Of a DNA stretch of 48,357 nt, positions 1 through 48,357 are shown in pieces; positions within the stretch are counted from its first letter, which is position 1; each line of letters starts with the position of its first letter. Location: positions 1 to 48,357 of the IMG/VR virus record IMGVR_UViG_3300020233_000109. One strand, given 5' to 3'. The DNA comes from a virus. The notes under the pieces were generated by a model, which saw nothing but the letters and a program-made list of their open reading frames with translations, had not been told where the DNA came from and made no database searches. A program made the position numbers and the translations under genes.

Positions 1-91
1 ACTTGCGGGGTCTGTCAACTAATTTCGTGCAGATGTCCCCGGCCTATTCCGCCTTGATGGAATTGGCGGCTCGGTTGGATAATGAAAACAG
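1..91. repeat. Terminal direct repeat (left copy), circular assembly overlap
   Basis: Bases 1-91 are identical to 48267-48357. A reading frame continues without a break across the join, which supports a circular or circularly permuted genome. A 91-base overlap is a typical odd assembler word length, so it is more likely an assembly overlap than a true phage terminal repeat. Confidence 0.95.
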
Positions 92-149
92 GGTTAATCG
101 GGAACTGGAGTTGGGAGCTTCCAGTGGCACTATCATCAATCGAAGATAA
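1..149 (+). CDS. C-terminal end of the internal-virion/tape-measure-like protein that starts at 46091
   Basis: The open frame entering from the left edge ends at a TAA at 147-149. Its first 91 bases duplicate the end of the window. The gene starting at 46091 has 2267 bases up to the right edge, and adding bases 92-149 gives 2325 bases, an exact multiple of three, with one uninterrupted 774-residue frame. This is therefore the tail of that gene and not a separate gene. The peptide here is helical and ends in Arg-Arg. See the entry at 46091 for function. Confidence 0.9.
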   Translation, partial: LRGLSTNFVQMSPAYSALMELAARLDNENRVNRELELGASSGTIINRR

Positions 150-176
150 CCGACGGGAAAGAAATAGAGAAATGAT

Positions 177-1466
177 ATGACCAGAATTCCTGCTAACGTA
201 TCGGGGCCTATCGGGTTAAGTCCGGCAGTGATTGTGCCTAATCTAGGGTCCAGTACCGCCGATGTCGTCAATACCACTCTGGCTAACCGTAATCAATCCG
301 ACCAGTTGTTATCTACCTACCTGCAAACTTCCTCCAACGAGAGAATTGCCAACCAGGGTATTGGGTTGGAGGATCGGAAGATAGCCGCTCAAATGTTTGA
401 AGTGAGACTGCAAGACACTGCCAAACGTGATGATTTAGCTTCTCGTCTGGATTATAATCAATATGTTACCGATTTGAATTATCGACAGAATGATCGTATT
501 CTAGGGGAAGAAGAATTCAGGTTCAGAGCTAACCGGAAAGATAACACCGCTAAATTTCAAACTTTAGTTACCGAGATGGATAAGTTAGGAATGGTTAACT
601 GGTCTAAATATGTTCTGGGGCAGCTTGCCACCTTACAGGCTTCCAAGACTGCCGGATTAGACAAAAAAAATGCTCTGGAATTGAGAACGAAAATGTTTCA
701 GGACATCCAACAGCAAAGCGCGTTGGACAAGAAAGAGACTCAGATGACTTCCAGTCAAGTAACTGGAATGAATTCGCTTATTACTCAGGGAAATCCCAGT
801 GATATTCTTCGTTCTATCGAGGCCAATCCCTTCTTCAATACTTTTAATTCCCCCGACGAAATGATTAGTCAGATTCAGGCAGGAAAACTTGATCCCATCC
901 AATTACGGATTGCAGGTAAGGTAGCTGTCGAGGGGGCTACTACTTTAGTTAAACGGATGCGAGATGAGTTAGGACCTGAAAAAACAAATAATTTGAGAGA
1001 CGCCTGGAATCTGTTAATTACTTCCGGTAAATTCAAAATAGCGGATTTCTCCTCACTAGGTAATGAGGATTTGATTACTATCAATGAGATATTATCTCGT
1101 AAATTACCGGAGTTTAGTTCCTTATTCATCGGAGATAAGAAATCATTTATCAATGATTTAATTAAATGGGGACCGGGGTTTGATGCTCTTACTAAATTAA
1201 CTCAGGTAGGTTCCAATATTTACCAGGTTCCTGTGGGTAATGAGTCCCCCGTGGTTATCTCAACTGTGCAGGTAACCAGAGGAGGCATACAGGGTACGTC
1301 CAAAGAAAAATTAGCCAGTCAGATAGAGACGGAAGCTATGAATCCCGATGGAACTTTTGATACAGATAAGGTGGAAGAAATATTACAACGTCAACTGGAT
1401 TTAATATTTGGACCAGATGGGACTCTTAGCGATCACCCTCTGGCTCCCCTGTATAGTAATCGTTAA
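177..1466 (+). CDS. Hypothetical virion protein, 429 aa, helix-rich
   Basis: No family recognised. The 429-residue product has a Thr/Pro/Gly-rich first 30 residues and then long amphipathic helical stretches (about 45-250) full of Gln, Lys and Leu, with a more globular C-terminal third. It lies 27 bases after the internal-virion-like gene and directly before three further late genes on the same strand, so a structural or ejected-protein role is inferred from context. The Shine-Dalgarno is weak (GAGAA, 171 region). It could equally be a tail-assembly chaperone or minor virion component. Confidence 0.8.
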   Translation: MTRIPANVSGPIGLSPAVIVPNLGSSTADVVNTTLANRNQSDQLLSTYLQTSSNERIANQGIGLEDRKIAAQMFEVRLQDTAKRDDLASRLDYNQYVTDLNYRQNDRILGEEEFRFRANRKDNTAKFQTLVTEMDKLGMVNWSKYVLGQLATLQASKTAGLDKKNALELRTKMFQDIQQQSALDKKETQMTSSQVTGMNSLITQGNPSDILRSIEANPFFNTFNSPDEMISQIQAGKLDPIQLRIAGKVAVEGATTLVKRMRDELGPEKTNNLRDAWNLLITSGKFKIADFSSLGNEDLITINEILSRKLPEFSSLFIGDKKSFINDLIKWGPGFDALTKLTQVGSNIYQVPVGNESPVVISTVQVTRGGIQGTSKEKLASQIETEAMNPDGTFDTDKVEEILQRQLDLIFGPDGTLSDHPLAPLYSNR

Positions 1467-1480
1467 TAAGAGGATTGATG

Positions 1481-2218
1481 ATGGCATTGAGTAAAACAGC
1501 GCTTAAACGTCTAACCGGAGTGAAACTGCCCGGCAGAAATGACTCGTCCGCTAACGACATCACTTTCTTACATCCAATGGGAAAACGTCCTAAAGGGGTT
1601 GTAGGAGGTGATCCTACCGGTCTTTCTAATGAAACATTTGTGGGTGCGGGGGTGGCGGCAGGCGCAACATTAGCTGCTAAAACAGGTAGAGGGTTATTAG
1701 GTAAGAAGGGGGTATTTGGCAAAATCAAAGTAGGGGGGACAGTGTGGCAAACCCTTCTATACATGGGAGTTAGTTTAGGGATAAATGCTTTATTTAAAGT
1801 TATTAGTGGTTCGTCCGGTTTGGAAGAAAAACAATTAGAGATGACTAAGCGCACGGTAGAAAATCAACTTAATACCCAGAAGGCCACAACGGAAGGTCGT
1901 AATGAGGCCGTTAATCTCATAGCTGATTACTATAAGAATGATGCTCAAGCTAATGAAAAAAGAGAAATGAGAAACTACCAGATTAATCAGCAGAACGACC
2001 GGGATAACCTGGTGCTGGGTTCCCTGTTACAAACCGTTTCTCAAGACGTATTAGCACCATCACAATCGGCATCCATTTTAGGTCAGTCAGGTCTAAGGTC
2101 GATAGAGGCCAGCGCCCAACCGATAAATGGTCCTGATTTTATCCCCCAACCTACCCCGACGGCAGTGGGGGCTAACGGATTCAATAACCTGTTACCCGTA
2201 GTTTTGGGAGGAAGTTAA
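1481..2218 (+). CDS. Hypothetical virion protein, 245 aa, with a possible membrane segment
   Basis: Start chosen at 1481 because AGAGGA (1469-1474) then has a normal spacing of six; ATG 1478 is in frame and also possible. The N-terminus is basic, followed by a Gly/Ala-rich stretch (about 50-70) and a hydrophobic segment near residues 88-108 containing LLYMGVSLGINALF. The second half is helical and Gln/Asn-rich, with a Pro-rich C-terminal tail. Sits in the late cluster of probable internal virion proteins; small membrane-active proteins are common in podovirus ejection complexes, but no family was recognised and this role is inference. Confidence 0.75.
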   Translation: MALSKTALKRLTGVKLPGRNDSSANDITFLHPMGKRPKGVVGGDPTGLSNETFVGAGVAAGATLAAKTGRGLLGKKGVFGKIKVGGTVWQTLLYMGVSLGINALFKVISGSSGLEEKQLEMTKRTVENQLNTQKATTEGRNEAVNLIADYYKNDAQANEKREMRNYQINQQNDRDNLVLGSLLQTVSQDVLAPSQSASILGQSGLRSIEASAQPINGPDFIPQPTPTAVGANGFNNLLPVVLGGS

Positions 2219-2219
2219 T

Positions 2220-3131
2220 ATGACCAGGAAGAAAAAATCCCGTCAACCCCGCAAGCGGGGGAAGAGAATGCGCCTTAAAGCTAAACGTGGTTTCTTATCC
2301 CCTACATCTTTAGTGGGGAAGGCTACGGCGCGTTCAGCCTCTCAAATTATTAGTGAGGGGAGTCCCAGTACTCAGGTCGTTCCCGGTCCTCTTAATTTAC
2401 AGGTATTGGCAGGACGACAAGTATCTCCAGCTACTCAATCTATTACCTATTCGGAGATTGCCGCCGCCTCCGGTCTGACGGAACAACAGGTCATAAAAAT
2501 ATCTACCCAGGTAGGCAGTACCCCCCAGGTGGTAGAAAAAATATTAGCTATTCCCGAAGCAACCGAAGAAATATTAGGACGAGATATTGCTCGTAAAGTT
2601 AGTCGAACCCCTAAAGTTAGATCGTTAAGACAAAGAGTGAAACTCCTAACGAAAGATGTCCTCCGTAAGGGGGGAGGTCGGAAGGCTGAATTGGTTGCCA
2701 GGGCCGAAGCGGTTGGAATTAAGCCCAGTATATTCAAAAGCGGGACAGCCACTTTTATCTATGGTAGTTTATTGGCCGAACTCCTTATCAGTTTATCCAA
2801 GAAAAAACAAGAAGAGAAGGGTAAGATGGAACTCCAGAACCAAATTCTCACCTCTCAATCCAGTCCCCAGGCTGTTAAGATGCAAAAGGAAACGGCTAAG
2901 AATGAGTTACTTCTCCAATTCCTGATTCCCGCTCTTCAAAATAAAGCCAGTATCTCTCAACAGGCAGCTTCGGCGGCTTTATCACCGGGATTTAACCCTA
3001 CCAGACTGGCTCCCAGTGAAGTTCTTATCGGCTCGCCGGGTGGGGGTTCCCCCGGAAATCAGCCTGCTACCTCCACGGCGCAACAAGACCAGTTAGCCCT
3101 CCTTCAGGCTCTACAAACCTCCGGCCAATAA
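2220..3131 (+). CDS. Hypothetical basic virion protein, 303 aa, SAP/HeH-like segment
   Basis: The start follows a strong GGGAGGAAG site two bases after the previous stop. Residues 1-25 are extremely basic (RKKKSRQPRKRGKRMRLKAK), which suggests DNA contact. Around residues 130-170 a stretch with LRKGGGRKAELVARAEAVG resembles a short helix-extended-helix (SAP/HeH-type) DNA-binding motif; this is a visual match only. A hydrophobic segment follows near 178-192. The C-terminus is Gln/Ala/Ser/Pro-rich. The context between other late genes suggests an internal, DNA-associated virion protein. Confidence 0.75.
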   Translation: MTRKKKSRQPRKRGKRMRLKAKRGFLSPTSLVGKATARSASQIISEGSPSTQVVPGPLNLQVLAGRQVSPATQSITYSEIAAASGLTEQQVIKISTQVGSTPQVVEKILAIPEATEEILGRDIARKVSRTPKVRSLRQRVKLLTKDVLRKGGGRKAELVARAEAVGIKPSIFKSGTATFIYGSLLAELLISLSKKKQEEKGKMELQNQILTSQSSPQAVKMQKETAKNELLLQFLIPALQNKASISQQAASAALSPGFNPTRLAPSEVLIGSPGGGSPGNQPATSTAQQDQLALLQALQTSGQ

Positions 3132-3140
3132 GGGGTACTA

Positions 3141-6100
3141 ATGCCTTCTGATCCTGTTACGACCAGTTTAAGGTCCGACGCTTATAACTTCCCTCTGTCA
3201 GATTACGACAGGCCCCGTCTGGCCCTGGAAAATTTCTTAAAAGCTGATTTGGATGGTTCGGTCAAAGCAATATTTTCCCCCGAATCACTAAGTCCCCATC
3301 AAAGAAAACGACTCAAAAATCGTTTCTCTCGTGATCCTGTTATGGCTGCCATTATGGATGTGGCAACCAATCCCCTGGTAATTATTGGGACCATCGCATC
3401 CCTGGCCTACCCCCCACTGGCATCAGGAGAGGTCTTTGAATTTGCAGCCAGGGCGGGGGGTATCGCGTCTCGTCTTAATCCTATTGCTCGTTTCCTCGGT
3501 ACACCACTAACTATCTTTCGAGGTAATGCTAAACTGGTTGACGCCTTGATGGAACAATCTGCCTTAACCAGCGAATTCAAGGAGAGGTTTGGGGTAAGAG
3601 GTCTAAACGACTTATTCTCACGTTTTCGTAATCTTGTCGGTCGTAACCCTACCACCCAGGAAATGTCGTTGGCGGCTCTTAAACGAATGGCAGCAGACCG
3701 GTCCGATACCTTTCTCAATAAGAGTATCGGGCATCTGGCCGAAAAAAATTCCGGGGTCAATCTGGGAGGAGAATCTCTTCTCAAGAAAAGTCTTACTATC
3801 TCCCCTAAAAGTCTCCGGGGGATTAACGGGATGGCTAACGATATGGGTCGTCTCAATGAAACCATGTATGCCGACATCCCCAATAAATTTCTCGACGACA
3901 TCGCTACTCATCTGGAGGGTAACGGGCTTGCCACCCGTCATTTCTACACTAGAGACCCCTTTAACGATAAAGTAATCCACGGGACACAAAAGAAAATAAT
4001 AGGTCCACGTCTCAAAAATTATTACCCGCAACAGATTATCAACTCCCGAACTCTAATGGAAGAGAATCCGCTGGATAAACTTACCTTTGAAGAGTCCGCA
4101 ATGAAATTAAAGTATATCCATTCTCGCGCCCTCCTGCGACGACAGGGTTTTTCCATGCCCTCTCTGGAACATCTGGAGGAAATAAAACAACATCTGAATC
4201 CCCGTGCTTTCCAGGTTCTTAAAGATAGTAATCTTCATTATCGTCAGGAACTGGAGCAAAAAATTCTACCCTTAATTGGTCAGAGTAAACCCAAAGAAGC
4301 GATTAAAGAAATCCTGATGAATGACTATAATCTTAGGGAGGAAGTAGCCAACGGACTGGGCGATAAAGTTCAGCAGTTAACTTCGGCGGGGAAAATGGAA
4401 GAAGCCCTCCGATTTATCCAGTCCAAATTTGACGCTATCGGACAAATCCCCCAGTATTCTCTCCGAATGGATAAAGTAATGAGTTTACATATTAACTCTC
4501 TGGCTCATCAACATGCCTGGGCCATCCCTAAAACTGAAGGAACCAAATCGGTAGGTGCTATCATCGAAGAAGAAGCGGGTATCCTCAAGAGGACAGACCC
4601 CCAACGCTGGCGTATCCTCACTAACGATTATATCCCGATGCTCCGAGGTATGAAAACCTGGAGAGAACAGGAAAGACAGATAATTTTTAATGATTTTAAA
4701 CTAAAATTATCATCCTCTATCCAGACCCCACGGATGACTAAGGTTTTAAATGCTACAGCACCAGGTAAAGCCGTTCGCACCTGGTTAATCGACACCCTTA
4801 ATGCACCTTCTGGCTCTCTCTCGGCCCAGTCTTTTACCGGCAGTCTAACCAGTTTATTTTATCATGGAGCTTTGGGTTTTAACCCCGCCCCGGCTTTCAA
4901 AAATATTCTTCAACCTCTTATCACTACGGCTAGTGTCATCGGGATGCCGGATACCATCAGAGGAAGTGGAATACTGCTACCCAAACTGGGCCAACTAATA
5001 AAAAGAACTCAATTCCATATGGGGAAAGGTCTCTCGTTGGCCGAAGCGGACCAGAAAGCTCTCTGGGAAATATTCCCCGAAGCCATGCAGGAAAATATCC
5101 TGGGGAGTCCCATGTTTGGGGAAGTAACCGACGAGTCTATCCCCATGGTAGCTCAAGGATTTCAGAAAGCCCTGGCTACCGGGAAGTCCGCAAGTATGGC
5201 CATGTTCCATACCACCGAAAGATTCAACCGGTTACTCACTTATGAAGCATCCGCCGCTAAAGCAAATCTTGAAGGTTTGGGAGCTAAAGAGACCCAAAGA
5301 TTTGCATCCACTATGGTTCGTATGACCCAGTTTAGCGGTGGACCCCTGGGGATTCCTCATGGTATGTTAAATATCCCCGCTCCCATTCGCCAATTCGCCC
5401 AGTTCCCTCTTCGGATGCTTGACTTCATGTATTCTTCCCTGCGTTTCGGTTCCGCCGCTGCTGTTGCCGAGGGTAAAATGCCTCTCGACCTGGGTACGAT
5501 AGGTCGAACCGTTCGTAACTCGGCTATTGCCGGAACAATAGCCCAACGCGCTCTTGGTTTTAACATAGATAACTCACTCCTTTTTGGAGCCTTACCCTCC
5601 CCACTGTCCAAAGATGCCCCCTTCTTTCCCTTCCCTATCGTATCACCTGCGGTAGGTATTGCCGGAAGTCTGGGAGGAGCCGTATTTACCGGGGATTTCT
5701 CCAGAGTCCCCAGCAGTCTGGCCGTAGGAGTCCCCGGTGGTGTCGCTTTCCGCCGCGCTTATAAATCTCTGGCCCCCTCCCGTGCTGATTACCAGCATCG
5801 AGATGTTGACGGTAAGATTACCGTTACTGATAAGGTAGGGAAACTGGTAGGCAACTTTACTCCCGCCCAGCTTTTCCTTCGTTCCGTCGGAATCCGCACT
5901 AACAACGTGGAAGCCGAACAACAATTTACCCAATTTGTTCTCAAGCAACGAGACATCTTACGACAATTTAGAACGGAATATCTGGCTGCTCTCCAATCCA
6001 ATAGTATGGAAACGGCCCAGGATATTCAGGCGGCTTACCAAAAAAAATACCCCGAACTACCCCCCTTGCGAGTCAAGAAATCAGACATCCGCGCTTTACG

Positions 6101-6305
6101 ATTACGGACCCAGACGACCCGTATCCAAAGAATCCTTAAATCCCTGCCTGCCGATGTTCGCCCTGTCTTTGAAGAAATAGCCTCCATGTCAGTAGCAGCG
6201 GAAGCTACTCGTCTGGTGCAAAACAATAGTGATGCCCTCCCCCTACTCATGCCCCCTAAATCTTCTAACCCTGCCACTGCCACCCAACCAGTCCCGCTAC
6301 GTTAA
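3141..6305 (+). CDS. Very large virion protein, 1054 aa, candidate internal/ejected protein
   Basis: Last gene of the rightward late region. Short hydrophobic segments occur near residues 65-95 (VATNPLVIIGTIASLAYPPL), near 575-615 (FNPAPAFKN followed by a hydrophobic run) and in the 780-880 zone, separated by helical soluble regions. The size, position at the end of the structural operon, and mixture of soluble helices with membrane-like segments fit large internal virion or DNA-ejection proteins of short-tailed phages, or the large polyvalent virion proteins. No catalytic motif (lysozyme, transglycosylase, peptidase) could be identified by eye. Start ATG 3141 is ten bases after the previous stop. 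Confidence 0.8.
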   Translation: MPSDPVTTSLRSDAYNFPLSDYDRPRLALENFLKADLDGSVKAIFSPESLSPHQRKRLKNRFSRDPVMAAIMDVATNPLVIIGTIASLAYPPLASGEVFEFAARAGGIASRLNPIARFLGTPLTIFRGNAKLVDALMEQSALTSEFKERFGVRGLNDLFSRFRNLVGRNPTTQEMSLAALKRMAADRSDTFLNKSIGHLAEKNSGVNLGGESLLKKSLTISPKSLRGINGMANDMGRLNETMYADIPNKFLDDIATHLEGNGLATRHFYTRDPFNDKVIHGTQKKIIGPRLKNYYPQQIINSRTLMEENPLDKLTFEESAMKLKYIHSRALLRRQGFSMPSLEHLEEIKQHLNPRAFQVLKDSNLHYRQELEQKILPLIGQSKPKEAIKEILMNDYNLREEVANGLGDKVQQLTSAGKMEEALRFIQSKFDAIGQIPQYSLRMDKVMSLHINSLAHQHAWAIPKTEGTKSVGAIIEEEAGILKRTDPQRWRILTNDYIPMLRGMKTWREQERQIIFNDFKLKLSSSIQTPRMTKVLNATAPGKAVRTWLIDTLNAPSGSLSAQSFTGSLTSLFYHGALGFNPAPAFKNILQPLITTASVIGMPDTIRGSGILLPKLGQLIKRTQFHMGKGLSLAEADQKALWEIFPEAMQENILGSPMFGEVTDESIPMVAQGFQKALATGKSASMAMFHTTERFNRLLTYEASAAKANLEGLGAKETQRFASTMVRMTQFSGGPLGIPHGMLNIPAPIRQFAQFPLRMLDFMYSSLRFGSAAAVAEGKMPLDLGTIGRTVRNSAIAGTIAQRALGFNIDNSLLFGALPSPLSKDAPFFPFPIVSPAVGIAGSLGGAVFTGDFSRVPSSLAVGVPGGVAFRRAYKSLAPSRADYQHRDVDGKITVTDKVGKLVGNFTPAQLFLRSVGIRTNNVEAEQQFTQFVLKQRDILRQFRTEYLAALQSNSMETAQDIQAAYQKKYPELPPLRVKKSDIRALRLRTQTTRIQRILKSLPADVRPVFEEIASMSVAAEATRLVQNNSDALPLLMPPKSSNPATATQPVPLR

Positions 6306-6329
6306 GACCCCCAACAAAAGGGAAAGAAT

Positions 6330-6364
6330 TTTGCTCAATTACGTTTGAGGCTGGTGGGGGTTCC
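6330..6364. repeat. 35-bp inverted repeat, left copy
   Basis: Perfect reverse complement of 26926-26960. It lies in the short convergent gap between the end of the rightward late genes (6305) and the last leftward gene (stop 6378). It contains one copy of the genome-wide 15-bp motif at 6341-6355 (ACGTTTGAGGCTGGT), flanked by CTCAATT on one side and a G-run plus TTCC on the other. Confidence 0.9.
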
Positions 6365-6377
6365 CCTACGCATTTTA

Positions 6378-6557
6378 CTACTTTTTAATAGACTCGTATA
6401 TATTCTCAACCCCTTCTGCTTGTGCCTCAGAACACCATCCCTTTTCGGTTATCTGATCTCGCACACTTTCGAGGAACTCCAAACCGAATAGGTAACGATC
6501 AGTCTCTAGCATTTCATCTATAAGTTCAAGAGTTTCTTCACATCTATCATCCATCAT
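6378..6557 (-). CDS. Small hypothetical acidic protein, 59 aa
   Basis: Short gene reading MMDDRCEETLELIDEMLETD at its start and ending IYESIKK; ATG 6557 (or 6554) overlaps the stop of the upstream gene by 11 bases, indicating translational coupling. The protein is acidic and predicted to be helical, with two Cys. No family recognised. It is the last gene of the leftward region and faces the end of the late operon. Confidence 0.65.
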   Translation of the reverse strand: MMDDRCEETLELIDEMLETDRYLFGLEFLESVRDQITEKGWCSEAQAEGVENIYESIKK

Positions 6558-7137
6558 ATTGACCCACCTGAACCTTTTCGCCTCGACGACTTGTGTAGTA
6601 TTTTGGACCTCCTTGATATTCTTCGTTTAACCTATGGAGGAATTCAGGAGGAATAGTAAGAATTTTTTCACAACAATCATTGATAGTTTTAACCAATTGC
6701 CGGCAACGGGCTTCTGGGCTTTCCGGCAATTTAACCGGTTCAGATGCTTTATTCAAAGGTCGAGCATAACTACAAAGACAATTTTTGTCATTATCAAACA
6801 CACTAACCTTACTATCCACCAAACCTGGACAATTTGTGCTGAACTTCATAACAAACCAAGTTTCTTTGTCGTTGCTAACTTCAATTTCTTCCCCGTATTC
6901 AAACATATAGCCTAGAATCTGCTCTTGGTAGATAGCAACCATATGTATTAAATTCTCGTGCTGACAACACCGACTAAGTTTGATCCTATAATCATACTCA
7001 CAGGACTCCGACTCGATCTCATATATCTCACCAGTCTCGTCAGGGGCAACAGGTAGAAAACAATCTTTTCCCATTTTCTTCTTTTGCCACTCAACTGGCC
7101 CCATTTTTATTCTGTCGCCAACTTTATACTGTTTCAT
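6547..7137 (-). CDS. Hypothetical protein, 196 aa, MKQYKV N-terminus
   Basis: Start ATG 7137 has an AAAGGAA site upstream. The first residues MKQYKVGDRIKMG look like the opening strand of a small beta-barrel; the body has several scattered Cys (residues about 26, 46, 57, 58, 101, 119, 121, 143, 152, 153). The first six codons are nearly identical in DNA to a 12-codon leader peptide at 7415-7452 and to a stretch upstream of 7897, so this 5-prime segment has been duplicated locally. Function unknown; accessory leftward cluster. Confidence 0.7.
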   Translation of the reverse strand: MKQYKVGDRIKMGPVEWQKKKMGKDCFLPVAPDETGEIYEIESESCEYDYRIKLSRCCQHENLIHMVAIYQEQILGYMFEYGEEIEVSNDKETWFVMKFSTNCPGLVDSKVSVFDNDKNCLCSYARPLNKASEPVKLPESPEARCRQLVKTINDCCEKILTIPPEFLHRLNEEYQGGPKYYTSRRGEKVQVGQYDG

Positions 7138-7138
7138 T

Positions 7139-7417
7139 TTATTTCCTTTCGTATGTCAATTCAAAACCTCTGGCTAATCCCTTGTGTGCCCGCCAATAAA
7201 TCTTCTTCCACAACGGTTTCTTACAATTACAATGAGAATCTAAAGCATTCAGAACTGCAGCACATTTGTTTAGTGGATGAGAATTTTTAAGCGACAAACC
7301 TGCCTTATCATAAATAGCATGGAGAATATCTAAATCTCCATAATAAATACTCCTATTGCCAAATTTATAAGAGGAGTCGTTAATCAGGATTTCTTTTGCT
7401 ACAATAGCTACACTCAC
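7139..7417 (-). CDS. Hypothetical protein, 92 aa, GTG start
   Basis: GTG start at 7417 with GGAG 7 bases upstream; the start overlaps the stop of a 12-codon leader ORF (GTGA overlap). The sequence has several Cys/His/Lys near the C-terminal half (HCNCKKPLWKK). The middle, ILHAIYDKAGLSLKNSHPLN, is consistent with a small globular helical protein. No family recognised; part of the small-gene cluster. Confidence 0.6.
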   Translation of the reverse strand: MSVAIVAKEILINDSSYKFGNRSIYYGDLDILHAIYDKAGLSLKNSHPLNKCAAVLNALDSHCNCKKPLWKKIYWRAHKGLARGFELTYERK

Positions 7418-7452
7418 TGCAAATCTCCATAGTTTACTTTATACTGTTTCAT
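7415..7452 (-). CDS. 12-codon leader peptide MKQYKVNYGDLQ
   Basis: ATG 7452 is preceded by a strong AAGGAG site (spacing about 8) and the frame stops after 12 codons, its TGA overlapping the GTG start of the next gene. The same DNA (with CTATGGAGATTT providing the next ribosome site) recurs at about 7903-7930. Probably a coupling leader or the remnant of a duplicated 5-prime gene end. The coding claim rests only on the ribosome site and the overlap. Confidence 0.45.
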
Positions 7453-7465
7453 TTTTAGACTCCTT

Positions 7466-7672
7466 TTATTTATCTTCTTGCAACTTTTCGAGGGCTGAAA
7501 TTATTTCTATAATATCACCGCCATCCCTAGCTGTTTCAGCCTTTTCTATATCTTGGATAATAGCAATGAGACCAAACTGTCCCGAAATACCTAGATTCAA
7601 GTAGACCTTTTTGAGTTCTTCACACCGTTTTATTTCTTTAGTTACACTTTCAAGTAAATTCATTTTGTTCAT
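7466..7672 (-). CDS. Small conserved-type phage protein, 68 aa
   Basis: Helical protein beginning MNKMNLLESVTKEIKRCEEL and continuing with a Gly-rich turn ISGQFGLIAI and a helix DIEKAETARDGGDIIEIISA. This pattern (MNLL, two Lys/Glu helices, G-x-FG, ADI-x-x-AE, GD-x-x-E) matches a small helical protein I have seen repeatedly in phage genomes, with no assigned function. Start at 7672 follows GGAGATAA directly after the upstream stop; 7663 is an alternative. Confidence 0.7.
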   Translation of the reverse strand: MNKMNLLESVTKEIKRCEELKKVYLNLGISGQFGLIAIIQDIEKAETARDGGDIIEIISALEKLQEDK

Positions 7673-7897
7673 TTATCTCCGGTAACTTTTTATAGTTTCT
7701 TTAACGTAATTTTCAATTCTTATCCATATAATATTGTCTTTTTCCCGCAGTACAGCCCATTTTCCCTGTGCTTTTTCCAGAGCGTCCAAATAATCAAAAC
7801 ACGAATTCGCATAATTAAATCTTTCAGAAGAAACCGTGTCTTCGCCCAGTTCGTACCACACAATCTTTAACCATTTTTCTATACTATGTTTATCCAT
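7673..7897 (-). CDS. Hypothetical protein, 74 aa
   Basis: Start at ATG 7897 (MDKHSIEKWLKIVWYELGED) uses GGAG in the duplicated CTATGGAGATTT element. An in-frame longer form can be read from a TTG at 7975 that overlaps the previous stop and would add a basic N-terminus containing KQYKVNYGDL; the coding continuity of that extension leaves the true start open. Helical, Trp-rich, no family recognised. Confidence 0.6.
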   Translation of the reverse strand: MDKHSIEKWLKIVWYELGEDTVSSERFNYANSCFDYLDALEKAQGKWAVLREKDNIIWIRIENYVKETIKSYRR

Positions 7898-7971
7898 TAT
7901 TAAATCTCCATAGTTTACTTTATATTGTTTTCTTTTGCCTTTGCGGTTATCCACATTCACTTTAACTTTCC

Positions 7972-8298
7972 TCAAAACCTACCATCTCTGTGGTCTAAAG
8001 CAGGAGGAAGCTCTAAGGGTGGTTGTTGTGAATCTTGTATATCTTGAGTCTCCACACCAACCGTGATTTCTCTTTTAGTATAAAGAAACAATTTTACCAT
8101 GATAATATCACTTTGACGTTGTAACTTGAAATATCTTGTCTTTGCTTTAATTCTTGCAGTGGCTCTGGAGTCTTTGGGTTGAGGAAACAGGGCAGTCTTG
8201 CCATAAAATGGGAATCTTTGTTTATGAAAATAATTCCGCTTTCTGCCGTCCCTTCTATCTTTGTAAGCTGTTTCGTAAGTTATTTCGTAATAATCCAT
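7972..8298 (-). CDS. Hypothetical basic protein, 108 aa
   Basis: N-terminal MDYYEITYETAYKD followed by a highly basic, Arg/Lys-rich beta-type core (residues 15-80) and a Pro-rich tail. Compact size and charge would suit a nucleic-acid contact, but nothing diagnostic is visible. In the leftward accessory cluster between two other unknown genes. Confidence 0.6.
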   Translation of the reverse strand: MDYYEITYETAYKDRRDGRKRNYFHKQRFPFYGKTALFPQPKDSRATARIKAKTRYFKLQRQSDIIMVKLFLYTKREITVGVETQDIQDSQQPPLELPPALDHRDGRF

Positions 8299-8311
8299 AG
8301 TAGAACGAACC

Positions 8312-8572
8312 TTATTGTTTTAACGATTCCCATTTGTAAAGAACGTAATGGCTCGTTCCTTTTTCCAGAAATACTAGATATATTTCATACACTTTGTTTG
8401 GGTCAGGATTATTCCAACTTACCGTCCAGTTAAGTTTGTTCCGGCCCACGAAGCCGTTATTGTTGGTGTAGGTATTACCGTGGACGTCCAATCCGGCCAA
8501 GGCACAACAGATAAACAGGGAGACCATTAAGATCAACACGATACCATTAAACCATATTACTTTTGTTGGCAT
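8312..8572 (-). CDS. Small secreted or membrane-anchored protein, 86 aa
   Basis: Start at 8572 (MPTKVIWFNGIVLILMVSLF) has GGAG five bases upstream, better than the upstream ATG at 8587. Residues 5-25 form a hydrophobic signal-anchor ending in CCALAG, which could be a signal peptide. The remaining about 60 residues are Asn/Tyr-rich and beta-like (HGNTYTNNNGFVGRNKLNW). Exported by the host presumably; neighbour of a lipoprotein gene, so an envelope role (exclusion or lysis) is possible but not shown. Confidence 0.65.
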   Translation of the reverse strand: MPTKVIWFNGIVLILMVSLFICCALAGLDVHGNTYTNNNGFVGRNKLNWTVSWNNPDPNKVYEIYLVFLEKGTSHYVLYKWESLKQ

Positions 8573-8624
8573 TTTTACTCCATTCATACCCTTTTATTGT
8601 TTCAGAGATTACCATTTATAAAAT

Positions 8625-8660
8625 TTGGAGGGTAGCGGCATCCCTGCTACCACCCTCCAA
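8625..8660 (-). terminator. Rho-independent terminator after the lipoprotein gene
   Basis: Long stem: TTGGAGGGTAGC pairs with GCTACC..CTCCAA with a three-base bulge, directly after the stop of the leftward gene at 8680; on the transcribed strand it is followed by ATTTTAT. Confidence 0.75.
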
Positions 8661-8679
8661 CAGGTAAGAAAAGGTATCA

Positions 8680-9198
8680 TCAACGATGTTGATTCATCTG
8701 CAACGCAATTCGATTAGCATCTTCAGGTGTGGCACTGGTATAAACATCATTAAGATTTTTCTGATACGCCCTTATCGTTCCGACCGCGTCGATCTTTTGT
8801 TTACGATAGAAGGCGCCTAGAATCGTGGTGATCCCTGCAGCCAACCAAGGTGCTGTTTCCTTCGGGTTGGACCAGTCGGTTCCGACTGCCTTTTTTCCCA
8901 GGTTAATGCCTGTCTGGACCATCGTCAGGTTTCCCTGGGCTATCCGATTTTTTGCCAGTAAGGTTTCAATCTGTTTCTTCTGCTCTTGTGATTGAGTGGT
9001 TGCCCTTTGTTTTTGTAACTCCAGTTCCTTACCGGCCAGGATTGCCAGTTCCCTATCGGTAATCTTCCCGGCATCCCCCGCCAAGCGGTCCAGAGTCGTC
9101 AACCCTACGGCCCCCCCAACGGCGCCTGCCCCGGTGGATTGGCAACCTCCGGTCATACCTCCCACCAGAAGTATCAGTACAAAAATTATCGTTTTCAT
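8680..9198 (-). CDS. Putative lipoprotein, 172 aa
   Basis: Residues 1-18 (MKTIIFVLILLVGGMTGG) are a typical signal peptide directly before Cys19; the lipobox T-G-G-C is imperfect at position -3. After a Gly/Ala-rich stretch come helical, Gln/Lys-rich residues 45-95, then a second possible hydrophobic segment (PWLAAGITTILGAFY, about 123-137). The build (lipid anchor, helical periplasmic part) recalls phage spanin or envelope-modifying proteins, but no partner i-spanin was found, so that is speculation. It is preceded by a copy of the 15-bp motif at 9255-9269. Confidence 0.7.
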   Translation of the reverse strand: MKTIIFVLILLVGGMTGGCQSTGAGAVGGAVGLTTLDRLAGDAGKITDRELAILAGKELELQKQRATTQSQEQKKQIETLLAKNRIAQGNLTMVQTGINLGKKAVGTDWSNPKETAPWLAAGITTILGAFYRKQKIDAVGTIRAYQKNLNDVYTSATPEDANRIALQMNQHR

Positions 9199-9254
9199 TT
9201 CAGTATCCTTTCAATATAGAGGAACAAAGAATCATAAAGGGGAGACTGGAAACA

Positions 9255-9269
9255 ACCAGCCTCAAACGT
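9255..9269 (-). repeat. 15-bp genome-wide motif, copy 2
   Basis: ACCAGCCTCAAACGT on the plus strand, located between the stop of the HD-domain gene (9273) and the start of the lipoprotein gene (9198). On the minus strand identity to the copy at 23353 extends further, to 23 bases. Confidence 0.9.
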
Positions 9270-9272
9270 CAT

Positions 9273-9839
9273 TCAACTAAAAAACTTAATTCGTGGGCCG
9301 GGGATTAACTGAAGTATTCTATTGAGGTATTCATACTCAGCTATGTGGGCTAACCAAGGTCTGATAACCTGTCTATTTTCCAGTGGAATAGGTAGATTAT
9401 TAAATAGAGAAGGAGATGGCTGTTGGTTAAAGAGATCACATATCTCTGTGGCTAACATGGTTTTATCACTCTGGTGCAACAAAGACTGTTGTGATTGGTA
9501 TTCAGACCAATCCAGTTTAAACAACGATAGAATGACCTGCATGAGACCATCCTCTATTGTATGAATATTGGGGATAAGTAGTTTAATGGGGGTAATGATG
9601 TCTCCTAGATAGGCTTCGGCTGCATCATGTAACAGGCGGTAAAGAGGGTCTCCGGGTAGGTCCCATTGACTCATCAATACACAATGTTGAGCAACGGAAT
9701 AGTGGTAGTTAACATGTCCGTTAAACCTACATTGGAGAGAGAGAGAGTGGGCAATATCTCCAATGCTAATCATAGCAGGTTGAGGGTTAAGTAGGTCTAG
9801 TTTAAGACCACTATAGGTAAATAACCAAATGGGAAGCAT
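9273..9839 (-). CDS. HD-domain phosphohydrolase, YfbR-like
   Basis: HD-superfamily metal-dependent phosphohydrolase of the 5'-nucleotidase/YfbR-like type. Visible motifs: YHYSVAQH (45-52), the HD doublet H71-D72 in LLHDAAEAYLGD, and a C-terminal helix with ATEICDL. Length 188 matches this family. In phages, such enzymes may adjust deoxynucleotide pools; that fits the nearby replication genes. The first 20 residues are a short beta extension. AAGGA nine bases before ATG 9839 supports the start. Confidence 0.85.
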   Translation of the reverse strand: MLPIWLFTYSGLKLDLLNPQPAMISIGDIAHSLSLQCRFNGHVNYHYSVAQHCVLMSQWDLPGDPLYRLLHDAAEAYLGDIITPIKLLIPNIHTIEDGLMQVILSLFKLDWSEYQSQQSLLHQSDKTMLATEICDLFNQQPSPSLFNNLPIPLENRQVIRPWLAHIAEYEYLNRILQLIPGPRIKFFS

Positions 9840-9853
9840 AAAAAAGTATCCTT

Positions 9854-9894
9854 AAAAACCCCGTTAGGATTGAACAAACAGAAACAATCCGGGG
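9854..9894 (-). terminator. Rho-independent terminator after the GroES-like/miniprotein genes
   Basis: On the minus strand CCCC-GGATTG pairs with CAATCC-GGGG around an A/T-rich loop and is followed by TTTTT. It lies downstream of the leftward genes ending at 9920, separating them from the HD-domain gene. Confidence 0.75.
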
Positions 9895-9919
9895 GAGGGA
9901 CAAAAATAATATTATTAGG

Positions 9920-10018
9920 TTATATTAAATGTAGGCAGGCTGCCAGGTAGAGGAGTGTGGCAGCCAGTAACCCTGCATTTAATAATATATGCAGTATCTC
10001 TCCATTTTTTTTATACAT
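9920..10018 (-). CDS. 32-aa single-pass membrane miniprotein
   Basis: ATG 10018 overlaps the end of the GroES-like gene and has a textbook AAGGAG site six bases upstream. The product has a short charged start (MYKKNGEI) and then a continuous hydrophobic helix (LLNAGLLAATLLYLAACLHL) to the end. Size and topology are compatible with a small holin/antiholin or a membrane regulatory peptide. No family can be assigned at this length. Confidence 0.6.
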   Translation of the reverse strand: MYKKNGEILHILLNAGLLAATLLYLAACLHLI

Positions 10019-10361
10019 GGGAGGCTCCTTGTACCTTTTTTTTCTTCCTATCTTTTTGTTTATTTTCTTCCAGGAACTGGGCCTCCGCCACAATATCAAT
10101 TTCTTTAGCGATAATATAATCCATATCGAGAATACGGTAGGTGTAACCTCCCATAGGACTTAACAGGAGGTAGGCTCCCACTTTAAACTTGCAACAATTT
10201 TTACCTCTGGCTATAAGTTTTCCAAAGGGTAGGGTTTCTTCTTTAAGTCCTGTTTGGATTCCTGTATCGGTTACGTTAGAAAGAAATACCGGTTGTAGAA
10301 TCAAAAAGTTATCTGCTGGGATAATTGTGCCTCTTCTGAGATTGCTATGTTGTAGGGCCAT
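10011..10361 (-). CDS. GroES-like (Cpn10) co-chaperonin
   Basis: The 116-residue product follows the Cpn10 pattern strand by strand: IIPADNFLILQP (13-24), a mobile-loop-like region VTDTGI (30-35), PFGKLIARGK (45-54), KVGAYLLLSPMGGYTY (60-75) and DYIIAKEIDIVAE (81-93), then a highly basic tail. Family knowledge: phage Cpn10 homologues such as T4 gp31 replace host GroES to fold the capsid protein in GroEL. No GroEL is encoded here, so it would partner with host GroEL. AGGAG lies nine bases before ATG 10361, inside the helicase gene; the two genes overlap by 61 bases in different frames. Confidence 0.75.
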   Translation of the reverse strand: MALQHSNLRRGTIIPADNFLILQPVFLSNVTDTGIQTGLKEETLPFGKLIARGKNCCKFKVGAYLLLSPMGGYTYRILDMDYIIAKEIDIVAEAQFLEENKQKDRKKKKVQGASHV

Positions 10362-11581
10362 GTATTCTGTCTCCTGTATAAAGAAGGTAGGGGGGTTGCT
10401 TCCAATAGTCCTGATTTTTCCAGGAGATTATCGGTAAATTTAGTTAGGATGTAGTCGTGTATTTCATAGGTTCCAGGTTTTTTATAGAGAAGTTTCATTT
10501 CTTCAAATTCTCTCAAGGTCGTAACAATAATATCATCGGGGAATCTACCTCCACAATTCTGTCTAAGTACCTCCAGATTGGCCCAGCGAGTGTCCTTGGA
10601 GTTAGCTAACCAGATGCCTAAAAGTATCTCACGAGTACTGGGTAGGAGAGTATCAAGAACGATACGGGAGAGGAAAGTCTTACATGAATCCATCCAGGAA
10701 GTCTGATTATGCCAGAAAGAATAACAGGCGGCAGCAGAATTTAATACACTATACATTCTTCCAGGTAATTCAGCGAAGGCTTGATGGCCCTCAACGGAAG
10801 TTGTACGTACTCGACAGGCCAAATAGGATAAATTAAAAAGCCATTCCTCTATCTCATCGGGTAGTATCCAATCGGGCCAATGACGTAGAGCAAAAATATA
10901 AGCCTCATCGAGACATTTACAGGCCATCTCAACAATCTCCTGACGATTTTCATCCTTATGGGTACAAAAATTAGCAACGGCACGGCCCTGGATACGGACC
11001 TGTTGATGAGTAGGGTTAATTCGATTCATATAAAAGTTATACTTTCTCTCTCCTATCTGTTGATCTAAACGTTGGAGAGAATCTGGTAGGGGGGTAGTAC
11101 AAACTAAGAGACCATGACGGGAATCATAGGAACGACCTCCGTGCATCCCTGAATGTTTACAGAAGAAATTATCATGGGCGCCTCTTAATTGGCCCTGAAA
11201 TTTGTTAAGAGTGATACCATCCCCCGAACGAGCGGCTGCCAGGTCTTTACAGATAAGGGTCTTACCATGGAGTACAGCCAACAGGGACGGGTCGTTCCCT
11301 TTTTCATCCACTGTACCGGATACATAAGCATTAGTTGTTAGATCATCAACGTATTTAATTTTAGGATGTCCTTGAAATATTCTTACCAATTCAGTTTTTC
11401 CTGCACTGGCAGGTCCAATCAGGTAGCCCCAGAACTTATCCACAATGGGATTAACTATACCATTCAGGACTACAATAACGACATAATCGAGAGCGAGAAC
11501 GTCATCGGGTGAGTAATGTAAATATTTTAATACAACTTTTCTTAAAATCTCTAAGGGGTTATTAATACTTTTGTCATCCAT
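10301..11581 (-). CDS. AAA+ ATPase, probable replicative helicase (SF3/primase-helicase-like)
   Basis: The 426-residue protein has a clear Walker A (GPASAGKTE, 56-64), a Walker B-like strand GKTLICKDLAAA (105-116) and downstream LLVCTTPLPDS, consistent with a sensor 1 region; R/K-rich ERKYNFYMNRI follows. The C-terminal 120 residues resemble a winged-helix domain (VTTLREFEEMKLLYKKPGTY). The layout resembles SF3/D5-like phage or plasmid helicases without a recognisable primase domain. Position at the downstream end of the replication genes supports a DNA-unwinding role. AGGA precedes ATG 11581. Confidence 0.7.
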   Translation of the reverse strand: MDDKSINNPLEILRKVVLKYLHYSPDDVLALDYVVIVVLNGIVNPIVDKFWGYLIGPASAGKTELVRIFQGHPKIKYVDDLTTNAYVSGTVDEKGNDPSLLAVLHGKTLICKDLAAARSGDGITLNKFQGQLRGAHDNFFCKHSGMHGGRSYDSRHGLLVCTTPLPDSLQRLDQQIGERKYNFYMNRINPTHQQVRIQGRAVANFCTHKDENRQEIVEMACKCLDEAYIFALRHWPDWILPDEIEEWLFNLSYLACRVRTTSVEGHQAFAELPGRMYSVLNSAAACYSFWHNQTSWMDSCKTFLSRIVLDTLLPSTREILLGIWLANSKDTRWANLEVLRQNCGGRFPDDIIVTTLREFEEMKLLYKKPGTYEIHDYILTKFTDNLLEKSGLLEATPLPSLYRRQNTWPYNIAISEEAQLSQQITF

Positions 11582-11664
11582 TACAATCCTATAGGTATTA
11601 TATTTTTAGAAATCCAGAGATTGTAGAGGACTGTTCCTGTATTATAATGTAAGTCTCCGACCGG

Positions 11665-12132
11665 TTAGAGAAAGTAACCTGCGATAAAGTTAGCCTCCGA
11701 TATTTCGCAGGGCTTGGGGGGTGAATTGAGACTAATATTAGAACCAAAAAACAAGATAGAATGTTTCTGGATGTCCTGATCTCTCCGCAATAGTGGGGGG
11801 GAGGTAAAAGGGATAACAGGTTTAGGTAGATAGATTCTATAACCCGAACCTGTTTTTTCTCTGTAAGTAGCCACATTTTTTATCCATACTATGGAAGATA
11901 TATACTTAGGCATAGTAAACAAGGAAGGTATCTGTGGATGTTTCAGAGTAAAAATAAGATGACCCCTATGCAACCCTAAATATTGACTCTTTTTCACAGT
12001 AAAATTTTCTCCTGTTTGGAGGAAACTCGAAATGACTTGGGGGAGATAGAGGGTACGACCTCCCTTGACCTGGAAGAAGCTCTTAATAGTCATTTTGATT
12101 GAAAATTTTTCTAAAAATAATTTAGGTTGCAT
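11665..12132 (-). CDS. Hypothetical protein, 155 aa
   Basis: Beta-rich, basic protein; ATG 12132 has no good ribosome site, and an internal ATG near 12096 (MTIKSFFQVKGGRTLYLPQV) is a possible alternative start. The strand pattern and size loosely resemble the unknown gene at 19075-19509, but I cannot confirm homology. It lies between the helicase-like and ssDNA-binding-like genes, so a replication accessory role is plausible. A second leftward frame (11598-11876) overlaps its end and looks like a shadow. Confidence 0.55.
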   Translation of the reverse strand: MQPKLFLEKFSIKMTIKSFFQVKGGRTLYLPQVISSFLQTGENFTVKKSQYLGLHRGHLIFTLKHPQIPSLFTMPKYISSIVWIKNVATYREKTGSGYRIYLPKPVIPFTSPPLLRRDQDIQKHSILFFGSNISLNSPPKPCEISEANFIAGYFL

Positions 12133-12172
12133 AGGGGTTTCTTATAGTTAAACCAAATTTTATCCAATTTTT

Positions 12173-12664
12173 TTAACTTACGGCTTCCTCAGAGGTTTCT
12201 GGGGTAGGCTGGACTACCTGTGCCAGTTTCTTATTGATGTACACATTTTCCCAGTAACCTTCCTGCCCATCGGTACGAGCTTTCCTCTCATATTTACATA
12301 AGAGAGGCGTTTTACTTTCGAGTGCCTGGGAAAAAAGCAGGTTAGCTACTGACAGGTCTCCCGTAAACTTGGAACCTTGCAGGGTCGATGCGGTAGCTTT
12401 AACCCGACCTAAGCCCATTTCGCCTTCGCTGGATATAACGTAGGGCATTACATTACCGGCCTCTTCTCCTTCGAGAAGTTGCAAGCCAAAATTCCACAGA
12501 AGATAAGAAGAATTTTTCTTCTTATAAATCCTGCGTTGCAGGGAGGAAATAATACAGACATACTGGCCCTCTTGAGAGGGATACCATTTCTGTCCTACTT
12601 CCTCGGCGGCAATAAAATCTGTCGATTGCTCTTGTAGAAGAGCTTCAAATTGATTAGTATCCAT
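12173..12664 (-). CDS. DUF669-like probable single-strand DNA-binding protein
   Basis: 163 residues with the pattern of the DUF669 phage family: GQYVCIISSLQRRIYKKKN (33-51), then WNFGLQLLEGEEAGNV, a helical middle and a C-terminal Lys/Tyr-rich strand (LLCKYERKA). DUF669 proteins sit next to Sak4/Erf-type recombination genes in many phages and are thought to coat ssDNA. Here the gene follows a Sak4-like ATPase, supporting this. The tail is acidic (TPETSEEAVS), a usual feature of SSB-type proteins. Confidence 0.65.
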   Translation of the reverse strand: MDTNQFEALLQEQSTDFIAAEEVGQKWYPSQEGQYVCIISSLQRRIYKKKNSSYLLWNFGLQLLEGEEAGNVMPYVISSEGEMGLGRVKATASTLQGSKFTGDLSVANLLFSQALESKTPLLCKYERKARTDGQEGYWENVYINKKLAQVVQPTPETSEEAVS

Positions 12665-12702
12665 AGGATACTCCTTCCTGTAGCAGTTAGCTACTTTTCA
12701 AA

Positions 12703-13644
12703 TTATTTCCCGATTGACTTACCACGAAACTTTTCGCAGGCATTATCATAGGCGGAACTGAATACATCCCATCCCCGCTTGGTATTGGATTGATTACTAT
12801 CAGGAAGAAGAATTTTCTTCTTGATTTCTATTCTAAACTTTATTTCTTTTAAGTGTTGGTTACTACAAATCAGATAATATTGATCTTTCATATTCGTTTC
12901 AACCAAGGTCTGATCGAAAGAACCATACCCCGCAATAACCGACGTAACCTTTTTCTTCTCAGAGACAGCTTCTTGTTCCTTATCCAGCATTAAACAATAA
13001 TCGCTTGCACCTAATAATCTCCCGGTTAGGGTGGGGAAGGCCGTTATTTTCTTGGTGGTATATTCCCCCCCGTTGGCCCCTCTTACCATTTTATCCATTA
13101 CATGGCTTAATACCATCCACCCGTAGCCCCATTGGGTTAATGTCTTTAGATACTTCAATATTTCCCCCCGAAGGATAGCCACACCTGCCCCCGCCTCCCC
13201 AAAATCACTAACATTAGCCAGAGGGCGGTCTTCCCTATGAAACTTCTTGGTATAAAGAATACCCATATGCTCATCAAGCATGTCAGAGAACTGATCTATC
13301 ACATCGAAAGAGATGCAGTCAAAAGGTCTATCCTTTCTGTCTCTATCACATTTTAATAACTTCCATATCTCGTCAAGTTGGGGAATGGAAGTGATATGAA
13401 GACGATGGGCGCGGGGATAGGGGACCATATGGGCCGAGTACTCGAAGGAGAGAACTAAATTTCGAGGTCTGCCCATAACAAAGGTGGATTTGCCCCCACC
13501 GTATGGACCCACCAGCATAAGACGGAGAAGACCAGAAGGGGATGGTTCAAATCCTTTAGTGATACCTTGTTTAGCCCAGTCCCCCCGAAGAATCTGGGGG
13601 GTTCCTTGATTGGGTCTTGTTTCTACCATTTTTTGTTCAGTCAT
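12703..13644 (-). CDS. Sak4-like RecA-fold ATPase (AAA_24 / phage nucleotide-binding type)
   Basis: 313 residues from ATG 13644 (AAGGAG upstream; it overlaps the nuclease stop by 8 bases, ATGACTGA). Walker A GPYGGGKST (46-54), Walker B-like FDCISFDVID (108-117). Next comes SFEYSAHM, and later the polar loop VMDKMVRG. This matches phage single-strand annealing/recombination ATPases of the Sak4 type. Flanked by a Cas4/RecB-like nuclease upstream and a DUF669-like protein downstream, which together resemble a phage recombination module. Confidence 0.8.
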   Translation of the reverse strand: MTEQKMVETRPNQGTPQILRGDWAKQGITKGFEPSPSGLLRLMLVGPYGGGKSTFVMGRPRNLVLSFEYSAHMVPYPRAHRLHITSIPQLDEIWKLLKCDRDRKDRPFDCISFDVIDQFSDMLDEHMGILYTKKFHREDRPLANVSDFGEAGAGVAILRGEILKYLKTLTQWGYGWMVLSHVMDKMVRGANGGEYTTKKITAFPTLTGRLLGASDYCLMLDKEQEAVSEKKKVTSVIAGYGSFDQTLVETNMKDQYYLICSNQHLKEIKFRIEIKKKILLPDSNQSNTKRGWDVFSSAYDNACEKFRGKSIGK

Positions 13645-14758
13645 AAGAGTCTCCTTCATATTCCGGGGGTTCTTCAACTTCGTAGGCTAGTTCTATATTA
13701 TCAGACAGGCTCTCCCAATTAGATTGACAGAGGGGGAGAAATCCACAAGGTCTCCCATAAGGGTCATAGCAGGACCATGCTCTCCGGGGAAATTCTTTTT
13801 CCACTTGAGCAGTATTCATATCATCAGTATTGGAACCCAGTGGTATATGGGTTGGTTTATTAGCTCGTAATAATCTGGTTTTAAATTCGGGGGGGAGTAG
13901 AGGCCCCTCAAATCTTAAAGAGAATTGTCTGCATACTCGTTCATTTTCATCCTTGAGTTCCTGTTCCTGATACCATTTCTCACACCGAGCTAGATAAGAA
14001 AGAAACTTGGTCTCATATTTATCTTCTTTGTTAGAGTCCAATCGAGTGGGGCTAAATCGTATGGTAGGTTTTCGTATTATGTTAAGCTGGAAACCCATTA
14101 GGCTGTCATGGAGAGATAATTTCCCCTGTTTTTTGAGCCACATATGAGCCAGTATCCGGTATATCCGACAGGCATCCGACCAGGGGTAACTGGAGGAAAC
14201 AGCAGGGGGAGTAAAACTTGTGGTTTTATAATCCTGTATCCAATAATCTCCATTCCTATCCTGGATAAGACGATCAATTCGACCGGCCAACTCCACAATA
14301 TCACCTAAGACTTTCACACTACAGGTTAATTCCATTTCTCTTCCAATTATTGTTATCTCTAAATCTCTCTGTGGATATTTCTCCCAGAAGATTCGAGCCA
14401 TAACCTCCGCTTTAAGAAAATCCCTCTCGGCATCAATCAGTTGAGTCTGTAATACCCCCTCTATGTCCCCCTGTTTTTCTATGAGTCCCAGGGCCTCTTT
14501 CTTGGCATCCAAAAATTTATTATGTACTTCGTCGGCAGCCGTAATACCAAACTCCATAAATTGATGGAAATAACCACCGGTAAGGAGGGCTGACGATTTC
14601 TCCGATTTTTTAGGGATAAGATTAAGTCGTTTTTTATAGAAAAATTTACGGGGACAAGTATCCAATAAACCCATAGTTGAAGCTCTGACTGGACATAGAG
14701 TAATAGGTACAGGCTTAGACTTTTTTAATTGCAGTTCAGGGGGTAGAGTTATTTTCAT
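13637..14758 (-). CDS. Cas4/RecB-like PD-(D/E)XK nuclease with probable Fe-S cluster
   Basis: 373 residues. Early motif RASTMGLLDTCPRKFFYKKR (25-44) with Cys35; H65 in FHQFME; GRID (D162) and the core IQDYKTTS (D176, K178) give the PD-(D/E)XK catalytic set. The C-terminus carries CYDPYGRPCGFLPLC, a Cys cluster typical of Cas4/AddB-type Fe-S nucleases that pairs with Cys35. The enzyme is expected to act as a 5'-3' exonuclease in recombination or replication. AAGGAG precedes ATG 14758. Start of the leftward recombination block downstream of the small RNA unit. Confidence 0.85.
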   Translation of the reverse strand: MKITLPPELQLKKSKPVPITLCPVRASTMGLLDTCPRKFFYKKRLNLIPKKSEKSSALLTGGYFHQFMEFGITAADEVHNKFLDAKKEALGLIEKQGDIEGVLQTQLIDAERDFLKAEVMARIFWEKYPQRDLEITIIGREMELTCSVKVLGDIVELAGRIDRLIQDRNGDYWIQDYKTTSFTPPAVSSSYPWSDACRIYRILAHMWLKKQGKLSLHDSLMGFQLNIIRKPTIRFSPTRLDSNKEDKYETKFLSYLARCEKWYQEQELKDENERVCRQFSLRFEGPLLPPEFKTRLLRANKPTHIPLGSNTDDMNTAQVEKEFPRRAWSCYDPYGRPCGFLPLCQSNWESLSDNIELAYEVEEPPEYEGDSYD

Positions 14759-14825
14759 ATTGAGTCTCCTTGGGGTATCAAATCATACTCTCATAAAGGG
14801 CTATGATATTATTACTATTAAAAAT

Positions 14826-14865
14826 AAAAGGTCTAAGCCCTAGTGTGAAAGGCTTAGAACCTTTT
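14826..14865 (-). terminator. Terminator of the small-RNA unit
   Basis: Stem AAAAGG-TCTAAGCC (14826-14839) with GGCTTAGA-A-CCTTTT (14851-14865), one bulged base, followed on the minus strand by TTTTATTTTT. The hairpin also has a run of T on the other strand, so it may act in both directions. It lies 30 bases after the 3' end of the tRNA-like sequence. Confidence 0.8.
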
Positions 14866-14878
14866 ATACAGGCCACTC

Positions 14879-14895
14879 CAAAAACCTGTTTTTAT
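14879..14895. repeat. 17-bp direct repeat flanking the tRNA-like gene, copy 1
   Basis: CAAAAACCTGTTTTTAT, identical to 15091-15107. Its core AAAAAC-CT-GTTTTT is itself palindromic. This copy touches the CCA end of the tRNA-like sequence. Confidence 0.85.
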
Positions 14896-15032
14896 GGCGG
14901 TGTAGGCAGGATTCTAACCTACATTTCGTTCGTCCGTTTTAACGCCAACTCCCGGCAGCGTTAAACATAGACCACAATCGCCGGGCCAATAACGAATCAG
15001 TTGTCAGCGTCTAACATTTGCGCCACCACACC
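14895..15032 (-). tRNA. tRNA-like gene, 138 nt, encoded CCA, with large internal insertion
   Basis: Reading leftward from 15032: acceptor GGTGTGG, TG, a D-arm GCG..CGC with an 11-base loop ending GTTAGA, then at the other end a T-arm GTAGG-TTAGAAT-CCTGC, acceptor partner CTACACC (seven pairs, one G-U), discriminator G and a genomically encoded CCA. Between D- and T-arms are about 95 bases rather than 30-50. GACAA/TTGGC can form a stem with one mismatch enclosing a 52-base loop that starts CT (U33 conserved) and holds a 6-bp CCCGGC/GCCGGG hairpin. An alternative 8-bp stem TTTAACGC/GCGTTAAA competes with it. It may be a class II tRNA with a small intron-like insertion, or a non-decoding tRNA mimic. 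The anticodon cannot be assigned. Confidence 0.6.
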
Positions 15033-15039
15033 TTATTCA

Positions 15040-15087
15040 CTTATCAAAAAGACCTGACCGGCCTACATCGCACAAACCGGCCAGGCT
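15040..15087 (-). other. GC-rich hairpin with T-run upstream of the tRNA-like gene
   Basis: On the minus strand CCTGGCC pairs with GGTCAGG around a 19-base loop and is followed by TCTTTTT, terminator-like, between the sigma-70 promoter and the tRNA-like sequence. It could reduce readthrough or serve as an RNA processing structure. Confidence 0.45.
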
Positions 15088-15090
15088 CTA

Positions 15091-15107
15091 CAAAAACCTG
15101 TTTTTAT
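15091..15107. repeat. 17-bp direct repeat flanking the tRNA-like gene, copy 2
   Basis: Same 17 bases as 14879-14895, 212 bases apart; the two copies bracket the tRNA-like gene and the terminator-like hairpin. Confidence 0.85.
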
Positions 15108-15209
15108 CATCCATTCATTTTCACTGAATTACAAAGCAGTTAGTGTATTCGATCTGCCCTTGAAAACAAGCCACAACGATCTGCCTTTGGATAAAAACCA
15201 CAACCAAAG

Positions 15210-15238
15210 AGTATAATGTAATAATAACTATTTGTCAA
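15210..15238 (-). promoter_or_regulatory. Consensus sigma-70 promoter for the small-RNA unit
   Basis: On the minus strand TTGACA (15238-15233), 17-base spacer, TATACT (15215-15210). Directly upstream lie three 10-bp A/T repeats (AATTTATAAA, 15241-15270) that look like an UP element. No protein gene lies between this promoter and the terminator at 14826; the transcript would carry a structured leader, with CTTG-TTTT-CAAG and two GGCAGATCG copies, and then the tRNA-like sequence. Confidence 0.8.
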
Positions 15239-15270
15239 GAGATTTATAAAAATTTATAAAAATTTATAAA

Positions 15271-15585
15271 TTAAGTCATTCTCTTATCGGTAAAACCAAA
15301 AAGGGTCAGTTGGGTGTCAACAGTGTGGGTAATCTGTAACACGGTGGCATTACCAATTTCAATCGCATGGGGGAACATCATAGAGACAGCCGCCCCCAGT
15401 ACAATGTTAGCCAGCCCTGTTCCTCTAACAATAGTTATGGCTACGTCCGTCATTATCCCTGTGATGTAATGGCTCATCCCACTAGAGGGAGCAGTTGCCA
15501 CTGTAGTGGTGGCAGCCCCTACCAAACTTATGGCTATGGGCCAACCATCATTGGGGAAACCCGGTGTGGTCATTTGTATTGGCAT
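15271..15585 (-). CDS. Small hydrophobic beta-type protein, 104 aa, possible virion decoration
   Basis: AGGAG before ATG 15585. The product is Thr/Val/Ile/Gly-rich with alternating strands (AISLVGAATTTVATAPSSG, then HYITGIMTDVAITIVRGTG) and no charged clusters. The style resembles small capsid- or tail-decorating proteins found in environmental phages, but it sits among early genes. It has a copy of the 15-bp motif 60 bases upstream and the small-RNA promoter just downstream. The assignment is uncertain. Confidence 0.65.
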   Translation of the reverse strand: MPIQMTTPGFPNDGWPIAISLVGAATTTVATAPSSGMSHYITGIMTDVAITIVRGTGLANIVLGAAVSMMFPHAIEIGNATVLQITHTVDTQLTLFGFTDKRMT

Positions 15586-15636
15586 AATAAATCTCCTGTA
15601 AAAAAGATGGGCAGGAACCAGACGTATCTGATTAAC

Positions 15637-16182
15637 CTACCCACCAGCCTCAAACGTTTCGGTTGTACAAGTAGCCTCGGCTACCACATAACTTAAAAGC
15701 AAGTGGAGAATAACCTCCCCGGCGAGTAATCGACCGGTCGTGGATTTGGCCCAGGGGAACCAGAGGAGGTGAAAATAATAACGTGAAAGGACAACCATCA
15801 ATTTGCTTAAAAGAATGGAGCTATCTACTCCAGGCATATGATACGGTCCTTTAAGTAGTTGGTAGGGGTTCATTTCCAAAAAGAGAATGGGATATTTACA
15901 GGTTTTCTGGAGACGGGAAAAGGCTCGTAACTGACGGGCTGAATCTGAACTAAAAAGATTAGAGGAAATTTCGCTGACCGATCCTTTTCTTTCTACTATT
16001 CCCAGATGGGAATAGTTCTCCAAGAGGTAGTCCCCCGTCTCCAATTTTTCCTTTTTCTTTTTGACCTTAACTATCTTTCTCTTACCTAACTCCCAACAGG
16101 CTATAGTCTTAGGAAATAATAAGGGATAACGTTCCCTGGTATCGGCAACAATTACTATTTCATTTGGTAAAATAACCACCAT
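15637..16182 (-). CDS. ERCC4/XPF-type nuclease
   Basis: 181 residues. Motifs of the XPF/ERCC4 nuclease fold: VADTRER (12-18), TGDYLLE (49-55) and GIVERKGS (61-68), giving D14, D51, E64 and K66. The usual Asp four residues after ERK is not conserved (Ser/Glu). Such small phage nucleases cleave branched DNA. ATG 16182 overlaps the polymerase gene by 23 bases, so translation is coupled. The last codons read TFEAGG and contain a copy of the 15-bp motif (15643-15657). Confidence 0.8.
   Translation of the reverse strand: MVVILPNEIVIVADTRERYPLLFPKTIACWELGKRKIVKVKKKKEKLETGDYLLENYSHLGIVERKGSVSEISSNLFSSDSARQLRAFSRLQKTCKYPILFLEMNPYQLLKGPYHMPGVDSSILLSKLMVVLSRYYFHLLWFPWAKSTTGRLLAGEVILHLLLSYVVAEATCTTETFEAGG
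15643..15657 (-). repeat. 15-bp genome-wide motif, copy 3
   Basis: ACCAGCCTCAAACGT, inside the last codons of the ERCC4-nuclease gene and upstream of the 104-aa gene. Confidence 0.9.
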
Positions 16183-18160
16183 GATCCTCTATAGATATTT
16201 TTAGATCAACTAAGGATAAATCTCCATTTATTTTAGAAAGGATGGGTGGATGCGTCAAGGCTTCTTCCAAAAATTTATCCACAATCCCAACTTCTTCAGG
16301 GGGACAATCCAATAAAACCGAATCATAAGTCTGAGCGCACATTCTGGTTTTCAACATATTTTTTTCCATCAATTCCAAGAGATAATATTGGCCCGATTGC
16401 ATAATCTGAGCCGCCAAACATTGAATGGGAAAATTGCATATCTCGTTGATCTGTGCATTAACGACTCGTGAACCCCCCGGAAAAGAACGAGACCATCCCG
16501 TAACCAATTCTATTCTTCCGGTTCTCAGGGCTTCCAACTTCAAGGATTCCTGCCAACGACGGAGGGTTTGATGGCGAGCGTCAAAACGAGAAATAATACG
16601 ACGACAAACCCCTATATCAAAACGATCTTCCAAAGTCTTGAGTAATTCTATATTACCATATTCCCCTGCCTCCTCCCGTAACGTAGTGAGAAAAGTAGTA
16701 GGCCCCCCCTTAAATAAGACCAGGAAATTAAGAGTTTTACCTGCTTGTCGCCATATTTTGTGAAAACTGGGGTCCGAATCAGGTATATCAACCCCAAGAG
16801 TACTGAGGATAATATGGGCGGTACTGGCATGGAGGTCTTTATTATGACGGTAATCATTTATCATTGCTTCATCACGACTAAGAAGAGCCGCTACCCTCAG
16901 TTCCAGTTGACTATAATCGGCGGTTTTTAATACCCCTCCGAAGAATCGAGTCCGCAATATATTTTTTATCTCGGAAGGGAAGGTTTGGAAACCGGGGCGG
17001 GTACAGGTAATTCTTCCTTGTATAGTCCCCCTAACCGTTGTAGATTTTTTTCCATAACCGGAAGGAACTAAATGCCATGAAGGGTAGAGTCGGGGGCAAC
17101 AAGAAGATAAAATCCCCTTGGAAGGATTATGCAATAAAGGTCTGGTGTAATTATTGATGATATGAGAATTCATTTTATAGTCATGGATGAGACGACATTG
17201 TTTGTAACCCTCAGTAGAGGGATCCAATTCAGTTAACAAAAGTCTAAGGTTAGCTTTATTGAGGGAAATCGCTCTCGTTTTGGGGGTTCTTTCAACCCTC
17301 TCATCATTATAAAGATTATTATCCCGTAAAGAATTTTCGATAACCTCAGTCAAACTTTTTCTGCTCCCCTTACCTGATAAGATAATACCATAATCTTCTT
17401 TAGAGACTTTCATTAGTGAAGAAATAATTTCCTGATGACTATCCTGAATAGATAGAAGTTTATGGGGGGAAACAGTGATACCTGATTCGGTCATAGCCAA
17501 TCCAATATGAATCAAGGCATTCCGATGTTGGCGACAGACTTCGGAAAGTTTGGAGGAAGTCGCGTCTCGATCTTGAATCCTTTGTAACAAAAGGTCTTTA
17601 ATTTGAAGTGTTCGGACACAATCAAGACAGTTATAATGATGGAGTTGAGGGTCTTCGGCTGATTCCGCCGTCCCCTTAGCCCCCGTTACCCGTTCATTCT
17701 CGTAACCACCCAAACCCATAAGTGAGGAAAGAGGCTTGAGGGATTTTTCCGGTCTTTCCTCAAATTCTAAAAAATTAAGAATCATCGTATCATCCAACTG
17801 AATAGGGGACAGATTCCTGGAGGGACTAAAGCCGGTAAGGTGTTTGATCTCCACATCGCAATAACGTAGATAAGATAAATCAAAAAGAATATTCTGTCCC
17901 AGAATAGTTACCCTGTTCTTGAGGCAATAAACGAACCAGTCCCGCAACGTTTGACGATGCAATTTATTATTCCAGAGGAATACACCACAGGTAAATGAAT
18001 CTTTTTCCTCGTTGCGATAGGCCAGAGCGACCGTAACAATCAAATCAGAAGGCGCTATATGGTCGATAACGACTGATTTTTGGGGATGGAAACAGGTTTG
18101 ATTTACACCTTTTAATATTCCATAAGTCTCAATATCAATACATATTTCTTTAATAACCAA
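16160..18160 (-). CDS. Family A DNA polymerase with 3'-5' exonuclease
   Basis: 666 residues. Exonuclease domain: CIDIETYG (D9, E11), N90/D94 in NILFDLSYL, YNCLD (Y176, D180). Polymerase domain: motif A TADYSQLELR (D415), motif B RQAGKTLNFLVLFKGG (R471, K475, F479) and motif C QTYDSVLLD (D613). Odd residues: the usual motif C HDE is YDS, and the Tyr-Gly of motif B is Phe-Lys. The TTG start (18160) comes right after the glycosylase stop, with AAGGA upstream. Replicates the phage genome; the operon with UDG and ERCC4 nuclease supports this. Confidence 0.93.
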   Translation of the reverse strand: MVIKEICIDIETYGILKGVNQTCFHPQKSVVIDHIAPSDLIVTVALAYRNEEKDSFTCGVFLWNNKLHRQTLRDWFVYCLKNRVTILGQNILFDLSYLRYCDVEIKHLTGFSPSRNLSPIQLDDTMILNFLEFEERPEKSLKPLSSLMGLGGYENERVTGAKGTAESAEDPQLHHYNCLDCVRTLQIKDLLLQRIQDRDATSSKLSEVCRQHRNALIHIGLAMTESGITVSPHKLLSIQDSHQEIISSLMKVSKEDYGIILSGKGSRKSLTEVIENSLRDNNLYNDERVERTPKTRAISLNKANLRLLLTELDPSTEGYKQCRLIHDYKMNSHIINNYTRPLLHNPSKGILSSCCPRLYPSWHLVPSGYGKKSTTVRGTIQGRITCTRPGFQTFPSEIKNILRTRFFGGVLKTADYSQLELRVAALLSRDEAMINDYRHNKDLHASTAHIILSTLGVDIPDSDPSFHKIWRQAGKTLNFLVLFKGGPTTFLTTLREEAGEYGNIELLKTLEDRFDIGVCRRIISRFDARHQTLRRWQESLKLEALRTGRIELVTGWSRSFPGGSRVVNAQINEICNFPIQCLAAQIMQSGQYYLLELMEKNMLKTRMCAQTYDSVLLDCPPEEVGIVDKFLEEALTHPPILSKINGDLSLVDLKISIEDHGGYFTK

Positions 18161-18814
18161 TTAGTTTCCTTGATGAGGAGGTCTTAGATTTATAATGGGT
18201 TCAATGACGACAGAATCACGTTTTAATTTCCCTTCTTTGATGAAGGTAAGCATCAGATTCCAATGGTCCCTAACTGCATGGATTAATTGAGGTCTCCTAT
18301 GAGGCAACAAGAGAGCGGGATGATAAGAGAAAAAAACACGAGGCTTTCCTGGTAGATTAGAAAGAACTTCACCCTGTCCTCTGGAGAATGATTCCGTTAG
18401 ATTCTTATCATAGATACAAGTGGAAGCCGTAGCCCCCAAACAGAAAATAATTAAAGAATCGTAATGGGCATTAAGAATTTCTAAATCATCGAGGAGCCAA
18501 GGGCGGCATTTCTTAATTTGTCCGATAGTGGGGGTATTATCCTGTCCAGGACGACAACGACAGGCATTACCCAAATAAACATCGGCATACTTCTGGAGAG
18601 AACAAGAAGAAATAAATTTTTCTAACAGACCACCAGACCAGCCACACCAGATACGTTTTTCCTCGTCTTCACGGAGACCGGGAGCCTCACCGATAAAAAA
18701 AACGACCTTTGACTTACCTCCGGCAACAAAAGAACGGGAAGTCAGACCCGGATTATCGGCGGCGATATAGAGTTTGCATCTCTGGCAATCAGGATGAGAA
18801 AGAAATGAAACCAT
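18161..18814 (-). CDS. Uracil-DNA glycosylase, Fe-S (family 4/5-like)
   Basis: 217 residues. Motif 1 FFIGEAPGLREDEE (39-52) corresponds to the GEAPG water-activating loop, and motif 2 is SYHPALLL (163-170). Cys10 and Cys13 (CQRC), Cys85/Cys87 (CRCRPG) and Cys103 (KKCRPW) can hold a 4Fe-4S cluster. Removes uracil from DNA. Directly upstream of the polymerase and abutting it; UDG-polymerase pairs are known in phages, where UDG may act as a repair or processivity factor. AAGGA precedes ATG 18814. Confidence 0.88.
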   Translation of the reverse strand: MVSFLSHPDCQRCKLYIAADNPGLTSRSFVAGGKSKVVFFIGEAPGLREDEEKRIWCGWSGGLLEKFISSCSLQKYADVYLGNACRCRPGQDNTPTIGQIKKCRPWLLDDLEILNAHYDSLIIFCLGATASTCIYDKNLTESFSRGQGEVLSNLPGKPRVFFSYHPALLLPHRRPQLIHAVRDHWNLMLTFIKEGKLKRDSVVIEPIINLRPPHQGN

Positions 18815-18821
18815 AAAAAAA

Positions 18822-19067
18822 TTATCCTTTATATCCGAAGGGAAAAAGTTTCTTTAGTCGTTCCAATGTTTCACGATCACAGGAGATTTCTCCTCCGGGG
18901 GTGAGATGAGTCCTTAAAAATTTCAAATTAAACTCCGAGGCTATGATACAGAAATAGGAACAAAGAGTAGAAGGTTTAATTTTCTCCTGTTGAGCTATGG
19001 TAAAAATACGAGTAGGTACTATACTCAAATGGGCAACTACTCTTAAATAACTAGGTACTGGTTTCAT
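18822..19067 (-). CDS. Hypothetical protein, 81 aa
   Basis: Start at ATG 19067 (MKPVPSYLRVVAHLSIVPTR) with AGGGG about ten bases upstream; a longer in-frame form begins at 19097. Helical, with FNLKFLRTHLTPGGEISCDR and a basic end. The arrangement (helix, turn, helix about 10-50) could be a small DNA-binding protein, but this is only a guess. Lies between the UDG gene and two other unknown genes. Confidence 0.6.
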   Translation of the reverse strand: MKPVPSYLRVVAHLSIVPTRIFTIAQQEKIKPSTLCSYFCIIASEFNLKFLRTHLTPGGEISCDRETLERLKKLFPFGYKG

Positions 19068-19074
19068 CTTTATA

Positions 19075-19509
19075 TTACCCCTGAAAATTCCCATCAAAAG
19101 GACGATTAGTAGTAATGATTAGAAATCCAGTCTTATCGTCTCGATAAATATTGTAGAACAAACTAACCCCATTGGAGGAATAGGACTTGGTAGCCGCATT
19201 CAATAGGTGCTGGGCCTTAATATACCGAATGAAATCAGAACAACGTAAGATGCGTTTCTTATTAAATCTGTAAAAATTGGTGTCCTCTTCACTACATTCT
19301 TTTATGATTATTCGTCCCCAATTATCAGTACCCAGAAGGTAACAACCTGGACAGGTAATCTTTAATAGAGAGACTGCCCCTCTGGACATGGTTATCCAGC
19401 CTCTTTCGGTAGATATAATAATACGACAGGACAAGGGATTTGTCTCCCTTCTTTTTCTTTTCTCCTTAATAAAAAATCTCACCGAATCCACTTTTTCTTT
19501 ATATTCCAT
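19075..19509 (-). CDS. Hypothetical protein, 144 aa
   Basis: Start at ATG 19509 (MEYKEKVDSVRFFIKEK) preferred to a TTG 15 bases upstream. Beta-rich with several aromatic residues and Cys; segments include PLSCRIIISTERGWITMSRG and FYNIYRDDKTGFLIITTN. Unknown function. Its place immediately downstream of the E1-like gene makes it a candidate partner or substrate of the ubiquitin-like cassette, a context-only suggestion. Confidence 0.6.
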   Translation of the reverse strand: MEYKEKVDSVRFFIKEKRKRRETNPLSCRIIISTERGWITMSRGAVSLLKITCPGCYLLGTDNWGRIIIKECSEEDTNFYRFNKKRILRCSDFIRYIKAQHLLNAATKSYSSNGVSLFYNIYRDDKTGFLIITTNRPFDGNFQG

Positions 19510-19612
19510 TTTAACATATCTCAAATAAAAAATTATATTTAGAAATCAAATACCACAAAGGGAGGTTAAAAAATAAAAGGTATCTTTTTACAGAGGGATA
19601 CATGAATACAAT

Positions 19613-19816
19613 TTATTTTTTCCTCTTTTTTTTCGAGAGAGAGAGTGTAAGAAATATTTTTTTATATTCGGGGTTGATAAGAAACATTTTAATATCTTCC
19701 GGGGTTAACATGATAATAAAATCTTCTACTTCTTGAAAATTTTGAGCCGATTGTTGCATGAGTACTTCACAGTGGTAAAGTTGTCGTATCAATTCAAATT
19801 TAGTCTTTTTTTTCAT
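19613..19816 (-). CDS. Small hypothetical helical protein, 67 aa
   Basis: ATG 19816 overlaps the stop of the E1-like gene (ATGA), so it is translationally coupled to it. Product is helical, Lys-rich at both ends, with EVEDFIIMLTPEDIKMFLIN in the middle. No family recognised. Coupling to the E1-like gene suggests it belongs to the same functional unit. Confidence 0.6.
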   Translation of the reverse strand: MKKKTKFELIRQLYHCEVLMQQSAQNFQEVEDFIIMLTPEDIKMFLINPEYKKIFLTLSLSKKKRKK

Positions 19817-20499
19817 TCGTTGTTACCTTGATTAGGAGAATTAACCACGTCAAATAAAATATTCATACCCAATAAACTCATTAAAATATCTTTGGGAACC
19901 CAGAATTCACGCAGGAATTTAGTAAACTGCACTACCATAAAACTGGCGGTAATGGTAGCACAGTAAAGAGTCATTCTCGCCCCACACATTAAATTTTCTC
20001 CTTCGGAATTAGGAAACCAGGTATCCTCCCAGTATTTTCTTGTCTCATAATCATAAGCGGTAATAATCCGCAGGGTTTCACCCCCCACCCTACCGTCCAC
20101 AAAGAATGATCTTTCATCTTCTGTTTGTTTAAATATATTTTTCCTTGCAGTCATACAATCCACACAACAAAAAACGTGTGTCCCCTTATCACAACTGCGG
20201 AAAGGACGATAGTGTGTAGCAATCTCCACAGTCGGATTTATTCTCAAACAATCGTTTTTGGTTACTATTACCTTTTTTTGACCTTGAGAAACATCAGGAT
20301 AACCCTGACTGGCCGTATTGGAAATAGTTACATCATCCATATCCACCAGAGTCAGATGAGGTACACCCGCAGCAGTTAGTTGGAGGGCTACTTGTCGCCC
20401 TACCGACCCTACCCCCACCACCAGTGCATGAACCTGTTCTATCTTTTCTCTGGGAACCAATAAGGACTGCCGACTATACCGGTCTAAATCTTCTTCCAT
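19813..20499 (-). CDS. ThiF/E1-like ubiquitin-activating adenylyltransferase
   Basis: 228 residues. Starts RYSRQ (8-ish), the conserved Arg/Gln N-terminal element, then the nucleotide loop VVGVGSVGRQ (G29-x-G31-x-x-G34), LVDMDDV (D53, D55), N61 and Q65, K75/K76 and the Asp in CCVDCMTARK (D114). Family knowledge: these enzymes adenylate the C-terminus of a ubiquitin-like protein and usually carry it as a thioester; Cys172 in NLMCGARM is a candidate. No zinc-binding CxxC pair of ThiF/MoeB is evident, which fits the stripped-down E1-like group. Lies downstream of the JAB gene with a 31-base gap. Confidence 0.85.
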   Translation of the reverse strand: MEEDLDRYSRQSLLVPREKIEQVHALVVGVGSVGRQVALQLTAAGVPHLTLVDMDDVTISNTASQGYPDVSQGQKKVIVTKNDCLRINPTVEIATHYRPFRSCDKGTHVFCCVDCMTARKNIFKQTEDERSFFVDGRVGGETLRIITAYDYETRKYWEDTWFPNSEGENLMCGARMTLYCATITASFMVVQFTKFLREFWVPKDILMSLLGMNILFDVVNSPNQGNNE

Positions 20500-20530
20500 G
20501 TTGTTTTCCTTTCTTTCGTAAAAAATAAGA

Positions 20531-21442
20531 TTAACAATTATCTAACAAACCTTTATCCCAATAAACCTCAATCAGGTCTATTTTATCTTCATGGGTTTTA
20601 TTTTGAAAAAGACCCTGCATCTTGGGAGGTAAACTTTTTATAATATATTTAACATCTTCAATACTACCCTGTCCCGATAAAACTCTATCAAGAATATCAT
20701 CCCTGGTATCCGACGATTGATTGTTTACTTCATCCGTAAACTCTTCTGAAAAGCTACCGGGATAACCGGAGAGATAACCATTGTCTATATCGTAGGGATC
20801 GTAGGGATCGTAGGTTTGAACTTCGGAAGGAGGTAAGAAAGAAGACCCTTTAACTATTTCATATTTTTTAGAGATATTCTCCTGATAGTGAGTAGTCCAT
20901 TCTTTACTATTACTCCCCGAAAAAGACGTTTGATAATCTACTTCTACTTCTATCTTATGGGAAAGACCCGGTCCCGCCGTAAAGGTTAAACGGGTATAAA
21001 CATCATCATTTCTGGCTAGAATAAACATTATGGCCCAACTACATCTGCCAAATACCTGTAAAAAGGTTTCTTCATCCGTTGAAGAGGGACTAGGACTATT
21101 ACCCGGATGAGTATGAATAAAAATTCGACCAAATTGCTCAGGTTCTCTGTCCTGATCTACCATCTGATTAAAATAATCCCTAATACCCTCATCATCAAAA
21201 TCTACCCCCCCACAAGAAACTTTCTGTTTAGGCAAAATCAAATCCTCTACCAAAAGGAGATTATCCCTGGAGGTAATACCAAACCCCCCTACTTCCATTT
21301 CAGACCGGTTCCGCATGAACAACAACTTGCCCCAAGCATAGGGAGTAAACCGGAGAACAGGATTGGGTTTTCCCTTTAACTCATCAACCCAATAAGGAGG
21401 GGGAGACGACCGAATATTATTCTGCTCTTGTTCTTTTACCAT
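20531..21442 (-). CDS. JAMM/JAB (MPN) metallopeptidase, deubiquitinase-like
   Basis: 303 residues. The catalytic set is complete: E50 in EMEVGGFG, then H110-T-H112, seven residues, S120 and D123 (IHTHPGNSPSPSSTD). This is the JAMM zinc-peptidase signature. Preceding strands (LRFTPYAWGKLLFM, 30-43) fit the MPN fold. The C-terminal 120 residues are acidic, with a YDPYDPYDIDNG repeat encoded by a 9-bp DNA repeat. Expected to process or remove the ubiquitin-like protein encoded at 22919-23143. AAAGG precedes ATG 21442. Confidence 0.9.
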   Translation of the reverse strand: MVKEQEQNNIRSSPPPYWVDELKGKPNPVLRFTPYAWGKLLFMRNRSEMEVGGFGITSRDNLLLVEDLILPKQKVSCGGVDFDDEGIRDYFNQMVDQDREPEQFGRIFIHTHPGNSPSPSSTDEETFLQVFGRCSWAIMFILARNDDVYTRLTFTAGPGLSHKIEVEVDYQTSFSGSNSKEWTTHYQENISKKYEIVKGSSFLPPSEVQTYDPYDPYDIDNGYLSGYPGSFSEEFTDEVNNQSSDTRDDILDRVLSGQGSIEDVKYIIKSLPPKMQGLFQNKTHEDKIDLIEVYWDKGLLDNC

Positions 21443-21511
21443 AAGACAACCTTTCTTTTAGTCAACCATTCCAATACTAAACTAATCCACTACCAAATCT
21501 ATTTGTTTTTC

Positions 21512-22867
21512 TTACTCCCTCGCTGCCCAACATTCGGGACAAAATAACATATCTTCACTAGAAGAGGGGGGAGATTTTTCATAACAATAATAATCAGTAC
21601 AGTCTTCACACATATATGCATTATGATGCCTATTACCCGTTTCACAATAATCACATTCACAATATTCACAATATCTGACATGGTCCTCCCCACAGCCGGT
21701 ACAAAATAATTCCCCACAATCCTCACAGTAAATCTTATGATTCATCCTAGTGGATTCACCACACTCACAACAATAAAAGCCATGTTCCGAACAAAAAACA
21801 AGATCCCCAGACCCAATGGCACATCTTTCACATAAAAAAATCTCACATACCTCACAGATTAAATAATCTGTGGTTTCTTCACCATCATCATCATCATCAT
21901 CTGAAATAGGGGGTGATGCTCTACCACAACTTCCACATTCTTTTACCTCATCTGCATCCTCAACACCCCAGAGAGCTAACGAAGCATATGCCGAACGACG
22001 ATTATAATGGGTCAAAAGGTTCCAACAATCCTTGAATACTTCCGAAAGTAGCCCGGCATTTAAATTGGTGGGGATATGAGTTGCATTGCCCAAACAGAGA
22101 ATATTATGGGAGATATGAGGATGGGTATAGTTTCTTGTTCGTTCATACCTTTTATCAATAGATTTCCATCCAATATGTACTTCATCCCGATTAGTCCATA
22201 TTACCTCTCCAAAAAAAGATCCCAAGTTCAGAGACACATAATCTTCCTCATCACGAATATGGGGAGCCTTAATTACAAGAGGCTTTGTTACTATAAACAG
22301 ATAAGTTCCTTTATATTCCGGTACACCTCGATCAACAAATGGAGGAAACTCTATAGGAGGAATATCCAAAATCTTCGGGATAGTAATTCCGTGAAAAAAA
22401 TAAATTGAGTTAACCCAGGAAAAGGATAAAAGAGTATTAAGTTCCTGTCGGACAAAGATGGAATTTATGGGGGGAACGATATTTATATCCCCTATCCCCA
22501 TATCTCTTATCTCACAGAATAAGTCCTTTTTCCTATCATTGAATTCCCGGTAATACACGGCAGAAGAAGACTGGGGGTTTAACGGGAGAGAACCAGCAGC
22601 CCCCTCTCTCATCATATCGGATAACTCATAGATAATTGCTATTCTCCTTTTCAACTCACGATTTAATTTAGACACATAATCCAGTCGATACCTGTAATAT
22701 ATGGACCAGTTTCTTTTTGTGATTATATTGGCAATGGTAGTAATATCAGGATGGTCATAGGGGGGTTTAGCTCCCTTTTTTACAGTAATATGTAGAGCTA
22801 TTTTCCCCCTACTTTGGATTGGTAATAGTGAAACGGAATCCAGATTTTCAGAATTTATTATTTCCAT
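21512..22867 (-). CDS. E2-like domain fused to a Cys-rich RING-like treble-clef array
   Basis: 451 residues. Residues 185-300 read as an E2-type segment: strands YLFIVTKPLVI (189-199) and VSLNLGSFFGEVIW, then THPHISHNILCLGNA (248-262), in which HPH and Cys258 correspond to the HPN and active-site Cys of ubiquitin-conjugating enzymes; helix LLSEVFKDCWNLLTHYN and SAYASLALW follow. After an Asp-rich linker (323-332) come at least five CxxC groups (C311 to C446) spaced like tandem RING or binuclear zinc fingers. Thus E2 and E3-like parts may be on one chain. Homology is inferred by eye. AGGAG precedes ATG 22867. Confidence 0.65.
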   Translation of the reverse strand: MEIINSENLDSVSLLPIQSRGKIALHITVKKGAKPPYDHPDITTIANIITKRNWSIYYRYRLDYVSKLNRELKRRIAIIYELSDMMREGAAGSLPLNPQSSSAVYYREFNDRKKDLFCEIRDMGIGDINIVPPINSIFVRQELNTLLSFSWVNSIYFFHGITIPKILDIPPIEFPPFVDRGVPEYKGTYLFIVTKPLVIKAPHIRDEEDYVSLNLGSFFGEVIWTNRDEVHIGWKSIDKRYERTRNYTHPHISHNILCLGNATHIPTNLNAGLLSEVFKDCWNLLTHYNRRSAYASLALWGVEDADEVKECGSCGRASPPISDDDDDDGEETTDYLICEVCEIFLCERCAIGSGDLVFCSEHGFYCCECGESTRMNHKIYCEDCGELFCTGCGEDHVRYCEYCECDYCETGNRHHNAYMCEDCTDYYCYEKSPPSSSEDMLFCPECWAARE

Positions 22868-22879
22868 ATCATTACTCCT

Positions 22880-22909
22880 AAAAAAAAGGGAGGGGTTTAT
22901 TCCCCTCCC
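22880..22909 (-). terminator. Rho-independent terminator between the Ubl gene and the E2/RING gene
   Basis: Perfect 8-bp stem GGGAGGGG/CCCCTCCC with six-base loop, followed on the minus strand by seven or eight T. It lies 10 bases after the Ubl stop, so most transcripts should end here with leaky readthrough into the enzyme genes. Confidence 0.9.
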
Positions 22910-22918
22910 TTGATAAAA

Positions 22919-23143
22919 TCAGGCTACCTTCAACTTGGTTGGAGCAATAACAATCTTATCATTATCCTCCAATATTCGATCATTAGCGAGATAGTCAGTT
23001 ACCAGTTCATTGTTGACGGAACAGGATAATCCGGCACGGGCGCCTTTGATCCGAAGGAGTTCCGACAACCCCACACCCTCACGTAGCTCAATTTGTTCCG
23101 CCAGGCCGGAACCATCATTGTTTACATACACGACGTTAATCAT
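22919..23143 (-). CDS. Beta-grasp ubiquitin-like protein (ThiS/MoaD-like), 74 aa
   Basis: Start at ATG 23143 (MINVVYVNNDGSG) with AAGGAG seven bases upstream. The strand-helix order fits a beta-grasp fold: INVVYVN, a Gly-containing turn, AEQIELREG, helix LSELLRIKG, CSVNNELV, LEDNDKIVIAPT, as in ThiS/MoaD and prokaryotic ubiquitin-like families (VN-x-E-x-V and L-x-x-x-D-x-V/I-x-I-x-P). The C-terminus is TKLKVA with no Gly-Gly. Next to E1-, E2- and JAB-like genes it is the presumed conjugated protein. Confidence 0.75.
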   Translation of the reverse strand: MINVVYVNNDGSGLAEQIELREGVGLSELLRIKGARAGLSCSVNNELVTDYLANDRILEDNDKIVIAPTKLKVA

Positions 23144-23352
23144 AACAGTCTCCTTGATAAAGAAATTAGAAAAAATAGTCCCAATCACCTTAGATTGAAA
23201 CAAGTGTAAAAGAATCCAGACAGGTTAATAAAGATTTCTTTATGATCGGGAGAGAATAAAAGGATAAATATCCAAACAAATCACAATTATTCATTCTCCT
23301 AAAAGGGTTAAATCCAAAAACCTAAATGGAATGACTTTATATTTGCCCAGTA

Positions 23353-23367
23353 ACGTTTGAGGCTGGT
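23353..23367 (+). repeat. 15-bp genome-wide motif, copy 4
   Basis: ACGTTTGAGGCTGGT on the plus strand; together with the following TGTTTCCA it is identical over 23 bases to the reverse complement of copy 2. Confidence 0.9.
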
Positions 23368-23380
23368 TGTTTCCATCCCT

Positions 23381-23424
23381 ACCTACCTACCTACCTACCT
23401 ACCTACCTACCTACCTACCTACCT
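23381..23424 (+). repeat. Tetranucleotide microsatellite (ACCT)11
   Basis: Eleven uninterrupted copies of ACCT, just after motif copy 4 and 40 bases before a possible rightward gene. Read as protein it would be (PTYL)n. Repeat length changes by multiples of four would shift frame. Confidence 0.95.
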
Positions 23425-23463
23425 CTCCAAACTGTTTGATGAACATCCGAGGAGCAAGGCACG

Positions 23464-23727
23464 TTGGAGTGGACCGGCAAGACTTGTACCGGTCCTGTTC
23501 TTTCGAGTGTGCATAGTGGTGTATTGTTTATGGGAGGAGGGTTTCCGAAGAGTACCCGAACAATCAGACTGGTTGATAACCATGCCTTGATGGACATGAG
23601 GGCCTTCATGGAAAGTAAGGGGAGTAAATCCTTTTCGTCTTTGTCTCCCTATGTATATTATGGAGTCTGGCATAGGTTGTCCTTTATAAGAGGTTGTCCT
23701 TGCGGTATTTTGACCACAGAGGGATGA
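23464..23727 (+). CDS. Doubtful small protein, 87 aa, TTG start
   Basis: A rightward frame in an otherwise leftward region. GAGGAG lies nine bases before the TTG at 23464. The product (MEWTGKTCTGPVLSSVHSGV...) has a mix of Gly/Cys/aromatic residues and ends CGILTTEG. No family recognised. Competing open frames exist on both strands over 23357-23673, so this call rests on the ribosome site only. Confidence 0.3.
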   Translation: MEWTGKTCTGPVLSSVHSGVLFMGGGFPKSTRTIRLVDNHALMDMRAFMESKGSKSFSSLSPYVYYGVWHRLSFIRGCPCGILTTEG

Positions 23728-23802
23728 TGGTTATAAAGCCATAGCAAATAAATACTATGGCTACAATGAGGAGAGAGACACAAAGCATATATACATCTCC
23801 AT

Positions 23803-23994
23803 TCAGATGGTTGCATTATTGGTGATGTAGGCATTGAGACCTACGGTTACTTCTTTGTTATCCACCAGTAAACCTGTCTTTTGATTGCCATGAGTGGTTG
23901 CAATCACCAGTGTTTTTCCACTGGCTGATGGTCTGATAGGTTCCTCTAGGGGGATACTCACGATAAGTTTCCTGTCTTTAATCTCTACTTTCAT
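23803..23994 (-). CDS. Small beta-rich protein, 63 aa
   Basis: ATG 23994 (MKVEIKDRKLIVSIPLEEP) has AAGGAG eight bases upstream. The pattern IKDRKLIVSIPLE, SGKTLVIATTHGN, VDNKEVTVGLNAYI is that of a small conserved-type protein often met in phages and mobile elements, function unknown. Its own sigma-70 promoter with a hairpin (24092-24151) and the palindrome at 24053-24068 lie upstream, suggesting tight regulation. Confidence 0.7.
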   Translation of the reverse strand: MKVEIKDRKLIVSIPLEEPIRPSASGKTLVIATTHGNQKTGLLVDNKEVTVGLNAYITNNATI

Positions 23995-24052
23995 AATGAA
24001 GCTCCTTAGTAATGACCGGGCAATTCCGGTGAGTTTTTGCAGCGTATATTTC

Positions 24053-24068
24053 GTTCTCACGTGAGAAC
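24053..24068. promoter_or_regulatory. 16-bp perfect palindrome, operator-like
   Basis: GTTCTCACGTGAGAAC in the leader of the gene starting at 23994. A near copy with one substitution in one arm (GTTCTCACGTAAGAAC) lies at about 25249-25264 upstream of the 24255-25109 gene. Two copies next to two leftward promoters suggest a shared dimeric regulator. Confidence 0.7.
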
Positions 24069-24091
24069 AAAAAAAAACTGCAATAAAAAAA

Positions 24092-24121
24092 CCTGTAATT
24101 GATTATTCAATCAACTACAGG
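24092..24121 (-). terminator. Hairpin with T-run at a transcription start, terminator or attenuator
   Basis: On the minus strand CCTGTAGTTGATT pairs with AATCAATTACAGG (one mismatch) and is followed by seven T. It begins right at the predicted start of the promoter at 24123-24151, so it could terminate the upstream gene (ending 24255), attenuate the new transcript, or act as a DNA operator. Confidence 0.7.
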
Positions 24122-24122
24122 C

Positions 24123-24151
24123 ATTTTATCACAAAAACTGTTATTTGTCAA
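24123..24151 (-). promoter_or_regulatory. Sigma-70 promoter for the 63-aa gene and downstream leftward genes
   Basis: Minus strand TTGACA (24151-24146), 17 bases, TAAAAT (24128-24123). Directed toward the ubiquitin-like cassette and replication genes. Confidence 0.75.
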
Positions 24152-24211
24152 GGAAAAAACATTTATAAGTCTTTATTTTATAACGTGTTACGATTCTTTA
24201 GCACCCTACCA

Positions 24212-24259
24212 AGTTTAGAAGTTTAGAAGTTTAGAAGTTTAGACGTTTAGAAGTTTAGG
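24212..24259. repeat. 8-bp tandem repeat, six copies
   Basis: AGTTTAGA in six head-to-tail copies, the fifth (CGTTTAGA) and last (AGTTTAGG) with one change each. It runs over the stop codon of the leftward gene ending at 24255. Confidence 0.95.
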
Positions 24260-25109
24260 CTACGGCCTTTAACGCCGATTGTACCGCTTTAGCTATGGCG
24301 GCCAAGCCTGATTGCTCCAGACTTTGACCATCAACAATAGCTAACTGTTTAATAGCGGTAGCAATGGAGGAAAGCGCCATATTTTCCTGGTGAAGTGAAT
24401 AAATCACGTTTTCCAACAAAGTTTGCTTCTCTTCCAACGTCATCGATTCAACTACTGCGCTGGAATAGACAGACTTTGAGTCTTTGGAACCATTAGAATC
24501 AACTATGGGGGGAGTCTCATCGGGAGTGTCTTCTACGCGAATGGGTGTCAAAACGGGGGGGAGTGTAGAAACGGGAGTAGTTGATTTTTTGTGAGATACC
24601 CTAGTCTTTTTTTTGCCTACTTCTTTCAGCTTTTCAGCCACCATCAAGCCATATTTAATACGGCCTAAGGCACATAATTCAGTCAACGAATTAAAAGCCT
24701 TTAATGGTTCGTCCTGCCAAAAAAATGAATCGGTTAACCATAATTCAAGATCGCCCAAAACTAACCCTATTGGTTCAGGGTGGCGATCCGATTTTTTGGT
24801 TAGTTGACGTAAGTCTTGAAGTGTACAGCACTTAGCCTTGAGCATAGCCGCAAAAAACAAACTTGATCGGAATAGGATGCTTAGCTTGCGTTTTGGGAGC
24901 CCTGACAGGTCTTCACATTCAATTATTAGATCGTCACGCGCTTTTTTGGTCGGGGATATAATCAGTAGTTGAGTGTATAATTGGCCGATTCTGCTGATTA
25001 ACGCTGCAATTTTAGGCCATAAACCAGATTGTAGTTGTGTGTAGGATAGAAGTAGGGGGACTAGTTTAGACACAAGTACTTCTTTTTTTGTTTTTTCTTT
25101 AGTTTCCAT
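24255..25109 (-). CDS. Hypothetical protein next to the candidate origin, 284 aa
   Basis: First leftward gene after the control region, with a perfect sigma-70 promoter (25190-25217) and AAAGGAA before ATG 25109. Residues 1-170 are helical and mostly hydrophobic/basic (LVPLLLSYTQLQSGLWPKIA; SILFRSSLFFAAMLKAK), then a Lys-rich and Pro/Thr-rich linker (166-215) and a helical C-terminus (SGLAAIAKAVQSALKAVA). No family recognised. Position beside iterons and DnaA boxes makes it a candidate replication initiator or early regulator; this is inference only. Confidence 0.7.
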   Translation of the reverse strand: METKEKTKKEVLVSKLVPLLLSYTQLQSGLWPKIAALISRIGQLYTQLLIISPTKKARDDLIIECEDLSGLPKRKLSILFRSSLFFAAMLKAKCCTLQDLRQLTKKSDRHPEPIGLVLGDLELWLTDSFFWQDEPLKAFNSLTELCALGRIKYGLMVAEKLKEVGKKKTRVSHKKSTTPVSTLPPVLTPIRVEDTPDETPPIVDSNGSKDSKSVYSSAVVESMTLEEKQTLLENVIYSLHQENMALSSIATAIKQLAIVDGQSLEQSGLAAIAKAVQSALKAVA

Positions 25110-25189
25110 TTTTTATTCCTTTATGGGTGAATAAGGTAGGGCGCTAAAGAAATGTAACACGCATATTTAATTGTCAAAGAACAGCTACA

Positions 25190-25217
25190 ATTATAACAGT
25201 TTTTTTAAGGGTGTCAA
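25190..25217 (-). promoter_or_regulatory. Perfect-consensus sigma-70 promoter, leftward
   Basis: Minus strand TTGACA (25217-25212), 16-base spacer with an A-run, TATAAT (25195-25190). Drives the 284-aa gene and probably the leftward early region. Confidence 0.9.
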
Positions 25218-25248
25218 CATATTTTCTTGTTTTATTTGATCGTTCGTT

Positions 25249-25264
25249 CGTTCTCACGTAAGAA
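25249..25264. promoter_or_regulatory. Second copy of the operator-like palindrome
   Basis: GTTCTCACGTAAGAAC, one base different from the perfect palindrome at 24053-24068; 32 bases upstream of the -35 box of the leftward promoter, flanked by GTTC repeats. Confidence 0.65.
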
Positions 25265-25285
25265 CGAAAATGCGCTTGGTATAAA

Positions 25286-25317
25286 TTGTGGATAACTTGT
25301 GGATAACTTGGGGATAA
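25286..25317. promoter_or_regulatory. Three tandem DnaA boxes at 11-bp spacing
   Basis: TTGTGGATAA at 25286-25295 and 25297-25306 (reverse complement of the TTATCCACA consensus) and TTGGGGATAA at 25308-25317 (one mismatch). The 11-bp pitch places them on one face of the helix. Suggests use or titration of host DnaA. Confidence 0.85.
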
Positions 25318-25635
25318 ACAAGATATAGAAGGTCTTCTTTATCGTCTTCACTTAAAATTGTTATCAGAAAACTCTCCCAATTACTTGATAAATGTTTCTC
25401 TCCATCATTATATAGATGTTTCTATCCATCATTATATAGATAAGTATCTCTATCACTTCACAAAATAGAATAATCCTCATAAACAAAGGAACCACCAAAC
25501 GGGGCGGCCCCCTAAAAAATGTGGGAGGAGGAGGGGAATCACCTCCCCTCGTTACCAAAAAAAAAAATAAGTCCCTTTCTTGACCCAAAAGTATATAACG
25601 GCAAACCTTCCCAAAACTGCGAAAAACCCATTTCT

Positions 25636-25672
25636 GTAACGGGTATAACGGATTCTGTAACGGGTATAACGG
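25636..25672 (+). repeat. Iterons 1 and 2 (direct), 16 bp, 21-bp pitch
   Basis: GTAACGGGTATAACGG at 25636-25651 and 25657-25672. Partial copies (ATAACGGC, GTAACGGC) occur at about 25594, 25688, 25697 and 25725. Confidence 0.9.
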
Positions 25673-25899
25673 CAAAAAAGAGAGTTTGTAACGGCAGTAA
25701 CGGCATTTCCAGTCAATGCGCCCATATAACGGCACATTTCCATTTTTTCGGAAAAAAGTGAGAGGGGGTACACCCCCCTTTTCCCTCTCAAAAAAAAACC
25801 CCCTATTATTATACCCCCTTAAAAGAACAGGGGTACAATCTTTTCTTCTTCTTTTACTCCTATCCCCATGGTCCAGGGTCCTCTCTCCAAGCAATTATG

Positions 25900-25998
25900 C
25901 CGTTATACCCGTTACAAACAGCCTTTTTTTCCTCATTTTGCTGTTATACCCGTTACAAACACCTCTTTCTACCCCCGTTATGCCGTTATACCCGTTAC
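25900..25998 (-). repeat. Iterons 3-5 (inverted), 16 bp
   Basis: CCGTTATACCCGTTAC at 25900-25915 and 25983-25998, and with one mismatch at 25941-25956: the reverse complement of iterons 1 and 2. The two groups face each other across about 230 bases. Confidence 0.9.
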
Positions 25999-26007
25999 AA
26001 AATCGAC

Positions 26008-26013
26008 TATAAT
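26008..26013 (+). promoter_or_regulatory. Possible rightward -10 box (TATAAT) next to iteron 5
   Basis: TATAAT with no TTGACA-like -35; iteron 5 occupies the -35 position, so an iteron-binding protein could regulate it. Weak evidence alone. Confidence 0.4.
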
Positions 26014-26138
26014 CCTATAGGATGTTAAGATAGGCAACACAAAATGGCCCAAACCTCCCCAAAATTCCTCTTGTCTCCTCACCAAAACCGATATAACTCC
26101 TTATTTTCCCCACAATATTACCCCTAACCCCTTATTTT

Positions 26139-26167
26139 TCTTGCATCCTTCCTTTTTTTAGATTAAA
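26139..26167 (+). promoter_or_regulatory. Rightward sigma-70-like promoter before the 225-aa gene
   Basis: TTGCAT, 17-base pyrimidine-rich spacer, TAAAAT. The predicted start falls on motif copy 5 (26170-26184). Confidence 0.6.
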
Positions 26168-26169
26168 AT

Positions 26170-26184
26170 ACATTTGAGGCTGGT
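26170..26184 (+). repeat. 15-bp genome-wide motif, copy 5 (one mismatch)
   Basis: ACATTTGAGGCTGGT, at the predicted transcription start of the rightward gene beginning at 26243. Confidence 0.85.
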
Positions 26185-26242
26185 GTTTTTCCTCCTCACC
26201 TTACTTTTATCCGTTTTCCATCCCACCATAAGGAGACTCATT

Positions 26243-26920
26243 ATGGTTTTTTCGGAGACACAATCCGATTCGGTAAGCAAAAAAACTACCTCACCCGATG
26301 GGATAGAAGAAAATACAAAGAAACTTCTCTCTCAATGTATCGACTGTCTGACCTTCTTATTCAAAACGGACAATACCCTGGGCGATACGACCCGTAAAAC
26401 CTTAAACAATGTAAGAACCGACCTCTTCTCTATTTATAATCATTTCCCCCTGGTGGAAAAAATGAAAAAATCAATGCGGGAGGAAACACACCTCCTCAAC
26501 ATTCGTATATCTAATGCCCTTTGGACCTGTATCGAGGATTCTTTCATTGATAAACCCTATGAAAAAAGATTAATATATTCCTCATTGCTTAAACCCCTTA
26601 ATTTTCCCCCCATGAAGGAGTTCTCTTACTACCTCCAGGAGCAATTCATCCCTCCTATGACTTGGGAGAACAGGAGAAAGGAATGGTTTCTGGTCCGTAC
26701 CTGTTCCCCTTCCGGTATTTATTATACCTCGGTCCACGACCCAGAGTGTCGTCGAGTCTGGGAGTGGAAGACCTTAGAACCAATGCTTACGGCTAAAGCC
26801 CACCAGCAGGCCGCTCTTGCCAAAAAAGAATTCCACCAGATAAAGACTTCCCCAACAACTTCAATCCCCATAGCAGAGACATTGGGTATTACTGTGCAAC
26901 CCTCGGAGGTGAGCTACTGA
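26243..26920 (+). CDS. Hypothetical protein, 225 aa, first rightward gene
   Basis: ATG 26243 follows AAGGAGA with normal spacing; an upstream in-frame extension to 26174 lacks support. Residues 20-110 are helical with Cys/Leu (LLSQCIDCLTFLFK) and the C-terminal half is aromatic/charged (PPMTWENRRKEWFLVRT). No family recognised. Between the origin region and the packaging genes; it is separated from them by the 35-bp inverted repeat and may be an early rightward regulator. Confidence 0.7.
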   Translation: MVFSETQSDSVSKKTTSPDGIEENTKKLLSQCIDCLTFLFKTDNTLGDTTRKTLNNVRTDLFSIYNHFPLVEKMKKSMREETHLLNIRISNALWTCIEDSFIDKPYEKRLIYSSLLKPLNFPPMKEFSYYLQEQFIPPMTWENRRKEWFLVRTCSPSGIYYTSVHDPECRRVWEWKTLEPMLTAKAHQQAALAKKEFHQIKTSPTTSIPIAETLGITVQPSEVSY

Positions 26921-26925
26921 GGGAA

Positions 26926-26960
26926 GGAACCCCCACCAGCCTCAAACGTAATTGAGCAAA
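26926..26960. repeat. 35-bp inverted repeat, right copy
   Basis: Perfect reverse complement of 6330-6364, including motif copy 6 (ACCAGCCTCAAACGT, 26935-26949). Lies 5 bases after the stop of the 225-aa gene and before the terminase promoter. Confidence 0.9.
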
Positions 26961-27003
26961 TATAAATCCATAATGACAAATAATCTCTCTTGATCTTATT
27001 TCC

Positions 27004-27012
27004 TGTTATAAT
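27004..27012 (+). promoter_or_regulatory. Extended -10 promoter before the packaging/late genes
   Basis: TG-T-TATAAT, 33 bases upstream of the first late gene, with no good -35 box; typical of activator-dependent or extended -10 promoters. Confidence 0.6.
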
Positions 27013-27045
27013 AGATTATGATGTTTTTTTAGGAAAAGGGAAAAA

Positions 27046-27651
27046 ATGAGTAAGGAATTATATTCTGATATAGTTTATCCTCCCGATAGTCCTGAAGCCT
27101 TAATGGGTGGAGGAGGGATACAGAATGATCCTCATTCCCCCATGAGGGATAGAAGAAGAATAATTAAATTTTTAGAGGAAAAGGGGTGGACGACTGAGGA
27201 AGAATTATCTATGTTGGTGGATATAGCCAGAGATGATTCCAATACCGTATCTATGAAGATGAGGGCTGCTGGTTTCATTCGTAATATTGTCAATGAAGCC
27301 TATGATGAGGCTAACAAATTTCGTTCTATTTCCGTTTATGACGATCAGGATAGTATTTCTTTTCAAGATACTCCGGCAGACGGTTCTCTCAAATTTTTAG
27401 AAATAGCTAAGGAAGACGCTAATGAAGAAATACCCAGAGAAAAAGGATGTAATTCAACAGAAAATACCTCTTCGCATATTGAATCCCTCAATAGTAACGA
27501 AGGAATCAAAGCAAGAGAAATCAAATTTTCCCCTTTCCGGGGAACAGGAACAACCAAACAAGACGATCTCTCCCAAATCGGATGTCTCCATATCCCCCCT
27601 TCAGAAGGAAATGCTGTTCCCGGAATACTTTCAACAACAAAAGGACAATAA
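27046..27651 (+). CDS. Candidate small terminase subunit, 201 aa
   Basis: First gene of the late region and two genes before the large terminase. Residues 30-85 are helical (RRRIIKFLEEKGWTTEEELS; MKMRAAGFIRNIVNEAYDEA), in the manner of small terminase helix-turn-helix and oligomerisation segments, followed by a long polar, low-complexity tail (from about 100). Size and position fit TerS; no sequence signature proves it. AGGGAAAAA precedes ATG 27046. A second frame overlaps its last 230 bases. Confidence 0.5.
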   Translation: MSKELYSDIVYPPDSPEALMGGGGIQNDPHSPMRDRRRIIKFLEEKGWTTEEELSMLVDIARDDSNTVSMKMRAAGFIRNIVNEAYDEANKFRSISVYDDQDSISFQDTPADGSLKFLEIAKEDANEEIPREKGCNSTENTSSHIESLNSNEGIKAREIKFSPFRGTGTTKQDDLSQIGCLHIPPSEGNAVPGILSTTKGQ

Positions 27652-27655
27652 CCCC

Positions 27656-28093
27656 ATGACTACTCAAGTTTGTAATAGTCTTGATGGGGTTCAAAATTCT
27701 TTCAATGATGAAAATAATAAGTCTGCTGTTATCCCTTGTCCTCTGACTGAAATGGAGATAGTAGAAACCTCGAAGAGTCTTAGCGACGAGACACGGGTAG
27801 CCAGTTGTTTCAGGTGTATTTTTTCCAAACAAAATTCTTCCTATTTATCCAGTCCCGTCATCTGGAGAGAAATACCTGATCTGGGTGATTTACAAGATCC
27901 AGCCGGAATTCTCTATCCTCATGTTCTGATTAAAGTATGTCTCTTGGTTAAAAATCCTGATTTTATTCGGTCCATCTCTCACGGTTTAGTGCGGATGGTC
28001 CCCGACCATAAAGTTCAACAACTCTGGCGCGAGACAGTTATTGTTCTGTTTGCTACCCTATCCGTCTTGATGCAGAAAGATAAAATAGTATGA
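27656..28093 (+). CDS. Hypothetical protein, 145 aa
   Basis: ATG 27656 lies five bases after the previous stop, with AAGGA upstream. The same frame is open back to 27422, overlapping the previous gene by 230 bases; the upstream part is polar and low in complexity, so the short form is preferred. The C-terminal 90 residues look globular (AGILYPHVLIKVCLLVKN; VQQLWRETVIVLFATLSVLM). Located before the large terminase; role unknown. Confidence 0.6.
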   Translation: MTTQVCNSLDGVQNSFNDENNKSAVIPCPLTEMEIVETSKSLSDETRVASCFRCIFSKQNSSYLSSPVIWREIPDLGDLQDPAGILYPHVLIKVCLLVKNPDFIRSISHGLVRMVPDHKVQQLWRETVIVLFATLSVLMQKDKIV

Positions 28094-28147
28094 GGGGTTC
28101 CTGTGTAATATCACTATTTATTTAACCTTTTTTATCTAAAAATATTT

Positions 28148-30013
28148 ATGGATGTTATTAAATCCTATTATCCCCTACCCCCTGATTATGAAGAATTAAC
28201 TAAAGAAGGGAAGAAAAGGGCTAGGCTATCTCTGGCCTCTAATCATAGTACCCCAGAGAAATTTGTATTAGCCTGGGATTTCTTTCGTCGTTATTATCTT
28301 AAATCTATGCCTCCGGGTTTTTTTTACAAAACCCATTGTGAATCCCCCCCTTTTCACTATCAGGCCATTTATGATATGGCTCGTTATCATATGAATATTT
28401 TAGGTGCGCCTCGTGGTTTTTCCAAGTCTGTCATTATCGGTATTGAGATTCCTTTGTTGTTGTGTTGTACCCGTCCCTCTTTTGAAATAAGTATTGGGAC
28501 ATCGACTTGGGAACTTCTTAAAGACAAATTTGAAATGATTATGTATCAGCTAACTAATAATCCTCGTATCCTGGAGGATTATGGATGTCTAAAGCCCAAT
28601 AGGGGTGGGGGTCGTTGGAATACTCATTTCCTGTCGCTTAGTAATAGGGTACATGTTAGAGGTTTTTCCGTTGATGGTAAGAAACGAGGGGGCAGAGCCG
28701 ACCTACTCCTACTGGACGATCCTGAATTTGATACTCGTAATGAACAGGTGGGGGCCAAGATGCGCCGTGATTTTGAGACTCTGGTATTCAAGCAGATGAT
28801 TCCCATGATGCATCCCCAAGCCAGTGTGTTTTGGATAGGCACTATTATTGATAGAAGAAGTTTTATCTACCATGCTTTTTACGGAGAAGATTCTCGTTTT
28901 TCCCATTGGAACAGAAGGATTTTAGCCGCCTGTAAAATAGAGGGAACCGAATTTAATTCCCTGCTCTGGCCTGAAAGGTTTGATGTTTCTTTTCTTCAAC
29001 AGAAAAGATTAGAGATGGGACCAGCCCCTTTTGCCGCTGAGTTTCTTAATGCGCCAGCTTCAGATGAGGATCGAATTTTCCGTATTTATCCTGATCGCCA
29101 TACTTATCAGGTGGTAGGGGATCAACATAGTAAAGATATTTTTCTTAGTTCCGATGCAACAATTATATCTATGCAAGTTAGGGAAAAAGGTTCCGAAGAA
29201 ACAGATTATAAGGGGTTGACTCGGATTACTCTTCCCTTTGTGGCATGGGTCAAAACCCTGTATCGTGTTAGTTTTATTGATTACGCCCGGACTACGGGAA
29301 CCCATTCGGACTACAGTTGTGTAATGACTTTGGGGTTTGATCGTCAGGATATTATGTACGTTCTGGATATGTGGCTTGGCAAGGTTTCTAATGCCACCCT
29401 GGAGGATATTACTATGAAACAGGGATACCGATGGAGGAGTCAGGTGTTGGCTCCCGAAGCTATTTCCATTCAGAAAGAAATGGCTGAACAGTTGGGTCGC
29501 CGAGTTGACAGAGATAAAATTTATAATGATTGGTATCCCAAAGTATTTCACGTCCGATACCCCTCTAATACCCCCAAGGCCCAGAGAATAGCGGGACTGG
29601 AATGGAGGTTTCATCGAAATCGGATCAAACTACCGGAGAAAGCACCCCCCTATGACAATAAAATGTGGCAGGAATTAAGGAATCAAATAGCTGATTTTAC
29701 CTTGAGTCTTGAACTTCTGCCCAAAGACGATGCTATAGATACTCTGGCTATGCACCAGTACTTGGGACGAAAGAGGGGAACCCAGAAGGAGAGGGAACCG
29801 GAGGTCAAAACGACTCGTAGTATGTTGTTGGAGGGCCAGCGAGAAGTTCCTAAATGGGATGTACCTTTGATCTCAGGTATGAACATGGAAGATATAGATG
29901 AAGAAGTATTGGACGCTTTGAGGATAAAAGATTATAATAATCAGAAAACCAGGCAAAAACGATCATCTCGTTACGATGGTCGTCGATCCTCCTATGTGGG
30001 AACAAGATTATGA
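28148..30013 (+). CDS. terL: Terminase large subunit
   Basis: 621 residues. ATPase: Walker A-like GAPRGFSKS (86-94), Walker B ADLLLLDD (184-191), then GTIIDRRS. Nuclease (RNase H-like): FIDYARTTGTHSDYS (376-390; D378, D388) followed by IMYVLDMWLGK, and a late acidic pair in PKDDAIDTLAM. Packages DNA into procapsids through the portal. An insert of about 40 residues (325-365) separates the two domains. There is no Shine-Dalgarno before ATG 28148, which is unusual in this genome. The next gene overlaps by four bases. Confidence 0.95.
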   Translation: MDVIKSYYPLPPDYEELTKEGKKRARLSLASNHSTPEKFVLAWDFFRRYYLKSMPPGFFYKTHCESPPFHYQAIYDMARYHMNILGAPRGFSKSVIIGIEIPLLLCCTRPSFEISIGTSTWELLKDKFEMIMYQLTNNPRILEDYGCLKPNRGGGRWNTHFLSLSNRVHVRGFSVDGKKRGGRADLLLLDDPEFDTRNEQVGAKMRRDFETLVFKQMIPMMHPQASVFWIGTIIDRRSFIYHAFYGEDSRFSHWNRRILAACKIEGTEFNSLLWPERFDVSFLQQKRLEMGPAPFAAEFLNAPASDEDRIFRIYPDRHTYQVVGDQHSKDIFLSSDATIISMQVREKGSEETDYKGLTRITLPFVAWVKTLYRVSFIDYARTTGTHSDYSCVMTLGFDRQDIMYVLDMWLGKVSNATLEDITMKQGYRWRSQVLAPEAISIQKEMAEQLGRRVDRDKIYNDWYPKVFHVRYPSNTPKAQRIAGLEWRFHRNRIKLPEKAPPYDNKMWQELRNQIADFTLSLELLPKDDAIDTLAMHQYLGRKRGTQKEREPEVKTTRSMLLEGQREVPKWDVPLISGMNMEDIDEEVLDALRIKDYNNQKTRQKRSSRYDGRRSSYVGTRL

Positions 30014-30393
30014 CGGTAGTTAATTGGCTTCTTGTAGGTTATGGTATAGCTACGTCGTTCTTTCTCTGTCTTGTTATTTTTTATCTGGCACATAAGCTGG
30101 GGAAGATAGTAGAAGATTTAGGTAAACTAAGTCTGGAAAATTCCGTTTTAAGTTCAGGGAAGACTCAAAAGCACGATTTGGGTTATCTCTATAAAGCCTT
30201 GAGGATGCAGGAAGCGCGTCAAACCCTCTTAAAACCCGAAGGGAATGAGGGGGAGGGAGAGGAATCGGGGGGCGAGCAGAAACAGAAACCAGCCTCAAAC
30301 GTACCTGGCAAACCAAATCGGGTAACAAAGATTAAGAAGTCAAGAGAGACTGATTCCGATTATATTCATATGGTTCATGGGAGTATGGGGTGA
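30010..30393 (+). CDS. Small membrane protein between terminase and portal, 127 aa
   Basis: Start ATGA overlaps the terminase stop. One N-terminal transmembrane helix (WLLVGYGIATSFFLCLVIFY, 6-25), then a coiled, charged region and a Gly/Glu- and Pro/Lys-rich tail. The tail contains motif copy 7 in frame (peptide PASNV). No family recognised; small membrane proteins in this slot are occasionally holins, but a single helix and long tail do not settle it. Confidence 0.7.
   Translation: MTVVNWLLVGYGIATSFFLCLVIFYLAHKLGKIVEDLGKLSLENSVLSSGKTQKHDLGYLYKALRMQEARQTLLKPEGNEGEGEESGGEQKQKPASNVPGKPNRVTKIKKSRETDSDYIHMVHGSMG
30288..30302 (-). repeat. 15-bp genome-wide motif, copy 7
   Basis: ACCAGCCTCAAACGT, inside the coding region of the 127-aa membrane protein. 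Confidence 0.9.
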
Positions 30394-30399
30394 TAAATT

Positions 30400-32385
30400 A
30401 TGGCAACTAAACTTACTTTACCTGATGTAAAAGAAGTTCTCAAGGTTGAATCGGCGGTAAGAAAAATTACTGACGAGGGGCGCTTGGCTCGTAATTCTCG
30501 TAGGGTGGAATGGTTAATAACCTTTTTGCATTTGCAGGGGATTCGGGATTTTAATTTGATAGATTATGCCAATGGAACGGTTTCTACTACTTGGCATAAT
30601 CGTCCTTATTATGATCGAGATCATTTTGTCTATGAGGGTTTATTGTCTATTCATCAGGCGGAGTTTGGTCGATTGTTGCAACTTGATTTATCCCCGGTAG
30701 TTGGTAGGCGGGGATTAGGGCTGGATGGACTTAAAAAATCCAGTACGGCTCAGGTTATTTTGGATAGTATGTTAACGCCGGAAAGGGTATTGCAGTTGTC
30801 GATGGATGCCAATAGTCTTTTTGTTAAGACGGGTCATGTGGGTGTGGGTTCTTTTATTGATGATGATGGGGAACCTTTTATTGAAATTATCCCCCCTTGG
30901 GAGTTGATAGGAATTCCGGCTATTCCTATTTCTTCGCAGGAGGTTTCTGGTATTGGGCGAATTAGGTGGGTAACGATAGAGTGGTTGAAGGATAGGAAAT
31001 TACTTCCGGGGTCAAAAGATATAGATAGGATGCAGGTTAGGGAGATTCCACGTGGACACGAACCGGATAATCAGACTTCTGTGAGTTTTAATGCTTCTGG
31101 GGTAGCTCGTGATATGCCCGGAGCCAGGCGGGGGGCTAAACCTAATAGTTCTTCCCAAATGGGTGATACCCTTCCTGAGAGTCAAAAATGGGTGGAATTG
31201 GTGGAAATATGGGTGGAGGGTCAGGCGGATACTTTAGAGAGATATGTGGCGACGGTTGGTTCCGTCAGGATAAGGGATATATCCTATCGGGGAGAGAAGA
31301 AGCCCAAACCGGTATGGGTGGCGCGCTATATTGATTCGGGTGGTTTCTATGGGAGGGGACCAATAGCCCCCTTGATCCAGTTAAATGAAGAGGTTTCCTT
31401 CATGTTGGAGCAGCTTTTTGACAATGTGGAAAACTTCGATTTGTTTGGATTTCTCTGTGTGGGTACGGATATGGGGATTAGTCGGGAAACGATTTCTGAA
31501 GCTCGTCGAGGGGATAAGGTTTTGATGTATGAAGTTGACCCGATGAGTGAGGGGAATAAACCTTTCGTATTGACTCCCGGTAATGCTGGTAAGTTTCCAG
31601 GCGAGATTGCAAAAATGGCTTTGGGTCTCATAGAAGCCAATAGTCAGTTATCTCCTCTTCTTCAAGGTGATGCGCCTGGCAGGGTGGATAGTGCCAGGGC
31701 TTTAAGTTTTCTTCAGGAAACCAGTAATATTCCTCTTAGTAGTCCTACTGAATCTCTTTCGGCGGCTTTTTCCGGGGCCTATAAGTCCCTGTTATGGATA
31801 GCTAAAGAAACCTGGCCGGAACGTAAGGTAGTGGAAATGACTTTAATGGATGATATGTTGGTGGGAATTCGTTTTGATCCTCGGACGGGGGAGGTAGCTT
31901 TAGATAGGGATAGTGTGCCTAATGCCAATGAGGTAAGGATTACCGTATCCAGTAAGGAAGTTAGAACAAGAAGTCAGGAGATTGCCGAATTGAAGGAATC
32001 TTTGGGGTTGGGTGTTATAACTCCCCGTGAATATAGGTTTAAGGTGCGGGAGCAGGGGTTGAGTATCCCGGTAGGGAATGAAGTGGAGTGGCAGAATTAT
32101 CGGAGGGCTAAGTTGCAAAATGTTGTATTATTTAATGATGGGACTATTCCGGGGGAAGTGTTATATTCTGAGAATGATTTACATGAAATTTATGTGGAAG
32201 TATTACTTTCCTTTATGGCTAGACCCGAATATCAATTAGCTTCCGAGGATGTCAGAAGTGCTTTTGAGCAAAGTCTGGATCAACATCGAGAGGCTTTGGG
32301 ACAACTTCCAGAGGGTTTGGAACCCCCTGGGGAGTCTCCCGGTTCTAATGTTCAAATGGGACTTGCTAATTTGTTGCAGGGGTAG
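30400..32385 (+). CDS. Portal protein
   Basis: 661 residues immediately after the packaging genes. Portal-like features: N-terminal helices, the region EIIPPWELIGIPAI (159-172), a stem-like central segment (GPIAPLIQLNEEVSFMLEQL, about 320-340) followed by long helices, and a C-terminal helical domain (SKEVRTRSQEIAELKESLGL). Size is in the range of podovirus portals. Forms the dodecameric entry ring for packaging. The next gene is scaffold-like, then capsid, as usual in this order. Confidence 0.85.
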   Translation: MATKLTLPDVKEVLKVESAVRKITDEGRLARNSRRVEWLITFLHLQGIRDFNLIDYANGTVSTTWHNRPYYDRDHFVYEGLLSIHQAEFGRLLQLDLSPVVGRRGLGLDGLKKSSTAQVILDSMLTPERVLQLSMDANSLFVKTGHVGVGSFIDDDGEPFIEIIPPWELIGIPAIPISSQEVSGIGRIRWVTIEWLKDRKLLPGSKDIDRMQVREIPRGHEPDNQTSVSFNASGVARDMPGARRGAKPNSSSQMGDTLPESQKWVELVEIWVEGQADTLERYVATVGSVRIRDISYRGEKKPKPVWVARYIDSGGFYGRGPIAPLIQLNEEVSFMLEQLFDNVENFDLFGFLCVGTDMGISRETISEARRGDKVLMYEVDPMSEGNKPFVLTPGNAGKFPGEIAKMALGLIEANSQLSPLLQGDAPGRVDSARALSFLQETSNIPLSSPTESLSAAFSGAYKSLLWIAKETWPERKVVEMTLMDDMLVGIRFDPRTGEVALDRDSVPNANEVRITVSSKEVRTRSQEIAELKESLGLGVITPREYRFKVREQGLSIPVGNEVEWQNYRRAKLQNVVLFNDGTIPGEVLYSENDLHEIYVEVLLSFMARPEYQLASEDVRSAFEQSLDQHREALGQLPEGLEPPGESPGSNVQMGLANLLQG

Positions 32386-32440
32386 GTATAATAGGTTATA
32401 AGTTAATTGTGATTTATTTTAAGAAATAAGGAAATATACT

Positions 32441-33373
32441 ATGTCGTCTAGTGTCGATCAGGGTGTTCAAGTTGTAGATGGAGGGTCTGAAGGTATGCGA
32501 CCGGTTGAGTCTCCTGTTGTATCCTCACCCTCCACCTCTTCTCCTGCTGAAGTAGTTCATAAGGATATTACGGGTAATCAACTTCATAAAGTAGTGGTGG
32601 AGGGTCGTGAAGTGGAAATGACCACCCAGCAACTTATCAGGGCTGCGGAAAAAGTGGAGGGGGCTGACAAAAAATTTAGGGAAGCGGCGGAGGGCCGCAA
32701 AGTTTTGGATATTTATAACAAGATGAACGAGGGAATTTCAACTATTCAGGAGAGAGAGGATTATTGTAATATATTTAAATTGGAGGGTCAACAGCGCGAG
32801 AGTATATTGAATCTGTCGGAGGAAGGTGGGGAGGGGTATGAGACCCCTGGAGAGGCAGGAACAACTGGGGGGGAGGCAGAACCCCGATTACTTCGGTTAG
32901 AGGATTGTGATCCAACTTTGAGAAATTTATTGGAACGAGCCAATAAGACAACGGTGGCTAAAGAAAATGAGGATTTTGATTCTCAAGCTACCGAACAGAT
33001 TAAAAAGGATGAATTGTCAAATAAGATGCTGACTAATTTAGAGCCTCCTCGACGGGAGGAGGCTGAGACAGCATTGTTAGAAATGGTAAGAGCGGAGATT
33101 ATCGGACGATTACAAGCCGGTGCTGCCTATGGACCTGTTCTGCTTAAAGATGTGGTGGCGAGAGTTGCCTCACGGGTAGAACGTATAGGGGTCCAGACCC
33201 AGAAGCCTGATACCCCCATTCCGGGACTCAGCCCGACGGATAATAGTATGGCTAAGGTAATCAAATCGGATGATCCCATCGAAAGAGTTTCAAGCACCGA
33301 TCCTCGTTTCGCCGACAATATGGCGGCACGAGTGATTCGCAAGGCTATGACCTTAGTGGGTTCAAAAACTTAA
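32441..33373 (+). CDS. Probable scaffolding protein, 310 aa
   Basis: Lies between portal and capsid genes. Ser/Val/Pro-rich disordered N-terminus (1-45), then charged helical regions (QLIRAAEKVEGADKKFREAA) and a Gly/Glu-rich linker, ending in a basic helical C-terminus (MAARVIRKAMTLVGSKT), the typical build of podovirus scaffolds whose basic end binds the coat protein. No protease domain motif seen. Assignment is from order and composition. Confidence 0.65.
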   Translation: MSSSVDQGVQVVDGGSEGMRPVESPVVSSPSTSSPAEVVHKDITGNQLHKVVVEGREVEMTTQQLIRAAEKVEGADKKFREAAEGRKVLDIYNKMNEGISTIQEREDYCNIFKLEGQQRESILNLSEEGGEGYETPGEAGTTGGEAEPRLLRLEDCDPTLRNLLERANKTTVAKENEDFDSQATEQIKKDELSNKMLTNLEPPRREEAETALLEMVRAEIIGRLQAGAAYGPVLLKDVVARVASRVERIGVQTQKPDTPIPGLSPTDNSMAKVIKSDDPIERVSSTDPRFADNMAARVIRKAMTLVGSKT

Positions 33374-33448
33374 ACAAGGTTTTTGAAATTGGTGTATCTG
33401 ACTTAGAGTAGGCCCTTATTGCGGAAGTTTTTTTAAGGAGTAATAGCT

Positions 33449-35017
33449 ATGGCAGATCTTGTAACTGCTTTAGATTTGCTTATTCGAGAAGAACTCCCTC
33501 AAGTCATGTTCGAGAGTTTGCCCAAGGTGGACCGAATTTACGAAACGGTAATTCGGACTTCTCAGGGTGTGCAAAAGGACAGTATTGGCAGGGATTATCT
33601 CGTTAAGCATCATTTTGAAACGTCGTTGGCCGGTGCGATCAGAACGGCCAACCGGTTAGGTCCGACTATTCAGACCGGACCTACTTCTTCTTTTGTTGCT
33701 AATTCGTTTTCCAATATAGGTTTTCCCTCCCCGATAAGTCAGCCGCATGTCGGTTCGATTATACGGACGGTGCAGTTGCAGCGTCAGCATGGGAATTTTG
33801 GGCAACCTTTGGATATTCTCAAAGCTGATTCCCTTCAAGCCAGTGTTATCAGCCAGGTGGCCCGCGATATGCGGGGTATTGCGAGGCTTCATGCTCAACT
33901 GGAGGCGATTAGTTTTTATGTTAATGGCCCTGGTTACTTGGGTACGATTCCTACGGGTACGGTTTTAACCGATACCAATACGACTTTGGTCTTTACACCT
34001 GGTTCCAGTCGAATTGGCTGGTGGCATAATGGGATGATGATGTCCGTATGGGATGGAACCGATCCCAGTAGTGATAATCTTATCAGTGATGATTCCGCGG
34101 GGGCCGAAATCCCCTTGATTGTCGATCAGGTGGATTATCTTGCCGGTACGGTCAAGCTCAAGAGGATTGACGGGTTGGCCCTGAATATTTTTGGAGCGGG
34201 TGCTAATGAGAGTATCGTTCCAGGTTCGGCGGCTACCCACTATGTCTTTGTTAGAGATAACACCGTATATCGTTTGGGTCATTACGGGCTGGAAACCTGG
34301 ATTAAGGATAATTCGGCGGATGATGGGATTCTTTTTGCGGCTGATACCAATGATGCACGAGCAGCTACCGTTCAGAATCGTACTAATCTTTCAGGCGGTG
34401 TATTGACGACGCAGTTCGATGTAGGTAACTGGCCTCAGTTTAAGAGTTCTATCACGGCGAATCTGGCGGCTGCTTTGACCGAGACGAATCTAACCAATAA
34501 GATCGGGGATTTTATCGACGCTTATGATGCCGATCTTGATACGATTATTACGACCCGTGGTGTTACACAAAAATTTCTGGAACAACCGACGGCGGCTACT
34601 TCTAACGGCGCTTATCGACAGGAATTTGATCGTAGTGGTCGCCCCCTGAATTTTCAGGGTGGTTGGGCCGAGGTAGGTTTTACTTATGAGGGCAAGGCTT
34701 ATGGCTGGAATATTTCTCGTTTCTGTCAGGCGGGTACTCTATATGTTATTAAGACCCAGGAAGGGAATCTTAAACGGTATGTTCCACCTATGCTCTCTGG
34801 CGGCGGTGGAATAGGTTCGACTGGTTCCGGTCTGGATTTAGGTAATGAGGTAGAGTTTGTAGCGCCTTTAGGCGGTTCCAGGTCTATTTGGAAGTTGGTG
34901 CATAATTCAGCGGGAGAAACAACCGCAATGGTTGAAGCTCCCTTTATGCAGTTTAGTCAACTGGTTCCGATTGACGTGCGTTCAATTAAGATTGGTGGAA
35001 TAACAGAGTCCAGTTAA
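33449..35017 (+). CDS. Major capsid protein (HK97-like candidate)
   Basis: 522 residues with a strong AAGGAG site. N-terminal helical arm (ALDLLIREELPQVMFESLPK), the loop-like HHFETSLAGAIRTANR, a spine-helix-like segment ILKADSLQASVISQVARDMR and many beta-turn regions, then a C-terminal strand (MVEAPFMQFSQLVPIDVRSI). Gene order and length support the coat role; it would be the most abundant virion protein. A GroES-like gene at 10011 may serve its folding. Confidence 0.8.
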   Translation: MADLVTALDLLIREELPQVMFESLPKVDRIYETVIRTSQGVQKDSIGRDYLVKHHFETSLAGAIRTANRLGPTIQTGPTSSFVANSFSNIGFPSPISQPHVGSIIRTVQLQRQHGNFGQPLDILKADSLQASVISQVARDMRGIARLHAQLEAISFYVNGPGYLGTIPTGTVLTDTNTTLVFTPGSSRIGWWHNGMMMSVWDGTDPSSDNLISDDSAGAEIPLIVDQVDYLAGTVKLKRIDGLALNIFGAGANESIVPGSAATHYVFVRDNTVYRLGHYGLETWIKDNSADDGILFAADTNDARAATVQNRTNLSGGVLTTQFDVGNWPQFKSSITANLAAALTETNLTNKIGDFIDAYDADLDTIITTRGVTQKFLEQPTAATSNGAYRQEFDRSGRPLNFQGGWAEVGFTYEGKAYGWNISRFCQAGTLYVIKTQEGNLKRYVPPMLSGGGGIGSTGSGLDLGNEVEFVAPLGGSRSIWKLVHNSAGETTAMVEAPFMQFSQLVPIDVRSIKIGGITESS

Positions 35018-35050
35018 CAATATCCCCTACAGGGACGTGGATGGAAACGG

Positions 35051-35440
35051 TTGATTACCTCATATAGTCAGCGAAGGCATCGAATCCTTAGAAATAAAGA
35101 TTCGGAAATTGGGCGATGGATAGATAAAGAGTTTCCAGATATTCTGGGACTCTTTATCTATTTTCATCTCCAGACTGCCAGGTTTATTCTGGCTTGCTGG
35201 CGTAATCAATGGGCCGGACGTTTTGAGGAGATTCTCACTTTTGAACGTCATCCTTGTTGTTCTACTCGTAAGGAACTCCAGGAGATCGTTCGTAGAATTC
35301 GACGACCTTTCGGGGCTAAAACTAAATTGGGAGAGATTGAACGGCAGGAGTATCTTCAGGATAGAAATCTAACGGATAATTCTATGGAAGAATTCCAACG
35401 TCGATCTCCTCGGAAAATACAGATTGTGGTTCCTCGATAA
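35051..35440 (+). CDS. Hypothetical basic protein, 129 aa
   Basis: TTG start at 35051, with only a weak GGA upstream; no ATG gives a comparable frame. Arg-rich, helical, with an aromatic middle (LFIYFHLQTARFILACWRNQ) and a basic C-terminus. Follows the capsid gene; may be a head or neck accessory protein. Confidence 0.55.
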   Translation: MITSYSQRRHRILRNKDSEIGRWIDKEFPDILGLFIYFHLQTARFILACWRNQWAGRFEEILTFERHPCCSTRKELQEIVRRIRRPFGAKTKLGEIERQEYLQDRNLTDNSMEEFQRRSPRKIQIVVPR

Positions 35441-35455
35441 AGGGAGGTGTTTTAA

Positions 35456-35785
35456 ATGGCTTCGCAGAAAATATCGGAATTGAATGAACGATGGTCTTTA
35501 TTATTCCGGTTTAATATGGTCTTGATACCCCTAGTGATTGCGGGATTACTGGCTTGGGGTGTCTGGGTAACACAATCTATCGACAATTTCCATAGTTTTC
35601 AACGAGTGGTTATGGCCAATCAGTTTACCTCTGAAGATGGTTTGAGGCAGTCGGAGAGAATTACTGTTGAGGAATTACGAATAAATTTATTAGAGAAATC
35701 CGTGTCGATTCATCTTGCAGATATTAAAGAGTTATTAAAAGAAATAGATAGTAAGTTAGATAATCATCTAATCGGTCATCAATAA
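35456..35785 (+). CDS. Small membrane protein, 109 aa
   Basis: Strong GGGAGGTG before ATG 35456. Transmembrane helix at about residues 16-38 (LLFRFNMVLIPLVIAGLLAW), then an amphipathic helical tail with many Glu/Lys and a coiled-coil look (ELRINLLEKSVSIHLADIKE). Position among late genes suits a holin or envelope protein, but a single helix with a long coiled tail is equally compatible with other roles. Confidence 0.65.
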   Translation: MASQKISELNERWSLLFRFNMVLIPLVIAGLLAWGVWVTQSIDNFHSFQRVVMANQFTSEDGLRQSERITVEELRINLLEKSVSIHLADIKELLKEIDSKLDNHLIGHQ

Positions 35786-36087
35786 TGCGTGAATTAGAGA
35801 TATATCAAAAGCTGCGGACGTGGCTGAAGAATAACAACTACACCCGGACGCAGATTGAGTCTGCGACTGTCGAACAGGTCAAAGTAGCCTTGAGAATGTC
35901 GGACGTTCAGTGGCATGCCCAGCGGAAACATCTTCGGGCTATTAAAGAGAAACTGGCTCAGGAAAGTGATGAACGAGTTAAACGAACGCAGGTACAAGCA
36001 ATTTTTAATCGCTTAACTCCTCAGCAGAAAGCAAGACTGCAAGCTCTGGAAGAACCGGAACTTTACAGCTTGATACAGGGGTTATAA
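35785..36087 (+). CDS. Hypothetical helical protein, 100 aa
   Basis: Start overlaps the preceding stop by one base. Helical, Arg/Lys/Gln-rich (TRTQIESATVEQVKVALRMS; HAQRKHLRAIKEKLAQESDE). Possibly a head-completion or assembly chaperone protein by position; nothing diagnostic. Confidence 0.6.
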   Translation: MRELEIYQKLRTWLKNNNYTRTQIESATVEQVKVALRMSDVQWHAQRKHLRAIKEKLAQESDERVKRTQVQAIFNRLTPQQKARLQALEEPELYSLIQGL

Positions 36088-36089
36088 TT

Positions 36090-37460
36090 ATGGCGACGAT
36101 GTTTATAGATGGCACCCGCCAGACAACTATAAACGTTTTGGATGCTTGGACTACCGCTCCGGTATTAGGAGAGATATTAACCGGTGTAACCAGTGGTGCT
36201 ACAATGTTTGTTCTTTCGACCACTACTTATTCAGTTACTGGTTGGGCTGATGGTACTTTTATTCAGGGTAGTCCCGGTGAGACAATTACTAGTAGTGGAG
36301 CTATGGCTCCTACTCCGGCAACTTTAATAATCGGTGGGACTAATGTAACGGTTGATGGCACAACTTGGGAAACTGCTTACGAGGGGCCTTACGGTGTGCA
36401 GGCAGCGGTCAATTCCATTGGTGTTGCCGGAGCGAATACCCTTTATGTTCGTAACAATTTTGATTCAGCTACTTATGGCTTGTCGGTTAATCTTGATACT
36501 TTCGGTGGGGTAATTGCGAGTAATTTGTTTTTTGAAATTATTGCGGTTGATCTGACTGGTTCAGGTTCAACATCTGGGACAAGATTGCCGGTTGGGACTT
36601 TTGTTGTTTTTGACGGTGGTGGTACTCTAACTACATCGATCTTTACCTGGGAATCTTTACCTAATACTAGATTGATTGGTATTCGAGGGACAGATACTGA
36701 TAGCCTAATTAACAGTAACGGTTTTACCCGTGGCTCAACTGCTTTGACTGTTTATGGCTTATGCTTTATAAATTGTGAGTTTGATAAGTGTTATCGAGGT
36801 ATAGATATTTCAGCTATTACTTCAACTTATGCCAGAGGTGTTTGTCTGACTTTTTGCATAATTGAAAATAATGCTGAAAACGGTTTTTATGACTATAGTT
36901 TATATGGTACGGTCAATATTTGCTGTACCTTTACGGCCAATGCTTTGCAAAAAGGTTATTATGCAGCAGGTGTAGGTAATCAATCTTTTTATGGTTGTTT
37001 GTTTATCGGTGGTGATTATGGAATTTATAAGGCAGCATCAGGTCCACTTGCAGTGTTTAACTGTACATTTTACAATCATACAATAACTTCAATTATAATG
37101 GGAAGTTCACGAATGCAACTGGTGGAGTTTGGAAATGTTTATTACACCAATACCCCGACATCAGATATGCCTATTAAAACAACCACAGGAAGTATTGCCT
37201 TCAGTAACTTCTCAATTACCAATGCGACTGAGGTGGGAGATCTACTAACCGACCAAACAGTACCACTTGGTTCAGTAAGTGGAGCCTTAGACGGCCAAAC
37301 TATTACTTTTGTTGACGAAGCGAATGATGATTTACGATTGGTGGATCTGGGCCAGTATTTTGCAGGGATGCGGGATTTGTTAGATGTGGATGGCGTGCGT
37401 GGCTACAATGTTCTGAATAAAGAAACGGTGAGGGGGAGAGTGAGACCTATCCATGTATAA
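36090..37460 (+). CDS. Right-handed beta-helix tail protein, spike-like
   Basis: 456 residues with a beta-rich head (1-110) and, from about residue 200, repeated short strands with stacked Asn/Cys/Gly turns (GLCFINCEFDKCYRGIDIS; CIIENNAENGFYDYSLYGTV; YGCLFIGGDYGIYKAASGP) in the rhythm of pectate-lyase-type parallel beta-helices. Such proteins are virion spikes that bind or cut host surface polysaccharide. No catalytic residues can be assigned by eye. The final residues overlap the next gene by eight bases. Confidence 0.75.
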   Translation: MATMFIDGTRQTTINVLDAWTTAPVLGEILTGVTSGATMFVLSTTTYSVTGWADGTFIQGSPGETITSSGAMAPTPATLIIGGTNVTVDGTTWETAYEGPYGVQAAVNSIGVAGANTLYVRNNFDSATYGLSVNLDTFGGVIASNLFFEIIAVDLTGSGSTSGTRLPVGTFVVFDGGGTLTTSIFTWESLPNTRLIGIRGTDTDSLINSNGFTRGSTALTVYGLCFINCEFDKCYRGIDISAITSTYARGVCLTFCIIENNAENGFYDYSLYGTVNICCTFTANALQKGYYAAGVGNQSFYGCLFIGGDYGIYKAASGPLAVFNCTFYNHTITSIIMGSSRMQLVEFGNVYYTNTPTSDMPIKTTTGSIAFSNFSITNATEVGDLLTDQTVPLGSVSGALDGQTITFVDEANDDLRLVDLGQYFAGMRDLLDVDGVRGYNVLNKETVRGRVRPIHV

Positions 37461-39336
37461 GAGTGTAGCGACACAATTATATTTTTACGCGTATGACCAA
37501 GCGACAGGTGGTCCTAGAACAGGTGATGCTGCGAATATAAGCTGTCGTTACACTTATGATGGCAATGCCAATTCATTTGCGTTGGGAGATACGATTCCGA
37601 CCGAAGTTGACGCAACGAATTTAAAGGGCTGGTATTTCTTTGATGTTACTGCGGTTGAAACCAACCGGAATTTACTGGTATTTAATCCGACCAGTCTTAC
37701 ACCGGGTGTGTCCATTGATCCTATTGTCGTTCATGTTGTCGTAGCTTCTACCGCAATAGCACCCCAATTTATGCTTCTGGAACGATCTGCTACCGATGTG
37801 AGTCTGATCGTTAAACTAAATCGGGATGATACGGGATTGCCAGCTATCCTGTTGACTATTACTAATCTAAATCTGACTTTCTGGCGGGCGGAGGATGATA
37901 ATGATCTGGTTAAGACGGGTCCGACGTCTCTACTGGCCTTGACTTCTTTACTCGATTCCCATGCGGATAATAGTGCTTTTGAGATGAGTGATGGTCTCTA
38001 TCGTATAGATGTTCCTGACACCCTCGCGGTAGATGGCGCTCAATTTGTTTCAGTTATGATTGATGATGATTTGGGTGTAATTAAACCTATATACCTGTTG
38101 GTCCACTTGGTTACTTACCCCCTCCAGCAAGGGCAGGGGGATTATTCTTATACGATTACTGTTCGTACCACGACGGGGATTGCTATTCCTTCTGCTAATG
38201 TATGGATTTCTTCTTCCTCTTTGGGTTCCCCTATGATTACCGGTATTCAACAGACTGACGCCACCGGTAATGTTTCGGTGAGATTATCCGACGGAACCTG
38301 GTATATTTTCGTGAGTCATTCCAATTATAGTTTTAGTCCTAATCCCAATAGTTTCGTAACTGTTTCAGGAAGTCCGGCAAGTAAAATATTAGATATTGGG
38401 ACGGCTATTGCCGCCGATGGTTCAGCCTCTACCACACTCTCTACCAGTTTTCTTAATCGGATGGTTAGTCGAATTCGTCTTTTGCTCGACGAACCGGCTA
38501 TCAATCAGAAATATAGCACCAATGAGATAATTCTTTTTATTGAAGAGGAATATGCTAAGATTCTTCAAGATCTCAACCGTCAGGAGACGACACAGATAGT
38601 GGCCCGCTATGCCTTTCAGACCACCAGTTCTATCACAACTTATCAATTACCGGCAACCGTGGGGAATATCCTTTCGGTTGGGACGGAGGATACAGTTAAT
38701 GGGACTAAAACTTTCTTTGGTGTGGGTAGTCGTCTGGACCCGCAGGGGATCAATATGCAGATTGAAAACAACATGATTCGATTTCAGGATGGTGGTGTTC
38801 CCACAACAACTTCTACAACCCCGGTCGTCGTATATTATCTCCCTAATCAATGCGCCCGTCTTTTTCATGGGGGGGTTACTGCTGTTCTTTCCGCATCACA
38901 ATTAACTTTTACCATCGGGATAAGTAATGATATAGGCACGATAGATCAGAGACCTAATGCTTATGCAGGATGTATTGGAAGAATACTGCCGACGACTACC
39001 TCAGAGGTCCAGCAGGACCGCATTATTCAATCTTCTTCTCTTTCCGGTGGAGTCTTAACGATAACATTAGAAAGTGATTATAATCCAACTCCTGCGGGGA
39101 CACCTTCTTTTGAGATTGCTCCCCCTTTCCCTCAATCTCTTGATAATGTGGTAGGGTCGCGTGTGGCTTTTATCCTGGCGGGTAACGAGGGGAATAAGGA
39201 AAGAGTTCGCACTATGGCTCTGCAATTCAAATCAGATATGAGAGCCTTACGACTGGAGCAGGCTAATAAAGATACGATGACCGGTTCAGTTCGTCATCGT
39301 AATCATCAGTCTCGTTATAATCATCGGGGGAATTGA
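37453..39336 (+). CDS. Tail/neck protein: Ig-like N-terminal half, adaptor-like C-terminal half
   Basis: 627 residues. The first 340 are beta-domains: BppU-like N-terminal region (1-200), then a carboxypeptidase-regulatory/Ig-type fold (TVRTTTGIAIPSANVWISSS ... YSFSPNPNSFVTV). From about residue 345 the sequence turns to MVSRIRLLLDEPAINQKYST, then IILFIEEEYAKILQDLNR and strands, the pattern of head-to-tail adaptor proteins of short-tailed phages. It thus joins a decoration-type module with an adaptor on one chain. The domain split is inferred by eye. Confidence 0.6.
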   Translation: MYKSVATQLYFYAYDQATGGPRTGDAANISCRYTYDGNANSFALGDTIPTEVDATNLKGWYFFDVTAVETNRNLLVFNPTSLTPGVSIDPIVVHVVVASTAIAPQFMLLERSATDVSLIVKLNRDDTGLPAILLTITNLNLTFWRAEDDNDLVKTGPTSLLALTSLLDSHADNSAFEMSDGLYRIDVPDTLAVDGAQFVSVMIDDDLGVIKPIYLLVHLVTYPLQQGQGDYSYTITVRTTTGIAIPSANVWISSSSLGSPMITGIQQTDATGNVSVRLSDGTWYIFVSHSNYSFSPNPNSFVTVSGSPASKILDIGTAIAADGSASTTLSTSFLNRMVSRIRLLLDEPAINQKYSTNEIILFIEEEYAKILQDLNRQETTQIVARYAFQTTSSITTYQLPATVGNILSVGTEDTVNGTKTFFGVGSRLDPQGINMQIENNMIRFQDGGVPTTTSTTPVVVYYLPNQCARLFHGGVTAVLSASQLTFTIGISNDIGTIDQRPNAYAGCIGRILPTTTSEVQQDRIIQSSSLSGGVLTITLESDYNPTPAGTPSFEIAPPFPQSLDNVVGSRVAFILAGNEGNKERVRTMALQFKSDMRALRLEQANKDTMTGSVRHRNHQSRYNHRGN

Positions 39337-39338
39337 TC

Positions 39339-39896
39339 GTGCAGATATTTCCTTCCACCACGACCCGATTCAAAGACAATCAGATTTTTAGTGGCCCGCG
39401 AGGTATCGTGGGCGAATCTCTTCCCGATTCCGTTTCTCCTGTTACCCTCTTAACGGCTAATGTCATGGGAATTGATGGTGTTCTCCAGCAGGATTCTGCT
39501 AAGGACGATGTGAACCTTAATCGGTTTCGATCCAGTATCGTCGATAACAGGGTTCCGGGTTATAATGACGATTCTCGTAAATACCTTGAGGGTGTGCCTC
39601 GGTTGCCTAATGAACCGGGACTTAAAATAACCAAACCACCCCTTTCAGTTTTTCACGGCCTTATCAATACGGTCCCAGGTTCCAGTGATACGACCGTATT
39701 AGTGGATTTACGGGATATAGGGGGTACGGTAGCGGCAACGATGAATATACCGGTGGGGGAAACTTATTTGACGGTTGTGCCTCGTCTGGATATTTCCGAT
39801 CCGGTATCTCTCATGCGTACCGGCGATGGGGAATGGATGCTTCTGCTGACGTTTACTTCTTTTGACGACATAAGAAATATATTTATATGTCCTTGA
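39339..39896 (+). CDS. Hypothetical tail-region protein, 185 aa
   Basis: GTG 39339 preferred (GGGGG eight bases upstream); a TTG at 39333 is too close. Beta-rich, with a Pro-rich N-terminus (PRGIVGESLPDSVSPVTLL) and LVDLRDIGGTVAATMNIPVG near the end. Follows the adaptor-like gene; may be a tail component. Confidence 0.6.
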   Translation: MQIFPSTTTRFKDNQIFSGPRGIVGESLPDSVSPVTLLTANVMGIDGVLQQDSAKDDVNLNRFRSSIVDNRVPGYNDDSRKYLEGVPRLPNEPGLKITKPPLSVFHGLINTVPGSSDTTVLVDLRDIGGTVAATMNIPVGETYLTVVPRLDISDPVSLMRTGDGEWMLLLTFTSFDDIRNIFICP

Positions 39897-39909
39897 TGGG
39901 GGTTTTGTT

Positions 39910-40674
39910 TTGGCGATACAGAAAATAGAATTTTGCTGGAATCCTTCCACTAATAGGTTGGAGGGAACTGATCCGGCTTGTTCTCGTCTCTTGACGGCTT
40001 GCAAACAACCGGTAGATGATTTCCTCTCCACCTTTCATCCCGATTGTAATGTAACCTATTGTGTGGGTTGGGATGCAATTCAACAGGCATTAGTAGCCTT
40101 AATTCCCGACACCTGTTGTCCACCCACTACGACCCAGGTTCCCACTACGACCCAGGCTCCCACTACGACCCAGGTTCCCACTACGACCCAGGCTCCCACT
40201 ACGACCCAGGCTCCCACTACGACCCAGGTTCCCACTACGACCCAGGCTCCCACTACGACCCAGGCTCCCACTACGACGCCCACGCCGACGCCCACGCCGA
40301 CGCCCACGCCGACAGGTATAGGAGTTTGTCCTGTTTGCTGCGATTCTGGTTGGACTTTTGATTGGACAGCAAAACGCACAGTATCTGCTCCAGCTACCGA
40401 TAGTGGTACAACAGATAGTTATCTGGCAGATTGTAGTTATAAACAACTCAGCAAAAGCGCTACCGTTCAACTTTGTCAAGGTTGTGCCTTAGATTTACCT
40501 ACCGGATGGGGTGGTGCTGTTACGGTTAGCAATTCGACAATTGTTGCCTCATGCTGTCAAACTCGTGAACCTGGAGTTTTTTCAGCTGGAAAATGTTGGT
40601 TAGCAGGTCGTCATATCTGTATTACGAATGTGATAACAGGAGCAACTCAAGAAATATCGTGGAGTAAAGTGTGA
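39910..40674 (+). CDS. Cys-rich tail protein with PTTTQ repeats
   Basis: 254 residues, TTG start with GGGGG seven bases before. N-terminal domain has several Cys (CWNPSTNRLEGTDPACSRLL; TCCP at about 73); a linker of nine PTTTQ(V/A) units, then TPTPTP (75-140), and a C-terminal Cys-rich domain (CPVCCDSGW...QLCQGCALD). The linker DNA is an 18-bp tandem repeat (40123-40311). The build, two disulphide-type domains joined by a Thr/Pro stalk, suggests an exposed virion fibre; Thr-rich stalks can be glycosylated, and a glycosyltransferase gene follows. Confidence 0.65.
   Translation: MAIQKIEFCWNPSTNRLEGTDPACSRLLTACKQPVDDFLSTFHPDCNVTYCVGWDAIQQALVALIPDTCCPPTTTQVPTTTQAPTTTQVPTTTQAPTTTQAPTTTQVPTTTQAPTTTQAPTTTPTPTPTPTPTPTGIGVCPVCCDSGWTFDWTAKRTVSAPATDSGTTDSYLADCSYKQLSKSATVQLCQGCALDLPTGWGGAVTVSNSTIVASCCQTREPGVFSAGKCWLAGRHICITNVITGATQEISWSKV
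40123..40311 (+). repeat. 18-bp tandem repeats within the stalk-protein gene
   Basis: Near-identical units CCCACTACGACCCAGG followed by TT or CT, about nine copies, then shorter CCCACGCCGACG units; encodes PTTTQV/A and TPTP repeats. Confidence 0.95.
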
Positions 40675-41894
40675 AGTTTGTTGAAAAATATTGCAATGAT
40701 TTTAAGGGTGATATTCTTTGTAAATTAACTGGACGAGTATTAAGTAGGCGGTTTTGTGAAAATTACTGCCAAGGTAATTATAAACAATGGAAGCAAAGAT
40801 TTATTGAATCAGCACTCAGGATAGCTTTAATGGAGGCTGGAAAAACAGGTGAGGAAGCAGAAGAAATAATTCCATTTAATGAACATCACGAGTTAGCAAA
40901 TAAACCAACTGTATTACAAAAAGCAAAAAACCTAACAAAAGAGATTATAAAGTCAGGCAAACGTGTTGTTAAAAACGAACCGTTAAAAGTCCCGCAAACG
41001 ATGGCCGATGAACGCTGGGCAATCTGTAATAACTGCCCTAAATTCAATGACGGTCAATGTTCAATTTGTGGTTGTAGCTTACGGAATAAGATATGGTGGG
41101 CTTCTGGTACTTGTCCCCTTGATAAGTGGGGTATAATGCCGGTTACTCCAAAATCAATAAGTTCTTCTATGATAAGTATTATTATCCCTAATCGAGATGA
41201 AGAATATCTGGAAAGAACGATAGAGGATATTAAGAAAAATACCACCGGTTCCTACGAAATTATTGTTATCGACGATCCTGTTATTCCCGATAAACCCGCT
41301 AAGGGTATCCAGCGTTGTTACAATGAGGGTGCTGTCAGGGCTAAGGGTGAACTTCTTTTCTTCGTAGATGGTCATTGTTCTTTCTCAAAAGGTTGGAGTC
41401 AACTGATGAGAGATGGGTATCAATCTCAATCTATCCTTTGTACGGTGTTATCGGGTCTCGATGTTGGTGAGTGGAAAAAGGGTCCAAATTTATTCGGAGA
41501 GGGTTATTTTAACGAGAATAATAAAATCGTCAATCGAGTCATCAAGAACAACGGGAAAGGGGTTATAGGTGTACAGGCTTTTTCAGGTTGTGGCTGGATG
41601 ATTTCCAGAGAATATTTCTGGTATCTAAATGGTTGTGATGAGGGGTTGGGAGCGCATGGGCATGTAGGAATAGAATGGAGTGCGAAGGCTTGGATGTACG
41701 GAGGTCGAGTTCAGATGCATCGTGGAGTAATTATAGGCCATTATTTTCGGTCCAGATTTCCCTATCCTGCTCCCCGTGGAGTTCATCAAGGGAGTCTTAA
41801 ATTGAAATCTGATTTAGAGAATCTCACCGGTTCTTATCAACATGCCCTATATACTTTTAATTGGGTTTTGGGGAAAAAATATGGGAGTAATTAA
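40671..41894 (+). CDS. GT2-family glycosyltransferase with zinc-type N-terminal region
   Basis: 407 residues, GTG start with GGAG upstream, overlapping the stalk gene by four bases. Residues 110-155 form a Cys cluster (C119, C122, C130, C133, C135, C148; CSICGCSLRNKIWWASGTCP) like a small zinc domain. From residue 168: SIIIPNRDEEYLERTIEDI, EIIVIDD (D201, D202), GAVRAKGELLFFVDGHC and later WMISREYFWYLNGCDEGLGAH, the GT-A/GT2 fold, with DGH in place of the DxD. Predicted to attach sugars, possibly to the adjacent Thr-rich protein or host glycans. Confidence 0.8.
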   Translation: MKFVEKYCNDFKGDILCKLTGRVLSRRFCENYCQGNYKQWKQRFIESALRIALMEAGKTGEEAEEIIPFNEHHELANKPTVLQKAKNLTKEIIKSGKRVVKNEPLKVPQTMADERWAICNNCPKFNDGQCSICGCSLRNKIWWASGTCPLDKWGIMPVTPKSISSSMISIIIPNRDEEYLERTIEDIKKNTTGSYEIIVIDDPVIPDKPAKGIQRCYNEGAVRAKGELLFFVDGHCSFSKGWSQLMRDGYQSQSILCTVLSGLDVGEWKKGPNLFGEGYFNENNKIVNRVIKNNGKGVIGVQAFSGCGWMISREYFWYLNGCDEGLGAHGHVGIEWSAKAWMYGGRVQMHRGVIIGHYFRSRFPYPAPRGVHQGSLKLKSDLENLTGSYQHALYTFNWVLGKKYGSN

Positions 41895-42368
41895 ATGCAC
41901 TTAGGATCACTACTTCTTATGCGGGAGAAATTTATAGCTAAATATTTAAGTCCCAATAAAGCCACTACAATTCTCGATATTGGGTCCAGAGATATAAATG
42001 GGACTTACCATAATTTATTTATAAACAAAGACTTATGGACTTATACTGGTTTTGACGTTGAAGTAGGGGTAAATGTGGATATTGTAGGATATGAAAATCT
42101 TTTGGGGGTTTGGGACGTAATAATATGTGGGCAAGTTTTAGAACATATGCCTCTACCCTGGGTTGATGTACCCTTGATAGTAGATCATTTAACCCCGGAG
42201 GGCTTAGCTTGTTTTATCGCACCTTGTGTTTTCCCTGAACATAGATACCCTTTAGATTGTTATCGTTATTATCCAGATGGAATGAGAGCCTTACTGGAAT
42301 GGTCTGGATTATCCATATTGGAATGTTCTATAGTTGGAAATGATACCTTTGCAATATGCCGTAAATAG
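41895..42368 (+). CDS. Class I SAM-dependent methyltransferase, 157 aa
   Basis: GGGAG before ATG 41895. SAM-binding ILDIGSRDINGTYHN (30-44), acidic strand end GFDVE, then WDVIICGQVLEHMPLPW and LTPEGLACFIAPC, the Methyltransf_11-type order. Substrate unknown; it sits between two glycosyltransferases, so a sugar- or lipid-methylating role is inferred. Confidence 0.8.
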   Translation: MHLGSLLLMREKFIAKYLSPNKATTILDIGSRDINGTYHNLFINKDLWTYTGFDVEVGVNVDIVGYENLLGVWDVIICGQVLEHMPLPWVDVPLIVDHLTPEGLACFIAPCVFPEHRYPLDCYRYYPDGMRALLEWSGLSILECSIVGNDTFAICRK

Positions 42369-42437
42369 GATGAGAGCCTTAAAATATGTACCGATTATCC
42401 TCCATCATGAAATTTAATCCCATACCCGGAGGGCATA

Positions 42438-43112
42438 ATGAATAATAAAGCAATCATATACTACTCTGATGTAAAAAGTATAAACAGGACTATTTTATAT
42501 AACTGTTATATGCAACTGGTGAAGGCTGCTCAGGATGTTCCTATTTATTGTGTTCTCCAGGAACCAGTGGATTTTATGATTCATTCTCGTAACATACTCA
42601 CATCTGATCTGGACAGGTCCGGGCTTTCTCTGATGAAACAGATCGTTATAGGATGTCATGCGGCCACCAATGTTCCCTGGGTGTATCTCGTCGAGCATGA
42701 CATACTCTATCCCAAAGGTTATTTCGAGTTCACTCCTGAAGATTCTCATACATTTTATTATAATGACAACAACTATATCTATACGGATGAAGCACTCTTC
42801 GTTCGGGCTATGAACCCCTTATCCCAAGTCTGTTGTGGCAGGCGGGCGATGATCTCCGCCATGAATTATCGAATTTATAAACAGGAGAAAATGGGAATTA
42901 GAGTTCAGTATTATGAACCAGGGAAGGGTAGCGATTTTCTTATCGCAGTCGATTATCGGAATCTACCCACTATTGATATTCGTCATAAGGATAATTTTAC
43001 CGGCAGGATCAACGCCAGTCGTCATGGGGAAAGGGTCGATCAGATAGAACTCTGGGGTAATCACGATGAAATTAAGGAAAGGATATATCGAGATGTTCAG
43101 AACCCACAGTAA
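42438..43112 (+). CDS. Glycosyltransferase-like protein, 224 aa
   Basis: CCGGAGGG site before ATG 42438. GT-A-like features: AIIYYSDVKSINRTILYNCY, a Rossmann-type first strand, then VPWVYLVEHDILYPKGYFEF with EHD in the DxD place. Later RRAMISAMNYRIYKQEKMGI and HKDNFTGRIN. No well-defined family; assigned from these features and its neighbours. Confidence 0.6.
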   Translation: MNNKAIIYYSDVKSINRTILYNCYMQLVKAAQDVPIYCVLQEPVDFMIHSRNILTSDLDRSGLSLMKQIVIGCHAATNVPWVYLVEHDILYPKGYFEFTPEDSHTFYYNDNNYIYTDEALFVRAMNPLSQVCCGRRAMISAMNYRIYKQEKMGIRVQYYEPGKGSDFLIAVDYRNLPTIDIRHKDNFTGRINASRHGERVDQIELWGNHDEIKERIYRDVQNPQ

Positions 43113-43644
43113 GATGTACCATCGAGACCTGTTGGTTTCATTTGCAAAAGCCTCCCAACCGCAAACTTATCTGGAACTGGGGGTGGGGACTGGTGATATA
43201 TTTTCTGAAATTGCGAAGGTAACGGAGGAGGCGATAGGAGTGGATGCCCACCAGCCTCGAACGTTGCCTTCAAGTAAACATTGTCAGTTTTATCTGATGA
43301 AAACGGACGAATTCTTTCTTCAGGTGGCTATCGGGATGATTGAAATACCACCTCTTGATCTGGTGTTCATAGATGCCGATCATACTTATGAGGAATCTAA
43401 AAAGGATTTTGATAATGTTTTCCCCCATGTGGTGGATAATGGCTTAATTTTTCTCCATGACAGTTATCCTATTGAGGATAAACATCTTAGCCCCTCGGTT
43501 TGTGGTAAGGTTTGTCTGACGGTAGTGGACATTAAGCTGGGTCATTTCCATAATTGTGAGGTCTTGACTCTACCTGTTTTCCCCGGTATGACTATAGTGA
43601 GAAAGAATCCGGGTTTAAGTAAGAAATTGAATCCTTATTCTTAG
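43093..43644 (+). CDS. Class I SAM methyltransferase (Methyltransf_24-like), 183 aa
   Basis: ATG 43093 preferred (AAGGAAAGG ten bases upstream); earlier (43066) and later (43114) starts are possible. TYLELGVGTGD is the SAM loop, then AIGVDAHQP, FIDADHTYEESKKDFDN and GLIFLHDS, the order of family 24 methyltransferases. Motif copy 8 (one mismatch) lies in the coding sequence at 43250-43264. Probably modifies sugars or lipid precursors with the upstream enzymes. Confidence 0.8.
   Translation: MFRTHSKMYHRDLLVSFAKASQPQTYLELGVGTGDIFSEIAKVTEEAIGVDAHQPRTLPSSKHCQFYLMKTDEFFLQVAIGMIEIPPLDLVFIDADHTYEESKKDFDNVFPHVVDNGLIFLHDSYPIEDKHLSPSVCGKVCLTVVDIKLGHFHNCEVLTLPVFPGMTIVRKNPGLSKKLNPYS
43250..43264 (-). repeat. 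15-bp genome-wide motif, copy 8 (one mismatch)
   Basis: ACCAGCCTCGAACGT, inside the methyltransferase gene. Confidence 0.8.
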
Positions 43645-43657
43645 TGAGGTATTTTTA

Positions 43658-43816
43658 TTGGCTAATTACAAGATTCATAAAGTTCTGGGGGAATTTAAGC
43701 GTAAGACGCTGCGTAGTTCCAGTGGCCGGAGAGTAACGAACAGGAAACAGGCGATAGCGATAGCTCTTTCTGAGGCTTTGAGGGCAAGACGTAGAAGAGG
43801 GAGGAAAAAAGAATGA
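43658..43816 (+). CDS. DUF6496-like small basic protein, 52 aa
   Basis: TTG 43658 has GTGAGGT seven to eight bases upstream; stop TGA overlaps the next ATG. The product NYKIHKVLGEFKRKTLRSSS, then GRRVTNRKQAIAIALSEA and an Arg/Lys-rich end, has the K-V-x-x-E-F-K, S-S-G-x-x-V, KQAIAIALSEA pattern of DUF6496-type small proteins found in bacteria and phages. Function unknown; basic, so probably nucleic-acid binding. Confidence 0.75.
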   Translation: MANYKIHKVLGEFKRKTLRSSSGRRVTNRKQAIAIALSEALRARRRRGRKKE

Positions 43817-46086
43817 CTACTTATCGTAATACCTATATTCTGGCCGGTCCTTTTATGGATACGACTCGTCCCCCCGATACCCTGCCTGATGGAGTCTTGT
43901 CCCGTTTGTGGGGGGTTGATGGGAGAATTAAGGGATCATTGAGGCGTTTCCCTGGTTGCATAGATGTTAATTCTGTGAATGCGAATGAGGGGGTATCTGT
44001 TCAATATAATGCTAATTATTTTGATAGTATTACTTTTGCTAATCCCCTTACTTTTATGCGATTAGTTATTTTTATGGTGGGGGTAGATAATCCAATACGC
44101 TGTATGTTGGCAGTTATATGGGATGGATCAGTAAAGTATTCCCAATTTTATCGGGGTATTCTTAATTCTTCTGGGAATTTGCCTGCTTTTCCAGGAGGTG
44201 TTTCAGCCGATTTTGCTACATTAGTTCCTGGAATAAATTTATCTTATAGTGAACCCTTATCGGTGGTAACGGGGAGCGATGATACTTTCTATGTTTTTCA
44301 AAGAGCTAGCGTTCCTCAGTATGTCAGGATGAATACTGGTGGTAGTATTGCCGCCAGTGGTGATATGGGGGTAGGAACGCATATAGCGGGGGAGATGTTA
44401 TCTCCTACCTATAATTCAGGTTTTGATACAGGGACGGGTGGCTTTCTTAATTTTCGAGGAAGTTATAGCGTAGCTTATAAGCTCTATGATTCGGTGAGGG
44501 ACGTAGCAACTGGTTTGAGTACGATAGGGACAGTTACACTGACGGGATTCAATATGGGAGTTAATATTCTGGCTTCGGTTAGATTTTGGGAGAATGATAA
44601 TAATTTCGATCAGATCAGGATTTATCGTAGTACGAACCTTAGAGACCCCTTAGATATTATTCAGGGTGGTGTTCTCTTCCTGGAACAAACTCTGGCTTAT
44701 ACTGGTGGATCAGTAATTCATGATATTGGGACTTTGCATGATACTGCCCTGGTCCAGCAGGAACGTTATGATCCCTTTGCCGATCCCGTAGTTCTTCCTC
44801 CCCAATCTGGAGTGGCTATCTTTTATGAAAATACCGTATGGGCTGCTCAAGACCCTGCGATAAATGGGGGGGTAGGTATTGTCTGGACAAATCCTAATAA
44901 AGCTAATTCGGAGGAATTTGGTTCCCAATATCAATATAATGGTTTAGCGAGTGATGGCAGACCCCTTCGGATGATAATCGCGGGGGATAATATGTTCGTT
45001 TTAACCTCTGCGGTAGTCTATAAGGTTCGTAAGGTGGGTAGTCAGATAGCCATTTCTCGGTTTGTTCTCGATAGGGGGCTGGTTGGTCCCCTTGCAATTA
45101 CTTCTTTTGATCGAGACTTAATACTCGTAACCTGGCAGGGTCTTGTTATTATCAACGGGGAAACGGGGGCTTCGTCTTTGTTTGTTTCATTAGAGGGTTT
45201 CTTTCGGGATGATTGGAACTGGAATCTTCGTACTATAGAATTGGCTTATGACTCAGATATGGGCTGTACTTTTGTTTTTCATCCAACTTTTAAGGAAATG
45301 ATTTGTATCTGGGATGCTACTCGTGCAGCTACGCTGCTAAAAAATTGTGATTTCGTCAAGATTACCGATGCGATCAAATGGTCCAGTGTTTCGGGGGCTA
45401 CTACTACTGTTACTCAATTACCAGCTACTCAGAAAAAAGCCTATTTTATCAGTCCATCAGGGGGGGTCTGTTGTCCAGATTCCCAGGGGGTAGGACCAGG
45501 TACAATGAGTGGTCTGGTTACTGGCTGGTATCAAGGTACGTCTAATACGACGGATAATATTGGACTGGAAGATGCCAATGCTTCCTTTGGCTCAGAGATA
45601 ATTGGTAGAAGAATTTATGTTACTCAGGGTTCTCTGGTTGGTCAGTATGGAATTGTTAATTCTGTACCGTCGGTTACTCAGGTTCTTTTTACAGGCGGTA
45701 GTCCTTTAACAAATTGGCCTGGTGGGACTGGTTATGCAATAGACCCGGTAATATTCGAGGCCAAATTAGGTTCGGTTAAAGGTCTCTCCCCACAGCCTGA
45801 TCCTTTTACTCGGAAGTTGGTCAATACGGTGGAGTTGGCGGTCTGGAAACCGTCGGGGGTGGGTGATAAATTTGTTGTGGGATTTTATCGAAATGGGGGA
45901 ACTTCTTCTGAGGTATCACAAGATATTGATGTAACAGGATTTATACCAGATAGTCTGGCTCATATTGAGGTGGATGGGAATATCCTGGAGCCTTTTATTA
46001 TTCATATATCCTCTAATGGAATGTTTGAATTGACCCATCTATCAGTAAAGGGTACAATAACAATAAGTAGAGACTCTGTGGAATAA
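43813..46086 (+). CDS. Large beta-rich tail structural protein, 757 aa
   Basis: AGGGAGG before ATG 43813. Long succession of beta-strands and Gly/Asp turns (SVAYKLYDSVRDVATGLSTI; WENDNNFDQIRIYRSTNLRD; VFYENTVWAAQ), with blocks resembling propeller or Ig-type repeats. Typical of large podovirus tail-hub or stabilisation proteins found after the adaptor genes. No catalytic motif recognised. Confidence 0.7.
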   Translation: MTTYRNTYILAGPFMDTTRPPDTLPDGVLSRLWGVDGRIKGSLRRFPGCIDVNSVNANEGVSVQYNANYFDSITFANPLTFMRLVIFMVGVDNPIRCMLAVIWDGSVKYSQFYRGILNSSGNLPAFPGGVSADFATLVPGINLSYSEPLSVVTGSDDTFYVFQRASVPQYVRMNTGGSIAASGDMGVGTHIAGEMLSPTYNSGFDTGTGGFLNFRGSYSVAYKLYDSVRDVATGLSTIGTVTLTGFNMGVNILASVRFWENDNNFDQIRIYRSTNLRDPLDIIQGGVLFLEQTLAYTGGSVIHDIGTLHDTALVQQERYDPFADPVVLPPQSGVAIFYENTVWAAQDPAINGGVGIVWTNPNKANSEEFGSQYQYNGLASDGRPLRMIIAGDNMFVLTSAVVYKVRKVGSQIAISRFVLDRGLVGPLAITSFDRDLILVTWQGLVIINGETGASSLFVSLEGFFRDDWNWNLRTIELAYDSDMGCTFVFHPTFKEMICIWDATRAATLLKNCDFVKITDAIKWSSVSGATTTVTQLPATQKKAYFISPSGGVCCPDSQGVGPGTMSGLVTGWYQGTSNTTDNIGLEDANASFGSEIIGRRIYVTQGSLVGQYGIVNSVPSVTQVLFTGGSPLTNWPGGTGYAIDPVIFEAKLGSVKGLSPQPDPFTRKLVNTVELAVWKPSGVGDKFVVGFYRNGGTSSEVSQDIDVTGFIPDSLAHIEVDGNILEPFIIHISSNGMFELTHLSVKGTITISRDSVE

Positions 46087-46090
46087 TTAA

Positions 46091-48357
46091 ATGTCAAGAT
46101 TATCAATATCTTCTTCTTCCGGGAATCTGCCTTTCCAAATTGATCCTCGAACAGGTAAACCTCTCAGGTTGAGTCAAGGGCCTCAATTTCCTGTTTTTGA
46201 CCAGGGTAATGATGTAGCAGGTCGGGGACCTGTTAGTCCACCTATGCCTGGGTTTCCAGGTGGATTTCCAAGTGGGTTTGTACCCCCATCTTCTTTTACG
46301 CATCCGTCTATGCGCCGTCCTGACCCCATAACCATCCCTCGTTTTCGTGCTGGGGGGGTTGGGTCTGCCAGCCCTGAACAGTCAACAGCTAACAGGTTGG
46401 CTGGATTGGGATTGGGGGGTGTGGACTTTCGAGATTTTTCTCCTAAAGATATTAACGGAGCTTTAGATGCTTTTAAGACTTTTCAGGATACTGGTAGTTT
46501 TGATTTTAGCTCTTTGGGCCAGGGACAGGCAGGTACTTTTGCCGGGGTAATTGATGTTTTAGGGGTCAATGATCCTAAAATGGGGGGGATAAAAACCGGT
46601 CAGGATTTGAAAAATTTCAATGATTTGAGGAAAAATTTTTCTCAGGGGGCTTCTGATTCCATTGATCGCTCACGGGTGGACCAGGGGATTACAAGCGGCA
46701 ATATTGATCCTTTTGCCCTTTCTCGAATTGCAACTCCGACTCAGAGAACTCAATTGTTCCAAGCTGGTCCCGGTCGTAACAATAGTCCCTATCTCCGTAA
46801 TATAAATAAGGAACCGCAATCAAGTCTGCCGCAATCAAGTTTGACACAGCACAGGATTCAGCGCCCGAAAAAGCAAAATTCCGGTGGAGGTGAATTGGGA
46901 CAACAATTTTTAAACAGTCAAAATTCTCGTAATATTCCAGGGTTTAGTAAGGGAGGTAAACTCAGGAAGAATCAGATTGCTCTGGTAGGGGAGAAGGGTC
47001 CTGAATTGATTAGAAAAAAAGGTGATGAAGTTAATGTTTTAAGTAATGAAGATTTGGTCAATAGTATCCTGGCTTCTTTCGGTGGTATAGGTAAGACGAC
47101 GACGACTAAGGGTAAAAAGGTTCCCCTGGTGACAAAAACATCAAAGAAGACTGGTGTAGGAATAGGAAATACTCCCTCTATCGGTCGTAATCCTTCCGGG
47201 TCTGAGGTACTGGCCTCTCAATTTATACCTGGAAAAACAACTACCAGTCGGGGGGATGCTCAAACACTGGCCGGATTTATCGCCGGTGATCTGGCGCGTC
47301 AGCAACAGGCTCTGGATGAACAGAAGGCTAACGAACAGCAGGCTCTTGGTATTAGAGGTGAGGCTATCCAGGCGGCCCAGGGGGTACGTGGGACCAATGC
47401 CGATCTCTTTAATCAGTTACGCAGCGATGTAACTCAAGGCGTTTCAGATCGACAGGAGGCGGTGCAGGCTGCTGAGGGGCGGGGTACTAAAGGTCTCAAA
47501 CAGGCGTCAAACAGGGTGGGGCAGACAGTTAAACAGGGTCAGAGGCAGTTGAATCGAGCGGGGTCCGTCGCTCGTACTACAGCGAATACCTCAGCGGCCC
47601 AGGTTGTGGAGGCGGCAGATCAGGCTTCCCAACAGGCTTTGGCAATCTACCAGGAGCAGACCGCCAGGGCTTCTCAGCTTAAAGAACAGGATGCCGCCTC
47701 TTTCAGGGACACTACGGCACAGGCTATTACTGTGAGTCGTCAGGCATTGGATCAGGCTCATCAAAGTCGTTTACAGCAATTAGGCGCACAAGCTCGTAAC
47801 CCGGAAGAATTACGGGCTTTACAGTCGCAGGAAACTTCACGTTATCTAGCTGGTCTGGGCATGATGTCTGCCCAGATTCAGACTACTTACAATAAAGATT
47901 TAGCTGATATAAATAGTCGGGGGTCCGACAGAATTATCCAGACGGGTATTACCCTGGGGAGTTCGGTTAATCGAGTTAATATCGCACGAGGTCAATTAAC
48001 GGCGGCTGCCGGGCAGTTAAGAGTGAGTGGCGCACAAGCTAATATTGAGGCGGCCAAAACCTCGGCTGCGTTAGGCCTACAGGGAGAAGCTATTCGTTCT
48101 CAGTTACAACGGGCTACCGCCGATTTGACTACCCAGTTAAATGCCCAGGCTAATGACATTTGGAAGTTTGGTCAGCAGGTGGGGGCAGCTTCTTTTCAGG
48201 CACAAGCTCAACTTGACCTGGCGGCGACCCAGGCGGAAACGGCCCAAATGGGTCTCCTGGCAACCGACTTGCGGGGTCTGTCAACTAATTTCGTGCAGAT
48301 GTCCCCGGCCTATTCCGCCTTGATGGAATTGGCGGCTCGGTTGGATAATGAAAACAG
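46091..48357 (+). CDS. Internal-virion/tape-measure-like protein (continues at 1-149)
   Basis: 774 residues in all when joined to the start of the window. The first 250 residues are Gly/Pro/Ser-rich and flexible. At about 295-325 is FSKGGKLRKNQIALVGEKGP followed by EL, the GEKGPEL segment common in tail tape-measure and internal virion proteins. From about 370 to the end it is a very long Gln/Ala-rich helical region (QQQALDEQKANEQQAL and similar). This suits a filamentous or ejected protein inside the particle. It starts four bases after the previous gene with a weak ribosome site. Confidence 0.75.
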   Translation, partial: MSRLSISSSSGNLPFQIDPRTGKPLRLSQGPQFPVFDQGNDVAGRGPVSPPMPGFPGGFPSGFVPPSSFTHPSMRRPDPITIPRFRAGGVGSASPEQSTANRLAGLGLGGVDFRDFSPKDINGALDAFKTFQDTGSFDFSSLGQGQAGTFAGVIDVLGVNDPKMGGIKTGQDLKNFNDLRKNFSQGASDSIDRSRVDQGITSGNIDPFALSRIATPTQRTQLFQAGPGRNNSPYLRNINKEPQSSLPQSSLTQHRIQRPKKQNSGGGELGQQFLNSQNSRNIPGFSKGGKLRKNQIALVGEKGPELIRKKGDEVNVLSNEDLVNSILASFGGIGKTTTTKGKKVPLVTKTSKKTGVGIGNTPSIGRNPSGSEVLASQFIPGKTTTSRGDAQTLAGFIAGDLARQQQALDEQKANEQQALGIRGEAIQAAQGVRGTNADLFNQLRSDVTQGVSDRQEAVQAAEGRGTKGLKQASNRVGQTVKQGQRQLNRAGSVARTTANTSAAQVVEAADQASQQALAIYQEQTARASQLKEQDAASFRDTTAQAITVSRQALDQAHQSRLQQLGAQARNPEELRALQSQETSRYLAGLGMMSAQIQTTYNKDLADINSRGSDRIIQTGITLGSSVNRVNIARGQLTAAAGQLRVSGAQANIEAAKTSAALGLQGEAIRSQLQRATADLTTQLNAQANDIWKFGQQVGAASFQAQAQLDLAATQAETAQMGLLATDLRGLSTNFVQMSPAYSALMELAARLDNEN
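48267..48357. repeat. Terminal direct repeat (right copy), circular assembly overlap
   Basis: Exact copy of bases 1-91; see the left copy. The repeat lies inside a coding region, as expected for an arbitrary circular break point and not for a packaging terminus. Confidence 0.95.

Follow-up and report, generated by a model that had tools for sequence, protein, structure and literature searches.

The window analysed here, a stretch of 48,357 bases from an IMG/VR record of a phage with PolA, PD-(D/E)XK exonuclease and terminase genes, contains a 138-nt tRNA-like RNA that fits the plan of a family of RNAs in which a pseudoknot very probably takes the place of the decoding arm. The family is widespread and mostly unannotated in phages, including SPP1, phi3T, SPO1-like phages and phages of lactic acid bacteria, and is without an Rfam family. 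Read as a whole from the sequences, it would consist of non-decoding tRNA-like RNAs with a pseudoknotted insert, matured by the host, often leucylatable, and acting as mimics that occupy a host factor; this complete statement has about an even chance of being correct.

The tRNA-like RNA of the window

The RNA extends from 15032 to 14895 on the minus strand, from G1 to an encoded CCA, with the layout GGTGTGG-TG-GCGCAAATGTTAGACGC-(84 nt)-GTAGGTTAGAATCCTGC-CTACACC-G-CCA. A preliminary description of this DNA had reported a tRNA-like gene of this length with acceptor stem, D arm, T arm, discriminator and CCA, and all of these are found on the minus strand, including a discriminator G73 and an acceptor stem (GGTGTGG/CTACACC) that pairs at seven of seven positions, one of them G-U. 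In the elbow, the usual pair between the D and T loops, G19-C56, is replaced by U19-A56, a paired change. The insert contains both the 6-bp G/C hairpin (CCCGGC/GCCGGG) and the alternative stem (GTTTAACGC/GCGTTAAA) of that description. The features of the region are:

15210..15238, minus strand: sigma-70-like promoter TTGACA-17-TATACT, a consensus match only
15091..15107, minus strand: direct repeat ATAAAAACAGGTTTTTG, copy 2, upstream
15052..15086, minus strand: strong terminator-like hairpin between promoter and tRNA-like RNA
14895..15032, minus strand: whole tRNA-like RNA, 138 nt, G1 to encoded CCA
15026..15032, minus strand: acceptor stem, 5' strand GGTGTGG; the acceptor covaries among relatives
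15007..15023, minus strand: D arm GCG-CAAATGTTAGA-CGC, D loop of tRNA-Leu type with U19 replacing G19; the family D stem covaries
14999..15003, minus strand: putative pseudoknot helix S1, 5' strand CAACT; family-supported, not significant in this copy alone
14991..14996, minus strand: putative pseudoknot helix S2, 5' strand TTCGTT; p 0.12 alone, family position test
14979..14985, minus strand: inner hairpin, 5' strand CCCGGCG; p 0.02
14951..14957, minus strand: inner hairpin, 3' strand TGCCGGG, directly abutting the S1 3' strand
14946..14950, minus strand: S1, 3' strand AGTTG, pairing with CAACT
14925..14930, minus strand: S2, 3' strand AACGAA; the T stem follows exactly 2 nt on (A47, U48), as in the family
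14906..14922, minus strand: T arm GTAGG-TTAGAAT-CCTGC, A56 replacing C56
14899..14905, minus strand: acceptor stem, 3' strand CTACACC, pairing with GGTGTGG
14895..14898, minus strand: discriminator G73 and encoded CCA
14879..14895, minus strand: direct repeat ATAAAAACAGGTTTTTG, copy 1, directly after the CCA
14832..14858, minus strand: downstream terminator-like hairpin

The Rfam tRNA model (RF00005) matches the window copy over its full model length at 23.3 bits, below the gathering score of 29, and skips 80 nt where the model has 18; the E-value is 0.018 for 531 bases against 4,227 families and about 4e-4 when recomputed for one family over the whole window. ARAGORN makes no call on this copy by default, nor with introns at the normal threshold, and with introns at relaxed thresholds it returns hundreds of meaningless matches, that is, noise only. 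No further tRNA was called anywhere in the window, no tmRNA was detected there, and no tag reading frame was recognised. The acceptor, D and T stems and the tertiary bases expected of a tRNA are present, as are U48 and a helix strand ending 2 nt before the T stem (AACGAA-AU-GUAGG).

Taken by itself, the region folds with an unremarkable free energy (z -0.63); the evidence for the window RNA is comparative. When the tRNA body alone is imposed, the window sequence itself picks S2 and the inner hairpin at -38.9 kcal/mol (free fold, -42.0). Neither S1 (CAACT/AGTTG, p 0.33) nor S2 (TTCGTT/AACGAA, p 0.12) is significant alone; the copy fits the pseudoknot plan of the family described below, and the claim made for it rests on that plan. 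The subthreshold RF00005 score and the nonsignificant pseudoknot could also point to a decayed, functionless tRNA gene in this phage, but decay is very improbable in view of how well this copy agrees with the living family: its acceptor (7/7), D and T stems are intact, CCA is present, U19-A56 has changed as a pair, and both A47-U48 and the spacing of 2 nt are there.

The gene had also been credited with its own promoter and terminator. A consensus promoter and terminator-like sites do exist; however, that the promoter belongs to the RNA is doubtful because it lies about 180 nt upstream and the strong terminator-like hairpin stands between them. Two exact copies of ATAAAAACAGGTTTTTG bracket this upstream hairpin and the tRNA-like RNA. 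Elsewhere in the window, a ThiF (E1-like) protein adjoins a weak JAB-domain match (19813-20499 and 20531-21442, minus strand), the layout of a ubiquitin-like system.

Relatives and the conserved tRNA body

The window DNA has no match among phages, its terminase has no protein match, and single-protein searches with the exonuclease, DNA polymerase and terminase of the window phage recovered no relatives. A pattern of the D and T loops alone, in the U19-A56 form, led to one other viral contig (L002), whose acceptor (GAACAGG/CCTGTTC, 7/7) and T stem are perfectly paired, neither being demanded by the pattern; ARAGORN calls this element no more than it does the window copy. With normal G19-C56 loops, the pattern matched at least 120 stretches of viral contigs (the canonical-loop set, 103 distinct among the matches listed), and a loop pattern of the SPP1 type likewise matched at least 120 (112 distinct among the matches listed). 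Searches by blastn with the L002 and SPP1 elements as queries reached mostly unannotated stretches of SPP1, SPO1-like phages (SPG24, BSP10, SBSphiJ1, Goe7), phi3T, and phages of Leuconostoc, Weissella, Lacticaseibacillus, Brochothrix, Enterococcus and Paenibacillus; in annotated phage records, the place of the element is either blank or labelled as a hypothetical protein. A composite blastn query yielded ordinary tRNA pieces or single-arm matches only.

In chromosomes the pattern is rare, with 101 matches in 257 billion bases, and 35 matched places have at least six of seven acceptor pairs. Several chromosomal matches are ordinary tRNA-Leu genes with another tRNA behind them or small insertions, and at least one (L184) lies near a phage capsid gene. 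Two loci, L133 (Saccharibacteria) and L222, look like genuine tRNA-Leu genes whose anticodon loop contains a small extra hairpin. Three others, L131, L148 and L152, from metagenome-assembled genomes (MAGs) of Terriglobia, Chlorobiaceae and Desulfobulbus, have an 8-bp acceptor and a common insert (GAAGGCGAAACACGTAT before the T stem) unlike the rest.

In Rfam 15, the tested loci are covered by no family except the generic tRNA model, which a few members pass, some relatives scoring above its curated cut-off. The ROOL and GOLLD models (RF03087, RF02032) did not match the element itself, although the positive control of the GOLLD search also stayed silent.

Pairing of the acceptor and T stems was not required by the search patterns. 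In the canonical-loop set, acceptor positions are paired in 86-101 of the 103 distinct matches listed (unfiltered), versus shuffled means of 50-84, and the 78 listed matches with a complete 7/7 acceptor have 39 different acceptor sequences among them; the D stem covaries (C-G, T-A, A-T), and so does the T stem. Among the SPP1-type matches listed, the figures are 105-111 of 112 versus about 45-58 after shuffling at six acceptor positions, the remaining one being nearly invariant, with 60 acceptor sequences and a sixth T pair in 110 of 112. Shuffling deals the partners anew and leaves kinship between sequences in place; shared descent is nevertheless an unlikely cause of the pairing because the acceptor sequences are so many and so different. 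Two bases that the pattern did not demand are also frequent among the matches listed: U48 (76 of 78 canonical-loop and 112 of 112 SPP1-type) and A73 (63 of 78 canonical-loop). On this comparative evidence, the acceptor, D and T stems are kept across the family, and the tertiary set U8-A14, A15-U48, G18-G19 and C56 occurs in most relatives (U19-A56 in the window). Compensatory change in the acceptor and T stems, whose absence from relatives the preliminary description had named as grounds for giving up the gene, is thus strong.

The insert in place of the anticodon arm

Among the 103 canonical-loop matches listed, an anticodon arm with a 5-bp stem and a 7-nt loop at its normal place is no commoner than in shuffled inserts. 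With this arm absent across the family and the acceptor and T stems changing in compensation, the tRNA mimic proposed earlier is supported.

In its place, a helix, S2, is strongly enriched, with exactly 2 nt between the end of its 3' strand and the T stem (z -8.7, 77 inserts of the canonical-loop matches listed). The same enrichment holds for the SPP1-type matches listed (z -16.5, 105 inserts); their T stem is of 6 bp, 2 nt again separate it from S2, and S2 shows a compensatory change from C-G to A-T. A first pseudoknot search, with the helix loosely placed, gave only a weak signal, similar to that of nested hairpins; the signal became clear once S2 was anchored by its 3' end at a set distance from the T stem. 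A second helix, S1, crosses the fixed S2 with combined z-scores of -3.8 and -3.4 in the canonical-loop set and -5.6 in the SPP1-type set, and a hairpin inside the insert is enriched too when S2 is held fixed. The SPP1 insert, for example, has S1 CCTC/GAGG and S2 GTACGGG/CCCGTAC, and that of Pd_22F has S1 CGGGTG/CACCCG and S2 GCTCC/GGAGC; in some members no S1 was found. These observations suggest that S2 and an often present, crossing S1 form an H-type pseudoknot, frequently with an inner hairpin, that replaces the anticodon and variable arms, and the structure as a whole is held with high confidence. In class II tRNA terms, S1 is read here as corresponding to the anticodon stem and S2 to the variable arm, except that the loop of S1 now holds the 5' strand of S2.

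The preliminary description had considered an intron-containing class II tRNA. About 45 nt beyond the length of a class II tRNA and the intact acceptor, D and T arms would suit an ordinary tRNA with a short, spliced intron, but an anticodon arm at its proper place does no better than chance across the family. Moreover, the insert is a family-wide structured domain with its own conserved helix position, its 3' helix fixed 2 nt before the T stem, so that an intron is scarcely credible. The unusual split-like arm, another of the earlier suggestions, was right in part, in that the anticodon and variable arms look fused into the pseudoknot.

One insert motif, AGTCG.AAGGCAAAGCTGGA...CCAGCGTA, is common to the L002 element (L002:492-613) and a Sphingomonas element (L144), and in both of them ACGCT/AGCGT could pair in competition with the D stem. 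On the contig of L002, an unannotated, structured-looking stretch of about 450 nt upstream of the element (L005:10440-10930) contains CCTCCAACCA and has no Rfam match. SPP1 (L127:1625-1670) and PM1 (L238:2004-2049) carry a second, mini tRNA-like piece of about 45 nt, ACGGAC...CGGGTTCAATTCCCGG..GTCCGT, which is without an anticodon arm and 93% conserved between the two phages.

Genome position, leucine identity and possible function

Members occupy intergenic sites, for the most part on the coding strand; canonical tRNAs occur within 3 kb in 34 of 88 cases, and many members stand alone in short gaps. Neighbours in the first group are mixed (head, packaging, replication and HNH genes). The SPP1-type members found in temperate phages of Gram-positive hosts lie between an ArpU/RinA/Alt-type late activator and the terminase, and 10 of 12 upstream genes tested belong to PHROG transcription regulators. 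Such a position would suit a cis-acting leader in phage operons, the late operon among them, through which transcription or translation of the downstream genes is controlled. However, other members and the window copy are near quite different genes or in tRNA clusters, and a leader has no need of a complete tRNA body; this explanation is improbable.

A somewhat better case, yet still an unlikely one, can be made for the tRNA body as a maturation or stability chassis, or as an RNase P site punctuating phage transcripts in the manner of mascRNA in MALAT1, the functional part being the pseudoknot or a neighbouring RNA. In its favour, insert sequences diverge between members while the body stays constant, elements are intergenic and mostly on the coding strand, the element of SPO1-like phages sits inside a noncoding stretch of about 900 nt in a tRNA cluster, and in L266 a ROOL RNA (667-1248, plus strand, 260.7 bits) ends 14 nt before an SPP1-type element (1262-1384, plus strand). 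Against it, a ROOL RNA is near the SPP1-type element in only one of 40 records, many members are solitary, and A73 and U48 are kept beyond what RNase P would be expected to need. In Bacillus phage BSP10 (L233:844-1754) and in L129 (2718-3745), the element is surrounded by about 900-1000 nt of noncoding sequence with many possible helices and further T-arm-like pieces, which may be a large RNA not yet described.

Leucine identity in E. coli depends on A73, A15-U48, G18G19, A20a and contacts between the D and T loops, and a tRNA-Leu deprived of its anticodon and variable arms is still charged by E. coli LeuRS (PMC9976931). Most family members among the matches listed have this set; because the search pattern asked for G18, G19, A15 and A20a, part of the sample's likeness to tRNA-Leu comes from the pattern itself, which left A73 and U48 free. 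The window copy departs from the set in G73 and U19-A56 and, with G73, is probably a weaker LeuRS candidate.

In the mimic reading, host RNase P and 3' processing enzymes would cut the RNA, which carries its CCA, from phage transcripts. LeuRS should charge most members, since the identity set is present and the enzyme accepts tRNA-Leu lacking the anticodon and variable arms (PMC9976931). Being unable to read codons, the RNA would act as a tRNA mimic and may occupy a host tRNA-handling factor such as LeuRS, EF-Tu, a tRNA-modifying enzyme or a tRNA-targeting defence nuclease, and the fast-changing pseudoknot could provide partner specificity or nuclease resistance. This decoy step is tentative, with odds clearly short of even. 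In SPP1-type members, G55 and a 13-bp acceptor/T stack would be expected to weaken EF-Tu binding, a point against the mimic explanation.

Several known RNAs resemble the element in part. Bacterial tRNA-Leu (class II, RF00005) shares the acceptor, the GGAAUUGGUAGACGC-type D loop, the T arm, A15-U48 and mostly A73, whereas the phage element has no anticodon arm, carries a pseudoknotted insert of 56-90 nt and scores below or near the model cut-off. In the tRNA-like structures of plant RNA viruses (TYMV type), it is the acceptor end, at the 3' terminus of the genomic RNA, that a pseudoknot forms. These too are viral RNAs that imitate tRNA with the help of a pseudoknot, but the phage element is a separate gene in DNA phages, with a normal acceptor and a pseudoknot that replaces the decoding arm. 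Like tmRNA, it has a tRNA body with pseudoknots and no anticodon; unlike tmRNA, it is about 110-140 nt long, has an intact D stem, is of the leucine and not the alanine type, and has no recognised tag frame. The mascRNA and menRNA of MALAT1 are also non-decoding tRNA-like RNAs, with a possible RNase P site, but are eukaryotic, about 60 nt long and without a pseudoknot. ROOL and GOLLD are structured noncoding RNAs near phage tRNA genes that differ in length (several hundred nt) and structure. Finally, allo-tRNAs and irregular tRNAs have noncanonical stems, as does the phage element, and changed acceptor/T lengths, some being unusable in translation, but their review mentions neither a pseudoknot nor phages (PMC7609411).

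No description of such an RNA was found in the openly licensed literature; overlap with the 224 bacterial RNA motifs of a 2017 survey was checked via Rfam only. There is a real chance that the element, a new variant on the theme of tRNA-like structures, is a class of its own. That it is a large, undescribed RNA class of DNA phages, with leucine-charged bodies in most lineages and a rapidly evolving pseudoknot that unites the anticodon and variable arms, directed against host defences or host translation, is a possibility put at somewhat under one half.

The familiar cases of viral tRNA mimicry come from plant RNA viruses. The present finding is a tRNA-shaped RNA that lacks a decoding arm and occurs in hundreds of DNA phages, among them laboratory phages of B. 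subtilis in which it had escaped annotation. It means that part of the weak or failed tRNA calls made on phage genomes represent a real class of RNA, and phage non-decoding tRNAs can now be tested as decoys, charged mimics or RNA processing modules.

Follow-up and report, generated by a model that had tools for sequence, protein, structure and literature searches.

The locus described here raises the question of whether a phage can carry a complete ubiquitin-like (Ubl) conjugation pathway and, if so, what that pathway would do within a replication operon. The window, i.e., the whole stretch of DNA that was analysed, is IMGVR_UViG_3300020233_000109 (48,357 nt), and it is assigned to a tailed phage because a terminase large subunit gene is present. 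Four leftward ORFs on the minus strand encode, in order, a ThiS-like beta-grasp protein, an E2-like protein with a Cys array, a JAMM peptidase, and a single-domain E1. The ORF coordinates given by the initial annotation (19813-23143, minus strand) were all reproduced by the ORF check, and the features considered are as follows.

22919..23143, minus strand: Ubl, 74-aa ThiS-like beta-grasp protein, first cassette gene (Pfam ThiS 2.4e-4)
22925..22927, minus strand: Val73 codon (GTA) of the Ubl tail
22886..22911, minus strand: terminator-like hairpin with T tract, after the Ubl stop and before the E2 gene, AAGGGAGGGG(AATAAA)CCCCTCCCTT TTTTTT
21512..22867, minus strand: E2-like conjugating enzyme with C-terminal zinc-type Cys array (conservation, AlphaFold core, hhalign to eukaryotic E2s)
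22094..22123, minus strand: E2 active-site segment HPHISHNILC, from H249 to the predicted catalytic C258
21530..21937, minus strand: Cys array C311-C446, RING/RBR-like zinc module
20531..21442, minus strand: JAMM/JAB metallopeptidase (E50, H110, H112, S120, D123; Prok-JAB 3e-4)
19813..20499, minus strand: single-domain ThiF/E1-type adenylating enzyme (Pfam ThiF 1.7e-20)
19984-19986, minus strand: C172 of the E1, putative thioester Cys
19613..19816, minus strand: 67-aa ORF overlapping the E1 stop, of no known family and not conserved
18161..18814, minus strand: uracil-DNA glycosylase (UDG), downstream context of the cassette (Pfam UDG 1.6e-19)
16160..18160, minus strand: family A DNA polymerase, part of the operon (PHROG DNA polymerase 3.7e-51)
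28148..30013, plus strand: terminase large subunit, TerL (phrog_38 5.8e-51)

The ThiF/E1-like enzyme is confirmed by its Pfam match and by C172, which is present in all 106 sequences compared and has an equivalent in the E1s of the crAss-type loci. The JAMM gene matches Prok-JAB below the Pfam cut-off, and its catalytic set is 100% conserved in 90-93 relatives, bearing out the complete metal site that had been called from the sequence. The Ubl matches ThiS just under the Pfam cut-off, while a close homologue in another locus (L094) matches above it (2.3e-7), which supports the proposed beta-grasp identity; HMM relatives of the window Ubl occupy the position upstream of the E2 gene in other loci. 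The tail of the window-type Ubl (consensus PTKIEG-A...) carries Gly in 72 of 73 sequences, the window copy having Val73 in its place, so conjugation by the window's own copy is uncertain. In crAss-type Ubls, the tail Gly is present in 64/64 and precedes a long extension, fitting the expectation for a peptidase-processed Ubl.

The E2/Cys-array gene found no match in Pfam, PHROGs, PADLOC, or NCBIfam, and its E2 identity had been proposed by inference. This identity is now supported by conservation (H249, C258, and G260 invariant in 73 relatives), by a profile match to eukaryotic E2s, and by the AlphaFold core, which comprises a beta-meander, the HPH-C loop, and helices (pLDDT mostly 80-91 over residues 190-300). 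In hhalign, the window-type E2 profile scored 28.9 (E 3.8e-4) against a set of four eukaryotic E2 sequences, the best of 60 column shuffles scoring 18.8, and the alignment pairs HPH with HPN, the active-site Cys residues, and the helix after them. Foldseek searches against PDB, in which whole models were used, recovered no E2 for either the window-type or the crAss-type full E2 model. In the Cys array, about 17 Cys residues are at least 90% conserved. Profile comparison pointed to TFIIH p44 and FYVE zinc fingers (E 4e-4 to 6e-4), and the array likely binds zinc; the RING resemblance is weak (the best PDB match by Foldseek, the 1wim RING finger, fell short of significance with E 0.073 and prob 0.84), and a RING is not proven. 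No relatives came from searching phages and plasmids with the window E2 by tblastn or from scans that used the window E2, E1, or TerL as single sequences, and a scan with a Xanthomonas phage E2 found nothing; relatives were reached only via alignments of E1s.

The gene order Ubl-E2-JAMM-E1 is complete in 72/109 window-type loci and in 71 of the 78 crAss-type loci, so the cassette is beyond chance. Together with the profile matches and the conserved catalytic residues, this kept order upholds its reading as a phage-borne Ubl/E2/JAMM/E1 cassette, and by enzymatic make-up the phage probably encodes a self-contained Ubl conjugation pathway. Its placement inside the replication operon also holds: the operon includes the gene for the family A DNA polymerase, and the UDG gene lies downstream. 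The coupled 67-aa gene at the end of the cassette is real as an ORF, and no relative of it was found in any locus examined; the idea that it is a second Ubl was dropped, there being no ThiS match and no homologue. In L094, a second ThiS-like gene lies where the window has the 67-aa gene. Incomplete cassettes in both locus sets were mostly cut by contig ends.

The window TerL is 32-44% identical to the TerL of five other cassette-carrying phages; on this sequence comparison, a phage lineage with a common terminase retains the cassette. The crAss-type version, which is more diverged, is carried by cultivated phages (phiCrAss001, DAC15, and Flavobacterium FpV phages) and is neighboured by a primase (70/78 loci), a PD-(D/E)XK exonuclease (67/78), and UDG (54/78). 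The genes gp79-gp76 of phiCrAss001 and their homologues share with the window the four-gene order and the E1 and JAMM families, whereas their Ubl has a C-terminal extension beyond Gly90 and their E2 has HSH instead of HPH and lacks the Cys array. The annotations of gp79-gp76 are hypothetical, metalloprotease, and ThiF only. The E2 cores of the two types are related by profile (score 27.7, shuffles ≤17.2), a match seen only with a deep window-type profile, while the window E2 and Ubl, run in hhalign as single sequences, matched none of the crAss families. The crAss-type E2 profile had no direct match to eukaryotic E2s (one shuffle scored 134), so it is tied to them only through the window-type family. 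A literature search, with subscription papers and preprints outside its scope, found no open-access paper joining crAss-like phages with a ubiquitin-like system.

Bacterial counterparts were found in Planctomycetota, whose chromosomal operons (L166-L245), often in several copies per genome, have the same order of Ubl, E2/Cys-array, JAMM, and E1. Their E2s share the HPHV..LC.G motif and an array of about 10 CxxC pairs, and their JAMM and single-domain E1 are as in the window. Some have an AAA+ ATPase neighbour, no counterpart of which was seen next to the cassette of the window, and their Ubl keeps the tail Gly, unlike that of the window. We know of no name for these operons. The possibility that these copies are prophages was tested in 13 genomes and rejected, the terminases lying on other contigs or being absent; a weak terminase 92 kb from the cassette in a Heimdall MAG is the exception among the 13. 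By sequence comparison, the Planctomycetota operons are the closest bacterial relatives of the cassette, which is neither PRTRC-type nor Bil-type, a correction to the initial annotation.

Prokaryotic E1/E2/RING/JAB/Ubl systems were reportedly predicted by Burroughs, Iyer and Aravind in 2011. That work is cited for such Ubl, E1, E2, JAB, and RING-type combinations in PMC7159879, where the described instance encodes RING in a gene of its own and fuses the Ubl to the E2, whereas in the window the E2 is fused to the array and the Ubl is free. PRTRC likewise groups Ubl, E2-like, JAB, and ThiF/E1 genes (compare operon type 6d, Iyer et al. 2006), but the window ThiF scored 26.7 bits against the PRTRC_ThiF cut-off of 144.75, and the PRTRC models of NCBIfam did not match the window Ubl, E2, or JAMM. 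The E2 of type 6d has no His before the Cys (Iyer et al. 2006), whereas HPH is nearly invariant in the window family. A single BIL operon (BilABCD) also holds the genes for E1, E2, Ubl, and a JAMM-type peptidase, and its peptidase lays bare a C-terminal Gly (PMC11354881). However, BilA consists of two Ubl domains and BilD of two adenylation domains (inactive and active) plus a Cys domain (PMC11354881), while in the window there is one Ubl of 74 aa, and the E1, of 228 aa, has a single ThiF domain; the E2 motif of BIL is also unlike that of the window. CBASS Cap2 is an E1-E2 fusion, whereas E1 and E2 are separate genes in the window, and PADLOC E1-E2 models gave partial E1 matches only. The lambda-type tail assembly proteins TAPI/TAPK are a phage-borne Ubl and JAB peptidase as well, but this pair comes with no E1 or E2 and belongs to a tail module, not to replication.

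A terminator-like hairpin was found at the matching position behind the Ubl gene in 32/72 window-type and 45/63 crAss-type loci (77/135 together), against 1/1350 shuffled controls, and no terminator was found after E2 or JAMM in the same loci. This suggests that the tag may be made in excess over the enzymes: transcription would begin with the Ubl gene and be limited thereafter by a leaky terminator. The JAMM peptidase would then trim the Ubl tail after the Gly, a step we infer because the conserved Gly precedes short or long extensions; the E1 would adenylate the Ubl, hold it on C172, and deliver it to the E2 at C258. The fused zinc array could serve as an internal E3 or recognise substrates, and JAMM might also be able to remove the tag. 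Since widely diverged phages have it among their replication genes, the cassette would most likely act on proteins, of phage or host, at the genome being replicated, an assignment to which we would give an even chance.

A wider reading, to which we give somewhat less than an even chance, holds that the complete E1-E2-Ubl-JAMM set has long been kept among the replication genes of several tailed-phage lineages, human-gut crAss-like phages included, where it would modify proteins at the replicating viral genome for the virus's own reproduction and be regulated by the terminator behind the tag gene. A role in defence or superinfection exclusion, in which an operon acquired from Planctomycetota hosts, possibly BIL-like and anti-phage there, would guard the infected cell against competing phages, is possible but unlikely. 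The closest relatives of the window E1 (47-49%) are indeed on Planctomycetota chromosomes, several of these genomes have three to four strong copies each, and no terminase gene turned up in those isolate genomes that were checked. In the E1 tree, phage and bacterial sequences intermingle, with at least six changes of viral label, and BIL sets a precedent, as such pathways can be antiviral. However, the place of the crAss-type cassette beside primase, UDG, and exonuclease is fixed in very diverged genomes, unlike that of variable accessory defence genes, and the phage lineage of the window keeps the cassette with its own terminase.

Counter-defence, with the phage Ubl and enzymes as decoys or erasers against a host Ubl system, seems improbable, even though host-type operons are common in Planctomycetota and Val73, which would presumably block normal Gly activation, could make the Ubl a tail-dead competitor. 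The window keeps all catalytic residues of E1, E2, and JAMM, whereas a pure decoy could do without them, and the Gly is retained in the other phages examined. A sulphur-carrier function, in which ThiS/ThiF and JAMM would work for a cofactor or for base or tRNA modification, assisted by the E2-like protein, would agree with ThiS and ThiF/MoeB as the top named family matches. It is nevertheless very improbable, considering that all relatives conserve H249/C258 of the E2 active site, that the profile matches E2s, and that operons of E1, E2, JAB, and Ubl with this composition have been interpreted as conjugation systems (PMC1779556).

Coming back to a role in the virus's own reproduction, the crAss-type version is carried by cultivated phages, so tagging by phages is directly testable. 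Bacterial ubiquitin-like conjugation is known mainly from predicted operons and antiviral systems. If phages carry the whole cascade in their replication gene set, the pathway would serve the virus's side too, and genes of abundant gut phages now listed as 'hypothetical', 'thiamine biosynthesis', and 'metalloprotease' would share one explanation. Viruses of bacteria may thus use ubiquitin-style tagging to multiply.

The ubiquitin-type cassette proposed in the initial annotation is present as four consecutive leftward genes within 19813-23143, identified by ORF call:

22919-23143, - strand, ThiS-like protein (Ubl), 74 aa
21512-22867, - strand, E2-like protein with a Cys array, 451 aa
20531-21442, - strand, JAMM protein, 303 aa
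19813-20499, - strand, ThiF/E1 protein, 228 aa

Family-library searches named the E1 clearly and the Ubl and JAMM marginally, and gave no match for the 451-aa protein. The library search also identified terminase large subunit, a weak portal match, family A DNA polymerase, a Sak4-like protein, and exonuclease on this IMG/VR viral contig of 48,357 bases, and a Pfam search added a uracil-DNA glycosylase (UDG). These genes mark the window as DNA of a tailed phage that has a replication operon of its own, and the earlier placement of the cassette inside such an operon is upheld. The cassette is predicted, with good support, to be a phage-borne ubiquitin-like conjugation system of the window type, which carries an E2-zinc-array fusion.

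The E2 segment follows the pattern HPNVxxxGxICLD...NPxxP. The consensus of 73 window-type E2 sequences, VTHPHVxxExLCEGD...TYNxxSPYVxL, reads like this segment, and H249, C258 (the putative catalytic Cys), and G260 are invariant in the alignment. The core profile matched four human E2s with a score of 28.9 (E 3.8e-4; maximum of 60 column shuffles, 18.8) across the HPH-C segment, and matched the E2 core profile of the crAss type, the diverged cousins in crAss-like phages, with a score of 27.7 (control maximum, 17.2). An AlphaFold model from the 73-row alignment had a mean pLDDT of 65, mostly 80-91 over residues 190-300, where a beta-meander, the HPH-C loop, and two helices are predicted; the model of the crAss001 E2 was confident (pLDDT 85.8). 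However, Foldseek of both whole models against the PDB returned no E2, so the fold assignment rests on profile and secondary-structure order. The Cys array is kept in most window-type members and is absent from locus L093 and from the crAss type. Its best structure match, below significance, was a RING finger, while profile matches were to zinc fingers of TFIIH p44 and FYVE type.

The window-type Ubl tail reads ...PTKI(E/D)G, usually followed by one to about twenty residues. This Gly is present in 72/73 window-type Ubls and in all 64 distinct crAss-type sequences; in cultivated phage phiCrAss001, about 130 residues follow it. BilC processes BilA to a C-terminal glycine (PMC11354881). Given that the cassette also encodes a complete JAMM, the conserved Gly before an extension fits trimming of the Ubl to a C-terminal glycine by this protease. 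The window Ubl alone has Val at this position (GTA codon, 22925-22927), although its enzymes all look intact; this may be an error, a polymorphism, or a real loss.

Immediately 3' of the window Ubl stop lies a strong hairpin plus T tract (22911-22886), and a structure of this kind recurs behind the Ubl in 32/72 window-type and 45/63 crAss-type loci (shuffled-sequence control, 1/1,350). It was never found behind E2 or JAMM in the loci examined, and behind E1 it occurs in 23/105 window-type loci, nearly all bacterial genomes, and 0/68 crAss-type loci. On the simplest reading, this terminator-like hairpin would cause the Ubl to be produced in excess.

E1 alignments, used as entry to relatives, gave two sets. 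The crAss-type set comprises 78 viral loci. Component HMMs derived from eight or nine phages recover the full order Ubl-E2-JAMM-E1 in 71 of them; parts are missing from the remaining seven, most of which are at contig ends. The set includes phiCrAss001 gp79-gp76, and the arrangement is also found in DAC15, cr85_1, cr111_1, cr128_1, Dulem virus 41, bajarodcaudo virus 1, and Flavobacterium phage FpV4; in cr106_1, the gene preceding E2 was not recognisable as Ubl by eye. Primase (70/78), exonuclease (67/78), and UDG (54/78) accompany these loci, and many phages carry the crAss-type cousin in their replication module. In Xanthomonas and Erwinia jumbo phages, E1 adjoins an 892-aa protein that has HPH...CLG and a tail rich in Cys, and a small protein with SGG at its C terminus is also present, as at L003:2772-7527 of Xanthomonas phage PhiXhv-15, where the HPH...CLG protein is likewise large; no JAMM was recognised at these E1 loci, L003 included.

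Window-type relatives were first found at loci L093 and L094, by scanning with a window-first E1 alignment. Once both had been added, the scan yielded 29 viral loci and 80 from genomes, almost all of these genomes being Planctomycetota; all four components are present in 72/109. Terminases of the L094, L154, L155, L157, and L158 phages are 32-44% identical to that of the window, and the E1 tree groups the window with L154, L094, and L157 (support 96/88, with long branches involved). The terminase common to six phages and this grouping indicate a phage lineage that has kept the cassette. Elsewhere in the tree, where the viral label changes at least six times, E1 sequences indicate exchange between phages and bacteria. 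Locus L214, from a MAG called Heimdallarchaeota, has a window-type cassette whose E1 groups with viral E1s, and its DNA is possibly viral or misbinned. The terminase match of the L157 record (L250) falls in two pieces within a 1018-aa open frame, which suggests an intein-like insertion. An AAA+ ATPase gene, possibly encoding an unfoldase partner, adjoins the cassette in 18 loci (L232:589-2232 and 17 others), four of them viral, and at L094:6783-6992 a second small ThiS-like gene lies immediately 3' of E1.

Upstream of the window cassette, 23378-23424 and 24211-24258 hold short units repeated in tandem, perfectly or almost so (CCTA x 12; AAGTTTAG x 6). In 25632-26015, one strand carries three copies of the iteron-like repeat CCGTTATACCCGTTACA (about 25899, 25940, and 25982; one copy mismatched) and two of its reverse complement (about 25635 and 25656), near the gene-direction switch and GC-skew minimum; this region is a candidate replication origin.

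Previous work described tail-assembly Ubl-JAB pairs of phages as well as bacterial operons of E1/E2/JAB/Ubl (Iyer et al. 2006, PMC1779556). The cassette had been likened to PRTRC-type or Bil-type operons, but membership in these, as in Cap2, fails on the tested features. Public annotation labels isolated parts only (ThiF, metalloprotease, E1 enzyme family), and the main text of a 2021 crAss-like phage survey mentions neither ubiquitin, ThiF, nor JAB (PMC7886860). Among open-licence papers, none joining crAss-like phages with ubiquitin-like systems was found, and priority is unproven. As to what the cassette does for the phage, our favoured guess is replication-linked tagging.
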